NCBI GenBank assembly: GCA_910574885.1
Contig: CAJTDD010000001.1
Span: forward strand, 253,973-317,972
DNA: 64,000 bases
Origin: Lachnospiraceae bacterium
GTDB lineage: Bacteria; Bacillota; Clostridia; Lachnospirales; Lachnospiraceae
Reading direction: 5' to 3'
Shown: one piece after another, positions 1 to 64,000 of the stretch
How positions within the stretch are numbered: the first letter of the stretch is position 1
How the letters are laid out: each line of letters begins with the position of its first letter
Translations under genes and position numbers: made by a program
Notes under the pieces: model-generated
Told to the model about the DNA's origin: nothing
Databases searched by the model: none
The model's input: the letters and a program-made list of their open reading frames with translations, nothing else

Positions 1-48
1 TGCGGCAAAGAAAAGGGTAACGCATAGAGTGGCCAGTAATCGTTTCAT
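1..48 (-). CDS. 5' end of a secreted or membrane protein gene (partial, runs off left edge)
   Basis: Reading the minus strand from an ATG at 48 gives an open frame to the window edge that begins MKRLLATLCVTLFFAA. Two basic residues followed by a hydrophobic run is the start of a signal peptide or signal anchor. An AGGA-type ribosome site lies about 7 bases ahead of the ATG (around 55-60). The gene is divergent from the dipeptidase gene, so 49-162 should hold both promoters. Only 16 codons are visible and the product cannot be named. Confidence 0.55.
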   Translation of the reverse strand, partial: MKRLLATLCVTLFFAA

Positions 49-162
49 AGAAAATCCTATCTCAATTCTCTTAAAATAATTCTATGGATATGGTTGATTT
101 TTTATGAAGGATGTAACATAATGGGAGTAGAAATTACTTTTAAGAAAAGAGAGGAAAATGAA

Positions 163-1611
163 ATGGCAGTATTAGAAAATTTAGAGCCGCAGAAGGTGTT
201 CCAGTTCTTCGAGGAGATGTGCCAGATTCCCAGGGGAACCTTCGACACGAAGCGCATTAGTGATTACTGTGTGGAGTTTGCGAAGGAGCGGGGCCTGTCT
301 TACATTCAGGATGAGGTGAACAATGTCATCATCACGAAACCTGGGACAGAAGGTTATGAGAACAGCGAGCCGATCATCTTGCAGGGACATCTTGACATGG
401 TATGCGAGAAGACGGCAGACTCAGACCATGATTTCACGAAGGACGGGTTGGATCTTTATGTTGAGGACGGATATCTGAAGGCGAGGAACACGACCCTTGG
501 AAGCGATAACGGAATCGCTGTGGCGATGGCGATGGCAGTCTTAGACAGCAAGGATATTCCCCATCCGCCAATCGAGGCGTTGTTTACCGTGGATGAGGAG
601 GACGGTATGGGAGGCGCCCATGCCATCGACCTGACGCAGCTGAAAGGGAGGAAGCTCATCAATATCGACTCTGAGGAGGAAGGCATCCTGACCACCGGAT
701 GCGCAGGGGGAATCCAGTATGAGTCTATTTTTCCTGTACGGAAGGAGAAGAAGAGCGGAAGTCTTGTGAAGTTCCGTCTCCATGGGCTTTTGGGCGGACA
801 CTCTGGTGCAGAGATTCATAAGCAGCGTGGGAATTCTAACAAGATGGTGGGACGTTTCCTTTACCGTCTGTCAAAAGAAGTCGATTTCCAGTTGGCCAGC
901 ATCAATGGCGGGACGAAGAACAATGTCATCACGCTGGATACGACGGCAGAATTTTTGGTTTCTAATGATTTAGCGTCTTTGGTGCTTGCGAAAGCAGAAG
1001 AGATGGAGAAGATCTGGAATCACGAGTTCATGGGTGAGGAGCCTGGGCTTAAAGTAGATACTTCTGTCTCCGATGTGGCAGATTTTGAAGTGTTCGACGC
1101 CGCATCCACAAAGAATATTGTCGCTTTTCTGGAGCTTTGCCCCAATGGCCTGCAAGAGTACAGCCGTAAACTGGAGGGTGTTGTGGAGACTTCCCTGAAT
1201 ATAGGCGTTGTGGAGACAAAAGAAGATTGTGTACGGACATCTTTCCATATCCGCAGCTCCGTAGAGACAAGGAAGCAGCAGATGAAAGAGCAGGTAGAAG
1301 CGTGTACGTTACTTACCGGAGGAGAAGGGCGGATAATCGGAGAATACCCGGCATGGCAGTATGACCCGAATTCTGAGCTTCGCCAGATTATGGTGGATAC
1401 ATACAAGGAACTCTATGGAAAAGAGCCTATGGTATCGGCAATCCACGCCGGTCTGGAATGCGGCCTGTTCCTTGGCAAACGCCCGGATCTTGACTGTGTT
1501 TCCTTTGGCCCGAACCTGTTAGACGTACACTCTGTCAACGAAGCCCTTGACCTTGCTTCGGCACAGAGATCTTGGGACTATCTGAAGGCAATACTGAAAA
1601 ATTGTAAATAA
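163..1611 (+). CDS. pepD: Beta-Ala-His (Xaa-His) dipeptidase, PepD type, M20 metallopeptidase
   Basis: Cytosolic M20-family dipeptidase of the aminoacyl-histidine dipeptidase group, expected to cleave small dipeptides with two metal ions. Visible motifs: the GHLDMV metal site (H76, D78), GSDNG (bridging D115), the DEEDGMGG catalytic Glu pair (E145/E146), D169 in NIDSEEE and the C-terminal IHAGLECG histidine. The length of 482 residues fits PepD (about 485). The start at 163 was chosen because GAGG sits 8 bases upstream at 151-154; an in-frame ATG at 121 and one at 94 lack a good ribosome site and would add a tail not expected in the family. It is transcribed alone and followed by a stem-loop at 1643. 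Substrate choice among dipeptides cannot be read from sequence. Confidence 0.9.
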   Translation: MAVLENLEPQKVFQFFEEMCQIPRGTFDTKRISDYCVEFAKERGLSYIQDEVNNVIITKPGTEGYENSEPIILQGHLDMVCEKTADSDHDFTKDGLDLYVEDGYLKARNTTLGSDNGIAVAMAMAVLDSKDIPHPPIEALFTVDEEDGMGGAHAIDLTQLKGRKLINIDSEEEGILTTGCAGGIQYESIFPVRKEKKSGSLVKFRLHGLLGGHSGAEIHKQRGNSNKMVGRFLYRLSKEVDFQLASINGGTKNNVITLDTTAEFLVSNDLASLVLAKAEEMEKIWNHEFMGEEPGLKVDTSVSDVADFEVFDAASTKNIVAFLELCPNGLQEYSRKLEGVVETSLNIGVVETKEDCVRTSFHIRSSVETRKQQMKEQVEACTLLTGGEGRIIGEYPAWQYDPNSELRQIMVDTYKELYGKEPMVSAIHAGLECGLFLGKRPDLDCVSFGPNLLDVHSVNEALDLASAQRSWDYLKAILKNCK

Positions 1612-1642
1612 GTAATTTCGTGAACAGGTAATGTCTTATCAA

Positions 1643-1682
1643 GATGGGGTTGATGGCAGAAGTATATAGCCACAACCCCATC
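1643..1682 (+). terminator. Stem-loop after pepD, possible weak terminator
   Basis: The arms GATGGGGTTG (1643-1652) and CAACCCCATC (1673-1682) pair perfectly over 10 bp around a 20-base loop. No U-tract follows directly; only a looser T-rich stretch is found near 1700. It may be a weak terminator or a transcript 3' end stabiliser. The rest of 1612-1908 is AT-rich and holds the promoter at 1741 but no gene that I can see. Confidence 0.45.
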
Positions 1683-1740
1683 GAATCATAAATTTCTCAG
1701 TTTTTGTTCCCAAATTTAAGAATCTAAAAAATAATTCTTG

Positions 1741-1769
1741 TTGTAATTTTTTTCCTATTTTGGTATAAT
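1741..1769 (+). promoter_or_regulatory. Sigma-A type promoter for the AAA ATPase gene
   Basis: TTGTAA at 1741-1746 and TATAAT at 1764-1769 are separated by 17 bases, and TGG just before the -10 box makes an extended -10. The transcript would carry a 5' leader of about 130 bases before the ATG at 1909. Confidence 0.6.
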
Positions 1770-1908
1770 TCAAAGTAAATAAATTCCAAATACTTCTATA
1801 AGAATGTGTAAAATATTCGCAGATATTATATAGAATATTTGTAATTTATTTTAGTAGCACTTCCATCTGTTCGTAATAAAGTTACGGTAAAAAGTGGGGT
1901 AATATGCC

Positions 1909-3042
1909 ATGCTGAAAAAAATTACGGTAAAAAATTTCAAATGTTTTAAGAATGAAACAGTATTCGATTTACGGAAAACGAACTATAAGTTTTTGGAGCA
2001 AAATACTTGCGGAAAATTATTGAAAGGAGCGTTGCTCGTGGGAGACCACGCTTCCGGCAAGACGACAATTCTCCAGTCCATCCGATTGTTGCCTGCGCTT
2101 CTGTTCCGGCAAGGCTCATGCAATGGGATGCCATATCAATGCATTTTTTCAAAAGAGAATGATAGCGGGCTTATCTATGAATTTGATATAGACGGCCATG
2201 ATTTGGTCTATTCGTTCACGTTTTCCAGAGATTCTTTTGTAGAAGAGAACCTGACGGTTGACGGACGGGCCGTGATAGAGCGTTTAGGGAAGAAGGGGAA
2301 ATGGATTGCAGGGAAGGAAACCGTTCTGTGGGATATCGAAGATTCCCAGCTTTTTCTCAAGCAAGTTTCTATGAATCCGGAAATTTCCGGCAGCGAAATC
2401 CTGAGGCAATTTCTTGCTTATTTGAAGAAGACGATTTATATTGACGGCTATACCAGAAAGATTGCCGCTTTCGACGGCGAGAGCCTGTGTGCGGAAAAAT
2501 ATATCGAAAATTACGGAGTCGAAAAAATGAATGATTTTTTCACAGAATATCATTTTCCCTATCGCCTTAGGTACTGTAGGGAGGGTGAAGGGACGGGGCA
2601 GATTTTTTTCCGGCGGGAAGAAAACGGCGGGGAGATTCCTGCCTGCATGGAGTCCTCCGGAAACCGGACGCTGATGAATCTTCTTCCGGCGTTTTTCCGT
2701 GGGATTGAAAGCGGGGGGATGCTGCTCATTGATTCGTTCGGCGGCGGCCTGCATAACAAATTAGAAGAGCTTCTGGTCAGGCATGTCATGAAGAAAGGGG
2801 AGAAGACGCAGCTCATTTTCGCTTCCCATTCGACGAATCTTCTGTCAAACACAATTCTGCGCCCGGATCAGATTTATGCGGTAGAGACTGGGAAAGAGGA
2901 GGGGAGTAGGCTGCATCGTTTTTCCGACGAACAGCCAAGAGTTGCCCAGAATCTTGAGAAAATGTATCTAAGCGGTGTGTTCGGGGGATTACCGGCATAT
3001 AGAATGGATGATTTATCCACAGTGGTAATGAAAAATGAATGA
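1909..3042 (+). CDS. Solitary AAA-family ATPase (AAA_15/AAA_21 type), function unknown
   Basis: The 377-residue protein belongs by motif to the ABC/SMC-like AAA ATPases often found in defence loci. The N-terminus MLKKITVKNFKCFK is typical. Walker A is GDHASGKT at 45-52. The Walker B region LLIDSFGGGLHN has D275 but Ser276 where these ATPases carry the catalytic Glu. SHSTNLLS downstream is the H-loop-like switch. In related systems the gene is usually followed by a small effector (for example RloB), but here a strong hairpin follows directly, so it appears to stand alone. GGGG ahead of ATG 1909 is a modest ribosome site. With the Glu missing it may bind rather than turn over ATP quickly; that is inference. 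Confidence 0.75.
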   Translation: MLKKITVKNFKCFKNETVFDLRKTNYKFLEQNTCGKLLKGALLVGDHASGKTTILQSIRLLPALLFRQGSCNGMPYQCIFSKENDSGLIYEFDIDGHDLVYSFTFSRDSFVEENLTVDGRAVIERLGKKGKWIAGKETVLWDIEDSQLFLKQVSMNPEISGSEILRQFLAYLKKTIYIDGYTRKIAAFDGESLCAEKYIENYGVEKMNDFFTEYHFPYRLRYCREGEGTGQIFFRREENGGEIPACMESSGNRTLMNLLPAFFRGIESGGMLLIDSFGGGLHNKLEELLVRHVMKKGEKTQLIFASHSTNLLSNTILRPDQIYAVETGKEEGSRLHRFSDEQPRVAQNLEKMYLSGVFGGLPAYRMDDLSTVVMKNE

Positions 3043-3085
3043 TAATTCGCTGGATTATCCACATTTGTACGGATAGTTATCAACC
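3013..3085 (+). repeat. Three-box DnaA-box-like array, copy A
   Basis: TTATCCACA occurs at 3013-3021 and 3055-3063, and a third related box TTATCAACC at 3077-3085, giving spacings of 42 and 22. GATAATTC sits at 3041-3048. The same order and the same spacings recur at 4462-4534. TTATCCACA is the Firmicutes DnaA-box consensus. Copy A overlaps the last codons of the ATPase gene. Confidence 0.7.
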
Positions 3086-3087
3086 AG

Positions 3088-3143
3088 AAAAGGGACAGCC
3101 CGAAAATGTTTAATGGAAATGACATTTTCGGGCTGTCCCTTTT
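3088..3143. terminator. Perfect 22-bp hairpin, likely bidirectional terminator
   Basis: The arms 3088-3109 (begins AAAAGGGACAGCCC) and 3122-3143 (ends GGGCTGTCCCTTTT) are perfect reverse complements around a 12-base loop. A-run and T-run are built into the two ends, so it can stop transcription in both directions. It sits directly after the ATPase gene and copy A of the DnaA-box array. The rest of 3043-3343 holds only a likely promoter near 3234. Confidence 0.75.
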
Positions 3144-3230
3144 ACAGAATGAGTATTTTTTGTCAAAATAAGGCGATAAAATGTAATTGAGAAAACTGCC
3201 GGAAAATGATAAGATAGACATAAGGAGATA

Positions 3231-3239
3231 TGATATAAT
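3231..3239 (+). promoter_or_regulatory. Extended -10 promoter element for the Rpn-type gene
   Basis: TGATATAAT contains TATAAT at 3234-3239 with TGA directly ahead, an extended -10. No good -35 box is present at 17 bases upstream, so the assignment rests on the extended -10 and on its position about 105 bases before the gene. Confidence 0.4.
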
Positions 3240-3343
3240 CTTAGATATATTTCTTGAGCCGAACGGCCTTTGCAGTTCTGTTTTCGGAACAGTTACCCCA
3301 TTTAGAAGATTAAGAATTTTATGACAGGAAGGAGAGATTGTAT

Positions 3344-4357
3344 GTGAATGTATTGCGGAAATATTTTCCGATGCTTCGTACCCGAACACAACTATTAGAA
3401 GAGATACACGACAACGAAGAACTAAATAAAATTTTTAATAGCTGGGAGGAACAGAAACAGGAAGAATTTCTGGACTTCTGTACGGGTGCAAAAGGCATAA
3501 AGATGCTTTATGATTTTTGCGTTAAAGCAATATTAAATCCGGAAATTCATCCAGAGCGGATGGAAGAACTGATTTCGTTATTATTAGGAAAGAAAGTAAA
3601 ACTCTTAAAGGTGCTTCCCAACGACAATACCCGTATTTCAGATGAGACCTCCTTATTGGTTATGGATTTTCTGGTACAGCTCGAGGATGGGAGCGTTGCA
3701 AATGTGGAAATCCAGAAAATCGGATATGCATTTCCCGGACAGAGGAGCGCTTGCTATTCGGCTGACTTGTTGTTACGGCAGTATCTTCAAGTTCGTGGAC
3801 AAATGCCGAAAAAATCGTTTTCCTACCGCAAAATTTCAAATGTTTATACTATTGTTTTGTTTGAGAAAAGTCCGTCAGAATTTCATCAATTCCCAGAGCA
3901 ATATCTACATAAATTCCAACAGGAGTCCGATACGGGACTTAAAATGAATCTTCTTCAGGAATTTGTCTTTGTTGCCCTTGACATTTTTAAGAAGAACCAT
4001 CAGAATAGAACTATCAGGAAACGGCTTGAGGGTTGGCTTTCTTTTTTAAGCAGTGATAAACCAGAAGATATCATTGCATTGATTAAAAAGTATCCGGATT
4101 TTAAGCCAATGTATCAGCAGGTCTATGAGATTTGTCAAAATATTGAGCAGGTGATGGGAATGTTTTCAAAGGAATTGTATGAACTGGATCGGAATACGGT
4201 GTGGTATATGATTGATGAACTTAAAAAAGAGAATAAACGTTGGAAGGAAAAGGACAGACAGAATACGGAAGAAATCACACGTTTGAGAAAAGAAGTGGAA
4301 GAAATGAGGTCTGCTCTTCTGAAAGAATCGAGAGAGTTAGGGGAACAGGGCGTCTGA
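3344..4357 (+). CDS. Rpn-type PD-(D/E)XK nuclease / putative transposase protein
   Basis: The 337-residue product matches the PD-(D/E)XK 'transposase' (Rpn-like) proteins common in gut Clostridia. The nuclease core is visible: D108 in MDFLVQLEDGS, then E122 and Q124 in VEIQK, the ExQ variant of the family. The C-terminus (from about residue 290) is a charged coiled coil rich in K and E. The start is probably GTG at 3344, giving MNVLRKYFP as in relatives, because AAGGAG (3329-3334) is 9 bases away; a TTG at 3338 is too close. Members promote RecA-independent recombination or act as nucleases, but the role here is unknown. The gene is flanked on both sides by the DnaA-box-like array, which hints at mobility. 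Confidence 0.8.
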   Translation: MNVLRKYFPMLRTRTQLLEEIHDNEELNKIFNSWEEQKQEEFLDFCTGAKGIKMLYDFCVKAILNPEIHPERMEELISLLLGKKVKLLKVLPNDNTRISDETSLLVMDFLVQLEDGSVANVEIQKIGYAFPGQRSACYSADLLLRQYLQVRGQMPKKSFSYRKISNVYTIVLFEKSPSEFHQFPEQYLHKFQQESDTGLKMNLLQEFVFVALDIFKKNHQNRTIRKRLEGWLSFLSSDKPEDIIALIKKYPDFKPMYQQVYEICQNIEQVMGMFSKELYELDRNTVWYMIDELKKENKRWKEKDRQNTEEITRLRKEVEEMRSALLKESRELGEQGV

Positions 4358-4400
4358 TTTTTCATATTTAGGTAATCGAATACAGTAAAATATTTCCGAA

Positions 4401-4447
4401 AGAAGAGAAAAGCATAGATTTCATGCTTTTCTCTTCTTTATTTTTGC
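4401..4447 (+). terminator. Rho-independent terminator after the Rpn-type gene
   Basis: A perfect 15-bp stem is formed by 4401-4415 (AGAAGAGAAAAGCAT) and 4423-4437, with a 7-base loop, followed by TTATTTTTG. Confidence 0.8.
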
Positions 4448-4461
4448 TTATAAACAGTAAC

Positions 4462-4534
4462 TTATCCACAATGACTCCGAAAAATGGGCGATAATTCCCA
4501 CTGTTTTCCACATTTACAAGGAAAGTTTTCCAAC
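4462..4534 (+). repeat. Three-box DnaA-box-like array, copy B
   Basis: TTATCCACA at 4462-4470, TTTTCCACA at 4504-4512 and TTTTCCAAC at 4526-4534 repeat the 42/22 spacing of copy A, with GATAATTC again 28 bases after the first box (4490-4497). Much of the sequence in between is also shared with copy A. Box 1 is a perfect DnaA box. A further exact TTATCCACA lies on the minus strand at 4824-4832 inside the next gene. Confidence 0.7.
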
Positions 4535-4566
4535 ATTTTTCATATAGTGAGAGAAAAAGGCTTTTT

Positions 4567-5283
4567 ATGCGGAATCAGAAAATCGAAAAAATGCTTCTCT
4601 ACATATTCCTTCTTGCTTTCTTCACAGTTCTGGGAACGAATTACCTGAATGAAAAAGGGCAGTACTACGCCAGACAGCAGAAAACCGTCGATGACCCGGA
4701 GTTCCGCAGGGACTTTTTCTCAGACTCCATGCGTGAAAATCGGCAGTTACTATCAGAAGAGTGCAAAACTTTCCTCGATAATGTGGAAAACGATGTGAAT
4801 TATCATCCAATTCCAGAGTCCATTGTGGATAAGTCCCTAAAAATTTCCTATACTGACGGATGGATGGTGGAGCGCAATTACAAGGGAAAACGGGGTCATG
4901 AAGGTACGGATATCATGGCAAACATTGATAAACGGGGGATTTATCCGGTTCTTTCCATGACGGACGGGGTCATTACCAACCTTGGATGGCTGGAAAAGGG
5001 AGGTTATCGCGTGGGAATTACTTCCAATAGTGGTATCTATTATTACTACGCTCATCTGGATTCCTACTCAAACATTGCGGAAGGGCAAAAAATCAAAGCA
5101 GGAGAGCTTCTGGGCTATATGGGGGACTCCGGATATGGGCCGGAGGGAACAAAAGGACAGTTCGCCGTTCACCTTCACGTGGGAATTTATACGGTCAAAG
5201 ACGGGGCAGAAATCAGTGTCAATCCCTACCACGTCCTCCGGTTTCTGGAAGATAAGAAACTAAAGTATGAATTCGGCCAGTAA
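4567..5283 (+). CDS. Membrane-anchored M23 family peptidase (LytM fold)
   Basis: The 238-residue protein has an N-terminal membrane segment (about residues 9-25) and a C-terminal M23 domain. Zn ligands are H111 and D115 in HEGTD and H204 in HLHVG, with H163 (YYAHLD) and H202 as catalytic histidines, so the set is complete. It should face the wall and cleave peptide bonds in peptidoglycan, or work as a sporulation-type regulator as M23 proteins of this size sometimes do. ATG 4567 has AAAGG 6 bases upstream. No cell-wall gene is next to it; the segment between copy B and this ATG is short, so copy B may lie within its promoter region. Confidence 0.85.
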   Translation: MRNQKIEKMLLYIFLLAFFTVLGTNYLNEKGQYYARQQKTVDDPEFRRDFFSDSMRENRQLLSEECKTFLDNVENDVNYHPIPESIVDKSLKISYTDGWMVERNYKGKRGHEGTDIMANIDKRGIYPVLSMTDGVITNLGWLEKGGYRVGITSNSGIYYYYAHLDSYSNIAEGQKIKAGELLGYMGDSGYGPEGTKGQFAVHLHVGIYTVKDGAEISVNPYHVLRFLEDKKLKYEFGQ

Positions 5284-5357
5284 AGGATTCAGTAAACGAA
5301 TTTTTTTCAACATCTTATAGAGTTACTTTCCCAGATGTGTTATACTAAATTTCATAT

Positions 5358-5502
5358 GTATACCCCAAGGGCATCCCGTAATTCATGCCCCTTGCGGGGC
5401 GGGCGGACTTCGTCCGGTAAGGTATACCCAAAGGGGCACACCGTAATTCATGCCCCTTGCGGGGCGGGCGAACTTCGTCCGGTAAGGTATGCCTAAGGTA
5501 TA
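5358..5502. repeat. 64/65-bp tandem repeat with internal hairpins, two units plus part of a third
   Basis: Units begin at 5358, 5422 and (partial) 5487, each opening with GTATACC or GTATGCC. Shared core: CCGTAATTCATGCCCC, then CTTGCGGGGCGGGC, ACTTCGTCC and GGTAAG. Each unit can fold into GCCCC-TTGC-GGGGC and GGAC-TTC-GTCC hairpins (the second changed to GAAC in unit 2), and AAGGGGCA pairs with TGCCCCTT. The two units differ at only a few bases. The array fills the gap between the M23 gene and the methyltransferase gene; a possible weak -10 (TATACT) is at 5341. Confidence 0.8.
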
Positions 5503-5532
5503 CTCAGAAATGGTGAGACAGGAGGAGATTCC

Positions 5533-6930
5533 ATGAATCTGCCAGCGATATTTGAGGAAAAGATGCGGGGGCTTCTGGGCGGGGAAATGGACGCATATCT
5601 GGCATGTTATGAAGAGCCGAGATATTATGGGCTGCGCGTAAATACAGGGAAGATTTCCGTAGGAGAGTTCCGGAAAATCTGTCCCTTTGAGATTACGCCC
5701 ATTCCATGGATTGAAAATGGTTTTTATTATGACGGGGAAAAGGTATCGCCTGCAAAGCATCCTTATTACTTTGCAGGATTGTACTATCTACAAGAGCCCA
5801 GCGCCATGACCCCGGCGAACCGGCTTCCTATTGAGCCCGGCGATAGAGTCTTAGATGTCTGTGCGGCCCCCGGTGGGAAAGCGACGGAACTTGGGGCAAG
5901 GCTTAGGGGAGAAGGGCTTCTGATTGCCAACGATATCAGCAGTTCCAGGGCGAAGGGGCTGTTGAAAAATATTGAAGTGTTCGGGATTGGAAATGTAGCG
6001 GTGCTATGTGAAGAACCCGGAAAGCTTGAGGCTTATTTTCCGGAATATTTCGACAAAATATTGATTGACGCGCCATGTTCCGGCGAAGGGATGTTCCGAA
6101 AGGATAAGAAGATGGTGAAAGCATGGGAAGAACACGGCCCGGAATATTTCGCCAATATCCAGAAGGGCATTATCCGCCAGGCCGCAAGGATGCTTCGGCC
6201 AGGCGGCAAGATGCTGTATTCCACGTGTACCTTCGACAGCCGTGAAAATGAACAGATTATCGAAGGGCTTAAAAAGGAGTATCCCCAATTTCGTATTCTG
6301 GACATCCGTCCCTATGAAGGTTTTTGTCCGGGAATACCAGAGGAGGCACGGTCAAAGGATGAGGAGCTTAGGAAGACCGTGCGGATATTCCCTCACAAAA
6401 TGAAGGGGGAAGGGCATTATCTCGCTTTACTGCAAAAAGGAGAAGAGGATTTTCCTTCTTTTGGAGGCAATACCGGAAAGGCCGGGCAAAAGCTAAAAGC
6501 AGGAGTAAAATTACCGGAAGCGGCGGAACATTTTTTCCGTGCTATTTCATGGGAAATGGACAGGGCGCGGTTTGAATTGCGGGGGGAGCGGCTTTTCTAT
6601 ATGCCGGACGGGCTTTCGGATGTCCGAGGAATCCGGTTCCTGCGCACCGGGCTTTTGCTTGGGGAACTCAAGAAGAACCGGTTCGAGCCGAGCCAGGCCC
6701 TTGCCATGTGCCTGAAAAAAGAAGAATATGCAGATTCCATTGATTTTTCGGCAGATGATTCCCGGGTCTTCCGATATCTGAAGGGGGAGACGCTGGATGT
6801 TGCAGATTTGGTGAAATCCGGTGACAAGGCATGGCAGTTGGTCTGCGTAGACGGTTTTCCGCTGGGATGGGGGAAAATCTCTCAAGGAACTCTGAAAAAC
6901 AAATATCTGCCGGGATGGAGGCTGTGCTGA
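5533..6930 (+). CDS. RsmF-like rRNA m5C methyltransferase (NOL1/NOP2/Sun family)
   Basis: SAM-dependent RNA cytosine-C5 methyltransferase of the RsmF/YebU group, probably acting on 16S rRNA. The SAM motif DVCAAPGGK lies at 108-116. The two family cysteines are C182 in DAPCSGEG (release) and C232 in YSTCTF (nucleophile). From about residue 310 on there is a C-terminal RNA-binding region of the RsmF type. The length of 465 residues fits. GGAGG at 5521 supports ATG 5533. An RsuA-type pseudouridine synthase follows, so this is a small rRNA-modification pair. The exact target base cannot be read from sequence. Confidence 0.88.
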   Translation: MNLPAIFEEKMRGLLGGEMDAYLACYEEPRYYGLRVNTGKISVGEFRKICPFEITPIPWIENGFYYDGEKVSPAKHPYYFAGLYYLQEPSAMTPANRLPIEPGDRVLDVCAAPGGKATELGARLRGEGLLIANDISSSRAKGLLKNIEVFGIGNVAVLCEEPGKLEAYFPEYFDKILIDAPCSGEGMFRKDKKMVKAWEEHGPEYFANIQKGIIRQAARMLRPGGKMLYSTCTFDSRENEQIIEGLKKEYPQFRILDIRPYEGFCPGIPEEARSKDEELRKTVRIFPHKMKGEGHYLALLQKGEEDFPSFGGNTGKAGQKLKAGVKLPEAAEHFFRAISWEMDRARFELRGERLFYMPDGLSDVRGIRFLRTGLLLGELKKNRFEPSQALAMCLKKEEYADSIDFSADDSRVFRYLKGETLDVADLVKSGDKAWQLVCVDGFPLGWGKISQGTLKNKYLPGWRLC

Positions 6931-6985
6931 TATAGAGCCAATATGAGAATAACAAGAGAAATTGTATGGGATTGGAGGTTATGCC

Positions 6986-7714
6986 ATGATTCGGCTGGAT
7001 AAGTATCTGGCGGATATGGGAGCCGGAACCCGTCAGGAAGTGAAACGCAAGATCCGCAAAGGGCTGGTTTCGGTGAACCATAAGACGGCCGGCGCCCCTG
7101 ACTTGAAAATAAGGGAAGGGGAGGATGTGGTTTCAGTGGAGGGACGGGAAATCGGATATGCCGCATATGAGTATTATATGCTGAACAAACCGGCGGGCGT
7201 GGTATCTGCCACAACTGATTCCCGGGATTTGACGGTGGTAGACCTGATACAGGAAAAACGGCGCAAGGATTTATTTCCTGTGGGGAGGCTTGACAAGGAT
7301 ACGGAAGGGCTGCTTCTGATTACCAACGACGGCTTGCTGGCCCATCGTCTTTTGTCTCCCCGCTGCCACGTAGATAAGACATATTATGCCAGAATCCGCG
7401 GGGCCGTCACGCAGGAGGACGTCCTTGCATTTGCAGAAGGAGTAGATATCGGAGAGGACGGGCAGGTAGAGCGGACGATGCCTGGAATCCTTGAGGTGCT
7501 TACCAGCAATGCAGAATCGGAGATTCGGCTGACCATACAGGAAGGAAAGTACCATCAGGTAAAACGCATGTTTCTGGCCGTAGGTAAGGAAGTGACCTAT
7601 CTGAGACGGGAGCGGATGGGGACGCTGGTTCTGGATATGGATTTAAAGCCTGGAGAATACCGGCTGCTTACCGACGAAGAGAAGAAAGGGATCGGGGCAA
7701 GCGGTTTGGCGTAA
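6986..7714 (+). CDS. RsuA-family rRNA pseudouridine synthase
   Basis: The 242-residue protein has an N-terminal S4 RNA-binding domain (RLDKYLADMG, residues 3-12, to about 45) and the RsuA/RluB/E/F catalytic motif GRLDKDTEGL with catalytic D103. Likely target is a 16S rRNA uridine (position 516 in the RsuA group) or 23S for RluB; the short length without a tail favours RsuA. GGAGG at 6974-6978 fixes ATG 6986; an upstream TTG at 6962 has no ribosome site. It lies 55 bases after the RsmF-like gene and is probably co-transcribed with it. Confidence 0.88.
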   Translation: MIRLDKYLADMGAGTRQEVKRKIRKGLVSVNHKTAGAPDLKIREGEDVVSVEGREIGYAAYEYYMLNKPAGVVSATTDSRDLTVVDLIQEKRRKDLFPVGRLDKDTEGLLLITNDGLLAHRLLSPRCHVDKTYYARIRGAVTQEDVLAFAEGVDIGEDGQVERTMPGILEVLTSNAESEIRLTIQEGKYHQVKRMFLAVGKEVTYLRRERMGTLVLDMDLKPGEYRLLTDEEKKGIGASGLA

Positions 7715-7746
7715 ATGGCTGGAAGCAAAGAGAAAGGAAGTTCGGA

Positions 7747-8430
7747 ATGTTAGAGACGAAAATGCTTGAAGATATTGATGCGGTGATTTTTGATATGGAT
7801 GGGACGCTGATTGATTCCATGTGGATTTGGCCTTCCATCGACGAGGACTTTTTTGAAAAATACAATTTGGTGGAACCGGAGAATTTCCATGAAAATATTG
7901 AAGGGATGAGCTATACGGAAGTTGTGCATTTTTTCCTTGAAGCATTCCCAACCCTCAAACGGACGCCTGAGCAAATCATGGATGAATGGACTGAGATGGC
8001 GCGTGACCGCTATATGAACGAGGCTCCCTTAAAGACGGGAGTGCATGGGTTTATCCTGGAAATGAAACGCCAGGGGAAAAAGATTGGAATTGCAACCAGT
8101 AATGGGCGGGCCCTTGTGGAAGATACGTTGAATGCGCTTGGGGTTTCCCAATATTTTGACGTGGTCAGGACGGCCTGTGAGGCAGGAAAGGGGAAACCTG
8201 CGCCAGACGTCTACCTTCTGGTAGCGAAGGAACTAGGCGTTTCCCCCGGCCATTGCCTGGTGTTCGAGGATGTCCCTATGGGTATCCTTGCGGGGAAAAA
8301 TGCAGGGATGAAAGTGTGTGCCGTTGACGATGCATTTTCCCGTATCCAGGAGGAGAAGAAGAAAAGCCTAGCCGATTATTACATATACGATTATGATGAT
8401 ATCAAAAATGAAACTTATGAGGTGCTTTAG
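7747..8430 (+). CDS. HAD-family hydrolase, beta-phosphoglucomutase-like
   Basis: A haloacid-dehalogenase phosphatase of 227 residues with all four motifs: nucleophile D16 and acid D18 in FDMDGT, the Ser/Thr motif IGIATSN, the lysine in GKGKPAPD and the acidic VFEDVPMG. The helical cap between motif I and II is of the beta-phosphoglucomutase type, so the substrate is probably a small sugar phosphate. AAAGGAAG lies about 6 bases before the ATG. The stop codon directly touches the ATG of the YgiQ gene, so translation is likely coupled. Confidence 0.85.
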   Translation: MLETKMLEDIDAVIFDMDGTLIDSMWIWPSIDEDFFEKYNLVEPENFHENIEGMSYTEVVHFFLEAFPTLKRTPEQIMDEWTEMARDRYMNEAPLKTGVHGFILEMKRQGKKIGIATSNGRALVEDTLNALGVSQYFDVVRTACEAGKGKPAPDVYLLVAKELGVSPGHCLVFEDVPMGILAGKNAGMKVCAVDDAFSRIQEEKKKSLADYYIYDYDDIKNETYEVL

Positions 8431-10341
8431 ATGAATTCTGGTTTTTTACCTGTTTGCAGGCGGGAGATGGAAGAGCGGGGTTGGGAATCTGTGGATTTCG
8501 TCTATGTGTCAGGAGACGCATATGTAGACCACCCGTCTTTCGGGCATGCGATTATCACGAGAGTCCTTGAAGCCCATGGATACCGGGTGGGAATCATCCC
8601 GCAGCCGGACTGGAAGAATCCTTCAAGCATTACGGAGTTCGGGGAGCCAAGGCTTGGGTTCCTGGTGTCTGCCGGTAATATGGATTCCATGGTCAACCAT
8701 TACTCTGTGTCGAAGAAACGGCGGAAAACGGATGCATTTAGCCCGGGCGGCGTGACAGGGAGACGCCCGGACTATGCCGTGGTGGTATATGGGAACCTTA
8801 TCCGGCAGGTGTATAAGAAAACGCCGGTGATTCTTGGCGGAATTGAGGCGAGCCTTAGGCGGCTTGCACATTATGATTACTGGTCGGACAGGCTCAAACG
8901 CTCCGTTCTTCTGGATTCTTCGGCGGATATCATTTCCTATGGGATGGGAGAACGTTCCATTGTGGAGATCGCGGAGGCGTTAGAGAGCGGGATTGCCGTC
9001 AATGACATTACGTTTGTACCGGGTACGGTCTATAAAACGAAGAATTTGGACAGTGTGTATGACGGTATCATGCTGCCGGGATATGACGAAATGAAAGCGG
9101 ACAGGCTTTCGTATGCCAGAAGTTTTTATACACAGTATTGCAATACAGACCCGTTTTCCGCCAAAAGGCTCATCGAGCCCTATGGGGAGCATCTGTTCGT
9201 GGTACAGAATATGCCTTCCATGCCTCTTAGCCAGGAGGAAATGGATTCGGTATACAGCCTTCCATATATGCGGACATACCATCCGTCCTATGAGAAGGAT
9301 GGGGGCGTCCCTGCCATTGCGGAGGTGAAGTTTAGCCTTGTCAGTAACCGTGGTTGCTTCGGCGGATGTAATTTCTGTGCATTGACCTTTCATCAGGGGC
9401 GGATTCTACAGGCCAGAAGCCATGAATCTCTAATCGAAGAAGCAGAAACACTGATAAAGGAACCGGATTTTAAAGGATACATCCACGATGTAGGAGGCCC
9501 TACGGCGAATTTCCGGCATCCCTCCTGCCAGAAGCAGTTATCCCATGGAGTATGCAAGGATCGGCAATGCCTGTTTCCCAAGCCTTGCCCCAATCTGAAA
9601 GCAAGCCATCAGGATTATGTGAATCTGCTCCGGAAACTTAGGAACCTGCCTGGGGTAAAGAAAGTATTCATCCGTTCCGGAATCCGGTTCGATTATGTAA
9701 TGGAAGATCCGGATGATACGTTTTTCCTTGAATTGTGCGAACACCATATAAGCGGGCAGCTAAAGGTCGCGCCGGAACATGTGTCGGACGGGGTCCTTAG
9801 GAAGATGGGAAAGCCTGCCAACCGTGTATATCAGGCTTTCGGGAAAAAATATCAGGAGCTTAATAAGAAGCTCAATAAGAAACAGTATCTTGTGCCGTAT
9901 CTGATGTCTTCCCATCCCGGTTCGACGATGAGAGAAGCGGTGGAGCTGGCCGAATATATTCGTGATTTGAAATATATGCCGGAACAGGTGCAGGATTTTT
10001 ACCCCACGCCTTCGACGATTTCTACCTGCATGTATTATACAGGCTTAGATCCAAGAGACATGACGCCGGTATATGTGCCTAAGAACCCTCACGAAAAAGC
10101 GCTGCAGCGGGCATTGATACAGTACCGGGATCCAAAGAATTACGATTTGGTGATGGAAGCGCTGAAATTAGCGGGAAGGCTGGATTTGGTAGGATACGAT
10201 TCCCGCTGCCTGATACGTCCGAAACAGGAAAGAACCCGCGGCTTTGGAGTCCATGCCGACGCCGCCCGTGCGAAGGGCGTATGTGTGGGCGGCCCAAAAA
10301 AGAAAAAGAAGACAATCCGTAATATCCATAAGAAAAAGTGA
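8431..10341 (+). CDS. YgiQ family radical SAM protein
   Basis: A 636-residue radical SAM enzyme of the YgiQ/UPF0313 group. The Fe-S cluster motif is CX3CX2C at C309, C313 and C316 (GCFGGCNFC). The first 300 residues form the YgiQ N-terminal domain and the C-terminus carries a lysine-rich tail (PKKKKK). The reaction is unknown for the family. GAGGTG inside the end of the HAD gene is the ribosome site and there is no gap to that gene. Confidence 0.9.
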   Translation: MNSGFLPVCRREMEERGWESVDFVYVSGDAYVDHPSFGHAIITRVLEAHGYRVGIIPQPDWKNPSSITEFGEPRLGFLVSAGNMDSMVNHYSVSKKRRKTDAFSPGGVTGRRPDYAVVVYGNLIRQVYKKTPVILGGIEASLRRLAHYDYWSDRLKRSVLLDSSADIISYGMGERSIVEIAEALESGIAVNDITFVPGTVYKTKNLDSVYDGIMLPGYDEMKADRLSYARSFYTQYCNTDPFSAKRLIEPYGEHLFVVQNMPSMPLSQEEMDSVYSLPYMRTYHPSYEKDGGVPAIAEVKFSLVSNRGCFGGCNFCALTFHQGRILQARSHESLIEEAETLIKEPDFKGYIHDVGGPTANFRHPSCQKQLSHGVCKDRQCLFPKPCPNLKASHQDYVNLLRKLRNLPGVKKVFIRSGIRFDYVMEDPDDTFFLELCEHHISGQLKVAPEHVSDGVLRKMGKPANRVYQAFGKKYQELNKKLNKKQYLVPYLMSSHPGSTMREAVELAEYIRDLKYMPEQVQDFYPTPSTISTCMYYTGLDPRDMTPVYVPKNPHEKALQRALIQYRDPKNYDLVMEALKLAGRLDLVGYDSRCLIRPKQERTRGFGVHADAARAKGVCVGGPKKKKKTIRNIHKKK

Positions 10342-10398
10342 GAAAATAGAGAATATCAAATATTATAGATGATAGCGCAAACAGGAGGTGAAGTTTCT

Positions 10399-11178
10399 AT
10401 GAAAATCGCAGTAGTGACCGGAGCATCCTCCGGTATCGGAAGGGAATTTGCCCTACAGATTCCCAGGCTTTACAAGAACTTAGATGAAATCTGGGTGATG
10501 GCAAGAAGGACAGAGCGCCTGGAAGAACTGAAAAAACAGATTTACATCCCTGTCAGAATTTTTGACGGGGATATGCAGCGGGACTATATTTTTGAGCGGC
10601 TTAAAAAAGAGCTTGACAGGCGAAGCGCCAATATCCGTATGCTGGTCAATGCCGCAGGATACGGAAAAGTAGGTGTTTTCGGCCAGATTGATTCCCAGGA
10701 ACAGTTGGGAATGATCACATTAAATTGCCAGGCTTTGACAAAAATAACTCATATCTGCTTGCCATATCTGGCAAATGGAAGTAGAATAATGAATATTGCA
10801 TCGTCCGCTGCCTTCGCGCCGCAGCCTGGATTTGCCGTATACGCAGCTTCCAAGTCTTATGTATACAGCTTTTCTGCGGCCCTTAGGGAAGAACTTCGTC
10901 CGAAAGGAATCGTTGTGACTGTGGTATGCCCAGGCCCGGTAGATACGGAATTCTTCCGGCGTTCCGGGAAACTGCCGAATCCATTCAAGGATTCCGTGAA
11001 GGCAGACCCTAAACAAGTGGTCAGAATGGCGCTGTTAGATTCCGTCCGAAAGAGAAGGGTTTCCGTCTACGGCGCTGCCATGAAGTGTGCCCAAGTTGCG
11101 GCCAAAACCGTGCCAGATGCACTGACGGCCTACATTCTTGGACGGGCAAACCAGATTGGCAGGATGAATGAATTTTAA
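10399..11178 (+). CDS. Short-chain dehydrogenase/reductase
   Basis: Classical SDR of 260 residues with the nucleotide-binding TGASSGIG (8-15), the NAAG motif (84-87), catalytic S135, Y148 and K152 (YAASK). It is expected to oxidise or reduce a small alcohol/ketone with NAD(P)H; the substrate is unknown. AGGAGGTG at 10382-10389 sets the start at 10399 instead of an ATG 30 bases upstream. It is followed by a small membrane protein gene after 19 bases. Confidence 0.85.
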   Translation: MKIAVVTGASSGIGREFALQIPRLYKNLDEIWVMARRTERLEELKKQIYIPVRIFDGDMQRDYIFERLKKELDRRSANIRMLVNAAGYGKVGVFGQIDSQEQLGMITLNCQALTKITHICLPYLANGSRIMNIASSAAFAPQPGFAVYAASKSYVYSFSAALREELRPKGIVVTVVCPGPVDTEFFRRSGKLPNPFKDSVKADPKQVVRMALLDSVRKRRVSVYGAAMKCAQVAAKTVPDALTAYILGRANQIGRMNEF

Positions 11179-11197
11179 GATAAAGAAGGTAGGGCAG

Positions 11198-11773
11198 ATG
11201 AAAATAGAAAAAGGACAGCCCGGGTATCTGAAAGCATTAAAGTCCAAATACCTGACATGGGCATTGGCGGAATTTGCAATCGTAGCAGCGGTCTTTATCC
11301 TGGGGTACGTCCAGACAAAGACCAAACAGAATCTTTTTACGATTGTGGCGGTGGTAGGCTGCCTTCCGGCGGCAAAGATGCTGGTAGAATACATCACCGT
11401 TTCTCCCCATAAGGGAATCGAACCAGAAAAATACATGGAGATTGAGGAAAAAGCGCCTCTTGTCATGCGGATTTATGATCTGTTAATTACCAGCACGGAA
11501 AAGGCGATGCCAATCGACGCGCTGGTCATATCCGGGCACGTGGTCTGTGGTTACGCAGGCAGCCCCCGCACAGACGAAGCGGCTGTGGCGAAACATATTA
11601 AGGATGTGCTGAAGGATAACCGGTACGATAAGATGACCGTCAAGATTTTCCATGATTACGCCATGTTCTTGGCTCGGGCAGAAGGACTGAATAATATTGC
11701 CGCCGTGGAACGCCCGGAGGATGACCAAAACGAAAGAAACATCCGAAATGTACTATTTAGTATTTCTATGTAG
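11198..11773 (+). CDS. Conserved two-helix membrane protein of unknown function
   Basis: A 191-residue protein not recognised as a named family. Two hydrophobic segments lie at about 19-38 and 45-62, followed by a soluble C-terminal domain of about 125 residues that is rich in charged residues and has the stretch VISGHVVCGYAG. The start at 11198 is preferred because AAGGTAGGG lies just before it; an ATG at 11168 would overlap the SDR gene by 11 bases. It lies between the SDR and an RluA-type gene, which gives no clear hint about function. Confidence 0.7.
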   Translation: MKIEKGQPGYLKALKSKYLTWALAEFAIVAAVFILGYVQTKTKQNLFTIVAVVGCLPAAKMLVEYITVSPHKGIEPEKYMEIEEKAPLVMRIYDLLITSTEKAMPIDALVISGHVVCGYAGSPRTDEAAVAKHIKDVLKDNRYDKMTVKIFHDYAMFLARAEGLNNIAAVERPEDDQNERNIRNVLFSISM

Positions 11774-11832
11774 GACAGATGCGCAGTTATTTGCGTAGCA
11801 AAGATAAGGACTACTACAAAACAGGGGGAACC

Positions 11833-12864
11833 ATGAAAGAAATCATTGTCGGAAAGAATGAAGCCGGACAGAGGCTTGACAAACTTCTGAAAAAGTATCT
11901 GAACGAAGCCCCGGCGGGTTTTCTCTACAAGATGCTCCGCAAGAAGAACATTGTACTGAACGGAAAGAAGGCGATGGGGAACGAGAAGCTGTCTCAGGGC
12001 GACAGCATCCGTCTCTATCTTGCCGATGAGACGCTTGGAAGATTTTCTTCCGGGTCGGATAAGCGCTGCACAGAAGGCGCATTTCCGGCAGCCAAGATGC
12101 CGATAGAGATTATCTATGAAGATGATGATTTGCTGCTGCTCAATAAGCCTTCTGGTATGTTGTCCCAGAAAGCAGAAAAAGATGATACTTCTGTTGTAGA
12201 ACTGGTTGTTTCTTATCTGTTGGGGAAACAGGAGATTGAGGAAAAAGACCTGCTTTTGTTCAGGCCTTCCGTCTGTAACCGTTTAGACCGCAATACCAGC
12301 GGAATGATCATTGCCGGGAAGAGCCTGCCGGGTTCCCAGGCTATGGCACAGCTGCTAAAAGAGCGTACCCTTAAAAAGTACTACTTATGCGCCGTGAAAG
12401 GGCGGATCACAAAAGGGCAGCGGATTCAGGGATTTTTGAAAAAGGACGGCCGGAAGAACTTGGTACAAATCATTCCTCATCAGACGGACTTTCAAGGGGA
12501 TGGAGCCCCCATTGAGACGGAGTATCTTCCGTTGGCATGGAATGAGAAGCTGACGCTTCTGAAAGTCCATCTGATTACGGGAAAGTCCCACCAGATTCGG
12601 GCGCATCTTGCCTCCATCGGGAATCCGCTGGTGGGCGACTACAAATACGGCGACCGTGGTTTCAATGACGGTTACAGGACGAGGTTCGGGATTGATTCCC
12701 AGCTCCTCCACGCATACCAGATTACCTTTCCGGCGATTGAGGGGGCGTGCGCGGCGGTTTCCGGCAAGACATTTACGGCAAAGCTGCCAGAGAAATTCCA
12801 AAGGATGATTAGGGAGACGGTATGGGAACATGGAATTCAAGAGGCCTTAGAGGTTCAACACTAG
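11833..12864 (+). CDS. RluA-family pseudouridine synthase
   Basis: A 343-residue enzyme with an N-terminal S4 domain (about 13-65) and an RluA/RluC/RluD catalytic domain; catalytic D152 is in NRLDRNTSG. It probably modifies uridines in 23S rRNA or tRNA; the position cannot be read from sequence. AGGGGGA at 11823-11829 supports ATG 11833 over an upstream ATG at 11779. The last 43 bases overlap the start of recU in another frame, suggesting translational coupling. A second family member, RluD-like, is at 48264. Confidence 0.87.
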   Translation: MKEIIVGKNEAGQRLDKLLKKYLNEAPAGFLYKMLRKKNIVLNGKKAMGNEKLSQGDSIRLYLADETLGRFSSGSDKRCTEGAFPAAKMPIEIIYEDDDLLLLNKPSGMLSQKAEKDDTSVVELVVSYLLGKQEIEEKDLLLFRPSVCNRLDRNTSGMIIAGKSLPGSQAMAQLLKERTLKKYYLCAVKGRITKGQRIQGFLKKDGRKNLVQIIPHQTDFQGDGAPIETEYLPLAWNEKLTLLKVHLITGKSHQIRAHLASIGNPLVGDYKYGDRGFNDGYRTRFGIDSQLLHAYQITFPAIEGACAAVSGKTFTAKLPEKFQRMIRETVWEHGIQEALEVQH

Positions 12865-13370
12865 AAGAGATGGTCAACCGGACCAACGAATGGTATTTAG
12901 AGAAGGGGCTTGCGCTGATTCAGAAGATACCGACGCCCATTACGCCTGTGAAGATGGATAAGGAACACCGGCATATCACCCTTGCCTATTTTGATAAGCG
13001 CAGTACCATCGACTATATCGGCGCCGTGCAAGGGATTCCCATCTGCTTTGATGCAAAGGAATGTGTTGCAAAGACGTTTCCCTTGCAGAATATCCATGAG
13101 CATCAGGTGAAGTTTATGGAGGAGTTTGAACGCCAGGGGGGGATTGCCTTCATACTTATTTATTATTCTTCCGAAAATGTTCTCTATTATATGCGGTTTG
13201 CAGAGCTATGCAGATTCTGGAACCGGGCAAAAGAGGGCGGAAGAAAGAGTTTCCGTTTTGATGAATTGGATTCCAGATTCTTTTTGGAATTTCTCAGGGG
13301 ATGTTATGTCCCTTATCTGGACGCCATGAATCTGGATTTGGAGATTCGGGATGAAGAAGACAAAACTTGA
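12822..13370 (+). CDS. recU: Holliday junction resolvase RecU
   Basis: The Firmicutes junction resolvase that cuts four-way DNA junctions in recombination and segregation. The 182-residue protein has the N-terminal RG..LE..VN..N motif, the catalytic stretch STIDYIGAV with the following FDAKE (Asp/Glu/Lys nuclease core), and FPLQNIHEHQ, all characteristic for RecU. AGGGAG before the ATG and the 43-base overlap with the RluA-type gene point to a shared transcript. In Bacilli recU lies beside a penicillin-binding protein gene; that neighbour is absent here. Its stop codon overlaps the -35 box of the his promoter. Confidence 0.92.
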   Translation: MGTWNSRGLRGSTLEEMVNRTNEWYLEKGLALIQKIPTPITPVKMDKEHRHITLAYFDKRSTIDYIGAVQGIPICFDAKECVAKTFPLQNIHEHQVKFMEEFERQGGIAFILIYYSSENVLYYMRFAELCRFWNRAKEGGRKSFRFDELDSRFFLEFLRGCYVPYLDAMNLDLEIRDEEDKT

Positions 13371-13395
13371 CAAAATTTAGGAAAATGCTTATAAT
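13367..13395 (+). promoter_or_regulatory. Perfect consensus sigma-A promoter of the his operon
   Basis: TTGACA at 13367-13372 and TATAAT at 13390-13395 are separated by 17 bases, an exact consensus promoter. The start of transcription should be near 13402, about 55 bases before hisZ. Confidence 0.88.
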
Positions 13396-13414
13396 TCTAT
13401 ACGGTTTAATATAG

Positions 13415-13424
13415 TAGTATACTA
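13415..13424. promoter_or_regulatory. Palindrome TAGTATACTA in the his leader, candidate operator
   Basis: The 10-base perfect palindrome lies about 13-22 bases after the expected transcription start of the his operon. A perfect promoter with a palindrome just downstream fits repression by a DNA-binding protein, for example the TrpR-like HisR/YerC proposed for Firmicutes his genes; that link is inference. The leader is too short for a T-box. Confidence 0.4.
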
Positions 13425-13455
13425 AAGCAGCAGCAAAATGCATTCAGGAGGTACT

Positions 13456-14763
13456 ATGAAAAGAGTATTACATACTCCGGAAGGAGTCCGAGATATATAT
13501 AATGTAGAATGTGGAAAAAAACTTACCTTGGAAGGGCATCTGAAAAAGATTTTCCAGTTATACGGATATCATGACATCCAGCCGCCTACCTTTGAATATT
13601 TTGATGTGTTCCGGAAAGAGATTGGGACGATTCCCTCCAAAGACTTGTATAAGTTCTTTGATAAGGACGGGAATACCCTTGTCCTGCGTCCGGATTTCAC
13701 ACCGTCTATCGCCAGATTTTCCGCGACGCTGTTAAAGGATGTGGCTATGCCGGTACGGCTGTGCTATACGGGTAATACGTTTATCAGCCATTCCAACTAT
13801 CAGGGACGGCTTCGTGAGACGACCCATATGGGCGCCGAGCTGATGGGAGACGCATCCGTGGAGGCGGATGCCGAGATGCTTGCGCTGGTCATTGAGTGTC
13901 TGCTGACCATAGGCTTAAAGGAGTTTCAGCTCAGCGTGGGAAACGTTGATTTCTTCCAGAGCCTTATAGAGGACGCATGCCTCGACGAGGACGCCGAGGA
14001 ACGGGTCCGTGAACTCATCAATAACCGGAATTTTTTTGGTGTGGAAGAATTCTTAGACAGTATCCAGGTGAAACGCAGTTCCAAGGAGGCGTTTGCCGCG
14101 CTGAACGATTTGGTGGGCGGGATTGCAACGCTGACGCAGGCGAAGAATATTGCCCCCAATTCAAAGGGAGTCAAGGCAATCCGAAGACTGGAAAAAATTT
14201 ACGATATTTTGAAGCTATATGGTGTAGAAAAATTTGTCACTTTTGATTTCAGTATGAGTGGTACTTATGGTTACTACTCTGGGATTATTTTCCGGGTCTA
14301 TACGTTCGGTACGGGAGACGCCATAGTAAAGGGCGGCAGGTACGACCATCTGACCGAAAAATTCGGGAAGAAATCTCCGGCGATTGGATTTGCCATCGTA
14401 ATCGACGAACTGATGAACGCCCTTATCCGGCAGAAGGTCCGCATCGTCTATACGAGAAAGAATACCATCATCCTGTATGACCCGGAGCGGAAACGGGAAG
14501 CGATTTCCCTTGCCAGGGATTTCAGGAGGAAGGCGAAGAATACAGAGCTGATTCGCAGGGATTTGGCCCGGGGACTGGAGGAATATGTGGCCTACGGCAA
14601 TGAATATTATGCCGGGAACCTGATTTATCTGGACCGTTCCGGGGAGATTACCATGGTCAACCTTGTCACCGGCGAGCATAAAATATTGAACGGCGGCACG
14701 GAAGACGGCGGGGATAACAATAAGGACAGCAACGCAGAAAACACCACAGATAGGAGTTCATAA
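13456..14763 (+). CDS. hisZ: ATP phosphoribosyltransferase regulatory subunit HisZ
   Basis: A histidyl-tRNA synthetase paralogue that joins short-form HisG to make the active hetero-octamer for the first step of histidine synthesis. The 435-residue protein shows class II synthetase motifs (LRPDFTPSIARF motif 2 and LRETTHMGAELMG) but sits directly before hisG, as HisZ does. The C-terminal 100 residues form an anticodon-domain-like region, ending in a hydrophilic Asn/Asp/Glu-rich tail (from about 413). AGGAG 5 bases before ATG 13456 decides the start over an in-frame ATG at 13438. It is the first gene of the operon. Confidence 0.92.
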   Translation: MKRVLHTPEGVRDIYNVECGKKLTLEGHLKKIFQLYGYHDIQPPTFEYFDVFRKEIGTIPSKDLYKFFDKDGNTLVLRPDFTPSIARFSATLLKDVAMPVRLCYTGNTFISHSNYQGRLRETTHMGAELMGDASVEADAEMLALVIECLLTIGLKEFQLSVGNVDFFQSLIEDACLDEDAEERVRELINNRNFFGVEEFLDSIQVKRSSKEAFAALNDLVGGIATLTQAKNIAPNSKGVKAIRRLEKIYDILKLYGVEKFVTFDFSMSGTYGYYSGIIFRVYTFGTGDAIVKGGRYDHLTEKFGKKSPAIGFAIVIDELMNALIRQKVRIVYTRKNTIILYDPERKREAISLARDFRRKAKNTELIRRDLARGLEEYVAYGNEYYAGNLIYLDRSGEITMVNLVTGEHKILNGGTEDGGDNNKDSNAENTTDRSS

Positions 14764-14767
14764 GACG

Positions 14768-15409
14768 ATGAGATACCTGACATTTGCTTTGGGGAAGGGA
14801 CGTCTGGCGGAACAGACGTTAAAATTATTCGAGAAGATCGGGATTACCTGCGAAGAGATGAAGGACAAGGATTCCCGCAAGCTGATTTTTGTCAATGAGC
14901 CGATGAAGCTTAAATTTTTCCTTGCCAAGGGACCGGATGTGCCGACTTACGTGGAGTATGGAGCGGCGGATATCGGCGTCGTGGGGAAGGATACGATATT
15001 GGAAGAGGGGCGCAAAGTCCATGAGGTGCTGGACTTAGGATATGGAAAGTGCAGGATGTGTGTCTGCGGGCATCCGGACGCAGAACCGCTGCTGAAACAT
15101 CATGAGCTGATTCGGGTCGCCACAAAGTATCCCAATATCACCAAGGACTATTTTTACAACACGAAGCATCAGACGGTGGAAATCATTAAACTAAACGGTT
15201 CCATCGAACTGGCTCCCATCGTGGGGCTGTCGGAGGTAATTGTAGATATTGTGGAGACAGGGACGACCCTGAAAGAGAATGGCTTAGAAGTGTTGGAAGA
15301 GGTATGTCCCTTATCCGCAAGAATGATCGTCAATCCTGTGAGCATGCGGATGGAGAGCGTACGGATCAAGAATCTTCTGGTACAGCTCAGGGCGCAGCTT
15401 ATTGACTAA
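14768..15409 (+). CDS. hisG: ATP phosphoribosyltransferase catalytic subunit, short form
   Basis: Catalyses ATP + PRPP to phosphoribosyl-ATP, the committed step of histidine synthesis. At 213 residues it is the short HisG form, lacking the C-terminal regulatory domain, and therefore needs HisZ, which is encoded 4 bases upstream. Motifs seen: LTFALGKGRLAEQTLKL at the N-terminus, and the PRPP loop region VDIVETGTTLKENGL. GGAG lies ahead of ATG 14768. Confidence 0.95.
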   Translation: MRYLTFALGKGRLAEQTLKLFEKIGITCEEMKDKDSRKLIFVNEPMKLKFFLAKGPDVPTYVEYGAADIGVVGKDTILEEGRKVHEVLDLGYGKCRMCVCGHPDAEPLLKHHELIRVATKYPNITKDYFYNTKHQTVEIIKLNGSIELAPIVGLSEVIVDIVETGTTLKENGLEVLEEVCPLSARMIVNPVSMRMESVRIKNLLVQLRAQLID

Positions 15410-15465
15410 AATAACACGGATGGGCGTTCAGAAGCCGACTCAAAAAGATAGAAAGAAGGAAGAAC

Positions 15466-16764
15466 ATGAGAATACAATATTTAGATAATACTGCAAAACA
15501 GAATCTATTAGAAAATCTCTTAAAGCGCAGCCCAAACCAGTACGGGGAATACGAGAAAGCAGTCACGGATATCCTGAACCGGGTGAAGGAAGAGGGAGAT
15601 TCTGCTCTTTTTGCATATACGGAAAAATTTGACGGCGCACATATGGACGCAGGAAGTATCCGGGTCACAGAGGCAGAAATCGAAGAAGCATACCGTCTTG
15701 TTGAGCCGGGACTTCTGTCCACTATCCGCAAGGCGCTCCGCAATATTGAAGATTATCATGCCAAGCAGCGGCAGTATAGCTGGTTCGACAGCAAACCGGA
15801 CGGCACGATGCTGGGGCAGAAGGTGACGCCCCTTGAGCGGGTAGGCGTGTATGTGCCGGGAGGAAAGGCGGTTTATCCCTCTTCCGTGTTAATGAATATT
15901 ATTCCGGCAAAGGTCGCGGGAGTAGAGGAGATTGTTATGGTGACGCCTCCGGGAAGGGACGGGAAGGCGGCTGCAAATACGCTGGTGGCCGCAAAAGAAG
16001 CAGGAGCGGATATCATCTATAAGGCAGGCGGCGCACAGGCAATCGGGGCGTTGGCGTACGGAACCGAGAGCATTCCCAAGGTGGATAAAATCGTGGGACC
16101 GGGAAATATCTATGTGGCGTTGGCGAAAAAGGCGGTCTACGGGCATGTCAGTATTGATTCAGTAGCTGGTCCCAGCGAAATTCTGGTCATTGCGGATGAG
16201 ACGGCAAATCCAAGGTTCGTGGCGGCAGACCTGTTGTCGCAGGCGGAGCATGACGAACTGGCTTCGGCAATCCTGGTAACGACCAGTAAGACTCTTGCAG
16301 AGAAGGTCTCGGAAGAAGTAGATGAATTTTTAAAGGTACTGCCAAGAAAGGAGATCATCCAGAAATCTCTGGAGCAGTACGGATATATTCTGGTAGCGGA
16401 TACTATGGAGGACGCCATTGCCGTGGCAAATGACATTGCCTCTGAGCATCTGGAAATCCAGACCAAAGATCCCTATGATGTGATGATGAAGATCCGCAAT
16501 GCAGGCGCGATTTTTATCGGGGAATACTCCAGCGAACCTTTGGGCGATTATTTTGCAGGCCCGAACCATATCCTCCCCACCAACGGTACGGCCAGGTTCT
16601 TTTCCCCGCTGTCTGTGGATGATTTTATCAAAAAATCCAGCATCATTGCCTATTCCAGGAGTGCGCTTCATGCGGTACATGAAGAAATCGAGCGGTTCGC
16701 GGAAGCGGAACAATTGTCTGCCCACGCAAACTCAGTCAGAGTACGTTTTTCACAGGAGGATTGA
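15466..16764 (+). CDS. hisD: Histidinol dehydrogenase
   Basis: A Zn- and NAD-dependent enzyme that oxidises histidinol to histidine in two steps. The 432 residues match the family. Recognisable sites: PGGKAVYPSSVLMN, GPGNIYVALAKK, the SVAGPSEILV loop, SQAEHD (Zn ligands Q and H), ASEHLE and GPNHILPT. AAGGA lies 6-8 bases before the ATG. It comes 56 bases after hisG and its last codons contain the AGGAGG site for hisB. Confidence 0.95.
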   Translation: MRIQYLDNTAKQNLLENLLKRSPNQYGEYEKAVTDILNRVKEEGDSALFAYTEKFDGAHMDAGSIRVTEAEIEEAYRLVEPGLLSTIRKALRNIEDYHAKQRQYSWFDSKPDGTMLGQKVTPLERVGVYVPGGKAVYPSSVLMNIIPAKVAGVEEIVMVTPPGRDGKAAANTLVAAKEAGADIIYKAGGAQAIGALAYGTESIPKVDKIVGPGNIYVALAKKAVYGHVSIDSVAGPSEILVIADETANPRFVAADLLSQAEHDELASAILVTTSKTLAEKVSEEVDEFLKVLPRKEIIQKSLEQYGYILVADTMEDAIAVANDIASEHLEIQTKDPYDVMMKIRNAGAIFIGEYSSEPLGDYFAGPNHILPTNGTARFFSPLSVDDFIKKSSIIAYSRSALHAVHEEIERFAEAEQLSAHANSVRVRFSQED

Positions 16765-16768
16765 GCGT

Positions 16769-17356
16769 ATGGAGAGAAAAGTATCCTTGAACAGGACGAC
16801 GAAAGAAACGGATGTATCGGTTACGCTTAATCTTGACGGAACCGGGATAACGGAAATTGATACGGGAATCGGGTTTTTTGACCATATGCTTGACGGCTTT
16901 GCAAGGCACGGGCTGTTTGATTTAGCGGTGAAGGTCAGGGGGGATCTTCCTGTGGACTGCCACCACACCGTCGAGGATACGGGAATCGTGCTCGGCCAGG
17001 CAATCCACAAGGCTTTGGGGAAGAAAGCAGGAATCAAACGGTATGGGTATTTTATCCTGCCAATGGACGAAACCCTTGCATTGTGCGCCATTGATTTGTC
17101 AGGCAGGCCTTATCTTAAATTTGACGCAGAGTTCACGGCTATGCGTCTTGGCACGCTGGATACAGAAATGCTGCGGGAGTTCTTCTATGCCGTATCTTAC
17201 GGCGGGATGATGAATCTCCATCTTCGTATTCTGGACGGTGAGAACAACCACCACAAGGCCGAGGCGCTGTTCAAGAGTTTCGGGAAAGCCCTTGACATGG
17301 CAACGCAGGAGGAGCCAAGGATAAAAGAAGCATGGACTACGAAGGGAACTTTATAA
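16769..17356 (+). CDS. hisB: Imidazoleglycerol-phosphate dehydratase
   Basis: Mn-dependent dehydratase, sixth step of histidine synthesis. The 195-residue protein has the repeated half-domain signatures: [14 protein letters not shown], the metal motifs [10 protein letters not shown] and [13 protein letters not shown]. It is monofunctional, without the N-terminal phosphatase of enterobacteria. The start at 16769 is set by AGGAGG at 16754-16759; an open frame extends further upstream over hisD in another frame but has no support. Confidence 0.95.
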
Positions 17357-17369
17357 AGGAGATGAAGTG

Positions 17370-18653
17370 ATGAGTTATAAAAGATTGATCCCCTGTATCT
17401 TCATTGCAGCGGGTAGGGCGGTAAGGTGGTTCGACGACCGTACCGTAATCGCAGAGGACGCCGTTGAGCTTGCGAAACGTTACAGCGACGGCGGCGCGGA
17501 CGAACTGATCGTGTTTGACCTGTCGGACTATGCGGATGAACATGACGAGGCAATCGACCTGATGAAGCGGATGAATCGGATTATCCGGATTCCCATGGTG
17601 GCAGGGGGGAACGTGAAACGACAGGAGGATATCAAGAAAATTCTCTATGCCGGCTCCAAACGGGCGATACTGAATTTTTCCAAACAGGACAGTATCAAAC
17701 TCATCGAGGACGCCGCAAAACGGTTCGGGAAAGAGAAGCTGGCAGTGTCTCTGAACGATTTCGATGCTTTGTTCAAGCACCAGCATGTGATACAGGAATA
17801 TTGCAGCGAGATTATTTTCATGCACAGGCTGGATTTGAACTCTGTGGCAAATATTACGGACATTCCATGTGTCGTTGTGACGGATACCATGGAAATCCCA
17901 GAGCTTTTTAAGATTTTACAATCATCTGGAGTCAGGGGATTGTCAGGCAGGTTCGTAAGCCAGCCGGATATGGATTTTCCCTCCTTCAAAGAGCAGTGTG
18001 AACAGAAGGGCGTCCGTATGACTTCTTTTGAGAGTATGATTGAGTTCTCAGAATTCAAAACGAATGAACAAGGGCTGATTCCGGTCATCGTACAGCATTA
18101 TAAGACGCAGGAAGTTTTGATGCTGGCGTATATGAACCGGGAAGCCTTCTATCAGACCGTAAAGACCGGACGTATGACTTATTTCAGCCGGAGTAGGCAG
18201 TCCCTCTGGGTCAAAGGCGAGACCAGCGGGCATTTCCAGTATGTGAAGTCCCTGACTCTGGACTGTGACAATGATACGCTTCTAGCCAAGGTAGATCAGG
18301 TGGGGGCTGCGTGCCATACCGGCAATCCTACCTGTTTCTTCCAACATCTGGCAGGAAATGACGTTGACGAGACCAACCCCCTTAGGGTGTTCGAGTCGGT
18401 GTATCAGGTGATTGCAGACAGGAAGGAACATCCTAAGGAAGGGTCATACACCAACTACCTGTTTGAGAAAGGAATCGATAAGATTCTCAAGAAAATCGGC
18501 GAGGAAGCGACGGAGGTCGTAATTGCCGCGAAGAACCCCAATGCGGAGGAAATCAAGTATGAGCTATCGGATTTCCTGTATCATGCCATGGTGCTGATGG
18601 TACTCAAAGGCGTCACATGGGATGACATTGTGAGGGAACTTGCAGATCGATAG
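17370..18653 (+). CDS. hisIE: HisF-like (degenerate) - HisI - HisE fusion protein
   Basis: A three-part protein of 427 residues. Residues 230-340 are phosphoribosyl-AMP cyclohydrolase (HisI): Mg site D298/D300/D302 and Zn cysteines C299, C315 and C322. Residues 342-427 are phosphoribosyl-ATP pyrophosphatase (HisE): [14 protein letters not shown] and ELSDFLYH. Residues 1-225 look like a HisF/HisA (beta/alpha)8 barrel ([13 protein letters not shown] at the start, VAGGN phosphate loop), but the catalytic Asp11 of HisF is Phe11. At the Asp130 position the sequence is SLND, with Asn at the aligned site, and the second phosphate loop is lost. So steps 2 and 3 of the pathway are catalytic and the barrel is probably a non-catalytic partner. 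No true hisF, hisH, hisA or hisC is in this window. ATG 17370 has AAGGAG 7 bases before it. Confidence 0.88.
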
Positions 18654-18755
18654 CGATTGAGCGGCTTACAAATCCGATGGCATGAGAGAATATGTCATGG
18701 CTTTAAAAGTCATAGGAACGGCAGCGCTGGCATATATTTTCCTGAGGTGATGAAC

Positions 18756-19061
18756 GTGAATGATTCTGAAAAAAGAAGGCAGAGACTTTTAGAGCAGACT
18801 AGGGAATTATATGGTGAGAAACGTACCATCCCAGCGGTACATCCCCGATACGGCGCGGCCTACCGTCAAATCTACAGTGATGAACAGCAGCCGATTCCGC
18901 CCAGCAGTTTTGGGATTCGATTATTTTTGTGCCTGCTGTTGTTTGCAGCCTTTGTCTCTATGGACAAGAATAAGAGCGAAGTCATGCACGTCGATAGCAG
19001 TCGAATTGTGGATGAGATTACGACGGATTTGGATGTGGTGGAAGTCTGGAAGGAGCTGTAG
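18756..19061 (+). CDS. Small single-span membrane protein, unknown function
   Basis: About 101 residues, with a basic/polar N-terminal half (NDSEKRRQRLLEQ), one hydrophobic segment at about residues 53-70 (LFLCLLLFAAFV) and a short outer tail ending VVEVWKEL. The GTG at 18756 was chosen because GAGG at 18744 has proper spacing; ATG 18750 is too close. It follows hisIE by about 100 bases and may be the tail of the his operon. Its stop codon lies within the terminator stem. I do not recognise the family. Confidence 0.6.
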   Translation: MNDSEKRRQRLLEQTRELYGEKRTIPAVHPRYGAAYRQIYSDEQQPIPPSSFGIRLFLCLLLFAAFVSMDKNKSEVMHVDSSRIVDEITTDLDVVEVWKEL

Positions 19062-19080
19062 TTTACTACAGCTCTTTTTT
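19053..19080 (+). terminator. Terminator at the end of the his transcript
   Basis: GAGCTGTAG (19053-19061) pairs with CTACAGCTC (19066-19074) around TTTA and is followed by six T. The stop codon of the small membrane protein is part of the stem. The upp gene ends convergently 9 bases further on. Confidence 0.9.
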
Positions 19081-19088
19081 GATCTATC

Positions 19089-19718
19089 TTACTTTGTCCC
19101 GAATATACGGTCGCCGGCATCCCCAAGCCCCGGCACGATATATTTATGCTCGTTCAGATGGTCGTCCAATGCCCCGATGTATAGCGCAACGTCGGGATGT
19201 TCTGATTTCATCCGTTCCACGCCTTCCGGCGCTGCAATGATACACAGGAAACGGATGTGTTTTACGCCTTTTTCTTTCAGCAGTTGGATTGCGGCGACCG
19301 AAGAGCCTCCGGTTGCCAGCATGGGATCTACCACGAACACTTCCCGCTCGTCGCAGTCTGCCGGAAGCTTGCAGTAGTATTCCACGGGCTTGAATGTCTC
19401 CGGGTCGCGGTACAGCCCGATGTGTCCTACCTTTGCCGCCGGTATCATCTTGAGTATCCCGTCTACCATTCCCAGCCCTGCCCGTAAAATCGGCACCACG
19501 GCAATTTTCTTCCCGCTTAGTTTCTTCCCCGTCATCTCGCAGATTGGGGTCTTGATTTTTACATCCTGTAGTTTCAGGTCCCGGGAAGCCTCATAGCACA
19601 TGAGGGATGCGATCTCGCTTACGATTTCACGGAATTCTTTGGAACCTACATCTTCGCTGCGGATATAGTTAATCTTGTGCTGGATCAGCGGGTGATCCAT
19701 TATCTGTACATTTGACAT
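19089..19718 (-). CDS. upp: Uracil phosphoribosyltransferase
   Basis: Salvages uracil to UMP with PRPP. The 209-residue protein has the PRPP-binding motif [11 protein letters not shown] and the uracil-binding C-terminus [12 protein letters not shown], as in B. subtilis Upp. GGAGG lies 7 bases before the ATG at 19718. It is a single-gene unit, convergent with the his operon and divergent from the AsnB-like gene. Confidence 0.96.
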
Positions 19719-19857
19719 GTCTAAATCCTCCTTTTGCCATTATAAAGAAATCTTCTGTCTCTATCATACTACACTCTTGGAAAGTCTGCTATCAGTTTCG
19801 TGGCATTCTGTCTATAATTTTTACAAATAAATCACAGACTATTAGGAAATTGACCAG

Positions 19858-19886
19858 TTGATTTTATGGTTAAATACCGATATACT
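19858..19886 (+). promoter_or_regulatory. Promoter of the AsnB-like gene
   Basis: TTGATT at 19858-19863 and TATACT at 19881-19886 are separated by 17 bases. The leader to ATG 19990 would be about 95 bases. The rest of 19719-19857 should hold the upp promoter on the minus strand, which I could not assign. Confidence 0.55.
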
Positions 19887-19989
19887 ATAAAAACGGACAT
19901 ATTTCGACAAACTGCGTCTGTTCCGGGAATCCATTTTGGTTTGGATTCTACAAATGAATGAAAAAATATGACAGGAGAGATAAAAAAGT

Positions 19990-21528
19990 ATGACGAATGT
20001 TCAGGAGTACAGAGGACATATCAGAAATTGGGAGGCGCTCTGTAAAGAGCTTGAGATTTGGACCGGACTTCCAAGGGAAGACCGGGAATTACAGATTCTT
20101 ACGAAGGCTTATGAAAAATGGGGATATGACATGGCAGACCATCTGCATGGGATGTTCGCATTCGCACTGTGGGATGTAGACCGTCAGCAGCTTTTCTGCC
20201 TGCGTGACCATTTTGGGACGAAGCCGTTCTACTATTACCAGACAGAGGACGGGAAACTGCTCTATGGGACGACGATACGTAAGATTATGGAACAGCCTGG
20301 ATTCGTAAAGGAATTGAACCAGGAGATGCTGCAGATTTATCTGAGCCTGACGTATGGGGCAGGAGAGGATACCTTTTTCAAAGGCGTGAAAAAACTTCTT
20401 CCCGGACGTTACCTGATATGGAAGGACGGGGAATTGAAGATTGAACGTTATTGGAAACCGGAGTTTCACCCGGACGAGAGTAAATCTTTGGAGGACTGGG
20501 CAGATGAAATCCACACAACCCTCCAGAAAATCATGCCAGAGGTAAAGACGGCAGAGGAGCATGCGGAGTCTTTCCTTTCCGGCGGCGTGGATTCTTCTTA
20601 TGTGCTTGCCATGTCCGACATTAAGATGACGGATTCCTGCGGATATGACGAGGAACGCTTCGATGAGTCCCGGCTTGCCGCAGAAACGGCAAGAATCCTG
20701 GGACGGGAAAACTTGCGGCGTCGGATTACGCCGGAGGAATACTTCGACGCGGTTCCTTACGTGATGTACCATATGGAGCAGCCCTTGGGGGACGCCTCTT
20801 CGATTGTGTTTGCCCTTGCATGTAAGGCGGCGGCAGAGCATACGGAGATTTGTTATTCGGGGGAAGGCTCTGATGAATTCTTCGGCGGTTATAACATGTA
20901 CCGCAATGCAGAGCGTTACGGGGAGAACTTAAAGACCTTCTATGTGGGCAACACCAATATCATGAAGGAGGACGAAAAGGCACGGATTCTCAAGAATTAC
21001 TCCGAAGATGTGCTTCCGATTCATCTGGTGGAAGGAATTTACGAGGAGGCGGAAGGATTAGACCCGCTGACAAAGATGTCAGATGTGGATATCCAGATTT
21101 GGCTGGAGGGCGATATTTATCTGAATGTGGACAAGATGAGCACGGCCGCAGGGCTGGAAATCCGGATGCCTCTGACTGACCGCAGGATTTTTGACATTGC
21201 GTCGCGGATGCCTTCAAAATATAAAGTGGATAAGGAACAGAATAAGGTTGCGTTCCGGACTGCGGCGGCAAAGGTACTGCCTCAGGAAATCGCATTCCGC
21301 AAGAAGCTTGGATTCATCGTCCCGATTCGTATCTGGATGGCGGACGAACGGTATAATCAGGATGTACGTGAAAAGTTCCACAGTGAGACGGCAGAGAAAT
21401 TCTTCCATGTAGATGAGATTAATGCTATCTTTGACGAGTATGTAGGCGGGAACTCGGATAACTGGCGGAAGGTGTGGACGATTTACGCCTTTTTGGTATG
21501 GTATGAAGAGTATTTTGTGAAACGTTAA
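19990..21528 (+). CDS. AsnB-like amidotransferase synthetase lacking the N-terminal nucleophile
   Basis: The 512-residue protein has an asparagine-synthase (PP-loop) domain with FLSGGVDSSY and YSGEGSDEFFGGY. The N-terminal glutaminase region begins only at the part equal to residues 70 and up of AsnB (HGMFAFALWD, DHFGTKPFYY). The Cys1 nucleophile (MCG) and the first ~70 residues are absent, and no such sequence is found just upstream in frame. It therefore probably uses free ammonia, or acts as a ligase like beta-lactam synthetase, which also lacks Cys1. AGGAG lies 12 bases before the ATG. The gene has its own promoter and terminator but is next to the racemase/ligase cluster at 21808, where an amidation of Asp would make sense (inference). 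Confidence 0.8.
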   Translation: MTNVQEYRGHIRNWEALCKELEIWTGLPREDRELQILTKAYEKWGYDMADHLHGMFAFALWDVDRQQLFCLRDHFGTKPFYYYQTEDGKLLYGTTIRKIMEQPGFVKELNQEMLQIYLSLTYGAGEDTFFKGVKKLLPGRYLIWKDGELKIERYWKPEFHPDESKSLEDWADEIHTTLQKIMPEVKTAEEHAESFLSGGVDSSYVLAMSDIKMTDSCGYDEERFDESRLAAETARILGRENLRRRITPEEYFDAVPYVMYHMEQPLGDASSIVFALACKAAAEHTEICYSGEGSDEFFGGYNMYRNAERYGENLKTFYVGNTNIMKEDEKARILKNYSEDVLPIHLVEGIYEEAEGLDPLTKMSDVDIQIWLEGDIYLNVDKMSTAAGLEIRMPLTDRRIFDIASRMPSKYKVDKEQNKVAFRTAAAKVLPQEIAFRKKLGFIVPIRIWMADERYNQDVREKFHSETAEKFFHVDEINAIFDEYVGGNSDNWRKVWTIYAFLVWYEEYFVKR

Positions 21529-21585
21529 AAAATATCTGTTTTTTTGCAGCGCCTATTGGATGTGTCTGCCATTACTTTTTTGGGG

Positions 21586-21635
21586 ATGAAGCCATAGGGA
21601 TATGTAACAGTATCCCTATGGCTTCATTTTCGTTA
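21586..21635 (+). terminator. Strong terminator after the AsnB-like gene
   Basis: A perfect 17-bp stem, 21586-21602 (ATGAAGCCATAGGGATA) with 21611-21627, has an 8-base loop and is followed by TTTTCGTTATTTTC. It separates the AsnB-like gene from the next cluster. Confidence 0.88.
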
Positions 21636-21719
21636 TTTTCTGTATTGTAACATTTACCTAAAATATTCACAACTATTTTATATTGCCCCATGGGAAGCAT
21701 GTAACATTCCGTCATGCAT

Positions 21720-21748
21720 TTGACAAACCTATTTTACCATAGTAAAAT
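21720..21748 (+). promoter_or_regulatory. Strong promoter with overlapping palindrome for the racemase/ligase cluster
   Basis: TTGACA at 21720-21725 and TAAAAT at 21743-21748 have 17-base spacing. Between -35 and -10, and including the -10, is the inverted repeat ATTTTAC-CATA-GTAAAAT (21731-21748). A protein bound there would block polymerase, so the cluster is probably repressed by an unknown regulator. Confidence 0.7.
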
Positions 21749-21807
21749 ATATCTAAATAAGTCGAAAAAGGTATCGTTGTTCTTTAACGGCAAAAAGGGA
21801 TAGAAGC

Positions 21808-23259
21808 ATGAACACGCATAGGGAAAGCAAGTACCGCACTGGTAATGAGTATGAGTATAACTATCAGGATGATTTCGGTTATCAAGAGCCTGGCAATCCG
21901 GATATGCAGGAGTTCCCGGATTATCAGGATTCCGATTATCAGGACGGACAGGAAGAATACCTGCGGCAGCGCAAGGCACGGCAGCGCAGGCGTCTGCGCG
22001 AGGAAAAGCGGCGCAGGCGTCTACGGCGTTTAAGGATGATCCGGGCAATTATAATCGGATGTATGTTCCTTCTCCTAGCTGTCCTCGTTTTTGCGGTACG
22101 CCTGATCTTCTTCCCAGGACCCGTCCGCCGGAAAGTTACGGCAGAAGCCGGAACCCAACTGGATATCAAGGATTTCCTAAAAAAAGAGGACGTAAAAGCT
22201 GAGTTCGTGACCGATGTCTCCGAAATCAGCCTCGACCATGTAGGGGAGCATAAAATCTTATTGAAAGCCAACGGGAAGGAGAGAAAATCCCGTCTGATTA
22301 TCAAGGATACCATAGCCCCCAAAGCGAAAGCCGCCGATTCCGTGGTCAATGTGGGCGGTACGCGAAAGGCCGAAGAACTGGTCACGGATATTACGGATGC
22401 CACAGACGTAACTTGCTTCTTTGAGAAAAAACCGGATTTCTCAAAGGAAGGAACCGTATCCGTCACCGTCGTCCTGACAGATGAGGGCGGAAATAAAACA
22501 GAAGTAAAGGCGAATGTACAGGTCATCGTTGATAAAGAGGCGCCCGTCATTGACGGCGTTGCACCTTTAATTGGTTTCATCGGCGAGCCGATTTCCTATA
22601 AATCAACGATTACCGTCACGGACAACTGCACGAAACAGATTGAGGCGGCTGTGGATAACAGTCAAGTCGATACGAATACAGAAGGGGTATATCCTGTCGT
22701 CTACTCGGCAATTGACGATGCCGGGAACGAGGCGGAGGCTTCAACGACCATAACCATAAAGAAAAAACCGGAGAATTATATTACTCCGGAGGAAGCCTTA
22801 GGAGAAGCAGAAGCGGTATTGAACGAGATTACGACGAAGGACATGACCTTGAAGGAAAAAGCAAGGGCAATCTACAACTGGGCCAGGACAGAGATCGGCT
22901 ATGTGAATACTTCCGAAAAGGACAGTTGGACCAACGGGGCACATCAGGGCCTTACAGAACGGACCGGGGATTGTTATGTGTTTTTCGCCACGGCGAAAGC
23001 ATTGCTGACTCAGGCGGGAATTCCCAATCTGGACGTGGTAAAAAGTGATACCACGGAATCCAGTCATTTTTGGAGTCTGATTGACTGCGGAGACGGATGG
23101 TATCATTTCGATACTACGCCGCGCTATGGCACAGGCGACGATTTCTTTATGAAGACGGACGCCGAGATTTTGGAGTACTCCCAGAACCATGACAACAGCC
23201 ATGTGTTTGACCAAAGCTTGTATCCCGCCACGCCGACAGAAGATTCGACGATTGAATAG
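21808..23259 (+). CDS. Membrane-anchored transglutaminase-like protein with Ig-like repeats
   Basis: The 483 residues begin with a Tyr/Asp/Gln-rich cytoplasmic stretch (about 1-50), then a very Arg-rich block (52-76), one membrane helix (about 78-98), bacterial Ig-like regions (about 105-320, with DTIAPK and DKEAPV repeats) and a transglutaminase-like core. The likely triad is C389 (RTGDCYVFF), H420 (SSHFWSL) and D435 (WYHFDTTP). It acts outside the membrane, either as a protease or transferase on surface protein or wall peptide. It is the first gene after a strong promoter and 15 bases before the racemase gene, so it probably belongs to the same pathway. The substrate is unknown. Confidence 0.82.
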   Translation: MNTHRESKYRTGNEYEYNYQDDFGYQEPGNPDMQEFPDYQDSDYQDGQEEYLRQRKARQRRRLREEKRRRRLRRLRMIRAIIIGCMFLLLAVLVFAVRLIFFPGPVRRKVTAEAGTQLDIKDFLKKEDVKAEFVTDVSEISLDHVGEHKILLKANGKERKSRLIIKDTIAPKAKAADSVVNVGGTRKAEELVTDITDATDVTCFFEKKPDFSKEGTVSVTVVLTDEGGNKTEVKANVQVIVDKEAPVIDGVAPLIGFIGEPISYKSTITVTDNCTKQIEAAVDNSQVDTNTEGVYPVVYSAIDDAGNEAEASTTITIKKKPENYITPEEALGEAEAVLNEITTKDMTLKEKARAIYNWARTEIGYVNTSEKDSWTNGAHQGLTERTGDCYVFFATAKALLTQAGIPNLDVVKSDTTESSHFWSLIDCGDGWYHFDTTPRYGTGDDFFMKTDAEILEYSQNHDNSHVFDQSLYPATPTEDSTIE

Positions 23260-23274
23260 TAGGGAGCGGGATCA

Positions 23275-24012
23275 ATGGGCAGAGAGGGGCAGAAGGATAT
23301 GACTTTAGGCGTGATTGGCGGCATGGGACCCATGGCAACTGCGTATTTTATGGAACTAATCATCCGTATGACCGATGGGACGACGGACCAGGAGCATCTT
23401 CCCATGATTATTTATCATTCCCCCGGGATTACGGACAGGACGTCCTATATTCTGGGGAACAGCCAAGAGAATCCGGCCTTAGATATCATCCGAATCGGAC
23501 GCTTGCTTGCCTTGCAGGGCGCGGCATGTATCAGTATCCCATGCATTACTGCCCACTATTTCCACAAAGAACTGTCCGAACAGATTCCAATCCCGATTAT
23601 CCACGGGATACGCGAGACTGCCTTAGAGCTTCTGGAAAACCATGTGAAAAGAGCCGGTATCATGGCGACCGACGGAACGCTCCAAAGCCGCCTCTTCCAG
23701 ACGCAGTTAGAAGAGGCTGGGATTGAGCCAGTCATCCCGGCTGCCGGTTTCCAGAAGATGGTGATGGAGCTGATTTATCAGGATATAAAAGCCGGTAAGC
23801 CGGTAAGGCCAAAGCATTTCCAAAGCGTGTCCGCAAATCTTTGGGAGCGGGGCGCAGAGGTGATTATCCTTGGGTGTACCGAGCTTTCCCTGATTAAGAA
23901 GGAGTTTCCCATTGGCGAAGGATATCTGGACGCCATGGAACTGTTGGCACAGAGATCTATCCTGCAATGCCGCGGCAGGTTAAAGAAAGAGTATCAATGT
24001 TTGATTCGTTAA
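23275..24012 (+). CDS. Aspartate/glutamate racemase family protein
   Basis: PLP-independent racemase of the Asp/Glu type with the two catalytic cysteines, C90 in IPCITAH and C201 in LGCTEL; the N-terminus GVIGGMGPMAT is typical for aspartate racemases. The usual PCNTAH reads PCITAH here. It should interconvert L- and D-Asp or L- and D-Glu. ATG 23275 has AGGGAG at a fair distance; ATG 23299 (MTLGVIGG) is an alternative. Its place inside a ligase/carrier/MBOAT operon suggests that it supplies the D-amino acid for that ligase. Confidence 0.88.
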   Translation: MGREGQKDMTLGVIGGMGPMATAYFMELIIRMTDGTTDQEHLPMIIYHSPGITDRTSYILGNSQENPALDIIRIGRLLALQGAACISIPCITAHYFHKELSEQIPIPIIHGIRETALELLENHVKRAGIMATDGTLQSRLFQTQLEEAGIEPVIPAAGFQKMVMELIYQDIKAGKPVRPKHFQSVSANLWERGAEVIILGCTELSLIKKEFPIGEGYLDAMELLAQRSILQCRGRLKKEYQCLIR

Positions 24013-24028
24013 AACAGGAGTAAAGGAC

Positions 24029-25558
24029 ATGCAGAGAAATATCTTAGAATATCTGGAATGTACGGCCGGAAGGTTTCCGGATAAGATTGCATTTGCAAAT
24101 GAGGCTATGGGCATGACGTTTGGGGAAGTATCCCAGGTTTCCAGAAATATCGGGACCTGTCTCTTGAAGAGGGGATATCAGAAGGAACCTGTGGTCATCT
24201 ATATGCAGAAGCATCCCCACATGATTGCCGCGTTCTGGGGCGTGGTATACAGCAGCTGCTTCTACGTTCCCATAGATGAAGAGATGCCCAAGTTCCGGAT
24301 ATCCCTGATTTTTCAGAACCTAAAGCCCCGGGCAGTCATATGCGATGAGACCACCTGTGGGGAGATAAAGGATATCCGGGATTTTGAGGGTGAAATCCTG
24401 CTCTATGAAGAGATTGCAGAAGAACCGGAGGATTTTGGGCTGCTTGCAGCAATCCGGGACAGGGCGATTGATACCGATCCGATTTATATCGTATTCACAT
24501 CCGGCTCAACAGGCGTGCCAAAGGGTGTTTTAGCGTGCCACCGGTCTGTCATTGATTACGTAGAAAATCTCACGGAGGTATTGGGGATTACGGAAGATTC
24601 CGTTCTGGCAAACCAGACGCCATTGTATTTTGACGCCTGTTTAAAAGAGTTATTTTCCAGCTTAAAATGTGGGGCGACCACCTACCTGACCCCGAAATCA
24701 TTGTTTATGTTCCCGGTCAGGCTGGTGGAATTCCTGAATGAATACAAAATCAACACCGTCTGCTGGGTCGTCTCGGCGCTGACTATGATTTCGTCTATGA
24801 ATACATTTGACAAGATAACGCCCAAATATCTGCACACCATTGCCTTCGGCAGCGAAGTATTCCCGGTCAGGCAGTTTCGGTTGTGGAAAAAAGCCTTGCC
24901 GGACGCCCGCTTCATCAATTTATACGGGCCTACGGAGGCAACGGGAATGAGCTGCTATTACGAAGTAGAGAGGGAGTTTGAAGAAGGAGAGAGTATTCCC
25001 ATTGGACGCCCGTTCAAAAACACGGAGATCCTGCTTCTTGACGGGGATAACAAGATTCCCAAGAAGGGAGAGCCGGGAGAAATCTGTATCCGAGGCACGG
25101 CGCTGACATTGGGCTATTATAAGGATAAAGAGCGCACGGACCAGGTGTTCGTCCAGAACCCGTTGAACGACTGTTACCATGAATTAATCTACCGTACCGG
25201 AGACATTGGGAAATATAATGAATACGGGGAATTGCTTTTCCTGTCCAGAAAGGACTGCCAGATCAAACATATGGGACACCGGATTGAGCTTGGTGAGATT
25301 GAAGCCCATGTACACCAAGTGGATGGGATACACAGTGCATGTTGTATCTATGATAAGGAGAAAGAGAAGATTACCCTTTTCTACTCAGGGGTGATTGAGA
25401 CAAAGGAGCTTGTGGCCAACCTTAAAAAAACGCTGCCCAGGTACATGATACCGAATCATGTCTATTCTTTGGAGACCATGCCGCTGACGGCAAATGGGAA
25501 GGTTGACCGTACAACGCTGAAACAGATGATAAAAAGCGAGAGAACAAGGAGAGAATAA
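24029..25558 (+). CDS. Amino acid adenylation enzyme, DltA-like/NRPS-type stand-alone A domain
   Basis: The 509-residue protein is an AMP-forming amino acid ligase: P-loop FTSGSTGVPKG (156-166), FDAC with D202 (the residue that holds the amino group), NLYGPTE (297-303), YRTGD, and the catalytic Lys K491 in ANGKVDR. It should activate an amino acid and load it on the carrier protein encoded 1 base downstream. A hand alignment to GrsA PheA gives pocket residues D202, A203, K206, W246, I271, F273, L298, G306 and M307. A Lys in the pocket would suit an acidic side chain; this is inference. In dlt systems the partner is D-Ala, but here a D-Asp/D-Glu type racemase is adjacent. Confidence 0.85.
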   Translation: MQRNILEYLECTAGRFPDKIAFANEAMGMTFGEVSQVSRNIGTCLLKRGYQKEPVVIYMQKHPHMIAAFWGVVYSSCFYVPIDEEMPKFRISLIFQNLKPRAVICDETTCGEIKDIRDFEGEILLYEEIAEEPEDFGLLAAIRDRAIDTDPIYIVFTSGSTGVPKGVLACHRSVIDYVENLTEVLGITEDSVLANQTPLYFDACLKELFSSLKCGATTYLTPKSLFMFPVRLVEFLNEYKINTVCWVVSALTMISSMNTFDKITPKYLHTIAFGSEVFPVRQFRLWKKALPDARFINLYGPTEATGMSCYYEVEREFEEGESIPIGRPFKNTEILLLDGDNKIPKKGEPGEICIRGTALTLGYYKDKERTDQVFVQNPLNDCYHELIYRTGDIGKYNEYGELLFLSRKDCQIKHMGHRIELGEIEAHVHQVDGIHSACCIYDKEKEKITLFYSGVIETKELVANLKKTLPRYMIPNHVYSLETMPLTANGKVDRTTLKQMIKSERTRRE

Positions 25559-25559
25559 G

Positions 25560-25787
25560 ATGGATGCTTTATTGGAAATTTTAACGGGCCTGCACCCAGA
25601 GGTGGATTTTGAGGCTTGTAATACACTGGTGGACGATAGTATCATTGATTCCTTTGATATCGTCTCGATTGTTTCCGAGATTAACGACGCGTATGATGTG
25701 GTAATCCCGGCAGAGGAAATCATACCGGATAATTTTAACTCCGCCAGGGCTTTGTATGAGTTAATTCTCCGTCTGGAAGACGAGTAG
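25560..25787 (+). CDS. Acyl/peptidyl carrier protein, DltC-like
   Basis: A 75-residue, acidic four-helix carrier with the phosphopantetheine site DSFDIVSI, Ser31. AAGGAG lies about 9 bases before ATG 25560; the gap to the ligase gene is 1 base and to the MBOAT gene 7 bases. It would present the activated amino acid to the membrane acyltransferase, as DltC does for DltB. Confidence 0.9.
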   Translation: MDALLEILTGLHPEVDFEACNTLVDDSIIDSFDIVSIVSEINDAYDVVIPAEEIIPDNFNSARALYELILRLEDE

Positions 25788-25794
25788 GCGCGCT

Positions 25795-27390
25795 ATGCTG
25801 TTTACGTCCTACCGATTTATTGGGTTTATGGCAGCCGTATTTCTGCTGTATTACCTGCTCCCTAAGAAATGCCAATGGCCGTTCCTGCTTGCGGCAAGTT
25901 ATACGTTCTACTATATTGCAAACCCATACTATCTGATTTTCATTGGCGTGACCACGGTTTCTACGTATGCGGTAAGCCTGCGGATTGATGCATGGAAGGA
26001 ACGGCAGGACGCTTATCTGAAATCACACAAGGATACGCTGAACCGGGAGGAAAAGAAGGCGTATAAGGCCTCTGTGAAAGCAAAACAGTGGAGGTGGCTG
26101 CTTCTCTGCCTGGTCTTCAATCTGGGGATTCTTGCAGTATTAAAGTATACCAACTTCATGATTGCCAATCTGAACGGACTCCTTGAGGCTTTCGGGAGGG
26201 GCGGCAGGATTTCGTTCGCAGACCTTATTCTGCCCATGGGGATTTCGTTTTATACGTTCCAGACCATGGGCTACATCATTGACGTGTACCGGGGGACATG
26301 CCGGGCGGAAAAGAATCTGTTCCGGCTGGCTTTGTTCGTGTCGTTTTTTCCGCAGTTGGTGCAGGGACCTATCAGCAGGTACAACGACCTTGCAAAGTCC
26401 CTCTATGAGAGGCACGATTTTGATACAAAGACCGTATCTTACGGGTTGTACCGTATCCTTTGGGGGTATTTCAAGAAAGTTGTTGTCGCCGACCGGATTC
26501 TGGCTGCCGTGAATACAATCATAAATGACCCGGAAACCTATCAGGGCGGATTCGTGTTCGTGGGCATGCTGTTCTATGCATTAGAACTATATGCCGACTT
26601 TACCGGAGGCATAGACATTACCATCGGAATTGCCGAGACCATGGGGATTACGGTAACAGAGAACTTCCGGCGTCCTTACCTCTCTAAGAACATCAAGGAA
26701 TACTGGAAACGGTGGCACATTACGATGGGAACATGGTTCACGGATTATATTTTTTATCCCATATCTGTGTGTAAGCCTATGCTGAAGCTTTCCAAGTTCT
26801 CACGGAGAAAGCTTGGCGACTTCATCGGGAAGCGGGTTCCGGTGTATCTGGCTTCCTTTGCGGTCTGGTTCACGACAGGAATCTGGCATGGGGCAAGCTG
26901 GAATTTTATCGTCTGGGGACTGATGAATTTCGTGGTAATCATGGTCTCTCAGGAATGTGAACCGCTATATGGGAAATTCCATGCCAGATTTGACGTCAAA
27001 GGGAAAAAATGGTATGGGGCTTTTGAAATTATAAGGACTATATTCCTGATGAGCAGCCTGCGTATGTTTGACTGTTATCGGGATGTACCGCTTACATTCC
27101 GTATGTTCGGAAATATGTTCTCCCATTTCCGGCTGCAGGATTTGACCAAAGAAGCATTCTTAGGGCTTGGGCTTACGGGGGCGGACTACATCGTATTATT
27201 CATCTGCCTTGCAGTGATGGTTACAGTAAGCCTGACACAGGAGAGGAAGGGGAGTGTGCGGGATCTGATATATGCATCGCCGGAGATTTTCAGGTATGTG
27301 GTTTTCCTTATGATGGTACTGTCAGTCGTTATTTTCGGGGCATACGGAATCGGTTACGACCAGAGCCAGTTTATTTATAATCAGTTTTAG
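25795..27390 (+). CDS. MBOAT family O-acyltransferase (DltB/AlgI type)
   Basis: A polytopic membrane protein of 531 residues, with many hydrophobic helices. The MBOAT hallmark is H365 in TGIWHGASWNF; other family stretches are FPQLVQGPISR, ADFTGGIDI and NFRRPYLSKNIKEYWKRWH. It should move the aminoacyl group from the carrier through the membrane to an outside acceptor. It is longer than typical DltB (about 400) and closer to AlgI length. The ribosome site is weak and the gene starts 7 bases after the carrier gene, so translation may be coupled. Confidence 0.9.
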   Translation: MLFTSYRFIGFMAAVFLLYYLLPKKCQWPFLLAASYTFYYIANPYYLIFIGVTTVSTYAVSLRIDAWKERQDAYLKSHKDTLNREEKKAYKASVKAKQWRWLLLCLVFNLGILAVLKYTNFMIANLNGLLEAFGRGGRISFADLILPMGISFYTFQTMGYIIDVYRGTCRAEKNLFRLALFVSFFPQLVQGPISRYNDLAKSLYERHDFDTKTVSYGLYRILWGYFKKVVVADRILAAVNTIINDPETYQGGFVFVGMLFYALELYADFTGGIDITIGIAETMGITVTENFRRPYLSKNIKEYWKRWHITMGTWFTDYIFYPISVCKPMLKLSKFSRRKLGDFIGKRVPVYLASFAVWFTTGIWHGASWNFIVWGLMNFVVIMVSQECEPLYGKFHARFDVKGKKWYGAFEIIRTIFLMSSLRMFDCYRDVPLTFRMFGNMFSHFRLQDLTKEAFLGLGLTGADYIVLFICLAVMVTVSLTQERKGSVRDLIYASPEIFRYVVFLMMVLSVVIFGAYGIGYDQSQFIYNQF

Positions 27391-27425
27391 ATTCATGCAA
27401 TACCGTATCGTTTAGGAGGAGACAA

Positions 27426-28493
27426 ATGCGAAGGAAGAAGATGCCTGCATGGGTTCCAAAGATTACCGTATTTTTTGCGGCGTTATTTGCCATATTATTT
27501 TTCCTGCAAAGGCTTCTGATGCCGAAATATATGACCGATATCGTAGAAGGCGCGCTGACTGCCGAGTATTATGAGGAGACCACGAATCACGAGGTGCTGT
27601 TTGTGGGGGACTGCGAGGTCTATGAAAATTTTTCGCCTATCACCCTATATCAGGAGTATGGAATCAGCAGCTACATCCGTGGTTCCGCCCAACAGCTTGC
27701 ATGGCAGTCTTACTATATGCTGGAGGATACCCTTCGTTACGAAACGCCGAAAGTCGTTGTATTCAATGTGTTGGCGCTGAAATATGACGAGCCCCAGAGC
27801 GAGGCGTATAACCGCATGACGCTTGATGGGATGCGGTTTTCACGTACGAAAATAGATGCAGTCAAAGCGTCCATGACCAAAAATGAGAACTTGCTGGATT
27901 ATCTGTTCCCGATTCTGCGGTATCATTCCCGTTGGCCTGAATTGTCGGCGGAAGATTTTCAATACCTGTTCCACAGGGACAAGATTTCCCACAACGGCTA
28001 TTATATGCGGGTGGATGTCCGCCCTGCCGAAGGATTTCCCGAACCGGACATTCTGGCAGATTACACTCTGGGCAGTTATGCCATGGGATATCTGGATCGG
28101 ATGCGGGAATTATGCGAGGCTAACAATATAGCGTTAGTCCTTGTTAAGTCCCCGAGCCTGTACCCTCATTGGTACGACGAGTGGGACGCCCAGATTGCCG
28201 CATACGCCGGGGAATACGGGCTGGATTATTTTAATTATGAAAACCTTGCCGGGACGGTAGGAATCGACTATCAGACAGATACCTACGACGCCGGGCTGCA
28301 CCTGAACCTTGCCGGCGCAGAGAAGCTTACCGGATATTTAGGTAAATATCTGAAAGAAGCTTACCAGCTTACAGACTACCGATACGACCCGGATTATCAG
28401 AGTGCCTATGCCAAAAAAATCCGTTTTTACGAGGAGATGGAAGCCGCCCAGCGCGAGGAACTGAGAGCGTATGGGGAAATCAGAAGTTTTTAG
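27426..28493 (+). CDS. SGNH-like membrane-anchored protein (DltD/AlgJ-like) with Cys in the nucleophile position
   Basis: The 355-residue protein has one N-terminal membrane segment (about 11-32) and an outside SGNH-like domain. The first block reads VGDCEVYENFSP, where C63 is at the place of the catalytic Ser in GDSE. The last block has D288 and H292 (DAGLHLN) as Asp/His of the triad. It takes the DltD position after an MBOAT gene and probably completes transfer of the aminoacyl group to the surface polymer. Whether Cys63 is active as a nucleophile is unknown. GGAGG lies ahead of the ATG. Confidence 0.75.
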   Translation: MRRKKMPAWVPKITVFFAALFAILFFLQRLLMPKYMTDIVEGALTAEYYEETTNHEVLFVGDCEVYENFSPITLYQEYGISSYIRGSAQQLAWQSYYMLEDTLRYETPKVVVFNVLALKYDEPQSEAYNRMTLDGMRFSRTKIDAVKASMTKNENLLDYLFPILRYHSRWPELSAEDFQYLFHRDKISHNGYYMRVDVRPAEGFPEPDILADYTLGSYAMGYLDRMRELCEANNIALVLVKSPSLYPHWYDEWDAQIAAYAGEYGLDYFNYENLAGTVGIDYQTDTYDAGLHLNLAGAEKLTGYLGKYLKEAYQLTDYRYDPDYQSAYAKKIRFYEEMEAAQREELRAYGEIRSF

Positions 28494-28517
28494 AATGTGA
28501 AACAAAGGAGGAAAAGT

Positions 28518-29030
28518 ATGAAGAGCAGAAAAGATATGTTAGCGGCAGCGCTGTTAACGGTTGTGTTATGTATCGCCGGATGCGGAAGTCCGGACAAGGA
28601 GGGAACATCCGGAGAAGCTTCTTCCGGCGGCGGATACTCCTTCGCCAGCGGCTCCACGAAAATCGAGATGGGAAAAGATGCGTCGAAGATCGTGGAATCA
28701 TTAGGAGACGCAGATGATTATTTCGAGTCGGAGAGCTGCGCTTTTGAAGGGCTTGATAAAGTGTATTCCTATCCTGGGTTCAAACTGAACACTTATCCTA
28801 AGGACGGCAAAGATTATGTATTATCCGTTGTGTTCATGGATGACACGGTTTCCACGGAGGAAGGCGTCAGCATTGGAAGCACGAAGGATGAAGTAACGAA
28901 AGCCTACGGGGATGCGTCGGAAGAATCCGCATCCAAGCTGGTCTACGAGGATGGGGATACGAAGATGACGATAGGGCTGAATGGAGACAGTGTTTCTTCT
29001 CTGGAAATCAGCGCTGTGGTAGAAGAGTAA
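28518..29030 (+). CDS. Lipoprotein of unknown function
   Basis: A 170-residue protein with signal peptide and lipobox IAGC (Cys22), a Gly/Ser-rich linker and a domain with two similar halves (GKDASKIVESLGDADDY and GSTKDEVTKAYGDASEE), reminiscent of the SmpA/BLIP-like fold. AGGAGG sets ATG 28518. It is the last gene of the racemase/ligase cluster, 24 bases after the SGNH-like gene. It may bind the surface polymer or the assembly complex (inference). Confidence 0.75.
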   Translation: MKSRKDMLAAALLTVVLCIAGCGSPDKEGTSGEASSGGGYSFASGSTKIEMGKDASKIVESLGDADDYFESESCAFEGLDKVYSYPGFKLNTYPKDGKDYVLSVVFMDDTVSTEEGVSIGSTKDEVTKAYGDASEESASKLVYEDGDTKMTIGLNGDSVSSLEISAVVEE

Positions 29031-29051
29031 TCACATGGAATAAGAGTCCTG

Positions 29052-29203
29052 AGTATGCTGAAACACTTTTTTCCATAGAGGGAGATAAGGGTATCTTTGA
29101 TGGCCTGGAAATTTCAAAACTTGATCAGGCCTGTGAAAGGGCTTTAATGCAAATAGAGGAAAATATGAAACGATGCAGAGCGAAACTGGCAACTACTAGG
29201 TGA
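29052..29203 (+). pseudogene. Remnant of an AAA/PD-(D/E)XK protein gene
   Basis: Reading from 29052 gives SMLKHFF, then after a one-base shift FSIEGDKGIFDGLEIS, close to SMLEQFFSLNGDKRIFDGLDIS of the intact gene at 31551. It then jumps to DQACERALMQIEEN and KRCRAKLA, which match the far C-terminus (DGACKEALKQIK, KKRCRVMLA) of the same protein. So the middle of the gene, including the nuclease core, is lost. The rest of 29031-29348 holds a short tandem repeat and a likely promoter. Confidence 0.75.
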
Positions 29204-29208
29204 CGTTT

Positions 29209-29249
29209 ATGCCAGAAATTTGCTTTTTATGCCAGAATAATTGCTTTTT
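29209..29249 (+). repeat. Short imperfect tandem repeat before the 5'-nucleotidase gene
   Basis: ATGCCAGAAATTTGCTTTTT (29209-29228) is followed directly by a 21-base near copy (29229-29249) that starts ATGCCAGAATAATTGC. The second copy ends inside the likely -35 region of the downstream gene. Confidence 0.55.
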
Positions 29250-29269
29250 ATCTGCCGTAGCTTTAATAT
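29241..29269 (+). promoter_or_regulatory. Likely promoter of the 5'-nucleotidase gene
   Basis: TTGCTT at 29241-29246 and TAATAT at 29264-29269 have a 17-base spacing, about 75 bases before the start codon. The match to consensus is moderate. Confidence 0.4.
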
Positions 29270-29348
29270 TAAAGTTGGATTTTGAAGATGGGCAGGAGCA
29301 GGATTGGATAATGCTGCTGTGATTAATAGCGAGGAAAGAGGAGAAAGC

Positions 29349-31292
29349 ATGAGAGAGAAAAAGAGAATTCTGAGCATTTTAATTTCCTTGTGCATGGCGT
29401 TTACCATGATAACAGGAACAGCCTTAGCGGCAGATACCGCGTCGCAGACAGAGACAGAAAATGACGTCGCAGAACCGGAAACCCTGGTAGAGAATGATAC
29501 CACAGAATTTCAGATTAATGTGGTCCATACGAACGATATCCATGCAAGAATTCTGGAAGATGACTGGAATCAGGTGATTGGGCTTGCGAAGGTAAAGACC
29601 TATATCGATCATGCGTCCCAGGGAAAAGATTTGTCGCTGACGCTGGATGGGGGAGATACCTTCCACGGGCAGTCTATTGCCACTCTCGTGCGGGGCGAGT
29701 CGGCTGCGGAAGTACTGGGCGCCTGCGGATATGATGCCATGACAGTTGGAAACCATGACTGGAATTATGGGAAAGACCGTCTGAAAGAACTGGAAAATAT
29801 TGTAAGACAAAATGGAAGCCCCCAATTTTCCATTCTCGCAGGAAATGTAGTCAATGAAAATAAAACCATGTTTTTAGATCAGCAGTATCTTACAAAGGAA
29901 GCCAAAAAGGACGGAAAAACATTAAAAATCGGAGTATTCGGAGTGATTGACCCAGCAATTTATCATGCAACTGCCCCTGAGAATGTAGAAGGACTTGAGT
30001 TTACGGATATGGCAGTTTATGCTGGGAAAGCGGCGGCAGAACTGAAAGCACAGGGATGCCAGATCGTAGTTGGTATGGCACACTGTATCAATCCGAAAAG
30101 GCTGGCTTCTTCTGTGGATAGTGTGGACCTGTGGATTGCAGGGCACGAACATACAACGATGAACGAGACTGTTACAAGACCGGACGGCGGGACAGCCCTG
30201 GTTGTTGAGACAGGATATAATCTTTGGAATTTTGGAAATGTAGATATCATTTGTACATTGGATCAAGACGGAAATCTGGCAGAAGACATCAAAATGACAG
30301 AAAATCTGGTGGATTATGACACAGGCAAGGCTATGGATGCAGACCCGGATGTACAGGCTCTCTTAGACGGCATTACAGAAGAGCAGAAAACAGTGCTTTC
30401 CCAGCCGGTAGGCTATGCCCCGGAAGACTTGGACGGAGTATGGGAGCATATCAGAATCGGTGAGACAACCATGGGCCGGGCTATTACGGATGCATATCTT
30501 CTGGCAACCGGGGCAGACATTGCATTTGAAAATGCAGGAGGTATCCGCGATTCGATTGGAAAGGGGACGGTTACTTATCAGAATGTGCTGAATGTATCGC
30601 CTTATGGAAACTACATTGTGACAAAAGAACTAAGCGGCAAAGAAATCTTAGAGATGCTCGAGACCTCTCTGGATATCATGAAGGCAAATATAGAAGCAAA
30701 TGAAAAAGGCGACTATGACGGATGGCCGGATAACAGTGGAAATATGCTGCAGGCAGGCGGGATAGAGGTGAAGTATAACTTGTCTTTGGAGAAGGGAAGC
30801 AGGATACTTGGCGCGCTCGTCCAGGGAAAAGCAATACAGGAAGACAAAACATATACGGTGGCGATGAACAATTATCTTCCAAATGACATCAGTGACTATC
30901 CCCAGTTCGATGGAAAGGCCAATCTGCATGAATACCAGGCATGTGAGGATGCTCTGGCAGCATACTTAGGCCAGCCTGAGAATGTGGTACTTGAGGGAAT
31001 CAGCCGTGCGCGCCTCATAGCAGCCGATGGGAAACCGGACAACAGCGGCCAGCCGGACAACAACGAAAAACCCGGCCTTAACGGCCAGCCAGACAACAAC
31101 CAAAACCCTGGCCAAGATGGAAATGATAAACAGGAGGCCAGTAAGCCGAAGCCGGCTACGCCTGCATCCACGGATACAAAAAAAGGCGTTAAGACCGGTG
31201 ATGGCAAAAATATAGAGTTATACTTGCTGCTTGCGCTCATTGGAGCCGGCGGAATTGTTGTCACATTGAAAAAAGCTGCTATTAACAGTTAG
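29349..31292 (+). CDS. Surface-anchored 5'-nucleotidase / cyclic phosphodiesterase family (UshA-like)
   Basis: The 647-residue exported protein has a signal peptide ending near ALA-A (27/28). Its metallophosphatase domain has NDIHAR (D63, H65), GGDTFHG (D103) and GNHDW (N135, H136), and it also has a 5'-nucleotidase C-terminal substrate domain (about 370-560, YQNVLNVSPYGNYI). A low-complexity Pro/Asn/Gln linker with GQPDNN repeats follows, then KTGD, a hydrophobic segment and a basic tail, which looks like a cell-wall sorting signal variant. It would release phosphate and nucleosides from extracellular nucleotides. GAGGAG before ATG 29349 sets the start. Confidence 0.88.
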   Translation: MREKKRILSILISLCMAFTMITGTALAADTASQTETENDVAEPETLVENDTTEFQINVVHTNDIHARILEDDWNQVIGLAKVKTYIDHASQGKDLSLTLDGGDTFHGQSIATLVRGESAAEVLGACGYDAMTVGNHDWNYGKDRLKELENIVRQNGSPQFSILAGNVVNENKTMFLDQQYLTKEAKKDGKTLKIGVFGVIDPAIYHATAPENVEGLEFTDMAVYAGKAAAELKAQGCQIVVGMAHCINPKRLASSVDSVDLWIAGHEHTTMNETVTRPDGGTALVVETGYNLWNFGNVDIICTLDQDGNLAEDIKMTENLVDYDTGKAMDADPDVQALLDGITEEQKTVLSQPVGYAPEDLDGVWEHIRIGETTMGRAITDAYLLATGADIAFENAGGIRDSIGKGTVTYQNVLNVSPYGNYIVTKELSGKEILEMLETSLDIMKANIEANEKGDYDGWPDNSGNMLQAGGIEVKYNLSLEKGSRILGALVQGKAIQEDKTYTVAMNNYLPNDISDYPQFDGKANLHEYQACEDALAAYLGQPENVVLEGISRARLIAADGKPDNSGQPDNNEKPGLNGQPDNNQNPGQDGNDKQEASKPKPATPASTDTKKGVKTGDGKNIELYLLLALIGAGGIVVTLKKAAINS

Positions 31293-31478
31293 ATTTACAA
31301 GTTCAAAGCCAATGCTGCCGGCAGGGCCGGTTGTTTGCAGGCCAGATGGCGAAAATCATGACAAAGCCTTCTGGTCTGCTTTTCGTCTGTTAATCCACAG
31401 TAGGAACAGTGACGGGAACCGAATATCACTGGGAGCCGCTGGAACTGGAAGATTCCTATGGAAATGTGGCTGCTTAGT

Positions 31479-31487
31479 TGCTATAAT
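31479..31487 (+). promoter_or_regulatory. Extended -10 promoter for the AAA/PD-(D/E)XK gene
   Basis: TGC followed by TATAAT (31482-31487) is an extended -10, about 64 bases before the start codon; no clear -35. In 31293-31478 I see no gene, only a small GC-rich hairpin (CCGGC/GCCGG near 31318-31330). Confidence 0.4.
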
Positions 31488-31550
31488 ATATTTGAGCAGA
31501 ATTTGAGACAGAGAAACAGTTTGAAGATGACGGAAGGAGCGCGGAATGAG

Positions 31551-33251
31551 ATGGCGATGAGAAAGAAGAAACTTCCGATAGGAATTGAAAATTTTGAAGA
31601 ACTTAGGAAAGAAGATTTTTACTATATTGATAAAAGTGGGCTTATTGCGGAATTACTCCATAATTGGGGAGCAGTGAATTTATTTACCCGCCCCAGAAGA
31701 TTTGGGAAAACGCTGAATATGAGTATGCTGGAACAATTTTTCTCACTGAATGGGGATAAGCGTATTTTTGACGGGCTGGATATTTCAAAGGAAACTGCGC
31801 TTTGCGAGGAATATATGGGAAAGTATCCGGTTGTATCCATTTCCCTGAAAGGAATTGACGCCATTAATTATGAAACGGCATTTCGTATGGGAGCCAGGGC
31901 TGTCAGGCGGGTGGCTGGGGAAGTGCAGTATCTTCTAAAGAGCGATGTGTTAAGTGAAAGTGACAAACTGGAATATCAGAGTCTTTTGGACAGCAGCATG
32001 GATGAAGCAACATTTTGTGACAGTTTGAGAATACTGTCAGAAATGTTAGAGAAGCACCATAATCAAAAGGTTATCCTGCTGATAGATGAATATGATGTCC
32101 CATTGGCAAAGGCTCATGCGAACGGATACTATGAGCAGATGATCTCCCTGATCCGAAGCCTGCTTGGAGAGGCGCTGAAGACAAACACCAGCCTGAAATT
32201 AGCAGTGCTGACCGGGTGCCTTAGGATTTCAAAGGAGAGTATCTTTACCGGGCTTAATAACCTGAAAGTGTTGACGATTGCGGATGAGCGTTTTGATGAA
32301 TACTTTGGTTTTACAGATAAAGAAGTGAAAGACCTTCTGGAGTATTATGATGTAACGGATCATTATGAGGAAGTAAAGAGATGGTATGACGGATATCAGT
32401 TTGGAAATGTAGAAGTGTATTGCCCCTGGGATGTGCTGAACCATTGCGACAGGATCAGAAGCGAGCCTCATGTACAGCCGGAAAACTACTGGATCAATAC
32501 CAGCAGTAATGACGCTGTGAAACGGTTTATAGAAGAATCCGCTAATTCTGTGACCAAACGGGAGATTGAGCGTCTGGTGGCAGGGGAAGTCATTACAAAG
32601 GAAATCCATCAGGAACTCACGTATGCGGAAGTATACCAGTCCATTGATCATATCTGGAGCCTTCTTTTTACCACCGGGTATCTGACCCAGCGTGGAAAAT
32701 CGGAAGGCAGGCAGATGAAATTGGCGATTCCCAATCTGGAAATCCGGGATATTTTTGAGACGCAGATCATGGAATTCTTTAAGGAGAACGTCCGGGAAGA
32801 CGGGGAGATGCTGAATCGTTTTTGTGATGCCTTGCAGAATGAAGATGCAGAAAATGTAGAAAAGATTTTCACGGAGTATTTAAGGAAGACTATCAGTATC
32901 CGAGATACGGCCGTAAGAACAGAGATGAAAGAAAACTTTTACCATGGAGTGTTGCTTGGGATCTTAGGAGTGAAAACCCGCTGGGGCATTTCTTCCAACC
33001 GTGAAATGGGTGAAGGTTATGCAGATATCCTTGCAGAACCGGACACCGGGGATATGGGGATTATCATAGAAGTAAAGTATGCCCATGACGGAGATTTGGA
33101 CGGGGCATGTAAGGAGGCATTAAAGCAGATCAAATATACAAAGTATGAGGATGACCTTGAAGATGATGGGGTAGAGAATATCCTGAAATATGGAATTGCA
33201 TGTTATAAAAAACGGTGCAGGGTCATGCTGGCAGAAAAACACATAAAATAA
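31551..33251 (+). CDS. AAA-ATPase-like / PD-(D/E)XK nuclease family protein (DUF1703 type)
   Basis: The 566-residue protein belongs to the large group of AAA-ATPase_like plus PDDEXK_9 proteins that is expanded in gut Clostridia and Bacteroidetes. The N-terminal ATPase has RPRRFGKT (48-54) as Walker A and LLIDEYDVPLAKA as Walker B. The C-terminal nuclease core is D492 (GEGYADILAE) and E507/K509 (IIEVKYA). The function is unknown; restriction-like or mobile-element roles have been suggested. AAGGAG at 31534-31539 favours ATG 31551 or the ATG at 31557. A decayed relative lies 2.4 kb upstream, so the locus has received or duplicated this gene before. Confidence 0.85.
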   Translation: MAMRKKKLPIGIENFEELRKEDFYYIDKSGLIAELLHNWGAVNLFTRPRRFGKTLNMSMLEQFFSLNGDKRIFDGLDISKETALCEEYMGKYPVVSISLKGIDAINYETAFRMGARAVRRVAGEVQYLLKSDVLSESDKLEYQSLLDSSMDEATFCDSLRILSEMLEKHHNQKVILLIDEYDVPLAKAHANGYYEQMISLIRSLLGEALKTNTSLKLAVLTGCLRISKESIFTGLNNLKVLTIADERFDEYFGFTDKEVKDLLEYYDVTDHYEEVKRWYDGYQFGNVEVYCPWDVLNHCDRIRSEPHVQPENYWINTSSNDAVKRFIEESANSVTKREIERLVAGEVITKEIHQELTYAEVYQSIDHIWSLLFTTGYLTQRGKSEGRQMKLAIPNLEIRDIFETQIMEFFKENVREDGEMLNRFCDALQNEDAENVEKIFTEYLRKTISIRDTAVRTEMKENFYHGVLLGILGVKTRWGISSNREMGEGYADILAEPDTGDMGIIIEVKYAHDGDLDGACKEALKQIKYTKYEDDLEDDGVENILKYGIACYKKRCRVMLAEKHIK

Positions 33252-33277
33252 TCGATACAAAAACCGAAAGGAAACCT

Positions 33278-35143
33278 ATGAGAAAACTAGCCTTAAATGA
33301 TGAAATATTACTAAAAATCGAAAAGCCCGCCCGCTACATCGGCGGGGAGGTCAACAGCGTCATGAAAGACACTGAAAAAGTGGACATCCGCTTCGCCATG
33401 TGTTTTCCGGACGTATATGAAATCGGCATGTCCCATCTGGGCATCCAGATTCTCTACGATATGTTCAACCGTCGGGAGGACGTATGGTGCGAACGCGTCT
33501 ATTCCCCATGGGTGGATTTGGATCAAATCATGCGCAAGGAAGAGATTCCCTTATTTGCCTTAGAATCCCAAGATCCTATCCGGGAATTTGATTTCCTTGG
33601 GATTACGATTCAGTACGAGATGTGCTATACCAACATCCTCCAGATATTAGAATTGAGCCAGATCCCTCTGTCTGCCTGTGACCGGGACGATTCCGTTCCC
33701 ATCGTGATCGGAGGAGGCCCGTGTACTTACAATCCGGAACCGTTGGCAGAATTTTTCGATTTGTTCTACATCGGAGACGGAGAGACGGTCTATGGGAAGC
33801 TGTTGGATGCTTATAAGGAAAACCGTAAGGGCGGCGGTTCACGGAAAGATTTTCTGGAAAAGGCGGCAGAGATCGAAGGAATCTATGTGCCTGGGTTTTA
33901 TGAGGCGGCTTACAGGGAAGACGGAACCATCGAATCCTTTACTCCTGTGAACCCACATGCAAAAGCCACGATTCAAAAGCAGATGGTGAAAGATCTCACC
34001 GGTACGTATTACCCTAAGGCGCCCGTCGTCCCATTTATCAAAGTGACCCAAGACCGCATCGTCCTTGAAATCCAGAGGGGCTGCATCCGCGGATGCCGCT
34101 TCTGTCAGGCAGGGATGCTCTACCGGCCGACCCGTGAGCGGAATGTGGAAACACTGAAACAGTATGCTTATCAGATGCTTAAAAATACCGGGCATGAAGA
34201 GATTTCCCTGAGTTCTTTAAGCTCCAGCGACTACAGCCAGTTAAAAGAGCTGGTGACGTTCCTGATTGAAGAGTTCAAAGGCGACGGAATCAATATCTGC
34301 CTGCCTTCCCTGAGAATCGACGCATTTTCACTGGACGTCATGGGCAAGGTGCAGGATGTACGCAAGAGCAGCCTGACATTCGCACCGGAGGCAGGTTCCC
34401 AGCGGATGCGGGATGTAATCAACAAAGGACTGACCGAGGAAATTATTCTGGACGGCGCAGGACAGGCATTTGCAGGCGGCTGGAATAAGGTCAAGCTCTA
34501 TTTTATGCTGGGGCTTCCCACCGAGACGGAGGAGGATATGAAGGAGATCCCTCGTCTTGCCGACAAGATTGCCAGAAGGTACTACGAGATTCCTAAGGAA
34601 CAACGAAACGGGAAATGCCAGATTACCACCAGTACCTCCTTCTTTATCCCAAAACCATTTACGCCGTTCCAGTGGGCGAAGATGTACAGCAACGAAGAAT
34701 ATATCGCAAGGGCGGCCGTCGTGAAGCATGAATTTCAGGAACAGTTGAACCGGAAGAGCCTGAAATATCACTGGCATGACGCGGAGGTGACGGTATTAGA
34801 GGGCGTCTTTGCCAGAGGCGACCGGAAGCTGTCCAAGGTTATCCAAGAAGCATATCGGCTGGGATGCCTCTACGATTCCTGGACGGAGACTTTTGACAAT
34901 GAGAAATGGATGAAAGCCTTTGCAAATACTGGTGTGGATATCGGTTTTTATAATTTGCGGGAACGAGATGCAGACGAAATCTTCCCGTGGGATTTCATCG
35001 ATATCGGCGTGACGAAAGATTTCCTGTACCGGGAATGGCAGCGGGCGCAAAAGGGAGAGGTAACGCCGAACTGCCGGGTAAAATGCTCCGGCTGCGGCGC
35101 CATGAAGTACAAAGGGGGTGTCTGCGTTGAAGGCAAGAATTAA
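33278..35143 (+). CDS. TIGR03960 family B12-binding-like radical SAM protein
   Basis: A 621-residue radical SAM protein with a B12-binding-like N-terminal region and the cluster motif CX3CX2C at C269, C273 and C276 (RGCIRGCRFCQ). In Firmicutes the family stands next to the TIGR03936/DUF2344 protein and near the L21 operon, as here. The reaction is not established. AAAGGAA lies before ATG 33278; an earlier in-frame ATG at 33215 overlaps the preceding gene. The 3' end overlaps the next gene by 17 bases. Confidence 0.88.
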   Translation: MRKLALNDEILLKIEKPARYIGGEVNSVMKDTEKVDIRFAMCFPDVYEIGMSHLGIQILYDMFNRREDVWCERVYSPWVDLDQIMRKEEIPLFALESQDPIREFDFLGITIQYEMCYTNILQILELSQIPLSACDRDDSVPIVIGGGPCTYNPEPLAEFFDLFYIGDGETVYGKLLDAYKENRKGGGSRKDFLEKAAEIEGIYVPGFYEAAYREDGTIESFTPVNPHAKATIQKQMVKDLTGTYYPKAPVVPFIKVTQDRIVLEIQRGCIRGCRFCQAGMLYRPTRERNVETLKQYAYQMLKNTGHEEISLSSLSSSDYSQLKELVTFLIEEFKGDGINICLPSLRIDAFSLDVMGKVQDVRKSSLTFAPEAGSQRMRDVINKGLTEEIILDGAGQAFAGGWNKVKLYFMLGLPTETEEDMKEIPRLADKIARRYYEIPKEQRNGKCQITTSTSFFIPKPFTPFQWAKMYSNEEYIARAAVVKHEFQEQLNRKSLKYHWHDAEVTVLEGVFARGDRKLSKVIQEAYRLGCLYDSWTETFDNEKWMKAFANTGVDIGFYNLRERDADEIFPWDFIDIGVTKDFLYREWQRAQKGEVTPNCRVKCSGCGAMKYKGGVCVEGKN

Positions 35144-35918
35144 ATTTCGGAAATATGGCATCATGCGTTTTATCGGCCATTTGGACGTCATGCGCTTCTT
35201 CCAGAAGGCAATGCGGCGGGCGGGGATTCCGATTGCATTTACCGGAGGCTACAGTCCGCATATGATCATGTCCTTTGCACAGCCGTTGGGAGTCGGCATC
35301 ACAAGCGACGGGGAATACCTGGATATTGAATTGAAGGAAGCGGTTGATTGTGCCAAGGCGGCCAGGCGGCTGAATGAAGTGATGGTGGAAGGAATAGACG
35401 TCGTAAATATGGTCCCGATACCGGAGGACAAAAAATGCAGCGGCATGACCATTGTTGCCGCCGCAAGTTACAGGGTAACGCTTTTGGAGTCTGCCAAATC
35501 TGCTGAGATTACAAAAGAAATTCCAGCCTCTTGGAAGACGAAGATTGAGGAATTCATGGTGCAGGAGAGTATCGTAGTCCTAAAAAAGACGAAACGCAGC
35601 GAGACGGAAACGGATATTAAACCGATGATTTATCAGATGCAGTGGAATGTAGACGGCATTGAGCTGTTTTTGGCCGCGGGAAGTGAGCAAAATCTAAAAC
35701 CAGACCTTGTAATGGGTGCGTTTATTGGATTTGTGGGAGAAGAACCAGAGCGTGTTCCTTTTCATTACCACCGGTTGGATGTATATGCAAAATGCAAGGA
35801 AGGGACAGACGGCTTTCTGCCGTTAGACAGATTCGGATTACAGGAGCATGAGAATGAGCAAAAAAGAAGTCAAGACCAATGCTATGAGAATCTTAGACCG
35901 TCAGAAGATTCCATATGA
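35127..35918 (+). CDS. TIGR03936 family (DUF2344) radical SAM-associated protein
   Basis: A 263-residue partner of the upstream radical SAM protein; family signs are KARIKFRKYG, FIGHLDVMRFFQKA and GYSPHMIMSFAQPLG near the N-terminus. TTG 35127 is chosen because AAAGGGGG (35111-35118) is 8 bases away; a GTG at 35118 overlaps that site. In some bacteria the two proteins are fused. It overlaps the YbaK gene by 65 bases. Confidence 0.85.
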   Translation: MKARIKFRKYGIMRFIGHLDVMRFFQKAMRRAGIPIAFTGGYSPHMIMSFAQPLGVGITSDGEYLDIELKEAVDCAKAARRLNEVMVEGIDVVNMVPIPEDKKCSGMTIVAAASYRVTLLESAKSAEITKEIPASWKTKIEEFMVQESIVVLKKTKRSETETDIKPMIYQMQWNVDGIELFLAAGSEQNLKPDLVMGAFIGFVGEEPERVPFHYHRLDVYAKCKEGTDGFLPLDRFGLQEHENEQKRSQDQCYENLRPSEDSI

Positions 35919-36336
35919 ATATGAAGAATATGAATGCGGAGATTTTATTGACGGTATACAGGTGGCCGACCAGTTAGGCTACGACCATGCACTGGTCTAT
36001 AAGACGTTAGTGACAACGGGGAAATCGGGACAGCATTATGTGTTCGTCATCCCCATTGAGGACGAGATCGATTTCAAAAAGGCGGCGAAAGCCGTAGGCG
36101 AGAAATCACTGGAAATGCTGCACCTGAAAGACCTGACCAAAGTGACTGGCTATGTGCGGGGCGGATGTACGGCAATCGGCATGAAGAAGCAGTATCCTAC
36201 GGTTATCCAGGTGGATGCATGCGGCCTGGACTATATCCACGTAAGCGGCGGAAGGCTGGGCATACAGCTAAAATTAAGCCCCCAACACCTTAGGGAGGCG
36301 GCCGGTGCCAGTTTTGCCGATGTTATATTTAAGTAA
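35854..36336 (+). CDS. ybaK: YbaK/EbsC family Cys-tRNA(Pro) deacylase
   Basis: The 160-residue protein is a trans-editing domain that removes mischarged Cys (or Ala) from tRNA-Pro. It begins SKKEVKTNAMRILD and contains the family stretch YKTLV, the Lys in VIPIEDEIDFKKAAKA, GYVRGGCTAIG and HVSGGRLGIQL. AGGAG at 35842-35846 fits ATG 35854 (7 bases) and not ATG 35848. It overlaps the end of the DUF2344 gene by 65 bases in another frame. Confidence 0.9.
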   Translation: MSKKEVKTNAMRILDRQKIPYEYEEYECGDFIDGIQVADQLGYDHALVYKTLVTTGKSGQHYVFVIPIEDEIDFKKAAKAVGEKSLEMLHLKDLTKVTGYVRGGCTAIGMKKQYPTVIQVDACGLDYIHVSGGRLGIQLKLSPQHLREAAGASFADVIFK

Positions 36337-36363
36337 GCCATAGCAGAAAGGATTGCCAAGAAT

Positions 36364-36948
36364 ATGAATACAGTGATATTTGACGTAGGGAACGTATTGG
36401 TGGGTTATGACTGGGAGAGTTACCTCCGTAGTTTCCATTATTCGGAAGAAATTTACCAGCGGATTGCGGACGCGGTATTTCTTAATGAAGACTGGCTGGA
36501 GGGCGACATCGGGCGAATTTCTACGGAAGAGTGGCGGAATCTTTTTATCGAAAACGCACCGGACCTGGAATCACAGATTCGGGAGGTATTCGCAGGATTT
36601 GAGGGAACCATCGTGCCTTGGTCCATAACAGAAGGGTGGATTGCCTATTTCCGGAGCCTGGGATATAAGCTGTATTATTTATCCAATTATTCTCAGGAGC
36701 TTTACCAAAGATCCAAGGATAAGCTGAAATTCCTTGATACTTTTGATGGAGGGATCTTTTCCTATCAGGTCAAATGCATCAAGCCTGACGAAAGAATCTA
36801 CCGGCTTCTTCTTTCGCGTTATTCTATTTGCCCAAAAGACGCCGTCTTTTACGACGATCGTCCGGAAAATGTAGAGGCTGCCGTAAGGCTGGGAATCAAA
36901 GGCATCGTATTTCATCCGGATATCCCATTGCAGATGATGGGAAAATGA
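36364..36948 (+). CDS. HAD-family phosphatase, YihX-like
   Basis: A 194-residue HAD hydrolase with nucleophile motif FDVGNVLV, where Gly takes the usual second-Asp position as in the YihX/epoxide-hydrolase-like subgroup. YYLSNYS is motif II, KCIKPDERIYRLLL the lysine motif and FYDDRPENVEAA motif IV. The family dephosphorylates small sugar phosphates (alpha-glucose-1-phosphate for YihX); the substrate here is open. AAGGA lies about 12 bases before the ATG. Confidence 0.8.
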   Translation: MNTVIFDVGNVLVGYDWESYLRSFHYSEEIYQRIADAVFLNEDWLEGDIGRISTEEWRNLFIENAPDLESQIREVFAGFEGTIVPWSITEGWIAYFRSLGYKLYYLSNYSQELYQRSKDKLKFLDTFDGGIFSYQVKCIKPDERIYRLLLSRYSICPKDAVFYDDRPENVEAAVRLGIKGIVFHPDIPLQMMGK

Positions 36949-37008
36949 TGTAAGATAGAAAAGTCTGAAAAAGATACAATAATGTAGTTTGGAGGATTAC
37001 ATAAGAAG

Positions 37009-38340
37009 ATGATTAAGGTCGTAAAATTTGGCGGAAGTTCACTGGCAAGCGCAGAGCAGTTCAAGAAGGCTGCAAGAATTATAAGCAAGGAAGAATCCCG
37101 CAGGTACGTGGTTCCTTCTGCCCCTGGAAAACGGACGCCAAGTGATACCAAAGTAACGGATATGTTGTACAGGTGCTATAATCTCGCCACGATGGACGAC
37201 GAGTATGAGGAAGAGTTTGAGGAACAGATGACGCTGATTCGGACGCGCTACGATGAGATTATAGCAGGGCTTGGCCTTTCCATTGACTTGAGCGGGGAAT
37301 TTAAGACTATCCGCACAAAGTTCAGCCAGAAGGCGGGCAGAGACTATGCCGCGTCCAGAGGGGAGTACCTGAACGGAATTCTGATGGCAGAGTATCTGGG
37401 CTTCGCCTTCATCGATGCCGCAGAGGTTATCTGCTTCGATGAGGAAGGGAATTTTGACGGCGAACGGACGAACCACCTTCTGTCCCAGAGGCTTTCTGAG
37501 ATTCCACAAGCGGTGATACCCGGATTCTACGGGGCGATGCCGGACGGAAGGGTGAAGACATTTTCCAGGGGAGGCTCCGACATCACAGGTTCCATCGTGG
37601 CCAAAGCCGTCCATGCCGACATGTATGAGAACTGGACGGACGTATCCGGTTTCTTGATTGCAGACCCGGGCGTGGTCAAGAACCCCAAAGCCATCGACGT
37701 GATTACTTACCGGGAACTCAGGGAACTTTCCTATATGGGGGCCACCGTCCTCCATGAAGATGCCATTTTCCCGGTGCGCAAGGAAGGCATTCCCATTAAT
37801 ATCCGCAATACCAATTCGCCGGAGGATAAGGGGACGCTGATTGTGGAAGGAACCTGCCGGAAACCCAGGTTCGTCATTACCGGTATCGCCGGAAAGAAAG
37901 ATTTCGCCTCAATCACCGTGGAGAAAGCCATGATGAACACAGAAGTAGGGTTCTGTAAAAAAGTTCTGGAGGTATTCGAGGAAAATGAGATTTCCATCGA
38001 GCATATGCCCTCCGGAATTGACACGATGACCATCTTCGTCCATCAGGATGAATTTGAAGAGAAGGAGCAGAAGGTGATTGCAGGAATCCACAGGAGGGTG
38101 GAGCCGGATCTTTTGGAGCTTGAGTCGGATCTTGCCTTGATTGCCGTTGTCGGCAGAGGCATGAAGGCCACCCGTGGGACTTCCGGAAGGATCTTTTCCG
38201 CCCTTGCCCACGCCAATGTCAATGTGAAGATGATTGACCAGGGTTCCAGTGAATTGAATATCATCATCGGCGTAAGGAACCATGATTTCAACGATGCAGT
38301 CAATGCAATTTATGATATCTTCGTCAATACCATGATTTAG
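37009..38340 (+). CDS. Aspartate kinase
   Basis: The 443-residue enzyme phosphorylates L-aspartate, the first step to Lys, Met, Thr and diaminopimelate. KFGGSSLA at the N-terminus, FSRGGSDITGS (nucleotide/aspartate site) and two C-terminal ACT domains (about 300-440, with MPSGIDTMTI and VNVKMIDQGSSELNI) are visible, so feedback control by an amino acid is likely. GGAGG lies 13 bases before ATG 37009, rather far. A CBS-domain gene follows after 13 bases. Confidence 0.92.
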   Translation: MIKVVKFGGSSLASAEQFKKAARIISKEESRRYVVPSAPGKRTPSDTKVTDMLYRCYNLATMDDEYEEEFEEQMTLIRTRYDEIIAGLGLSIDLSGEFKTIRTKFSQKAGRDYAASRGEYLNGILMAEYLGFAFIDAAEVICFDEEGNFDGERTNHLLSQRLSEIPQAVIPGFYGAMPDGRVKTFSRGGSDITGSIVAKAVHADMYENWTDVSGFLIADPGVVKNPKAIDVITYRELRELSYMGATVLHEDAIFPVRKEGIPINIRNTNSPEDKGTLIVEGTCRKPRFVITGIAGKKDFASITVEKAMMNTEVGFCKKVLEVFEENEISIEHMPSGIDTMTIFVHQDEFEEKEQKVIAGIHRRVEPDLLELESDLALIAVVGRGMKATRGTSGRIFSALAHANVNVKMIDQGSSELNIIIGVRNHDFNDAVNAIYDIFVNTMI

Positions 38341-38353
38341 GAAGGAGCCTCCC

Positions 38354-38779
38354 ATGAATATTTTGTTTTTCCTGAAGCCTAAGAGCGAACTGGCTTACAT
38401 CTATGATTATCATACAGTCCGTCAGGCTTTGGAGATTATGGAGTACCATAAATATTCCTCTGTGCCGATTTTAAGCAAAGGCGGGACTTACGTCGGCTCC
38501 ATCACAGAGGGCGACCTTCTGTGGTCTTTAAAGCACTGGAACCTTCTGAACCTCAAGGATGCGGAAGAAATCAGCGTAATGAAGGTAGACCGGCGGCTTG
38601 ACTACCAGTGTGTGACCGCAAAATCTAAGATGGAGGATTTGATCGGGCGGGCGATGGAGCAGAATTTTGTGCCGGTCGTTGACGATCAAGGGCATTTTAT
38701 CGGAATCATTACACGGCGGGACATTATTGAATATTGCTATAACAGGATGAAAGGATGCGAGAAGAGCCATGATCATTGA
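38354..38779 (+). CDS. CBS-domain protein
   Basis: A 141-residue protein made of two CBS motifs (SVPILSKGGTYVGSITEGDLL at about 35-55 and VPVVDDQGHFIGIITRRDII at about 108-127), which bind adenosyl ligands. It has no catalytic domain and may sense AMP/ATP or SAM for a partner. AAGGAG precedes the ATG and it overlaps the amidohydrolase gene by 11 bases. Confidence 0.85.
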   Translation: MNILFFLKPKSELAYIYDYHTVRQALEIMEYHKYSSVPILSKGGTYVGSITEGDLLWSLKHWNLLNLKDAEEISVMKVDRRLDYQCVTAKSKMEDLIGRAMEQNFVPVVDDQGHFIGIITRRDIIEYCYNRMKGCEKSHDH

Positions 38780-39557
38780 TTTTCATACACATATGTTCCC
38801 GGATAAGATTGCGAAGGGAACCCTTGATTTCCTGACTGGCATCTGTAAGGTAACGCCGTTTACAGACGGCACTTATGCCGGGCTTTGCAAATCAACGGAA
38901 GAAGCTGGAATCAGCCTTTCCGTTGCGCTTCCGGCCGTCACGAAGGTTTCCCAGGTGGAGTCTGTGAACCGTTTTGCCGCCAGGTTCCAGGAAGGAGCCG
39001 TATTTTCCTTTGGCGGAATCCATCCGGCTTGTGAGAATTATAAGGAGATCTTAATACAAGTGAAAGAACTCGGGATGAAAGGAATCAAGCTCCATCCGGA
39101 TTATCAGGATGCATATTTTAATGATATCCGCTATAAAAGGCTGGTGGAATATGCGTCGGAACTGGGATTGATCGTCGTGGTCCATGCGGGTGTAGACCCC
39201 AAATCTCCCGAGGATGTCCACTGTACGCCCCAGATGGCCAGGGAACTGATTCAAGACGTGAAGCCGGCGAAGCTGGTGCTTGCCCATATGGGAGGGAATG
39301 AACTCTGGGACGAGGTGGAACGCGAACTTGTGGGCATGGATGTGTATTTCGATACCGGCGTCGTGCTGGGACGGATGTCAGAGGAACAGTTCGTCAGGAT
39401 GGTGAAAGGCCACGGGGCGGATAAGATTCTCTTTGCCACGGATTCCCCCTGGGCAGGGCAGAAGGAGTCTGTGGATATTCTGTCGAAGATGCCCCTAAGC
39501 CCGGAGGAGAAAAAGCAGATATTCTCCGGAAATGCATGCCGTCTGTTGGAACTATAG
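38769..39557 (+). CDS. Amidohydrolase (COG2159-like metal-dependent hydrolase)
   Basis: The 262-residue TIM-barrel hydrolase starts with the metal site DFHTHMFP (HxH), has GIKLHPDYQ, VVHAGVD and VLAHMGGNE for further metal ligands, and FATDSPW with the catalytic Asp at the end. This is the amidohydrolase-2 layout; substrate unknown, possibly a decarboxylation as in some COG2159 members. It overlaps the CBS gene by 11 bases, so both are made together. Confidence 0.83.
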   Translation: MIIDFHTHMFPDKIAKGTLDFLTGICKVTPFTDGTYAGLCKSTEEAGISLSVALPAVTKVSQVESVNRFAARFQEGAVFSFGGIHPACENYKEILIQVKELGMKGIKLHPDYQDAYFNDIRYKRLVEYASELGLIVVVHAGVDPKSPEDVHCTPQMARELIQDVKPAKLVLAHMGGNELWDEVERELVGMDVYFDTGVVLGRMSEEQFVRMVKGHGADKILFATDSPWAGQKESVDILSKMPLSPEEKKQIFSGNACRLLEL

Positions 39558-39639
39558 AAAGAATGCCCATACTATTTATTGAAACGATTATTATTGGACA
39601 TTTATGTAAATTTTGTGGTAAATATAATCACAATAGAGC

Positions 39640-39668
39640 TTGAATTCTGGATAAAAATGTGCTATACT
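39640..39668 (+). promoter_or_regulatory. Promoter of the rplU operon
   Basis: TTGAAT at 39640-39645, a 17-base spacer, and TATACT at 39663-39668, with TGC making an extended -10. Transcription should begin near 39675. Confidence 0.75.
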
Positions 39669-39669
39669 T

Positions 39670-39775
39670 TACCAGTGTGCCGCACAACGAGGTTTGTAAG
39701 TTCCAGATATAGATTCCCATACAGTGATTTGGGGAGCAAGGACACCGCAGTTGGCGAGTAATGATAATAGGAGGT
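39670..39775 (+). ncRNA. Ribosomal protein L21 leader (candidate)
   Basis: The 105-base untranslated stretch between promoter and rplU has the place, length and the AGTTCCAGATATAGATTCCC-like block seen in Firmicutes L21 leaders, in which the protein represses its own mRNA. I could not fold it against the family model. Confidence 0.5.
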
Positions 39776-39780
39776 GCCAT

Positions 39781-40089
39781 ATGTACGCGATTATAGCAAC
39801 AGGTGGTAAGCAGTACAAAGTAGCCGAAGGCGATATCATTAAAGTGGAGAAGCTTGGTGTGGAAGCCGGAGAGACTTATACCTTTGACCAGGTGCTCGCA
39901 GTCAGTGACAACGGTCTGAAGATCGGGAACCCGACTGTAGCAGGGGCAACCGTAGAGGCTTCCGTAGTAGAGAATGGAAAAGCCAGGAAAGTCATTGTCT
40001 ACAAGTATAAGAGAAAAACAGGATACCACAAAAAGAACGGTCACAGACAGCAGTATACTGCGGTAAAGATCGAGAAAATTCATGCTTAA
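39781..40089 (+). CDS. rplU: Large-subunit ribosomal protein L21
   Basis: The 102-residue protein begins [18 protein letters not shown] and ends in the basic [18 protein letters not shown] region, as L21 does. AGGAGG is 5 bases upstream. The genes prp, rpmA and obg follow in the usual Firmicutes order. Confidence 0.97.
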
Positions 40090-40104
40090 TATTGGAGAAC
40101 ATCC

Positions 40105-40440
40105 ATGATTCATGTAACCATTTACCAGAATGAGAATAGAGAATGTGTTGGGTTTCGGACAGAGGGACATGCCGGATACAGCGTGGAAGGTTCTGATATC
40201 GTCTGCGCTGCGGCTTCCGTGCTGGTAATCAACACGATGAATGCAATCGAACGCTATGCACAGGATCCATGTTCGGTAATCAGCAATGATGAGGCGGGGC
40301 TGATCGCCTATTATCTGGTGAACGGCTATCCTTCCAAGGATGCTGATTTGCTGCTGAATACCATGATTCTCGGTCTGGAAAATATGGCGGATGATGCGAA
40401 CTATGCAGAATATATTGATTTAACATTCGAGGAGGTGTGA
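40105..40440 (+). CDS. prp: Ribosomal-processing cysteine protease Prp
   Basis: A 111-residue cysteine protease (formerly YsxB) with catalytic H22 (EGHAGY) and C34 ([10 protein letters not shown]). It removes the N-terminal extension of L27, whose gene follows directly and carries the matching NLQFFA-H site. Its last codons hold the GGAGG ribosome site for rpmA. Confidence 0.93.
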
Positions 40441-40445
40441 CAACT

Positions 40446-40727
40446 ATGATGCAATTAAACCTTCAGTTTTTCGCTCATAAGAAAGGTGTTGGTTCTACCA
40501 AGAACGGAAGAGATTCCGAGTCTAAGAGACTTGGCGCTAAGAGAGCGGACGGACAGTTTGTGAAAGCAGGGAATATCCTTTACAGACAGCGTGGGACGAA
40601 GATTCATCCAGGCGTTAATGTAGGGCGCGGCGGCGACGATACGTTATTCGCACTTGTTGACGGCGTTGTTAGATTTGAGAGAAAAGGAAGAGATAAGAAA
40701 CAGGTTTCTATCTATCCGGTAGCTTAA
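40446..40727 (+). CDS. rpmA: Large-subunit ribosomal protein L27, with Prp-cleavable extension
   Basis: A 93-residue L27 starting [14 protein letters not shown]. Prp cuts after NLQFFA so that the mature protein begins [13 protein letters not shown]. The core [10 protein letters not shown] and [10 protein letters not shown] is normal. GGAGG at 40431-40435 fits ATG 40446; an ATG at 40449 directly behind is an alternative start. Confidence 0.97.
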
Positions 40728-40746
40728 AGCAATTGTGATTCTTAGA

Positions 40747-42102
<1,356 letters not shown>

Positions 42103-42153
42103 TTTTCTTTGCATTTTACAGGCAAATGGATTACAATGAAAGGGAGATATAAA

Positions 42154-42447
42154 ATGACAACAAAGCAGAGAGCCTACTTGAAGGGTCTTGCGATGACGAT
42201 GGATTCGATTTTTCAAATCGGGAAGAACAGTATGACGCCGGAATTCACCAAGGCGATTGACGAAGCCCTGGCGGCGCGGGAGCTTATCAAGGTCAGTGTC
42301 CTGAAAAATTGCGGGGATGACCCAAGGGCATTGGCAGAGACGATTGCAGAGCGCACCCAAGCAGATGTGGTGCAGGTAATCGGCAAGAAGATAGTCCTTT
42401 ACCGGGAAGGAAAGGACAAGAATAAGAAGATTGAACTTCCCAGATAA
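42154..42447 (+). CDS. yhbY: YhbY-type (CRM domain) RNA-binding protein
   Basis: A 97-residue CRM-domain protein; TTKQRAYLKGLAM at the start and QIGKNSMTPEF with the following GxxG-like stretch are typical. It associates with pre-50S particles. AAAGGGAGA is the ribosome site for ATG 42154. It stands between obgE and nadD as in many Firmicutes. Confidence 0.92.
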   Translation: MTTKQRAYLKGLAMTMDSIFQIGKNSMTPEFTKAIDEALAARELIKVSVLKNCGDDPRALAETIAERTQADVVQVIGKKIVLYREGKDKNKKIELPR

Positions 42448-42491
42448 CAGCAAAATTATACGCTGAGTTTTGGAACGGAGTTGGATAGACT

Positions 42492-43112
42492 ATGAAGATC
42501 GGTATTATGGGCGGAACCTTTGATCCGATACACAACGGGCATTTGATGCTTGGGCGGGCTGCCTTAGAAGCATTTGAACTCGACAAGGTCTGGTTCATGC
42601 CCAACGGGAATCCGCCTCATAAAGACACATCCTCGATTGAGACAGACGTAAAAGACCGTGTGGAGATGGTAAGGCTTGCCATATCCTCCTGCCGGGAGTT
42701 CCGGCTTGAGCCCTATGAGGCGAAGCGGAAGGAAGTGTCCTATTCTTATAGTACAATGGAGTATTTCAAGGGAATCTACCCGGAGGATAATTTCTACTTT
42801 ATCATCGGGGCAGATTCGCTGTTTATGATTGACCAGTGGGTACATCCGGAAAGGATTTTTCCGACGTGTACCGTGCTGGCGGCTTACCGGGACGAGATTA
42901 ACACCAGACAGGCGATGGAAGAGAAGATCCGCAAGCTGAATGATACTTACGGCGCGCGTATCCGTCTTTTGGTGACGCCTTTAGTCCGGGTATCCTCCCA
43001 TGAGCTGCGAAAGGATGTCCGGGAAGGGCGGAGCATTGCCAGCCATGTTCCTGCGGCTGTCAACGCCTATATTCTAGAGCATCATCTTTATGTAGGAGAG
43101 AACAGCATATGA
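42492..43112 (+). CDS. nadD: Nicotinate-nucleotide adenylyltransferase
   Basis: Makes deamido-NAD from nicotinate mononucleotide and ATP. The 206 residues show GGTFDPIHNGHL (HxGH nucleotidyltransferase motif), FIIGADS and VRVSSHELR (ISSTxxR-like). It overlaps yqeK by 4 bases (ATGA). Confidence 0.95.
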   Translation: MKIGIMGGTFDPIHNGHLMLGRAALEAFELDKVWFMPNGNPPHKDTSSIETDVKDRVEMVRLAISSCREFRLEPYEAKRKEVSYSYSTMEYFKGIYPEDNFYFIIGADSLFMIDQWVHPERIFPTCTVLAAYRDEINTRQAMEEKIRKLNDTYGARIRLLVTPLVRVSSHELRKDVREGRSIASHVPAAVNAYILEHHLYVGENSI

Positions 43113-43696
43113 ACCATAAGATCACCAAGATTCGACGGAAATTGATGACGGAGCTTGACAAGGAGCGGTATGAGCATACCCTTGGGGTCATGTACACGGC
43201 GGCGGCTCTCGCTATGTGTTATGATGCGGATATTGAGAAGGCGCTGTTGGCGGGGCTTCTGCATGACTGTGCAAAATGCCTTCCGGGAGACACCAAGATA
43301 AAGCTGTGCAAGAAGTATCATTTGAGTGTCTCGGAGGTGGAAAGGAACAATCCCAGCCTTCTTCATGCGAAACTTGGCGCATTTCTTGCAGCTAAGAAGT
43401 ATCATGTGAAGGATAAAGAGATTATGAATGCCATTACGAGCCATACCACAGGATGCCCCCATATGTCGCTTTTGGATAAAATTATCTATATTGCCGATTA
43501 TATGGAGCCTGGGCGTAAGGAGCTTCCCAATATGGCAGAGGTACGGAAACTGGCATTTACCGATATTGACGCCTGTCTGTACCGGATTCTTGAGGATTCC
43601 CTGGCGTATTTGAATAGTAAGAACGTACCCGTTGACCCAATGACGGAGAAAACATATCTTTATTATAAAAGCAAGAGAGAAGGAGAGGAGGTGTAG
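43109..43696 (+). CDS. yqeK: HD-domain Ap4A hydrolase YqeK
   Basis: The 195-residue HD-domain protein, with H(TLGV), LLHDCAK and SHTTG metal ligands, hydrolyses diadenosine tetraphosphate symmetrically. It is in the conserved nadD-yqeK-rsfS order, overlapping nadD by 4 bases and one base before rsfS. Confidence 0.92.
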   Translation: MNHKITKIRRKLMTELDKERYEHTLGVMYTAAALAMCYDADIEKALLAGLLHDCAKCLPGDTKIKLCKKYHLSVSEVERNNPSLLHAKLGAFLAAKKYHVKDKEIMNAITSHTTGCPHMSLLDKIIYIADYMEPGRKELPNMAEVRKLAFTDIDACLYRILEDSLAYLNSKNVPVDPMTEKTYLYYKSKREGEEV

Positions 43697-43697
43697 T

Positions 43698-44051
43698 ATG
43701 GAGCAGGTAAAAGAGATGGCGCGTATTGTTTACCGTGCGCTGGAAGATAAGAAAGGGGAGGATATCTGTATCATTGATATCTCCGGGATTTCCCCGTTGG
43801 CAGACTATTTTATTATCACAAATGGTTCTAACGACAGCCAGGTGAAGGCGTTGGTGGACAATGTGGAGGAGAAGATGCACGAGGCGGGACATTCGCAGAT
43901 TCAGCGGGAAGGATTGCAGACCGGGAACTGGGTGCTTCTGGATTACGGCGATGTGGTCGTCCATGTTTTTGATAAGGAAAACCGGGATTTCTATCATCTG
44001 GAGCGGATCTGGCGTGATGGGAAACGCATTGAGAGTATTGAAGAATTATAG
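43698..44051 (+). CDS. rsfS: Ribosome silencing factor RsfS
   Basis: A 117-residue protein that binds L14 and blocks subunit joining. Family stretches: DISGISPLADYFII, GSNDSQVKALVD, WVLLDYGDVVVHVF and FYHLERIW. GGAGGAGGTG is right before it. Last gene of the run. Confidence 0.95.
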   Translation: MEQVKEMARIVYRALEDKKGEDICIIDISGISPLADYFIITNGSNDSQVKALVDNVEEKMHEAGHSQIQREGLQTGNWVLLDYGDVVVHVFDKENRDFYHLERIWRDGKRIESIEEL

Positions 44052-44068
44052 GGGAAATCGTTAAAAGA

Positions 44069-44124
44069 CCCTTCATAGATGAGACAGTTTTTAGATATCT
44101 GTGTTGTCTATGAAGGGTTTTTTA
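44069..44124 (+). terminator. Terminator of the rplU-rsfS run
   Basis: ACCCTTCATAGA (44069-44080) pairs with TCTATGAAGGGT (44108-44119), with a smaller nested hairpin in the loop, followed by a run of T to 44124. Confidence 0.88.
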
Positions 44125-44151
44125 TACGCTGAACCTGACTTTCCCCGGGAT

Positions 44152-44595
44152 TTAACCGCAGCATTCCCGGTACAGCACTTCCTGTATCAGCTTTGGCTGA
44201 ATCTCAGGATACGTCCACTGGTCGGATCTGACAGGCAGATTATCCATCAGGAGAACTTCCGCCATCTCACTGTTCAGTTTCTTCCGGAAGGTCTTAATAT
44301 CCGCAAAATACAGCATCCCAAACGTCTCTTTCCCGGACTGGTTCACCCGGTTTGACCCGGTCACAGAATATGCGCATACAGGCTCAATATGGAAATCTAC
44401 GGCGCCAGTCTCCTCCGAGAGTTCACGCTTGGCAGTATCCAATATCTTCTCCCGTCTTTCCCGATGCCCGCCGGGACATTCCAAAGTATCCCGATCCTTA
44501 TGCCGGCAGAATACCCATTTTCCTTCCGATGTTGCGACAATCACTGCAAATTTAAGCAGCCGGTCCTCGATTTGCTTGTAAAATCTGACTTTCAT
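44152..44595 (-). CDS. Nudix hydrolase
   Basis: A 147-residue hydrolase with a complete Nudix box (GX5EX7REUXEEXGU): begins GGHRERREK and ends RELSEETGA. It cleaves nucleoside diphosphate-linked substrates; the exact one is unknown. GGAGG precedes ATG 44595. It is 29 bases downstream of lexA on the same strand and may be in its SOS transcript. Confidence 0.88.
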   Translation of the reverse strand: MKVRFYKQIEDRLLKFAVIVATSEGKWVFCRHKDRDTLECPGGHRERREKILDTAKRELSEETGAVDFHIEPVCAYSVTGSNRVNQSGKETFGMLYFADIKTFRKKLNSEMAEVLLMDNLPVRSDQWTYPEIQPKLIQEVLYRECCG

Positions 44596-44624
44596 GAAAC
44601 TTCCTCCAATGGTTCTATGTAAGA

Positions 44625-45248
44625 TTATCTTTCGTTAAAAAAACGGAAAACCCCGATTACTTTGCCAAGAATCTGCACGTCCGTCACAATAATCGGCTCC
44701 ATCGTGTCATTCTCAGGCTGGAGCCGGATATGTCCGTCTTCCTTGTAAAATGTCTTCACGGTAGCCCCATCCTCAATCAAGGCGACCACCATGTCGCCGT
44801 CATGGGCAGTGGAGAGCTGCTCCACAAGCACCATATCGCCGCTTAGGATTCCTGCATTCACCATGCTTTCTCCCTTTACCCGGAGCATGAACGTCTGGTT
44901 ATTCGGCATATACTCCATAGGGATCGGAAAGTAGTTCTCCACGTTCTGTTCCGCCAGTATGGGTTCCCCTGCGGCAACACGCCCTATAATCGGCACATTC
45001 ACCATCTCCCGGCGCATAAAATTAAATGAATCGTCCAGAATCTCAATCGCCCTTGGCTTGGTGGGGTCACGGCGGATATAACCGTTCTTCTCAAGAGTCT
45101 CCAGATGTGAATGAACCGAAGAGGTAGACTTGAGATGAACCGCCTCACAGATATCCCGGACTGCAGGCGGAAACCCCCGTTCTAATATCTGTGATTTGAT
45201 ATATTCTAATATTTCCTTCTGCTTCGGACTTATCTTACCTTGTCCCAT
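44625..45248 (-). CDS. lexA: LexA repressor
   Basis: The SOS repressor, 207 residues. A winged-helix DNA-binding domain lies at 1-70, and a C-terminal S24 domain has cleavage site A93-G94 (VAAGEP), catalytic S128 (GESM) and K165 (ATVKTF). AAAGGAGG lies 6 bases before ATG 45248. Candidate SOS boxes are found in its upstream region at 45365-45391. Confidence 0.96.
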   Translation of the reverse strand: MGQGKISPKQKEILEYIKSQILERGFPPAVRDICEAVHLKSTSSVHSHLETLEKNGYIRRDPTKPRAIEILDDSFNFMRREMVNVPIIGRVAAGEPILAEQNVENYFPIPMEYMPNNQTFMLRVKGESMVNAGILSGDMVLVEQLSTAHDGDMVVALIEDGATVKTFYKEDGHIRLQPENDTMEPIIVTDVQILGKVIGVFRFFNER

Positions 45249-45364
45249 ATAAAACCTCCTTTTTGTCAAATTAATTCATTCACCACAACTTCTATATTCC
45301 GTGAACGAAGGAATTCTACTTATCAAATTCATAATTCTATTTTAACACAAGACACCGGAAATAG

Positions 45365-45391
45365 CAAACAGATGTTTAGAAAATATGTTCG
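45365..45391. promoter_or_regulatory. Two adjacent LexA (SOS) box-like sites
   Basis: CAAACAGATGTTTAG (45365-45379) and GAAAATATGTTCG (45379-45391) resemble the Firmicutes consensus CGAACRNRYGTTYG, each with one or two mismatches. They lie about 120-140 bases before lexA and about 80 bases before the recombinase promoter. The rest of 45249-45581 holds only promoters. Confidence 0.45.
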
Positions 45392-45471
45392 GAAATATTT
45401 TCTTTTTAAAAAAGAGGAGTATATGCTGTTTCTTATATCTATACGACAAATACCGATTTTTCCAAAAGATG

Positions 45472-45500
45472 TAGACAAAAAGCAACATTCGTGTTATAAT
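45472..45500 (+). promoter_or_regulatory. Promoter of the tyrosine recombinase gene
   Basis: TAGACA at 45472-45477, 17 bases, and TATAAT at 45495-45500, with TGT giving an extended -10. Confidence 0.7.
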
Positions 45501-45581
45501 AACCCATATTATCACATATTTTGAAGGTTTGGGAGTTCCTTCAATCTATAGTGTATTTAATTAGTAAGGAGGTATTTTTCT

Positions 45582-46640
45582 ATGGCAGAAACCAAGAATT
45601 ATCATGAACAGACCCGCATTGACCAGACCATCCGTCTCCGCGAAGTCTTAAAATCCCTGCCGCCTTTTGCCAAGGATTATTTTCGAGCAATTGAGCCGAA
45701 ATCCTCAGCAAAGACAAGAATCAATTATGCATACGATGTCCGGATCTTTTTTCATTTCCTGATGGAGAACAATCCTGTGTACAAGGATTACTCCATTGAC
45801 CAATTCCGGGTGGACGATTTAGAAAAACTGGAACCTGTGGATATTGAGGAATACATGGAATATTTAAAGGTCTATGAGCGGGAAAATGAAATGATTACCA
45901 ACGGTGAAAAAGGCCTTGCCCGCAAGATGTCCGCACTTCGTAGTTTCTATAGTTACTACTATAAACATCAGATAATCACGAAGAATCCTACATTACTGGT
46001 AGACATGCCCAAGCTGCACGATAAGGCGATTATCCGGTTGGATACGGACGAGGTCGCGTCGCTTCTGGATTTTGTGGAAAATTGCGGCAGCCAGTTATCC
46101 GGACAGGCCCTTACCTATTATAATAAGACGAAAGAACGTGATTTGGCGATTCTGACATTACTTTTGGGAACCGGTATCCGTGTATCGGAATGTGTGGGCC
46201 TGGACTTGAATGATGTGGACTTTAAGAATAATGGAATCACCGTGACCCGCAAGGGCGGCAACCAGATGACCGTTTATTTCGGCGATGAAGTCGCAGAAGC
46301 GCTTTCTAACTATATAGAAGGCAGCCGCAAATCGATTACTCCCCTCTCCGGCCATGAGAATGCTTTGTTCCTATCCACCCAGAAGCGCCGCATGGGCATA
46401 CAGGCGATTGAAAATATGGTGAAAAAGTATGCCCGTCAGGTGACGCCCAACAAGAAAATTACGCCCCATAAGCTGCGCAGCACCTATGGTACGACTTTAT
46501 ATAAGGAAACCGGAGATATTTACCTTGTGGCTGACGTATTGGGCCACAAAGACGTCAATACCACGAAGAAGCACTATGCGGCAATCGACGAAGACCGGCG
46601 CAGGCGCGCGGCATCGGCTGTAAAGCTGCGGGAATGCTGA
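45582..46640 (+). CDS. Tyrosine recombinase, XerS-like
   Basis: The 352-residue recombinase has the full catalytic set R200 (GTGIRVSE), K224, H296 and R299 (HKLRS), H322 (LGHKD) and Y332. The long N-terminal SAM-like region (about 1-145, with TRINYAYDVRIFFHFL) and the length resemble streptococcal XerS, which works alone at difSL, more than XerC or XerD (about 300 residues). It is therefore likely a chromosome dimer resolvase rather than a phage integrase; no phage or att repeats are near. Good GGAGG before the ATG. Confidence 0.82.
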   Translation: MAETKNYHEQTRIDQTIRLREVLKSLPPFAKDYFRAIEPKSSAKTRINYAYDVRIFFHFLMENNPVYKDYSIDQFRVDDLEKLEPVDIEEYMEYLKVYERENEMITNGEKGLARKMSALRSFYSYYYKHQIITKNPTLLVDMPKLHDKAIIRLDTDEVASLLDFVENCGSQLSGQALTYYNKTKERDLAILTLLLGTGIRVSECVGLDLNDVDFKNNGITVTRKGGNQMTVYFGDEVAEALSNYIEGSRKSITPLSGHENALFLSTQKRRMGIQAIENMVKKYARQVTPNKKITPHKLRSTYGTTLYKETGDIYLVADVLGHKDVNTTKKHYAAIDEDRRRRAASAVKLREC

Positions 46641-46689
46641 ACAAAAATGAAGAGATAAGAGAGATAAACAGGAAAGGATTTAGAATAAC

Positions 46690-47430
46690 ATGAAAATGCA
46701 GCAGCTCCTAAGCTATACGCGGAAGGCAGTCGATGAGTATACGATGATACAGGAAGGCGACCATATTGCAGTCGGCATTTCCGGCGGGAAGGACAGCCTG
46801 ACACTGCTCTATGCCATGCATGGCTTGAAAAGATTCTACCCCAGGCCTTTCAAATTGTCGGCGGTCACGGTGGATTTAGGCTATTCAGAATGCGATTTTT
46901 CACCTGTGACAAGGCTTTGCAGGGAACTTGACGTGCCATACCAGATTGTCAAGACGGATATCGCCCGCATTCTGTTTGAGGAACGAAAGGAAAGCAATCC
47001 CTGTTCCCTGTGCGCCAAGATGCGCAAAGGCGCCCTGAATACGGCTGTAAAAGAGATGGGCTGTAATAAGGTCGCATATGCGCACCACAAGGATGATATC
47101 ATCGAGACGATGCTTCTCTCCATGCTCTTTGAGGGACGGTTCTATTCTTTCTCCCCGCGCAGTTATCTGGATCGCATGGAGCTGACCGTCGTCCGCCCGA
47201 TGATGTTTGTGGAAGAGGCGGATGTCATTGGATTCCGGAACAGGTATGATCTTCCTGTGGTAACGAGCCGGTGTCCCATCGACGGATTTACGAAACGTCA
47301 ATACGCCAAGGAACTGGTGTCACAGTTGAACCACGAACATCCCGGGGCAAAACAGCGGATGTTCACGGCAATCCTGAACGGCAGGATTGACGGCTGGCCC
47401 GAACGTATCCTACAGAAAAAAAGCAGGTAA
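46690..47430 (+). CDS. TtcA-family tRNA 2-thiocytidine synthase-like PP-loop ATPase
   Basis: A 246-residue protein with PP-loop SGGKDS (31-36), a CXXC pair (C105, C108) and AHHKDDIIETMLL. This is the TtcA group that thiolates C32 of tRNA using an Fe-S cluster, though a third cysteine is not clear (candidate in TSRCPID). AAAGGA is about 12 bases before ATG 46690. It ends before a long hairpin. Confidence 0.82.
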   Translation: MKMQQLLSYTRKAVDEYTMIQEGDHIAVGISGGKDSLTLLYAMHGLKRFYPRPFKLSAVTVDLGYSECDFSPVTRLCRELDVPYQIVKTDIARILFEERKESNPCSLCAKMRKGALNTAVKEMGCNKVAYAHHKDDIIETMLLSMLFEGRFYSFSPRSYLDRMELTVVRPMMFVEEADVIGFRNRYDLPVVTSRCPIDGFTKRQYAKELVSQLNHEHPGAKQRMFTAILNGRIDGWPERILQKKSR

Positions 47431-47443
47431 GGAAAAGTCACAA

Positions 47444-47491
47444 AAGGGGCGCCGCAAAATACCGCTTAGCAGCTATTTTACGGCGCCCCTT
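47444..47491. terminator. Long hairpin between convergent genes
   Basis: AAGGGGCGCCG (47444-47454) pairs with CGGCGCCCCTT (47481-47491), and AAAATA pairs with TATTTT further in (a C/A mismatch between). On the minus strand the stem is followed by TTTTG; on the plus strand only by two T. It probably ends the minus-strand transcript and may also stop the plus one. Confidence 0.65.
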
Positions 47492-47551
47492 GATATCCGG
47501 GTACGCTACACGCTCCTATCTCCTACCTATGGACTGCCGGACAACATGAAC

Positions 47552-48196
47552 TTACAGCTTCTTATCCCCATCTTTCTCTTTCAGCTCCACCAGCATCTTA
47601 ATAGCGTCAGCCGTCCCCTGAATCCCCAGCTTAGAACTATTCAGGCAGAAATCGTAGCTGTCGGCAGCTCCCCATTTTTTATTGCTGTAATAATTATAAT
47701 AACTTGACCGCTTCTTATCTGTCTTTAAAATCAAATCCTTTGCCTTCGCATCCGTCAAATCATAGATACGTGCAATACGACGGATACGGACGTCCAAATC
47801 TGCATAGATGAACAGCCGGACAACATTCTCATACTCCTCCAACGCATAATCTGCGCAGCGTCCCACCAGAATACACGGTCCTTCATCAGCAATCTTCTTA
47901 ATCGCGTCGAACTGTGCCAGAAATACCTTGTGATTGATAGGCATATCTGTATAGCTTCCTGAGGTATACCCCAGAGAATAGGTATCCATAACCAGAGAAT
48001 ACAGGAAACTATTAGTCGGCTTCTCGTCATGGGTCTCAAAAAGTTCCTGACAGATCCCGCTTTCCTTGGCGGCGCGGTCAAGCATCTCTTTGTCATACAG
48101 CTTAATGCCAAGCTCATCGGCAACCTTATAGCCAATCTCCCTCCCTGCACTGCCATATTGTCTTCCTATTGTGATAATTGTATTTGTTTTTGCCAT
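47552..48196 (-). CDS. Cytidylate kinase-like family protein
   Basis: The 214-residue P-loop protein has TIGRQYGSAGREIG at the N-terminus (the Cytidylate_kin2 family phosphate loop) and ILVGRCADYAL. Members are NMP-kinase-like but of unproven substrate; it is not the essential Cmk. AGGAG lies about 9 bases before ATG 48196. Single gene unit. Confidence 0.82.
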   Translation of the reverse strand: MAKTNTIITIGRQYGSAGREIGYKVADELGIKLYDKEMLDRAAKESGICQELFETHDEKPTNSFLYSLVMDTYSLGYTSGSYTDMPINHKVFLAQFDAIKKIADEGPCILVGRCADYALEEYENVVRLFIYADLDVRIRRIARIYDLTDAKAKDLILKTDKKRSSYYNYYSNKKWGAADSYDFCLNSSKLGIQGTADAIKMLVELKEKDGDKKL

Positions 48197-48263
48197 ACGA
48201 ATCACGCTCCTATAAATTGATGGTTCTATTATATAACAATTTGACGGAATTGTATATTATTTT

Positions 48264-49199
48264 CTAAAAATTTATTTTTTCAAGGCTGCCGCCCCTGAAA
48301 CGCTCTAATAATTCCTTCATATATTCCGGCAGAGGCGCATCCACTTCCAGATATTCCCCGGTTTCCGGATGAATCAGCCCCAGCGTCTTTGCATGCAAAG
48401 TCTGGCCGGTAAGCCCGGGAATCGGGCATTTCCGAGGCCCATAGACAGCATCCCCAAGCAGCGGATGGCCGATACTGGCCATGTGGACGCGAATCTGATG
48501 TGTACGCCCAGTTTCCAGCTCGCACTGGATAAAGGTGAATGCCCCGAACCTCTCCAAAACCTTATAGTGGGTCACGGCACGCTTTCCATTCTTTGCATGG
48601 ACGCTCATCCGTTTTCGTTCCGTCGGATGCCTGCCAATCGGTGCATCCACAGTCCCTGAATCTGCTTTCAGGTTCCCGTGAACTACCGCCACATAGATTC
48701 TCCGTATGGAATGCTCCTTCAACTGCTCTGCAAGGCTTTGGTGCGCCTTATCATTCTTACACACCACAAGGGAGCCTGTCGTATCCATATCGATTCTGTG
48801 GACGATTCCCGGACGCAACATTCCATTGATTCCGGATAACTCCTGCCTGCAGTGATACATCAGGGCATTGACCAGAGTGCCGCTTAAATGGCCTGGAGCC
48901 GGATGTACCACCATCTGCTTAGGCTTATTGACAATAATAATGTCCGAGTCCTCGTACAAGATATTGAGGGGAATCTCCTCCGCTTCGATCTCAGGCTCCC
49001 TGGCATCCGGCACCGTAATCTCAAGGCGGTCTCCAATCAGGAGCCTGTAACTTGCTTTCACAGGCTCCCCATTCACCACAACATTCTCGGTTTTTATGAG
49101 TTTCTGCACATAGGACCTGGAACGGTCAGGCATTGCTTCAGCGAGATAACGGTCAATCCGCTCCCCCTCCTGGCTCTCTACGATGAACAATTCTTTCAA
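48264..49199 (-). CDS. RluD-like 23S rRNA pseudouridine synthase
   Basis: The 311-residue enzyme has an N-terminal S4 domain and the RluD catalytic motif HRIDMDTSGS, with RTHQIRVHMA. The start is a TTG at 49199, 6 bases after AAGGAGG. It overlaps the end of lspA by 47 bases; lspA-rluD is a standard order (B. subtilis lsp-rluD/ylyB). Confidence 0.9.
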   Translation of the reverse strand: MKELFIVESQEGERIDRYLAEAMPDRSRSYVQKLIKTENVVVNGEPVKASYRLLIGDRLEITVPDAREPEIEAEEIPLNILYEDSDIIIVNKPKQMVVHPAPGHLSGTLVNALMYHCRQELSGINGMLRPGIVHRIDMDTTGSLVVCKNDKAHQSLAEQLKEHSIRRIYVAVVHGNLKADSGTVDAPIGRHPTERKRMSVHAKNGKRAVTHYKVLERFGAFTFIQCELETGRTHQIRVHMASIGHPLLGDAVYGPRKCPIPGLTGQTLHAKTLGLIHPETGEYLEVDAPLPEYMKELLERFRGGSLEKINF

Positions 49200-49710
49200 G
49201 GTCTTCCTCCTTATAGTAGAAACAGACGAGTACTGCCAACAAAAATGTAGACACCGTCACATAGATATCCGCCACATTAAAAATCGGGAAATCAATCAGT
49301 TTAAAATACAAAAAATCCACCACGTAATTCAACACAATCCGGTCTACACAATTCCCCCATGCGCCCGCCATAATAAAGACAGCACAGACGCAAAGAGGCA
49401 CAAAGCGTCTCTCCATTGGAACTTTCAAAAAGAACCAGATAAATGCGATACTGATCAGGAATACACTCACGAAAAAGAAAATCATCTGATTCTGGAACAG
49501 CCCGAACGCAGCCCCCCTGTTCTCTAAATATTCCAACTGGAATACCCCGTCCCAGATAATGAACGGCGTATTCCCTTTCAAATTCTCCAAGACCAGATGT
49601 TTCGTGAACTGATCTAGAAAGACCAGCACGGAAACCGCCGTAACGGCGGCAAGGTAGTATATCTTCCTGTCTGCTTTCTTTTCCTTCACAGTAGTATTTG
49701 TTTCTGCCAT
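49153..49710 (-). CDS. lspA: Lipoprotein signal peptidase
   Basis: A 185-residue four-helix membrane aspartyl protease (signal peptidase II) with the family motifs NRGAAFG, NCVDR (catalytic Asp) and FNVADIY (second Asp). AGGGGG before ATG 49710 sets the start; 23 extra codons upstream would be unusual. It would process the lipoproteins encoded in this window. Confidence 0.94.
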   Translation of the reverse strand: MAETNTTVKEKKADRKIYYLAAVTAVSVLVFLDQFTKHLVLENLKGNTPFIIWDGVFQLEYLENRGAAFGLFQNQMIFFFVSVFLISIAFIWFFLKVPMERRFVPLCVCAVFIMAGAWGNCVDRIVLNYVVDFLYFKLIDFPIFNVADIYVTVSTFLLAVLVCFYYKEEDLERIVHRREPGGGAD

Positions 49711-49786
49711 ATTACCCCCTATCCGGCACAATCTGCCATGCCATCCATACGGCACAGGAAATGACGCCGCCCCTCTCAAAAGTATT

Positions 49787-50593
49787 TTAAATATATTTTC
49801 GTACAGCGGTAAGATACCGCCCCTTTTTCGTCTCTTTCATTATCCCGTCATAAACAATACGCCCCATCTTCCGGACTGAGATGATATCCCCTTCCTTCAG
49901 GCGGTATCCGTTGCTTGTCACCAGTTTCCCGTTGACGAACACCTTCCCTCCCTCAATATAATCTGTAATCTTGCTCCTGGACAGAGGAAACGCAAGGGAA
50001 AGTACCGTATCTAACCGAATAGACGCAACGGTACCTTTGATTTCTTCATACTTTGGCTCATAATCATCCGGGAGATCCTGGCTTACGCTGACTATGACCG
50101 AAGTATGCCGGATTCTTGTCAGATGTTCCCTCACATAGTCCGCCAGCTCCTCCCTGACGAATAACAATGCATGATTGCCGTCCACCATAATATCCCCCAG
50201 TTTGCACCGTTCAATACCAAGGTTCATCACTGCACCCAGATAATCCCGATGGGTCAGTTCTTCACAGAACTTCTGGTTTTGCGGCCCAATCCTAAGAATC
50301 CGTATGGGATACTGCAAGGCATCCTTACACTGCCTAGCCGAATCCCCGCCAAATCCATCCCAATCCGGGAACGCATAAAGAGCATCAGGTAGAAAAGCAA
50401 CCATCTGACGCTCTGATAGACCATACCCTCCGTAAGTCACATACTGAGATTGGAATTGATGCTTAGGCGTGGTATGCAGGATATTCAATTCGTTGAGATT
50501 GAGAAAATCACTGAACGTTACAATCCCGCGGATGTACGCCGTCCGTGAAAGCTCAATCAGCCTCTTTTGTAATAATGTCTCTTCTTTGTTCAT
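49787..50593 (-). CDS. ylmH: YlmH-type S4-domain RNA-binding protein
   Basis: The 268-residue protein has an N-terminal region (TFSDFLNLNE) and a C-terminal S4 domain (about 185-245, RLDTVLSLAFPLSRSK). It belongs to the sepF gene neighbourhood as in B. subtilis ylm genes. Recent work in Bacilli links it to ribosome rescue. Ribosome site is weak. Confidence 0.88.
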   Translation of the reverse strand: MNKEETLLQKRLIELSRTAYIRGIVTFSDFLNLNELNILHTTPKHQFQSQYVTYGGYGLSERQMVAFLPDALYAFPDWDGFGGDSARQCKDALQYPIRILRIGPQNQKFCEELTHRDYLGAVMNLGIERCKLGDIMVDGNHALLFVREELADYVREHLTRIRHTSVIVSVSQDLPDDYEPKYEEIKGTVASIRLDTVLSLAFPLSRSKITDYIEGGKVFVNGKLVTSNGYRLKEGDIISVRKMGRIVYDGIMKETKKGRYLTAVRKYI

Positions 50594-50617
50594 GATTCAT
50601 AAACCTAAACCTGTATC

Positions 50618-51187
50618 CTAGAATCTGGAACGCATGGAAGAAGCGTCGAAAGAAGTATTCAGAAGATCCTGTAAATCCCCTGATATATCGACGTTCGTAG
50701 GCGTTACCAGGAATATGTAATTCGATATCTTCTGTAGATTGCCGCTGATTGCAAAAGCAGCGCCCGAAGTAAAGTCGATAATACGCTGGGCAATCTCCAG
50801 ATCCAGCCCTTCCAGATTCAAAATTACCGTACGCCCGCTTAACAGAGTCTCCGTAATCTCCCTTGCATCCTCTACAGAATTCGGCTTGATAACACAGACC
50901 TCCATACTGACGCCGCTATTCCTTCTGGACGCCGGCTGGCGCATCGGAGTTACTTTGTTATTGTTACTGCTTGGGCGAGACTGTCTGGACGTCCGTGCCG
51001 GAGGCTCATAATCATAATCGTCCTCCTCAGTGTCATAGGACTCTTCTCTTCCACGTCGGAAAAAGCCACCCCTTTTTGGCTTCTCCTCGTAATCGTCCTC
51101 ATAATCGTCGTCAAAGAACTCGTCGTCCTCATAATCGTCGTCGTCACTCAGCCTCATAATATCTAAAAATTTATCTAATACTCCCAT
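50618..51187 (-). CDS. sepF: Cell division protein SepF
   Basis: The 189-residue FtsZ-membrane anchor has a short amphipathic N-terminus (MGVLDKFLDIMRL), a long Asp/Glu-rich linker with Arg/Ser stretches (about 14-95) and the C-terminal SepF domain (from about 100, with the stretch DLEIAQRIIDFTSGA). AGGAG precedes ATG 51187. The neighbours are yggS and ylmH. Confidence 0.93.
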   Translation of the reverse strand: MGVLDKFLDIMRLSDDDDYEDDEFFDDDYEDDYEEKPKRGGFFRRGREESYDTEEDDYDYEPPARTSRQSRPSSNNNKVTPMRQPASRRNSGVSMEVCVIKPNSVEDAREITETLLSGRTVILNLEGLDLEIAQRIIDFTSGAAFAISGNLQKISNYIFLVTPTNVDISGDLQDLLNTSFDASSMRSRF

Positions 51188-51213
51188 ATGATAAATGCTC
51201 CTATCTTCCGTTA

Positions 51214-51909
51214 CTAGACTCTTGCATAATCGCGTGTACCAAAGATTCCGGTTCCCACCCGGACCATGGTTGCGCCCTCTTCTACGGCAACGGAGTAATC
51301 ATTCGTCATCCCCATAGACAGAACCCGCATAGTAATATTATCAACGTTTTTCTCCTTAATGTCAACAGATAATTTCCTTAACCTTTCAAAAATCACTCGA
51401 TTGTCCTCCGAATTTTCGACAAACGGAGCGATTGTCATGAGTCCCTGAACCCTGATATGCGGGAATTTTGCCACTTCTTCTACGAATCCTGGAAGTTCTT
51501 CGCAAGACACGCCAAATTTGCTCTCCTCCCCCGCAACATTTACCTCAATCAGGACATTTACCCTAATCGAATGCTTTGCCGCCTCCTTCTCAATCGTCTC
51601 GGCAAGACGGATGGAATCTACGGAGTGGATCATATCCACTTTATCGATGATATATTTTACCTTATTCCGCTGTAAATGCCCAATCATATGCCAATGGATG
51701 TCTTTTGGCAGCTCCTCATACTTATCCGCAAGTTCCTGCACCTTATTCTCGCCGAATACACGGACGCCAAGGTCATAAGCCTTCCTTAGCTCGCTGACAG
51801 GCTTTGTCTTGCTCACGGCAACCAGCGTCACCTCCTTCCGTGAACGATTGGCCCGTACACACGCCGCCTGAATCTCATTTTCCACAAACGCAAGGTTTTC
51901 TTTCAGCAT
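51214..51909 (-). CDS. YggS-family PLP homeostasis protein
   Basis: The 231-residue single-domain alanine-racemase-fold protein carries the PLP lysine in VAVSKTKP. HMIGHLQRNK, SVDSIRLAE and LSMGMTNDY are typical. It controls PLP levels, not a catalytic enzyme. It precedes sepF, as in many Firmicutes. Confidence 0.93.
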   Translation of the reverse strand: MLKENLAFVENEIQAACVRANRSRKEVTLVAVSKTKPVSELRKAYDLGVRVFGENKVQELADKYEELPKDIHWHMIGHLQRNKVKYIIDKVDMIHSVDSIRLAETIEKEAAKHSIRVNVLIEVNVAGEESKFGVSCEELPGFVEEVAKFPHIRVQGLMTIAPFVENSEDNRVIFERLRKLSVDIKEKNVDNITMRVLSMGMTNDYSVAVEEGATMVRVGTGIFGTRDYARV

Positions 51910-51939
51910 TTTTATCCGCCCCTTTCCAAATCCCCTTTG

Positions 51940-53316
51940 CTAAAACACCACATCATTTTCATCCACATCGGAGCCGTCCAAAGCGATATGGTCATAATTG
52001 GAAAGCCCATAATCGCTTCCCGACTCCACGATATAATAATCGTCGCTCTCACACAGGATATTCACCTGCTTGAACACGGCATAGCCCTTGTTGATATTGT
52101 ACACTCCTTTGATACTCTCTGTTCGGTTCAGGACGCAAGTATCTGACGAATCCGGCTTCACTAGAATCGTGTCCCCGTCAAATGCATCCGTACCCAGATA
52201 TGCCATTCCTGTCTCTTCGTCCCGGTCATAGATATTGACGCTTCTGAACTTAGGGGAACCGTCCTCTGTCTTTACAAGGACTCCCGTTTCCTTGCTGTTC
52301 CCACCCTGAGTCAGGTACTCTTCCGAAATCAGGTAAAATTTCTTGTCCGTAACTGCGGATTTTGGAATTTTAAGCCCGGACTCATCTTCCAAAATCAGCT
52401 CTAAATCCAGATAACGCTCCTTCGCATAGCGAATCATAGAACTGTCCATTGTCAATACGCCAAGATGCAGGTTCCCGGACTCCTGGACGGACAGCTCTGC
52501 CACCGCCGTCTCCTGGTCCTTAGAAAAACGGACGCGTACCAGCTCGATTTCCCGCATCTCATCCACCACTTCATCTGGCAGTAAGATCACTACTGTCCAG
52601 TTATCGTCTTTAATCAGTTTATAGACAGGATTCCCTGCCTTCACCTCCATATTATTCTTCAAGTCCGTCTTCTCGTAATTTTCTTTCGAGAACGTTGCCT
52701 CGGATATGTCGCTTAAAGAAGCCGTCTCGTATCCGTCCGTAGAATAGGCGATGATTCCGTCTGACGCAGCCTGATAGATATGGATACCGCTGTTCTCCTG
52801 CCCTGCCATTGCGTTAAGCTGCGCCTGACGGTTCTGGTTCGACCTGCTCTCAAGCACCGTCGTTACCGTATCCTTCAGGCTATAGACTTCACTGAAACGC
52901 TCGTCCTGAAAACCTTCGGAAAAAGCCTGCATCCGAACCAGCATCGCCGCCTGTTCCTCCGACGATAATTTTTTTGATTCCTCGGAAACAGCGTCAGAAA
53001 AATCAAGTTCCTGTTCGGACAAGGTATATACCCGGGTCTTGACCCCCACCTTGCTGCCTTCTAAGGCAAAATAGTTGACATAACCGTCGGCTTCTGCCTG
53101 CACCACCACTTCGTTGCGCAGGACAAACCCCGTATACGCATTATCCCTGAGGATAGAACCCTCCCGCACTTCATAGGCAGACACGTGGGTCCCCGTCAGA
53201 TAAAGCAGGATTGTGACCACCAGATAGATGAAGATAATTCCAAAAATGGCAAGCCCAATATTCATATGTTTTTTGTTACGGTAAGCCTGTATATGGGCCA
53301 ATTTTTTCTCCGCCAA
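51940..53316 (-). CDS. HlyD-like membrane-anchored protein
   Basis: A 458-residue protein with one N-terminal membrane helix (about 19-42) and a long periplasm-side region. Its beginning (DGYVNYFALEGSKVGVKT) looks like a barrel-sandwich (biotinyl-lipoyl-like) domain of HlyD-type adaptors. No ABC or RND transporter is beside it. It lies directly before yggS-sepF, so a division or envelope role is possible (inference). The start is TTG 53316, with AGGAGG 8 bases before. Confidence 0.7.
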   Translation of the reverse strand: MAEKKLAHIQAYRNKKHMNIGLAIFGIIFIYLVVTILLYLTGTHVSAYEVREGSILRDNAYTGFVLRNEVVVQAEADGYVNYFALEGSKVGVKTRVYTLSEQELDFSDAVSEESKKLSSEEQAAMLVRMQAFSEGFQDERFSEVYSLKDTVTTVLESRSNQNRQAQLNAMAGQENSGIHIYQAASDGIIAYSTDGYETASLSDISEATFSKENYEKTDLKNNMEVKAGNPVYKLIKDDNWTVVILLPDEVVDEMREIELVRVRFSKDQETAVAELSVQESGNLHLGVLTMDSSMIRYAKERYLDLELILEDESGLKIPKSAVTDKKFYLISEEYLTQGGNSKETGVLVKTEDGSPKFRSVNIYDRDEETGMAYLGTDAFDGDTILVKPDSSDTCVLNRTESIKGVYNINKGYAVFKQVNILCESDDYYIVESGSDYGLSNYDHIALDGSDVDENDVVF

Positions 53317-53328
53317 ATGTCAAGCCTC

Positions 53329-54288
53329 CTATCTGTTCGCTTCCTCCAAAGCCCCAAGGGCGGCTCCGTCCAGATAATGGAATTTCCTTCCCTGGAAGCT
53401 GCCTGTCCCTCTCATGTATTCCAATAGTTCATCCCTTAACTTCCACCAGCTTATCCCCCAGTTACAAAAAACGGCGTCCTTTTCAGGAACACGACTGAAA
53501 AGCCGCTCCACGGCGATCTCGGGGTTCAGATAGTCCAAAAACGCCGCGGCCCGTTTAAGATACGCTTCCTTCGTGCAGATGGAAACCTCCCCCTTTTCGT
53601 AAGCCTCGCAAAGGGACGTCCCTTTTGCGATATACAGGGAATGAGCCTTTACAATCTGTACCCGCAATGCAGACAAGAACTTTGCCGTCTCGACGGCATC
53701 GAAAAGTGTATCTCCCGGAAGGTTGAGGATTACATGGGCGCAGATGTCAAAATCATACGAACGTACGGCAAGCACGGCGTCAATAAATTCCGCCAGCGTA
53801 TGCCCCCTGCCCATCTGCATCAATGTATGGTAATTACTGGTCTGAAGGCCAAGCTCAATCGTAATGTGGATTCCATAACGTTTCCGGATGCCCGCCAGGA
53901 TTTCCAGATATTCTACAGAGATACAGTCCGGACGGGTCGAAACCGCAAGCTCCACAATATCCGGGAACTTCGCCGCCTCTTCCATATAATTGCGAAACCG
54001 GGGCAAAGGCAAGAACGTATTCGTATAGTTCTGAAAATATGCAATGAACCTGTGGGCATGATACTTCTCTTCAATGCGCTGCCGCATCTTTAGTAGCTGT
54101 TCTCTGACCGGAACCGAGGACTCCATCGCCTCAAACCCGGCGCCAAGCTCCGAGCAGAATGCACATCCTCTTCCCGTAAGCCGGTTCGGGCATCCCACCG
54201 GGAGATTCACCGAAAGCTTGTAGACTTTCTCCCCATATCTATGTTTTAAATATTCCGAATAAGGGTAATACGGCAATTTCCCATCCAT
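53329..54288 (-). CDS. TIGR01212 family radical SAM protein
   Basis: The 319-residue radical SAM protein has the CX8CX2C cluster motif of the family at C33, C42 and C45 (GCPNRLTGRGCAFC). The family (YtqA/YhcC) is widespread; its reaction is uncertain. ATG 54288 (MDGKLPYYPYSEYLKH) is the normal family start; a TTG at 54333 is less likely. Confidence 0.88.
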   Translation of the reverse strand: MDGKLPYYPYSEYLKHRYGEKVYKLSVNLPVGCPNRLTGRGCAFCSELGAGFEAMESSVPVREQLLKMRQRIEEKYHAHRFIAYFQNYTNTFLPLPRFRNYMEEAAKFPDIVELAVSTRPDCISVEYLEILAGIRKRYGIHITIELGLQTSNYHTLMQMGRGHTLAEFIDAVLAVRSYDFDICAHVILNLPGDTLFDAVETAKFLSALRVQIVKAHSLYIAKGTSLCEAYEKGEVSICTKEAYLKRAAAFLDYLNPEIAVERLFSRVPEKDAVFCNWGISWWKLRDELLEYMRGTGSFQGRKFHYLDGAALGALEEANR

Positions 54289-54373
54289 TTGCCGAAAACC
54301 TCCCTCTCCTATGTATAATTCATTTTTACCCAAGACATACTAAGTTCAGCAAGACAAAAAGGAGGAACTAAGT

Positions 54374-54577
54374 ATGAAATGGTCTGACAATACAACATTG
54401 ACAATCGTAATCATAGGCGCAATCAACTGGCTCTTAGTGGGAATCTTCCGCTTCGACCTGGTAGCCTTTCTCTTTGGGAACCTGTCCTGGCTCTCCCGCA
54501 TTATCTACACACTGGTAGGCTTATGCGGATTGTACCTCATCAGCATGTACGGAAGAATCCGTTCTTCCGCCGATTAG
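54374..54577 (+). CDS. DUF378 small membrane protein
   Basis: A 67-residue protein with two hydrophobic helices (TIVIIGAINWLLVGIF and IIYTLVGLCGLYLISMYG), matching the DUF378 family of unknown function. AAGGAGG before ATG 54374. Single gene between two minus-strand runs. Confidence 0.85.
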   Translation: MKWSDNTTLTIVIIGAINWLLVGIFRFDLVAFLFGNLSWLSRIIYTLVGLCGLYLISMYGRIRSSAD

Positions 54578-54607
54578 GTACGGCAAATTGCCGTTAATGA
54601 AGAGAGA

Positions 54608-54634
54608 GGGGTATCCAACGGATGCCCCTTTCCA
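54608..54634 (+). terminator. Terminator after the DUF378 gene
   Basis: GGGGTATCC (54608-54616) pairs with GGATGCCCC (54620-54628, one G-U pair) around AAC, followed by TTTCC. The T-run is short. The dacF-like gene ends convergently 6 bases later. Confidence 0.55.
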
Positions 54635-54639
54635 TTCTT

Positions 54640-55614
54640 CTATTCATTTGCAGAGATTCCATTAATCAAGGCAGTCATATCCTGATAAAGCAGTTCTTTC
54701 GTGTCCGCTCCCATCACAATGGAGATATAGGGACTGCCGTCAGCGGTTTCATTGAGCAGAATCAGGCAATTTCCCGCCTGATCCGTCGTTCCAGTCTTGC
54801 CGCCTACAATCGTAGCACCCACAGGAAGCTCGGCACGCCCTGACGCATAGAAATTGGTCTGGGCCCAGTCTGCCTGGCGCACCTGCCCGTCTGCACCTGT
54901 AATCTGTGCCGTATATTGCTTCGTATTAATAATATCAACAAATTCCTGATGTTTTATACATTCATTAAAAATCAGGTACAAATCATACGCAGTCGTGTAA
55001 TGATTCTCATCGTGCAGTCCGTTGGAATTGACAAAATGAGTGTTCGTCGCCATCAGCCGCTGTGCTTCCTCATTCATCATCTGTGAAAAGGCGTCCGCAC
55101 TTCCGGCTATGTGTACGGCGATTGCCACTGCCGTGTCATTACCCGATTCCATCATCAGGCCGTGCAGAAGATCCGAAAGGGTAAGCGTATCTCCTGCCTT
55201 TATGCCGCACGTCTTCTCATCCCATGCAAAATTGGATACATCAGCCTCTTGGGGCACCGTCACAACGGCAGATAAATCCCCCTTCTGAATGGCCACCAGG
55301 GCAGTCATGATCTTTGTGGTACTTGCCGGATACAAACGTTCATGGAGCCTGCAGGCGATGTCAACATTCTTGTCGTTCACATCGAACAGTCCTGCAGAAT
55401 GAAGCGTAGAGGCGTCCAATATTCCATCCGGCAGGATATCCGCCGTGGCTGTACAGAGGGATTCCGCAAACAACGAGCCTCTGTAAATCTCTCTATTGTA
55501 GTTCTCTTCCTCATAGGCAGCCGCCACTTCCTCCGGTTTTTCGCATCCGGTCGCCAGTACCGCGCAGACGGCGGCAGCCACAATCAGACGATAAATCTTA
55601 CCTGTACATCTCAC
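54640..55614 (-). CDS. D-alanyl-D-alanine carboxypeptidase (DacF/PBP5 type), lipoprotein
   Basis: Trims the terminal D-Ala from peptidoglycan peptides. The active motifs SxxK (ASTTK), SGN and KTG (GGKTGTT) are present. The N-terminus has a signal sequence with lipobox ATGC, so it is probably lipid-anchored, unlike PBP5 which uses a C-terminal helix. GTG 55614 gives a normal signal peptide; other start codons (TTG 55623, 55638) are possible. It overlaps the end of mgsA by 17 bases. Confidence 0.87.
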   Translation of the reverse strand: MRCTGKIYRLIVAAAVCAVLATGCEKPEEVAAAYEEENYNREIYRGSLFAESLCTATADILPDGILDASTLHSAGLFDVNDKNVDIACRLHERLYPASTTKIMTALVAIQKGDLSAVVTVPQEADVSNFAWDEKTCGIKAGDTLTLSDLLHGLMMESGNDTAVAIAVHIAGSADAFSQMMNEEAQRLMATNTHFVNSNGLHDENHYTTAYDLYLIFNECIKHQEFVDIINTKQYTAQITGADGQVRQADWAQTNFYASGRAELPVGATIVGGKTGTTDQAGNCLILLNETADGSPYISIVMGADTKELLYQDMTALINGISANE

Positions 55615-55993
55615 GCCAATCAAGATCTCCTCTGTCAATCGCTAAAATAATCAGTTCCGCAGTGGCAAGATTACTTGCCATAGGAATATTATACATGTCG
55701 CAAAGCTGAATCACGTCGTTCACGTCTGGCTCATGGGGCTTAGGATTCGATGGTTCCCTAAGGAAAATCAGCGCGTCGATATCGTTCTGGGCAATCTGCG
55801 CCCCAAGCTGCTGCTTTCCGCCCAAAGGCCCGGCAAGGTATTTGTGTACGTTCAGGTTCGTGACTTCTTCGATCAGACGCCCGGTAGTCCCGGTCGCATA
55901 CAGGTTGTGCTTGCTTAAAATCCCTCTATAAGCAATACAAAAATTCTGCATCAAAGTCTTCTTTGAATCATGAGCGATCAGTCCTATATTCAT
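55598..55993 (-). CDS. mgsA: Methylglyoxal synthase
   Basis: Converts dihydroxyacetone phosphate to methylglyoxal and phosphate. The 131-residue protein has IAHDSKK, TGTTGRLIEE, GPLGGKQQLGAQIA, ND(IDALIFLREP) with catalytic Asp, and HEPDV with the catalytic His. ATG 55993 is 8 bases after AAGGAG; GTG 56002 overlaps that site. Confidence 0.94.
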   Translation of the reverse strand: MNIGLIAHDSKKTLMQNFCIAYRGILSKHNLYATGTTGRLIEEVTNLNVHKYLAGPLGGKQQLGAQIAQNDIDALIFLREPSNPKPHEPDVNDVIQLCDMYNIPMASNLATAELIILAIDRGDLDWREMYR

Positions 55994-56005
55994 CTTCTTC
56001 ACTCC

Positions 56006-57130
56006 TTATTGATATTTTTTCGGCTGTAACCCGACGTTTAAGACAAATCCGACTCCCATGTACAGGCTCACCAGCGATGTAAGCCCATAACTGACGAAGG
56101 GAAGCGGGACGCCCGTATTCGGAAGGATCTGCGTGGCAACTCCGATATTGATAAAACTCTGGATGCCAATCAGCCCGCCAAATCCGCAGCATACAATCTT
56201 ACCCGTCAGGTTCTGCGATCGCGTCCCTATTAGAATACATTGTATCACAATCAATAACAATAAAGCAATAACTATACAGCTTCCTATGAAACCAAGTTCT
56301 TCGCCTATGATGGCAAAGATGAAGTCTGTCTGAGGCTCTGCAATGAAATTCCCGTTCTTTACGGAAGTGGTGGTATTGTTGTTAAGCCCTTTCCCCGTAA
56401 GCTGCCCAGAACCAATCGCCATGACCGCGTTGCGCTGCTGGTACGCCGTGTCGTTGGCATATTTCTCCGGCTCAATAAAGGCAAGGATACGCTGCTGCTG
56501 GTAGTCCTTCAGAAGCTTCTGGTCCGGCTGTACCACAATGCTTAAAAAAATCAACGCCGTAGGCACCAGAATCAGAAAAATCGTTCCGATGATACGGTAT
56601 CGCAATCCCCCGACAAAAATCAGAAGGCAGAGGACCAACGCCGTACAGATCGTGGTGGACAAATTCGGCTCCACGACAATCAACACCAACGGAATTGCGC
56701 AGAGTACCGCATACTTGACAAGGGTAAACTTATCACTGATATCCTCCGCATGCTCCATAATGAACTTGGAAAAAAACAAAATCAACAGTATCTTGGCAAG
56801 CTCAGACGGCTGGAACGTGGTAAACCCTAAGTCAATCCATCTTCTCGCTCCGTTTACCTTTTCTCCGAAAGGGATAACAGCGGCAAGGATTGCCACGGCA
56901 AACAAATAAAGCAGCCAGTAAAAATCACAGACCCACACATAATCAATGAGGGACACGCCAAGCATCACACAGAATCCGAAAGCGACGCCGAAAATCTGTC
57001 TCGGCTGATAGACTGCTTTCGCACTCCCCACTGCCATGATCCCGATGACTGACAGCGCCAATACAAGAATCACTAAGCTGAATTTATAATCTCTTAAATG
57101 GTACGGTTTTGTAAATCTAGGTAATCTCAC
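56006..57130 (-). CDS. rodA: Rod shape-determining glycosyltransferase RodA
   Basis: A SEDS-family peptidoglycan polymerase, 374 residues with about ten membrane helices. The SEDS stretches NGARRWIDLG, FQPSELAKI and the C-terminal GVPLPFVSYG are visible. It starts with GTG 57130, overlapping minE by 4 bases. Partner is the PBP2-like protein at 58733, transcribed in the same direction. Confidence 0.92.
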   Translation of the reverse strand: MRLPRFTKPYHLRDYKFSLVILVLALSVIGIMAVGSAKAVYQPRQIFGVAFGFCVMLGVSLIDYVWVCDFYWLLYLFAVAILAAVIPFGEKVNGARRWIDLGFTTFQPSELAKILLILFFSKFIMEHAEDISDKFTLVKYAVLCAIPLVLIVVEPNLSTTICTALVLCLLIFVGGLRYRIIGTIFLILVPTALIFLSIVVQPDQKLLKDYQQQRILAFIEPEKYANDTAYQQRNAVMAIGSGQLTGKGLNNNTTTSVKNGNFIAEPQTDFIFAIIGEELGFIGSCIVIALLLLIVIQCILIGTRSQNLTGKIVCCGFGGLIGIQSFINIGVATQILPNTGVPLPFVSYGLTSLVSLYMGVGFVLNVGLQPKKYQ

Positions 57131-57339
57131 ACTTCTTCTCCTGCAAATGTAATAACGACCTGCGTCCGGTTAATATTTACCTGAAAATCATCTTCTGTAA
57201 GCTCCATATACTTAGAGAGGGAGGTAAAAAGCTCCCGGCAGATATTGTCATAGGCATCCGGGCTACAGTGTACCCGATCGGAAATGACTAATGCCTTCAC
57301 CCGGTCCCTGGCAATGGAAACCGAAGATTTCCTCAACAT
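57127..57339 (-). CDS. minE: Cell division topological specificity factor MinE
   Basis: A 70-residue MinE (shorter than the E. coli 88). ARDRVKALVISDR is the MinD-contact helix region. It starts 11 bases after minD ends and overlaps rodA by 4 bases. This bacterium thus has a Min oscillation type system rather than DivIVA/MinJ alone. Confidence 0.9.
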   Translation of the reverse strand: MLRKSSVSIARDRVKALVISDRVHCSPDAYDNICRELFTSLSKYMELTEDDFQVNINRTQVVITFAGEEV

Positions 57340-57350
57340 ATCCCATCCCC

Positions 57351-58142
57351 CTATTCTTTCTTAAAGAGACCAGATAGTTTCGCAAAGAACCCGGTGTTGC
57401 TCGTAAGCTCCAGGAAAGGAACATCCATGCCCATAATGCGTTTACAGATATTCATGTATGCTGTGCCTGCTTTTGAGTCCATACCAATGACAGGCTCTCC
57501 CTGGTTCGTGCCAATCACCACCTGTTCGTCGTCCGGCAATGCACCGATAAGCGGAACAGACAGTATCTCTGTCACATCGTCCACCGTCATCATATCCCCC
57601 CGCTTCACCATGTCCACGCGGATACGATTGATAATGAGCTCCATCTTTTTTAGTTTTTGGCTCTCCAAAAGACCTATGATACGGTCTGCGTCACGGATTG
57701 CCGATACCTCTGGGGTTGTCACGATGATGGCGCGGTCCGCGCCTGCAATGGCGTTCATAAATCCCTGCTCGATTCCTGCCGGACAGTCCAGAAGTATGTA
57801 GTCGAACTCCTCTTTCAGCTCAGACGTTAGTTTCTTCATCTGCCCGGGGGAAATCGCCGTCTTATCCTTCGTCTGCGCAGACGGCAGAAGGTAAAGGTTC
57901 TCATATCGCTTATCCCGGATCAATGCCTGCTTTAAGCGGCAGGTTCCCTCGATGACGTCCACCAGATTGTAGACGATGAGGTTCTCAAGTCCCATGACCA
58001 CATCCAGGTTACGAAGCCCCAGATCTGTGTCAATGACAACCACCTTCTTATCATGTTTCGATAACCCCGCTCCCAGATTCGCTGTTGTCGTCGTCTTGCC
58101 GACGCCGCCTTTTCCCGATGTAATTACAATAACTTCGCCCAT
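57351..58142 (-). CDS. minD: Septum site-determining ATPase MinD
   Basis: A 263-residue deviant-Walker ATPase with GKGGVGKTT, DTDLGLRNLD and the C-terminal amphipathic membrane helix (FFAKLSGLFKKE). It binds the membrane as an ATP dimer and recruits MinC. It overlaps minC by 19 bases. Confidence 0.96.
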   Translation of the reverse strand: MGEVIVITSGKGGVGKTTTTANLGAGLSKHDKKVVVIDTDLGLRNLDVVMGLENLIVYNLVDVIEGTCRLKQALIRDKRYENLYLLPSAQTKDKTAISPGQMKKLTSELKEEFDYILLDCPAGIEQGFMNAIAGADRAIIVTTPEVSAIRDADRIIGLLESQKLKKMELIINRIRVDMVKRGDMMTVDDVTEILSVPLIGALPDDEQVVIGTNQGEPVIGMDSKAGTAYMNICKRIMGMDVPFLELTSNTGFFAKLSGLFKKE

Positions 58143-58714
58143 GAATAACTTCCTCCTATAACTGGTTTGACTTCAATATCTCCGATGCGCAGCTTCTTAG
58201 GCTCCATATGGAGCGCCGCGATTACTGCGTCATAATTGCCGGAGGCGCCTGCAATCACCGTCCCGTAAATGGTTCCCGTGACCACAACGTTTTGCTTGGA
58301 CGCAACGACTGCGCCCTGTTCAATATCACCGACAATTACAATGCTCGTCTCAGATTCCAAAATCTGTTTTCCTCTTAACGTACCTCTATAGAACCGGCCG
58401 TCTCTTTCATGGATCGTTTCCAGGCTTTCATCCAACATTCTTCTGTGGATTTCTTCCGTATCTGTGTCTTTCTCAATAATACATAATATCTGTATCTTGG
58501 CGGCATCCTGAATGACCTCTGCCATCAGCTGCTCCTCTTCTTTTGTGAAAGTACGGCCCTCGAATTCTACCGCCATGTCCGCATGACCGAAAAAATGTGC
58601 GGAAGACTGGAATTTCTTTTGAACCTCTGAAAGCAACTCCTCATAGGGCATATCCGAATCAAAATAAATCGTGATCCCGTATCGGTTGCTTTTAATGAGC
58701 ACCGGATCTTTCAC
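58124..58714 (-). CDS. minC: Septum site-determining protein MinC
   Basis: A 196-residue inhibitor of FtsZ assembly: N-terminal domain (1-95) and C-terminal right-handed beta-helix (from about 105, GTLRGKQILESETSIVIVGD and VVASKQNVVVTGTIYGTV). Shorter than typical (220). In the usual minC-minD-minE order. Confidence 0.93.
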   Translation of the reverse strand: MKDPVLIKSNRYGITIYFDSDMPYEELLSEVQKKFQSSAHFFGHADMAVEFEGRTFTKEEEQLMAEVIQDAAKIQILCIIEKDTDTEEIHRRMLDESLETIHERDGRFYRGTLRGKQILESETSIVIVGDIEQGAVVASKQNVVVTGTIYGTVIAGASGNYDAVIAALHMEPKKLRIGDIEVKPVIGGSYSWAKLL

Positions 58715-58732
58715 ATAAACTCATCCTTTCCC

Positions 58733-61681
58733 TTAATCTCCTCCTGTCGTTCCAACTTTCACTTGGGCTGCTTTTCCGGTGATTAATTCATTCTCCGGAG
58801 TTATCTGATAATAGTATTCCATCACATCGCTTCCAATATCACAGGCATAATTGGAGCTGTAGCCATTAGCGATACGGACGGCAAATGCCACCTCCGGACT
58901 GTCGCTGGGCGCGAACCCTACAAAAAGCCCGTGGTCCGGATGTGTCTTACTCTGCTGTGCTGTACCTGACTTTCCAGACAGTTTTACATCACTTGCATTT
59001 ATTTTTGAAAATAAATCACCATGGGAGGTAACCATGTTGCGCATTCCGGTATGGACGGCGGACCAGTAAGAATCCGGCACGTCGGAGATTGTATTATACA
59101 CCTCCGGCTCATACTCTTTTATCACATCACCATCCACAGAAGTGACTTTATTTAGCAGGCTCAGATTATATACCGTGCCTTTATTGGCAATGGCCGTGAC
59201 ATACCGTGCAAGCTGGCTGACGGTATAGTTGTTCGTCCCCTGCCCGATAGCAGACGGCACGGAGGAATCATCGGAAATCTGCGGCTCAGACTCCGGGATC
59301 TCCAGTCCTGACGTCTCGCCTAACCCAAACTGGGTCGCATACTTCTTCAGATTCTCCAGTCCCAGATTACTGGAGTAGTATACTCCGGTGGCCGTGCCTT
59401 CCCGGTTATCCGAGTCAATCTGTGAGATACCGTTATCCTGAAGACTCATACGGTATCCCACCTCGTAGTAGTAACAGTTACAAGAATGCTGCAGCGCTCC
59501 TGCCACATTCAGCCCTCCGTGGGCGCTTGGGTAAATCCAGCAAGTCGGGTTCGGTTCTACTTTCTCATAGATTCCGCTGCAAGGCAGGTAGGTATTTACA
59601 TTGATAACTCCTTCCATCAGACCGGCAATGGACACCAGGGGTTTATAAGTAGAACCGGGGGCCGTCTTCTCCTGGGTCGCATTATTATAGAATGGCCTTG
59701 CCTGGTCTGTCACCAATTTCTGGTAATAATTGGAATCCATTGCATTAGCAAGACGGTTATTGTCATATCCTGGATAGGACACACAGGCAAGTACCTTTCC
59801 GCTGTTGGTGTCCGTGACTACAATAGAACCGGTACAGGGTTCCAGCGCAAGCTGTCCCGGCGTAATCTCCAGCGTCTCAATCTTGCCTCGGACAAAATCA
59901 TAGGCAGAGATGCCGCCGGAGTTCAATCCGTTATACTGCGTCTCATCAAATTCGAGGACTCCCTGTTCATAAAGCATCAGGCAGATTTGCCGCCCCGTCA
60001 CAGCGCCCGCCTTCACCATATACCGGTAAATCAGTTTATTGAAACTGTTATCTGCATGGATATCCTCTAAAATATAATGAATCATTCCCTGATAAAGTTC
60101 ATTGGAATCGGTATATTCTCCTTCTGTGGCTGCATATTCTTTTAACAGGGAGGTATCTACCCAGTTCTGAGAAATTGCATAGGTCAGATACGTATAGATA
60201 TTGATACTCTCATCATCCCTCCATGCCTTATAGGTGGCGTCGTTGGTATCAATGGCTTCCGAGCGGATAACGCCGCCGCCAGTCAGAAGATCCGAGACGA
60301 TATAAGTCAGGTATGCCTGCGTCTCTTTCGGGAAATCCCGATATGCCCTTGCCCCCGGGTCTGTCAGGATTGCAGAGATATCCTGTATCACACTCTCCTT
60401 CCTTGCGGAAAATGCAGCAAAGACCTCCTTCTCGGTGGCCCCTGCCTCTTCAGCCCCGAAGTGGTTCATATCCAGAATCTCGTTGTTGATGAACGTGTTG
60501 TACACATCCCCAATCGGGATGATGACGTCGCTGCCGTCCTTTACCTGGGTACGGTCATAATCTAACGCATTCTGGATTCTTGAAAGCAGGATGCCTGCAA
60601 GTTCCTGCTCGATGATATGGTACGCCGCCTTCTGTAAATTGGCGTCAATAGACAGATATACGTCGTTCCCCGCCTTGGGGTTTTTCTGATTGATTGTCTC
60701 GATTACCTTGCCCACACTATTGACGTACAGCTTAATCTCGCCTTTCTTTCCTTGAAGCTCGGAATCCATGGTCTTCTCAAGCCCGGACTTCCCGATGGTG
60801 TCCGTCTTGGAATACTCTTCTTTTTGTTCCTTGCTAAGCGCGTCGTATTCCTCCTGGGAAATCTGACCGATATATCCGATAATATTTGCAAAACAATAGC
60901 TGTCCTCATACCGCCGCATGGACTCCTCTTCAATATTGACTCCCTGAAGGCTGTCCAGATTCTCCATGACCACGGCGACCGTCTCATCGCTTACGTCCTC
61001 CGCAATGGTGGTAGCGATGAATTTCTGGTAGCTGTTCAGAGAAATTGCGTAGCGGATATTCACCAATTTCAGAACTTCCTGCCGTTCCATGGCAGACTGG
61101 TCGATTCCGTACCCGTTCACCTCATCGGTACACAGGTAGTTAATGAGCGCCTCTGCCGAGATATTCTTCTGCTTTTCGGAAAGCTCGTCAATGGTCCGCT
61201 TCCCGTATACGTCTGCAACGAACCTGAGCCGCTGTGTCTCATTCTGTGCGACATACATATAATTGTTATTGTTGTCCAGAATAATCCCGAAATTATTGAT
61301 TACCGTGTCCCCGTTGGATTCCACCATTCGGATTACACTGGATACGACTCTGTTCAGTTCTTTGTTCTTATGTTCCCGGTCATCATATTCCCCGTTGTCC
61401 TCAATGGTAACTGCATATGCCAGTTCATTATATGCCAGGAGATACCCGTTGCGGTCATAGATATTGCCGCGGGTACCCTGTACCTCCTTGGTCTTCTGGA
61501 TCTGAAGCTTGTAATCGTCCAGATATTCTTGCCCCTTAACGATTTGAAGGTAGAATACCCGCTGCACCAGTATTGCGGACATGACACAGAATAACAGGAT
61601 AATCACGACCACCCGGGATTGAGCGATTTCTTTAAATCCGGCTTTAAACCGTTCCCATAAACTATACAAATTTGCTTGCAC
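58733..61681 (-). CDS. Penicillin-binding protein 2 (class B transpeptidase) with a large insertion
   Basis: Elongation-specific transpeptidase, 982 residues. N-terminal membrane helix (about 21-45), dimerisation domain (about 60-330), transpeptidase motifs SxxK near residue 677 (STYK), SCN and KSGTA (near 900). Between the first strand of the transpeptidase domain (SIDANLQKAAY, about 345) and its continuation (TGSIVVTD, about 612) is an insertion of about 245 mostly helical residues that is absent in PBP2 of E. coli (633 residues) and B. subtilis. The annotated start is GTG 61681, but AAAGGAG touches it, so TTG 61669 may be used. Partner RodA is encoded downstream. Confidence 0.88.
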   Translation of the reverse strand: MQANLYSLWERFKAGFKEIAQSRVVVIILLFCVMSAILVQRVFYLQIVKGQEYLDDYKLQIQKTKEVQGTRGNIYDRNGYLLAYNELAYAVTIEDNGEYDDREHKNKELNRVVSSVIRMVESNGDTVINNFGIILDNNNNYMYVAQNETQRLRFVADVYGKRTIDELSEKQKNISAEALINYLCTDEVNGYGIDQSAMERQEVLKLVNIRYAISLNSYQKFIATTIAEDVSDETVAVVMENLDSLQGVNIEEESMRRYEDSYCFANIIGYIGQISQEEYDALSKEQKEEYSKTDTIGKSGLEKTMDSELQGKKGEIKLYVNSVGKVIETINQKNPKAGNDVYLSIDANLQKAAYHIIEQELAGILLSRIQNALDYDRTQVKDGSDVIIPIGDVYNTFINNEILDMNHFGAEEAGATEKEVFAAFSARKESVIQDISAILTDPGARAYRDFPKETQAYLTYIVSDLLTGGGVIRSEAIDTNDATYKAWRDDESINIYTYLTYAISQNWVDTSLLKEYAATEGEYTDSNELYQGMIHYILEDIHADNSFNKLIYRYMVKAGAVTGRQICLMLYEQGVLEFDETQYNGLNSGGISAYDFVRGKIETLEITPGQLALEPCTGSIVVTDTNSGKVLACVSYPGYDNNRLANAMDSNYYQKLVTDQARPFYNNATQEKTAPGSTYKPLVSIAGLMEGVINVNTYLPCSGIYEKVEPNPTCWIYPSAHGGLNVAGALQHSCNCYYYEVGYRMSLQDNGISQIDSDNREGTATGVYYSSNLGLENLKKYATQFGLGETSGLEIPESEPQISDDSSVPSAIGQGTNNYTVSQLARYVTAIANKGTVYNLSLLNKVTSVDGDVIKEYEPEVYNTISDVPDSYWSAVHTGMRNMVTSHGDLFSKINASDVKLSGKSGTAQQSKTHPDHGLFVGFAPSDSPEVAFAVRIANGYSSNYACDIGSDVMEYYYQITPENELITGKAAQVKVGTTGGD

Positions 61682-62180
61682 TCCTTTGTTCTTCTTCTTC
61701 CAGTTTCTTATTGATGTGTAATATGATTTGATAAAGCGCCAGCGTCACCAGAATGGTATACACCAGTTCCGGCAGGATAATCTCCATCAGGTGGGACCAA
61801 AAAGCAAAATCCCCCTGTAACATATATAAAAAAGCGTACGTAAGCAACCCGTACAGGAAATCACTCACGCCAATCAATACGATTGGAAGCTTGATGTCAT
61901 CATCATAGAACATGCGCTCGAAAGAACCGTTCACATACCCGATGACCGAATATAACAGCATATTGAATCCCAGCGCGCCGCCCCAGAATAAGTCCACCAG
62001 AAGCCCGGAGGTAAATCCTACGGACAGGCCGGCCTTCTTCCCCCGCATGAATCCGAAAGAAGACGTCGCCACAATCAGCATGTTGGGCTTGATCGTCGCA
62101 AACGCCAGATATTGGAACACGGTACTTTGGAGCAGGAAACAGGCAAGTATCACAGCAAATGTTATGAACTTTCTCTTCAT
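61662..62180 (-). CDS. mreD: Rod shape-determining protein MreD
   Basis: A 172-residue membrane protein with five or so helices, in the mreB-mreC-mreD-pbp order. GAAGGAG lies upstream of ATG 62180. Overlaps the PBP gene by up to 20 bases. Confidence 0.9.
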   Translation of the reverse strand: MKRKFITFAVILACFLLQSTVFQYLAFATIKPNMLIVATSSFGFMRGKKAGLSVGFTSGLLVDLFWGGALGFNMLLYSVIGYVNGSFERMFYDDDIKLPIVLIGVSDFLYGLLTYAFLYMLQGDFAFWSHLMEIILPELVYTILVTLALYQIILHINKKLEEEEQRSASKFV

Positions 62181-62183
62181 AGA

Positions 62184-63134
62184 TCATTCTCCTTCTCCAT
62201 CCTGTGCATCCTCTGGGGCTTGCGCATCCTCTGGATTCGCAGGAGCTTCCGGCTTTGCATCCTCCGGCTCCTGTTCGTTGTTCGCATCCAGCAGATTCTT
62301 TTTCGTTGTGGTAATCACCAGCACCTCCTGAAGCTTACTGAAATCCACCGCCGGAGTAATATATCCGGATCTGGTCAGGTTGTTCGCATCCACTTCAATA
62401 TCGCTGACATACCCGATGAACAGCCCTTGCAGGAACCTTGGGCTTACATGGGAAGTTACCACCTGTTCTCCTGGCTCTATCTTATTATCATTGTTGGGGA
62501 GCTTTTCAAAACGCAGCCTCCCATCCGCCATCAGTTTTAAGTCGCCTCTGACCATACAGGTATCCGAAGTCGAAAGCATCATGGCGCTCACGTTGCTGGC
62601 GTCATCCACGATAGAACGTACCCGGGAATAGGTAGGACCTGCCTCGATCACAATTCCCACAAGACCGCTTCCCGCAAGTACGTTGGAATCCACCTGTACC
62701 CCGTCCCTGGTCCCTTTGTCGATGGTGAAATCTGTGAACCAGTTATTCCCGTTATTAGCGACCACATGGGCGCCAATCTTCTCATAATCAGAATAATTCT
62801 CATCCAGCTTATATAATTCCCGCAGCCGGTCCAGCTCATACTGCTCCTGTCTAAGCCGCGTGTTGTCGATGGTCAGCTCGTCTACCTTCGCCTGCAGCTT
62901 CGCATTCTCCTTCTTCATATCCTCAAGCGTCTCGAAATTATCCGACAAATCGCTCATGAACCTGCCAACATAGCTGATACCTTCCTGCATAGGAACTACC
63001 GTATAACCAGCGATAAAACGTAAGGGGCCTTTGCCGTCTGTGAACCGCTCGATTCCAAGCAGGATCACGCATAGGACCGAAATGATAATCAGCCAGTATT
63101 TACTTGAAAAAGATGATTGGTTCTTGTTCTTCAT
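62184..63134 (-). CDS. mreC: Rod shape-determining protein MreC
   Basis: A 316-residue bitopic protein: one N-terminal helix (about 11-28), coiled coil (about 65-105, LEDMKKENAKLQAKVDEL) and beta-barrel domain; its C-terminal tail (from about 290) is a Pro/Ala/Glu/Asp-rich repeat (PEDA, PEDAQ). The gene starts 1 base after mreB. Confidence 0.93.
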   Translation of the reverse strand: MKNKNQSSFSSKYWLIIISVLCVILLGIERFTDGKGPLRFIAGYTVVPMQEGISYVGRFMSDLSDNFETLEDMKKENAKLQAKVDELTIDNTRLRQEQYELDRLRELYKLDENYSDYEKIGAHVVANNGNNWFTDFTIDKGTRDGVQVDSNVLAGSGLVGIVIEAGPTYSRVRSIVDDASNVSAMMLSTSDTCMVRGDLKLMADGRLRFEKLPNNDNKIEPGEQVVTSHVSPRFLQGLFIGYVSDIEVDANNLTRSGYITPAVDFSKLQEVLVITTTKKNLLDANNEQEPEDAKPEAPANPEDAQAPEDAQDGEGE

Positions 63135-63135
63135 A

Positions 63136-64000
63136 TTATCTCATCCACCTATAATTTTCGTCGAGCATGGAAAATGCAAACTTGCGCAGTTCCTTCGACT
63201 CAATAATCTTCTTCAATCCGGAGACCGCGCAGATATCCGGTTCCACGGAGGTTCGGGTCGTAATTCCCACCATCTCCTCCACATACATCTCAAGGCCTGC
63301 CGTATGCGCCACGCCGCCGGTTAAGAAAATCCCGTTCTCGTTGATTGCCTTGCGTACCTCAGGAGGTGTCCGGTCAAGGAGGGACTGGATGGCGCTGACG
63401 CACTGGAACAGCGGGTCTTTCATCGCAAGCCTTACCAGATTAATCGAAATCCCCTTGCGCATGGGAACGCCCGTAATCAGATCCCGCCCGGCAACCGTGA
63501 GCATGGCTTCTACTTCGTTGGTAAAAATCCCAAAACTCTTGCGCAGCACTTCCGCCGTATGCCTTCCAATCAGGAAGTCGTGGCTGTGCCGCACCAGATT
63601 GATGACCGACTGGTCAAAAGTTGCGCCGCCTACTTTCAGAAGACGGTTCATAACCATACCACCCCCCGCAATCACCGACAGCTCTGTAGTCTCGCCGCCG
63701 AAGTTCGCGATGAACACGCCCTTGGTGTTCTGTACGTCCAGGTTAAGCCCCACCGCGTCTGCAATCGAACGCTCCACAATATTGACCTCTTTCGCCTTTG
63801 CCGTGGAATGGATAACCAGATCGAAGAAGGCCTTCTTCTCTACCTCTGTCACATCCGTCGGGACTGCAACCACATACTCCGAACCCCGGGCGAACTGCCG
63901 GTCCTTCTTGAGCAGGTTCTGCAAAAGGAACTGCATGTCATGGAATCTGGATATGACGCCTTCCTTCATGGGAAAGACTACCTCGATATTGGAAGGCGCC
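63136..64000 (-). CDS. mreB: Rod shape-determining protein MreB (partial, 5' end off right edge)
   Basis: Actin-like filament protein that positions wall synthesis. About 288 codons are visible, with no stop to the window end; upstream of the first visible ATG (63969) the frame continues and reads SNIEVVFPMKEGVI, as expected inside MreB, so that ATG is not the start. Motifs: FANFGGETTELSV (phosphate 2), GIFLTGGVAH (adenosine), and SVEPDICAVSGL. It ends 1 base before mreC. Confidence 0.93.
   Translation of the reverse strand, partial: APSNIEVVFPMKEGVISRFHDMQFLLQNLLKKDRQFARGSEYVVAVPTDVTEVEKKAFFDLVIHSTAKAKEVNIVERSIADAVGLNLDVQNTKGVFIANFGGETTELSVIAGGGMVMNRLLKVGGATFDQSVINLVRHSHDFLIGRHTAEVLRKSFGIFTNEVEAMLTVAGRDLITGVPMRKGISINLVRLAMKDPLFQCVSAIQSLLDRTPPEVRKAINENGIFLTGGVAHTAGLEMYVEEMVGITTRTSVEPDICAVSGLKKIIESKELRKFAFSMLDENYRWMR

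Follow-up and report, generated by a model that had tools for sequence, protein, structure and literature searches.

A seven-gene Lachnospiraceae operon for a probable Dlt-like decoration of the cell envelope with an acidic D-amino acid

We consider an operon of seven genes in a 64,000-nucleotide stretch of DNA from a Lachnospiraceae bacterium (the window). Judging from the sequence, we hold with slightly better than even confidence that the operon directs a Dlt-like aminoacylation of the cell envelope with an acidic D-amino acid; D-aspartate is the likeliest candidate, and the bond is probably an ester. An acidic D-amino acid is suggested because the operon has its own racemase and because of the type of substrate pocket in its adenylation enzyme; we infer the amino acid, its stereochemistry, the acceptor and each of the transfer steps. 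In the proposed pathway, the racemase would turn L-aspartate into D-aspartate (with D-glutamate as second choice), the adenylation enzyme would activate the acidic D-amino acid, with Lys239 gripping the side-chain carboxylate, and the carrier would then be loaded. The MBOAT protein would bring the acyl group over the membrane, acylating the tyrosine in the FIYNQF motif at its own C-terminus, and the SGNH protein would accept it as a thioester of Cys63, not the usual serine ester, and hand it on to the acceptor. The two remaining products, the transglutaminase-like protein and the lipoprotein, would serve as accessory outer parts.

Seven open reading frames, all on the plus strand, span 21808-29030 in the order transglutaminase, racemase, adenylation enzyme, carrier, MBOAT, SGNH protein and lipoprotein. 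The recomputed gaps between them are 15, 16, 1, 7, 35 and 3 bases, which bears out the seven adjacent co-directional genes with gaps of 1-35 bases described in the initial annotation. The promoter that was placed ahead of them is also found, as a sigma-70-like TTGACA-17-TAAAAT (21720..21748, + strand); it is a consensus match only (11 of 12 positions), ranking first of the 18 promoter matches in the stretch, where shuffled sequence yields 14.7 of any quality. The upstream boundary is a terminator-like hairpin of 20 pairs with a T-rich tail (21583..21630, + strand), a pattern match only, in a stretch where the hairpin scan gives 8 sites of any quality against 10.2 expected.

On the other side of this hairpin lies an AsnB-like synthetase (19990-21528) that had been suggested to make an amide of the product. 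It has neither the N-terminal Cys region with the glutaminase cysteine nor an in-frame start further upstream. Because the hairpin divides it from the operon and the Cys region is lacking, we regard AsnB as a separate unit and reject it as a member of the window's pathway, so that for this window the amide finds no support. A subgroup of the relatives has a different, full-length AsnB inside the operon (the window's AsnB is distant from these, at 115-142 bits). With the window's own AsnB and an opposite-strand one in locus L117 excluded, 5 of the 25 clusters with a racemase contain an AsnB within the operon, against 0 of the 27 others (p 0.02, uncorrected for ancestry), and amidation may take place in that subgroup.

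How widely is this set of genes kept together? We collected 80 named loci with the ligase (the adenylation enzyme) itself as query and find, around the 80 homologues, the transglutaminase in 74, the carrier in 72, the MBOAT in 71, the SGNH protein in 64, the lipoprotein in 62 and the racemase in 50, with contig ends truncating some of the loci. The combination of transglutaminase, MBOAT, SGNH protein and lipoprotein looks like a chassis on which donor modules can be exchanged. A fairer set than the ligase-found loci comes from an alignment search with the SGNH protein, which places the chassis SGNH protein in 52 of the 250 genomes sampled from the window's family, at a cut-off of 335 bits chosen by us. 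The gene neighborhood is thus conserved across both sets and is not a matter of chance. Canonical DltB is above its cut-off in only 12 of these 250 genomes. It occurs alongside the chassis in two of the 52 chassis-bearing genomes, one being of the window's own genus, so the chassis is not a simple substitute for Dlt.

The stand-alone adenylation enzyme (24029..25558, + strand) scores 322.2 bits with TIGR01733 (cut-off 317.4) and 214.8 bits with the AMP-binding domain (cut-off 29.9), and its substrate pocket reads DAKCAGLGMK. The codon of Lys206 (24644..24646, + strand) falls at pocket position 239 in GrsA numbering, and this lysine is the predicted anchor of the side-chain carboxylate. The lysine is found in 81 of 81 ligases (the window and the 80 loci) and the full pocket in 70 of 81, a uniformity biased by the use of the ligase to find the loci. 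The pocket differs at 8 of 10 positions from the DLMVLCTVAK read by eye in the canonical DltA of locus L083, and is therefore not of the D-alanine type. Among published eight-letter codes, DAKDLGVV is interpreted as Glu/Asp and DLTKVGHI as Asp. The comparison with such codes that the initial annotation proposed comes out divided: the pocket is unlike that of DltA and has Lys at 239, but it does not match the Asp code and has only D, A, K and G in common with the Glu code. The Lys239 pocket suggests an acid-type substrate, in contrast with DltA.

The racemase (23275..24012, + strand) is of the Asp/Glu type and belongs to an operon-linked lineage, scoring 202.4 bits with TIGR00035 (cut-off 93.1) and 132 bits with the Asp_Glu_race domain (cut-off 31). 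Alignment to the Pyrococcus aspartate racemase (1JFL) assigns C90 and C201 as catalytic and R55 and K172 as acid-binding, so the two-cysteine enzyme previously recognized between the first gene and the ligase is confirmed; C82, C194, R48 and K164 of 1JFL are retained in 75 of 75 operon racemases. All but one of these (74 of 75) fall into one group without any of 30 background racemases, which were hand-picked, mostly in rank order, from the 43 genomes that have a racemase and no chassis. The residue following the first cysteine is Ile, Val or Met in 72 of 75 operon racemases. In the background it is Asn in 29 of the 30 rows; the first cysteine is out of register in 12 of these 30, and in the 18 rows that keep it in register the residue is always Asn.

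Since the Asn of the CNT motif is replaced, the substrate or the kinetics of the operon racemase may differ from those of an ordinary aspartate racemase, and for the same reason we consider whether the same machine transfers another acidic acyl group, either D-glutamate or the less usual cysteate or aminoadipate. We regard this as somewhat unlikely. It would agree with the replaced Asn and with a Lys239 pocket that is nearest to a code for Glu. For D-glutamate, a dedicated racemase would be redundant, because the murein glutamate racemase should supply that amino acid. For cysteate, the window racemase scores 190.3 bits with the CuyB cysteate racemase model NF052483 (cut-off 190) and four of six operon relatives pass, but so do five of five racemases from outside such operons; this model is not selective, and a cysteate racemase is one candidate identity.

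To return to the proposed transfer of D-aspartate, the racemase adjoins the ligase in 24 of the 27 clusters whose pocket is of the DAKC type and in 0 of the 11 with other pockets, although the phylogenetic test leaves only one (supported branches) to three (all branches) independent contrasts, so that Fisher values are inflated by ancestry. Among the 52 chassis genomes, 36 have a TIGR00035 racemase above the cut-off somewhere; among the 198 others, 43 do. Nearby, the racemase is absent in 30 of the 80 loci; of 20 such genomes tested, 16 have one elsewhere and four have none above the cut-off. In loci L085 and L090 the pocket is nearly identical, yet no racemase above the cut-off is found in either genome. 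The loci without a nearby racemase would agree with a D-alanine (or L-amino-acid) Dlt homologue with a racemase that is only a passenger or has a role in peptidoglycan or metabolism, as would the resemblance of the ligase to DltA over the full length (274.5 bits with the equivalog TIGR01734). We judge such a homologue quite improbable, for that score is under the DltA cut-off of 559.85, the pocket departs from that of DltA as described, and the operon racemases group apart from the background. Of the acidic decoration proposed at the outset, then, the pocket, the racemase residues and their pairing are consistent with the proposal, while the independent contrasts are few and the product is still an assignment by inference.

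The carrier protein (25560..25787, + strand; 75 residues) has a DSFD phosphopantetheine site, which follows [DN]S[FLIM][DA] in 71 of 72 relatives. Its score with PF00550 is just below the cut-off (20.4 versus 20.8 bits), and two DltC models give 22.1 of 68 bits and 15.2 of 52.35 bits, both under their cut-offs. The MBOAT acyltransferase (25795..27390, + strand) has a DltB-related core (PF03062, 59.8 bits, cut-off 27; DltB structure 6BUG, E 1e-22) and is under the cut-off of the DltB equivalog TIGR04091 (151.9 versus 375 bits). It ends in FIYNQF (27370..27387, + strand), a match to FXYXXF, the acyl-shuttle motif with a mechanism described for PatA and DltX (PMC12148441). The motif ends the MBOAT in 65 of 68 complete relatives, and an MBOAT domain with a C-terminal FXYXXF is what MBOAT-SGNH envelope acyltransferase pairs have. 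A separate DltX microprotein is absent within the operon, whose gaps of at most 35 bases leave no space for one. The putative shuttle motif of the DltX/PatA type is here fused to the MBOAT despite the presence of a carrier, which is a new anatomy.

The next protein (27426..28493, + strand) has a predicted N-terminal membrane anchor and GDCE at the nucleophile position, which is that of Cys63 (codon 27612..27614, + strand). According to its predicted model it has the SGNH fold, and so provides the SGNH partner of such pairs. The fold is taken only from this model (a first one, built without an alignment, had a pLDDT of 45.5 and was left aside): the GDSL-type family scores 18.1 bits, under its cut-off of 32.9, and a PDB sequence search with the SGNH alignment gave a single unrelated match (E 0.018). 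Designed scaffolds and general esterases are among the best structural matches, which therefore show fold, not function. GDCE is found in 63 of 64 named relatives, in place of the catalytic Ser of canonical Dlt; the cysteine could instead signal loss of the classical activity.

The outer parts are the transglutaminase-like protein (21808..23259, + strand; Transglut_core 43.1 bits, cut-off 23), with Ig-like domains and a membrane anchor predicted by eye, and the lipoprotein encoded by the last gene (28497..29030, + strand), for which no family is above its cut-off. In 72 of 74 transglutaminase relatives G[DN]C[YFW] is followed by HxW. Thioesters are good donors to amines, and the aminoacyl group might go to a surface protein, a lipid or a transglutaminase-made cross-link, with the SGNH cysteine thioester donating to amines and no polymer ester formed. 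This chemistry suits amine acceptors and the Cys SGNH protein goes with the transglutaminase (44 of 48 Cys clusters versus 1 of 4 Ser clusters), but we consider such acceptors unlikely: the MBOAT/SGNH pairs described in PMC12148441 O-acylate polymers, and the transglutaminase is retained in eight clusters without a recognizable carrier or ligase, so that it is independent of the amino acid. For the polymer ester that we prefer, an LtaS-type polymer is a possible acceptor because the genome has one LtaS-like protein.

Three observations go beyond the initial annotation: the fused shuttle motif, the cysteine at the nucleophile position and the seemingly exchangeable donor module. As a tentative idea, which we think possible though short of even, Clostridia would have a plug-in acylation chassis (transglutaminase, shuttle-fused MBOAT, Cys-dependent SGNH transferase and lipoprotein) with swappable donors, here D-aspartate passing through acyl-tyrosine and thioester, and it would add acidic surface groups by the logic that others apply when they mask charge with D-alanine. 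Among the papers listed by our searches of the open-access PMC literature, none describes this cluster, which is weak evidence of novelty. If the D-aspartate pathway is real, some members of a common bacterial family decorate their surface in a Dlt-like manner with a different, acidic group, changing the surface charge in another direction than D-alanine does, which would matter for resistance to peptides, recognition by the host and phage binding; a cysteine thioester would also replace a serine ester in an SGNH transferase.

Finally, we compare the operon with the known systems. The resemblance of the ligase-carrier-MBOAT-SGNH layout to DltA-DltC-DltB-DltD, on which the initial annotation was built, agrees with the domains and the conserved set. 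With the teichoic acid D-alanylation system (DltA, DltC, DltB, DltX, DltD) the operon shares a stand-alone adenylation enzyme, a separate carrier, a DltB-like MBOAT, an SGNH protein and the FXYXXF shuttle; it differs in its acid-type pocket, its own racemase, the added transglutaminase and lipoprotein, a shuttle motif on the MBOAT instead of on the DltX microprotein, Cys for Ser in the SGNH protein, and scores below the DltA, DltB and DltC cut-offs. In peptidoglycan O-acetylation, PatA uses acetyl-CoA (PMC12148441) whereas the operon has a ligase and a carrier, and PatB uses Ser where the operon SGNH protein has Cys. The operon racemases share both cysteines and the acid-binding Arg and Lys with 1JFL and its TIGR00035 relatives, but they form a separate group and have Ile, Val or Met for the Asn after the first cysteine.

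The operon occupies 21808-29030 on the + strand and contains seven genes in the order transglutaminase-like protein (TGase), Asp/Glu-type racemase, stand-alone adenylation enzyme (ligase), carrier (75 residues), MBOAT acyltransferase, SGNH-like protein and lipoprotein, which are separated by 15, 16, 1, 7, 35 and 3 bases. The best promoter match in the window (11/12) ends 60 bases 5' of the first start codon, and the co-directional cluster with gaps of 1-35 bases and a strong promoter described in the initial annotation is real. The AsnB-like gene that it drew into the pathway does lie just upstream, but its membership is not borne out: a terminator-like hairpin of 20 pairs separates it from the operon, its reading frame is open only from 19990, and the glutaminase Cys region is absent. 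The AsnB-like gene of the nearest relative (L003:5624-7162) has the same length as that of the window (19990-21528), and both are without the N-terminal glutaminase Cys region; such a protein is perhaps ammonia-dependent or has another role.

A ligase scan of genome_contigs (one genome per species, 84,980 species) gives matches at 81 places. We kept the 80 best, and the labels on their records are Lachnospiraceae, Oscillospiraceae, other Clostridia or Bacillota. Around these 80 ligases, with some loci cut by contig ends, we find the TGase 74 times, the carrier 72, the MBOAT 71, the SGNH 64, the lipoprotein 62, the racemase 50 and AsnB 8, and the most frequent order is TGase-(racemase)-ligase-carrier-MBOAT-SGNH-lipoprotein. 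The proposed gene-neighbourhood search thus shows that the operon is conserved. In a subgroup (e.g., L043, L050, L066, L068) a full-length AsnB starting MCGI lies within the operon, and tandem TGase-like genes head it in L021, L037, L080, L114, L118 and L125.

The ligase is over the cut-off of the general amino acid adenylation model and misses that of the DltA model (274.5 bits, 559.85 required); the carrier and the MBOAT also miss the Dlt model cut-offs. Judged from sequence, the ligase is not DltA. Its pocket residues are placed through the core motifs using GrsA numbering. The pocket reads DAKCAGLGMK in 70 of the 81 ligases, with Lys at position 239 in all 81, while that of a canonical DltA from a relative (L083, over the DltA cut-off) reads, by eye, DLMVLCTVAK. 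Lys239 would suit an acidic side chain. Two papers give the codes DAKDLGVV for Glu/Asp and DLTKVGHI for Asp (PMC10548584, PMC3207962). The suggested pocket comparison therefore separates the ligase from DltA and fits an acidic substrate, but the remaining code leaves Asp and Glu undecided. The window's genome also has a second DltA-like adenylation enzyme (L084, 318 bits, below cut-off); a carrier of its own and a thioesterase-like protein come after it, and this set may serve a small-molecule pathway.

An SGNH alignment search of 250 genomes of the window's family gives a strong match (at least 335 bits, a cut set by eye) in 52, the chassis genomes, the next match being 247 bits. A TIGR00035 racemase is over cut-off in 36 of these 52 versus 43 of the 198 others; it lies within 10 kb in 25 and elsewhere in 11, with none over cut-off in 16. 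Examining the surroundings of all 52 matches, window included, we find 27 pockets of DAKC type, 11 of other types, and 14 clusters with the ligase partial or absent in the stretch examined (some at contig ends). A racemase adjoins 24 of the 27 DAKC-pocket clusters versus none of the 11 others (Fisher 3e-7), a value for which ancestry accounts in large part, since the SGNH tree holds three independent racemase/pocket contrasts in all, one of them supported.

The best alignment of the window racemase is with the aspartate racemase 1JFL of Pyrococcus; like all 75 operon racemases, it retains both Cys, Arg48 and Lys164 (1JFL numbering); the last two we take to bind the side-chain acid. In a midpoint-rooted FastTree phylogeny with 30 background sequences from the same bacterial family, 74 of the 75 make up one group free of background members (local support 0.79), which also takes in three racemases encoded on other contigs of chassis genomes. 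The L074 racemase falls outside, and the smallest group holding all 75 includes 11 others. At the position following the first Cys, 72 of 75 operon racemases have Ile, Val or Met, and 29 of 30 background ones have Asn, including all 18 with the first Cys in register. Because of this separate grouping and the replaced Asn, the operon racemases look like an operon-linked lineage whose substrate could be somewhat different from Asp.

We tested the genomes of 20 of the 30 racemase-free named loci; elsewhere in the genome, 16 carry a TIGR00035 racemase that exceeds the cut-off and 4 carry none. All 17 racemases fetched (these 16 and that of L102's genome) are of the ordinary Asn type. Racemases elsewhere may reflect a need for the D-form from another source, but L085 (DAKCAVLGVK) and L090 (DAKCTVLGVK), with nearly the same pocket and no racemase over cut-off, argue against such a supply.

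The outer parts recur in the 52 clusters (TGase 45, MBOAT 51, SGNH 52, lipoprotein 43) around differing ligase pockets, and so appear to form a chassis on which donor modules are exchangeable. Other pockets occur in L086, L087, L089, L091-L093, L099, L100, L103, L106 and L111, and undescribed envelope acyl groups may hide there. Adenylation pockets without Asp235 usually take substrates without an alpha-amino group; Asp235 is missing in L087, L089, L091 and L093, whose ligases may activate such acids. In L088, L094-L098, L105 and L108 the chassis has its TGase, but neither a ligase nor a carrier can be recognised in the stretch examined; these clusters are perhaps acyl-CoA-fed. At L019:6214-11506 a carrier-racemase-ligase module adjoins a Ser-type SGNH and its MBOAT, with TGase and lipoprotein absent; the module may be able to move to another chassis.

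In the pathway that we propose, the racemase would produce the D-acid, the ligase and carrier would activate it, the MBOAT would carry the acyl group across the membrane to a Tyr of its own, and Cys63 of the SGNH protein, at the nucleophile position, would receive it and hand it on outside. On a slight balance of probability the acyl group is an acidic D-amino acid, our best reading, with D-Asp ahead of D-Glu. The window's genome (a draft, 96% complete with 7.9% contamination) encodes one TagF-like protein and two Sulfatase-family proteins, one LtaS-like by eye, and has no DltA or DltB over cut-off; a teichoic polymer is therefore a possible acceptor. Among the 52 chassis genomes, two have a canonical DltB, and one of these belongs to the window's genus, so both systems can coexist. 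We found no earlier description of this arrangement in the open-access literature searched. The operon is a variant of MBOAT-SGNH envelope acylation.
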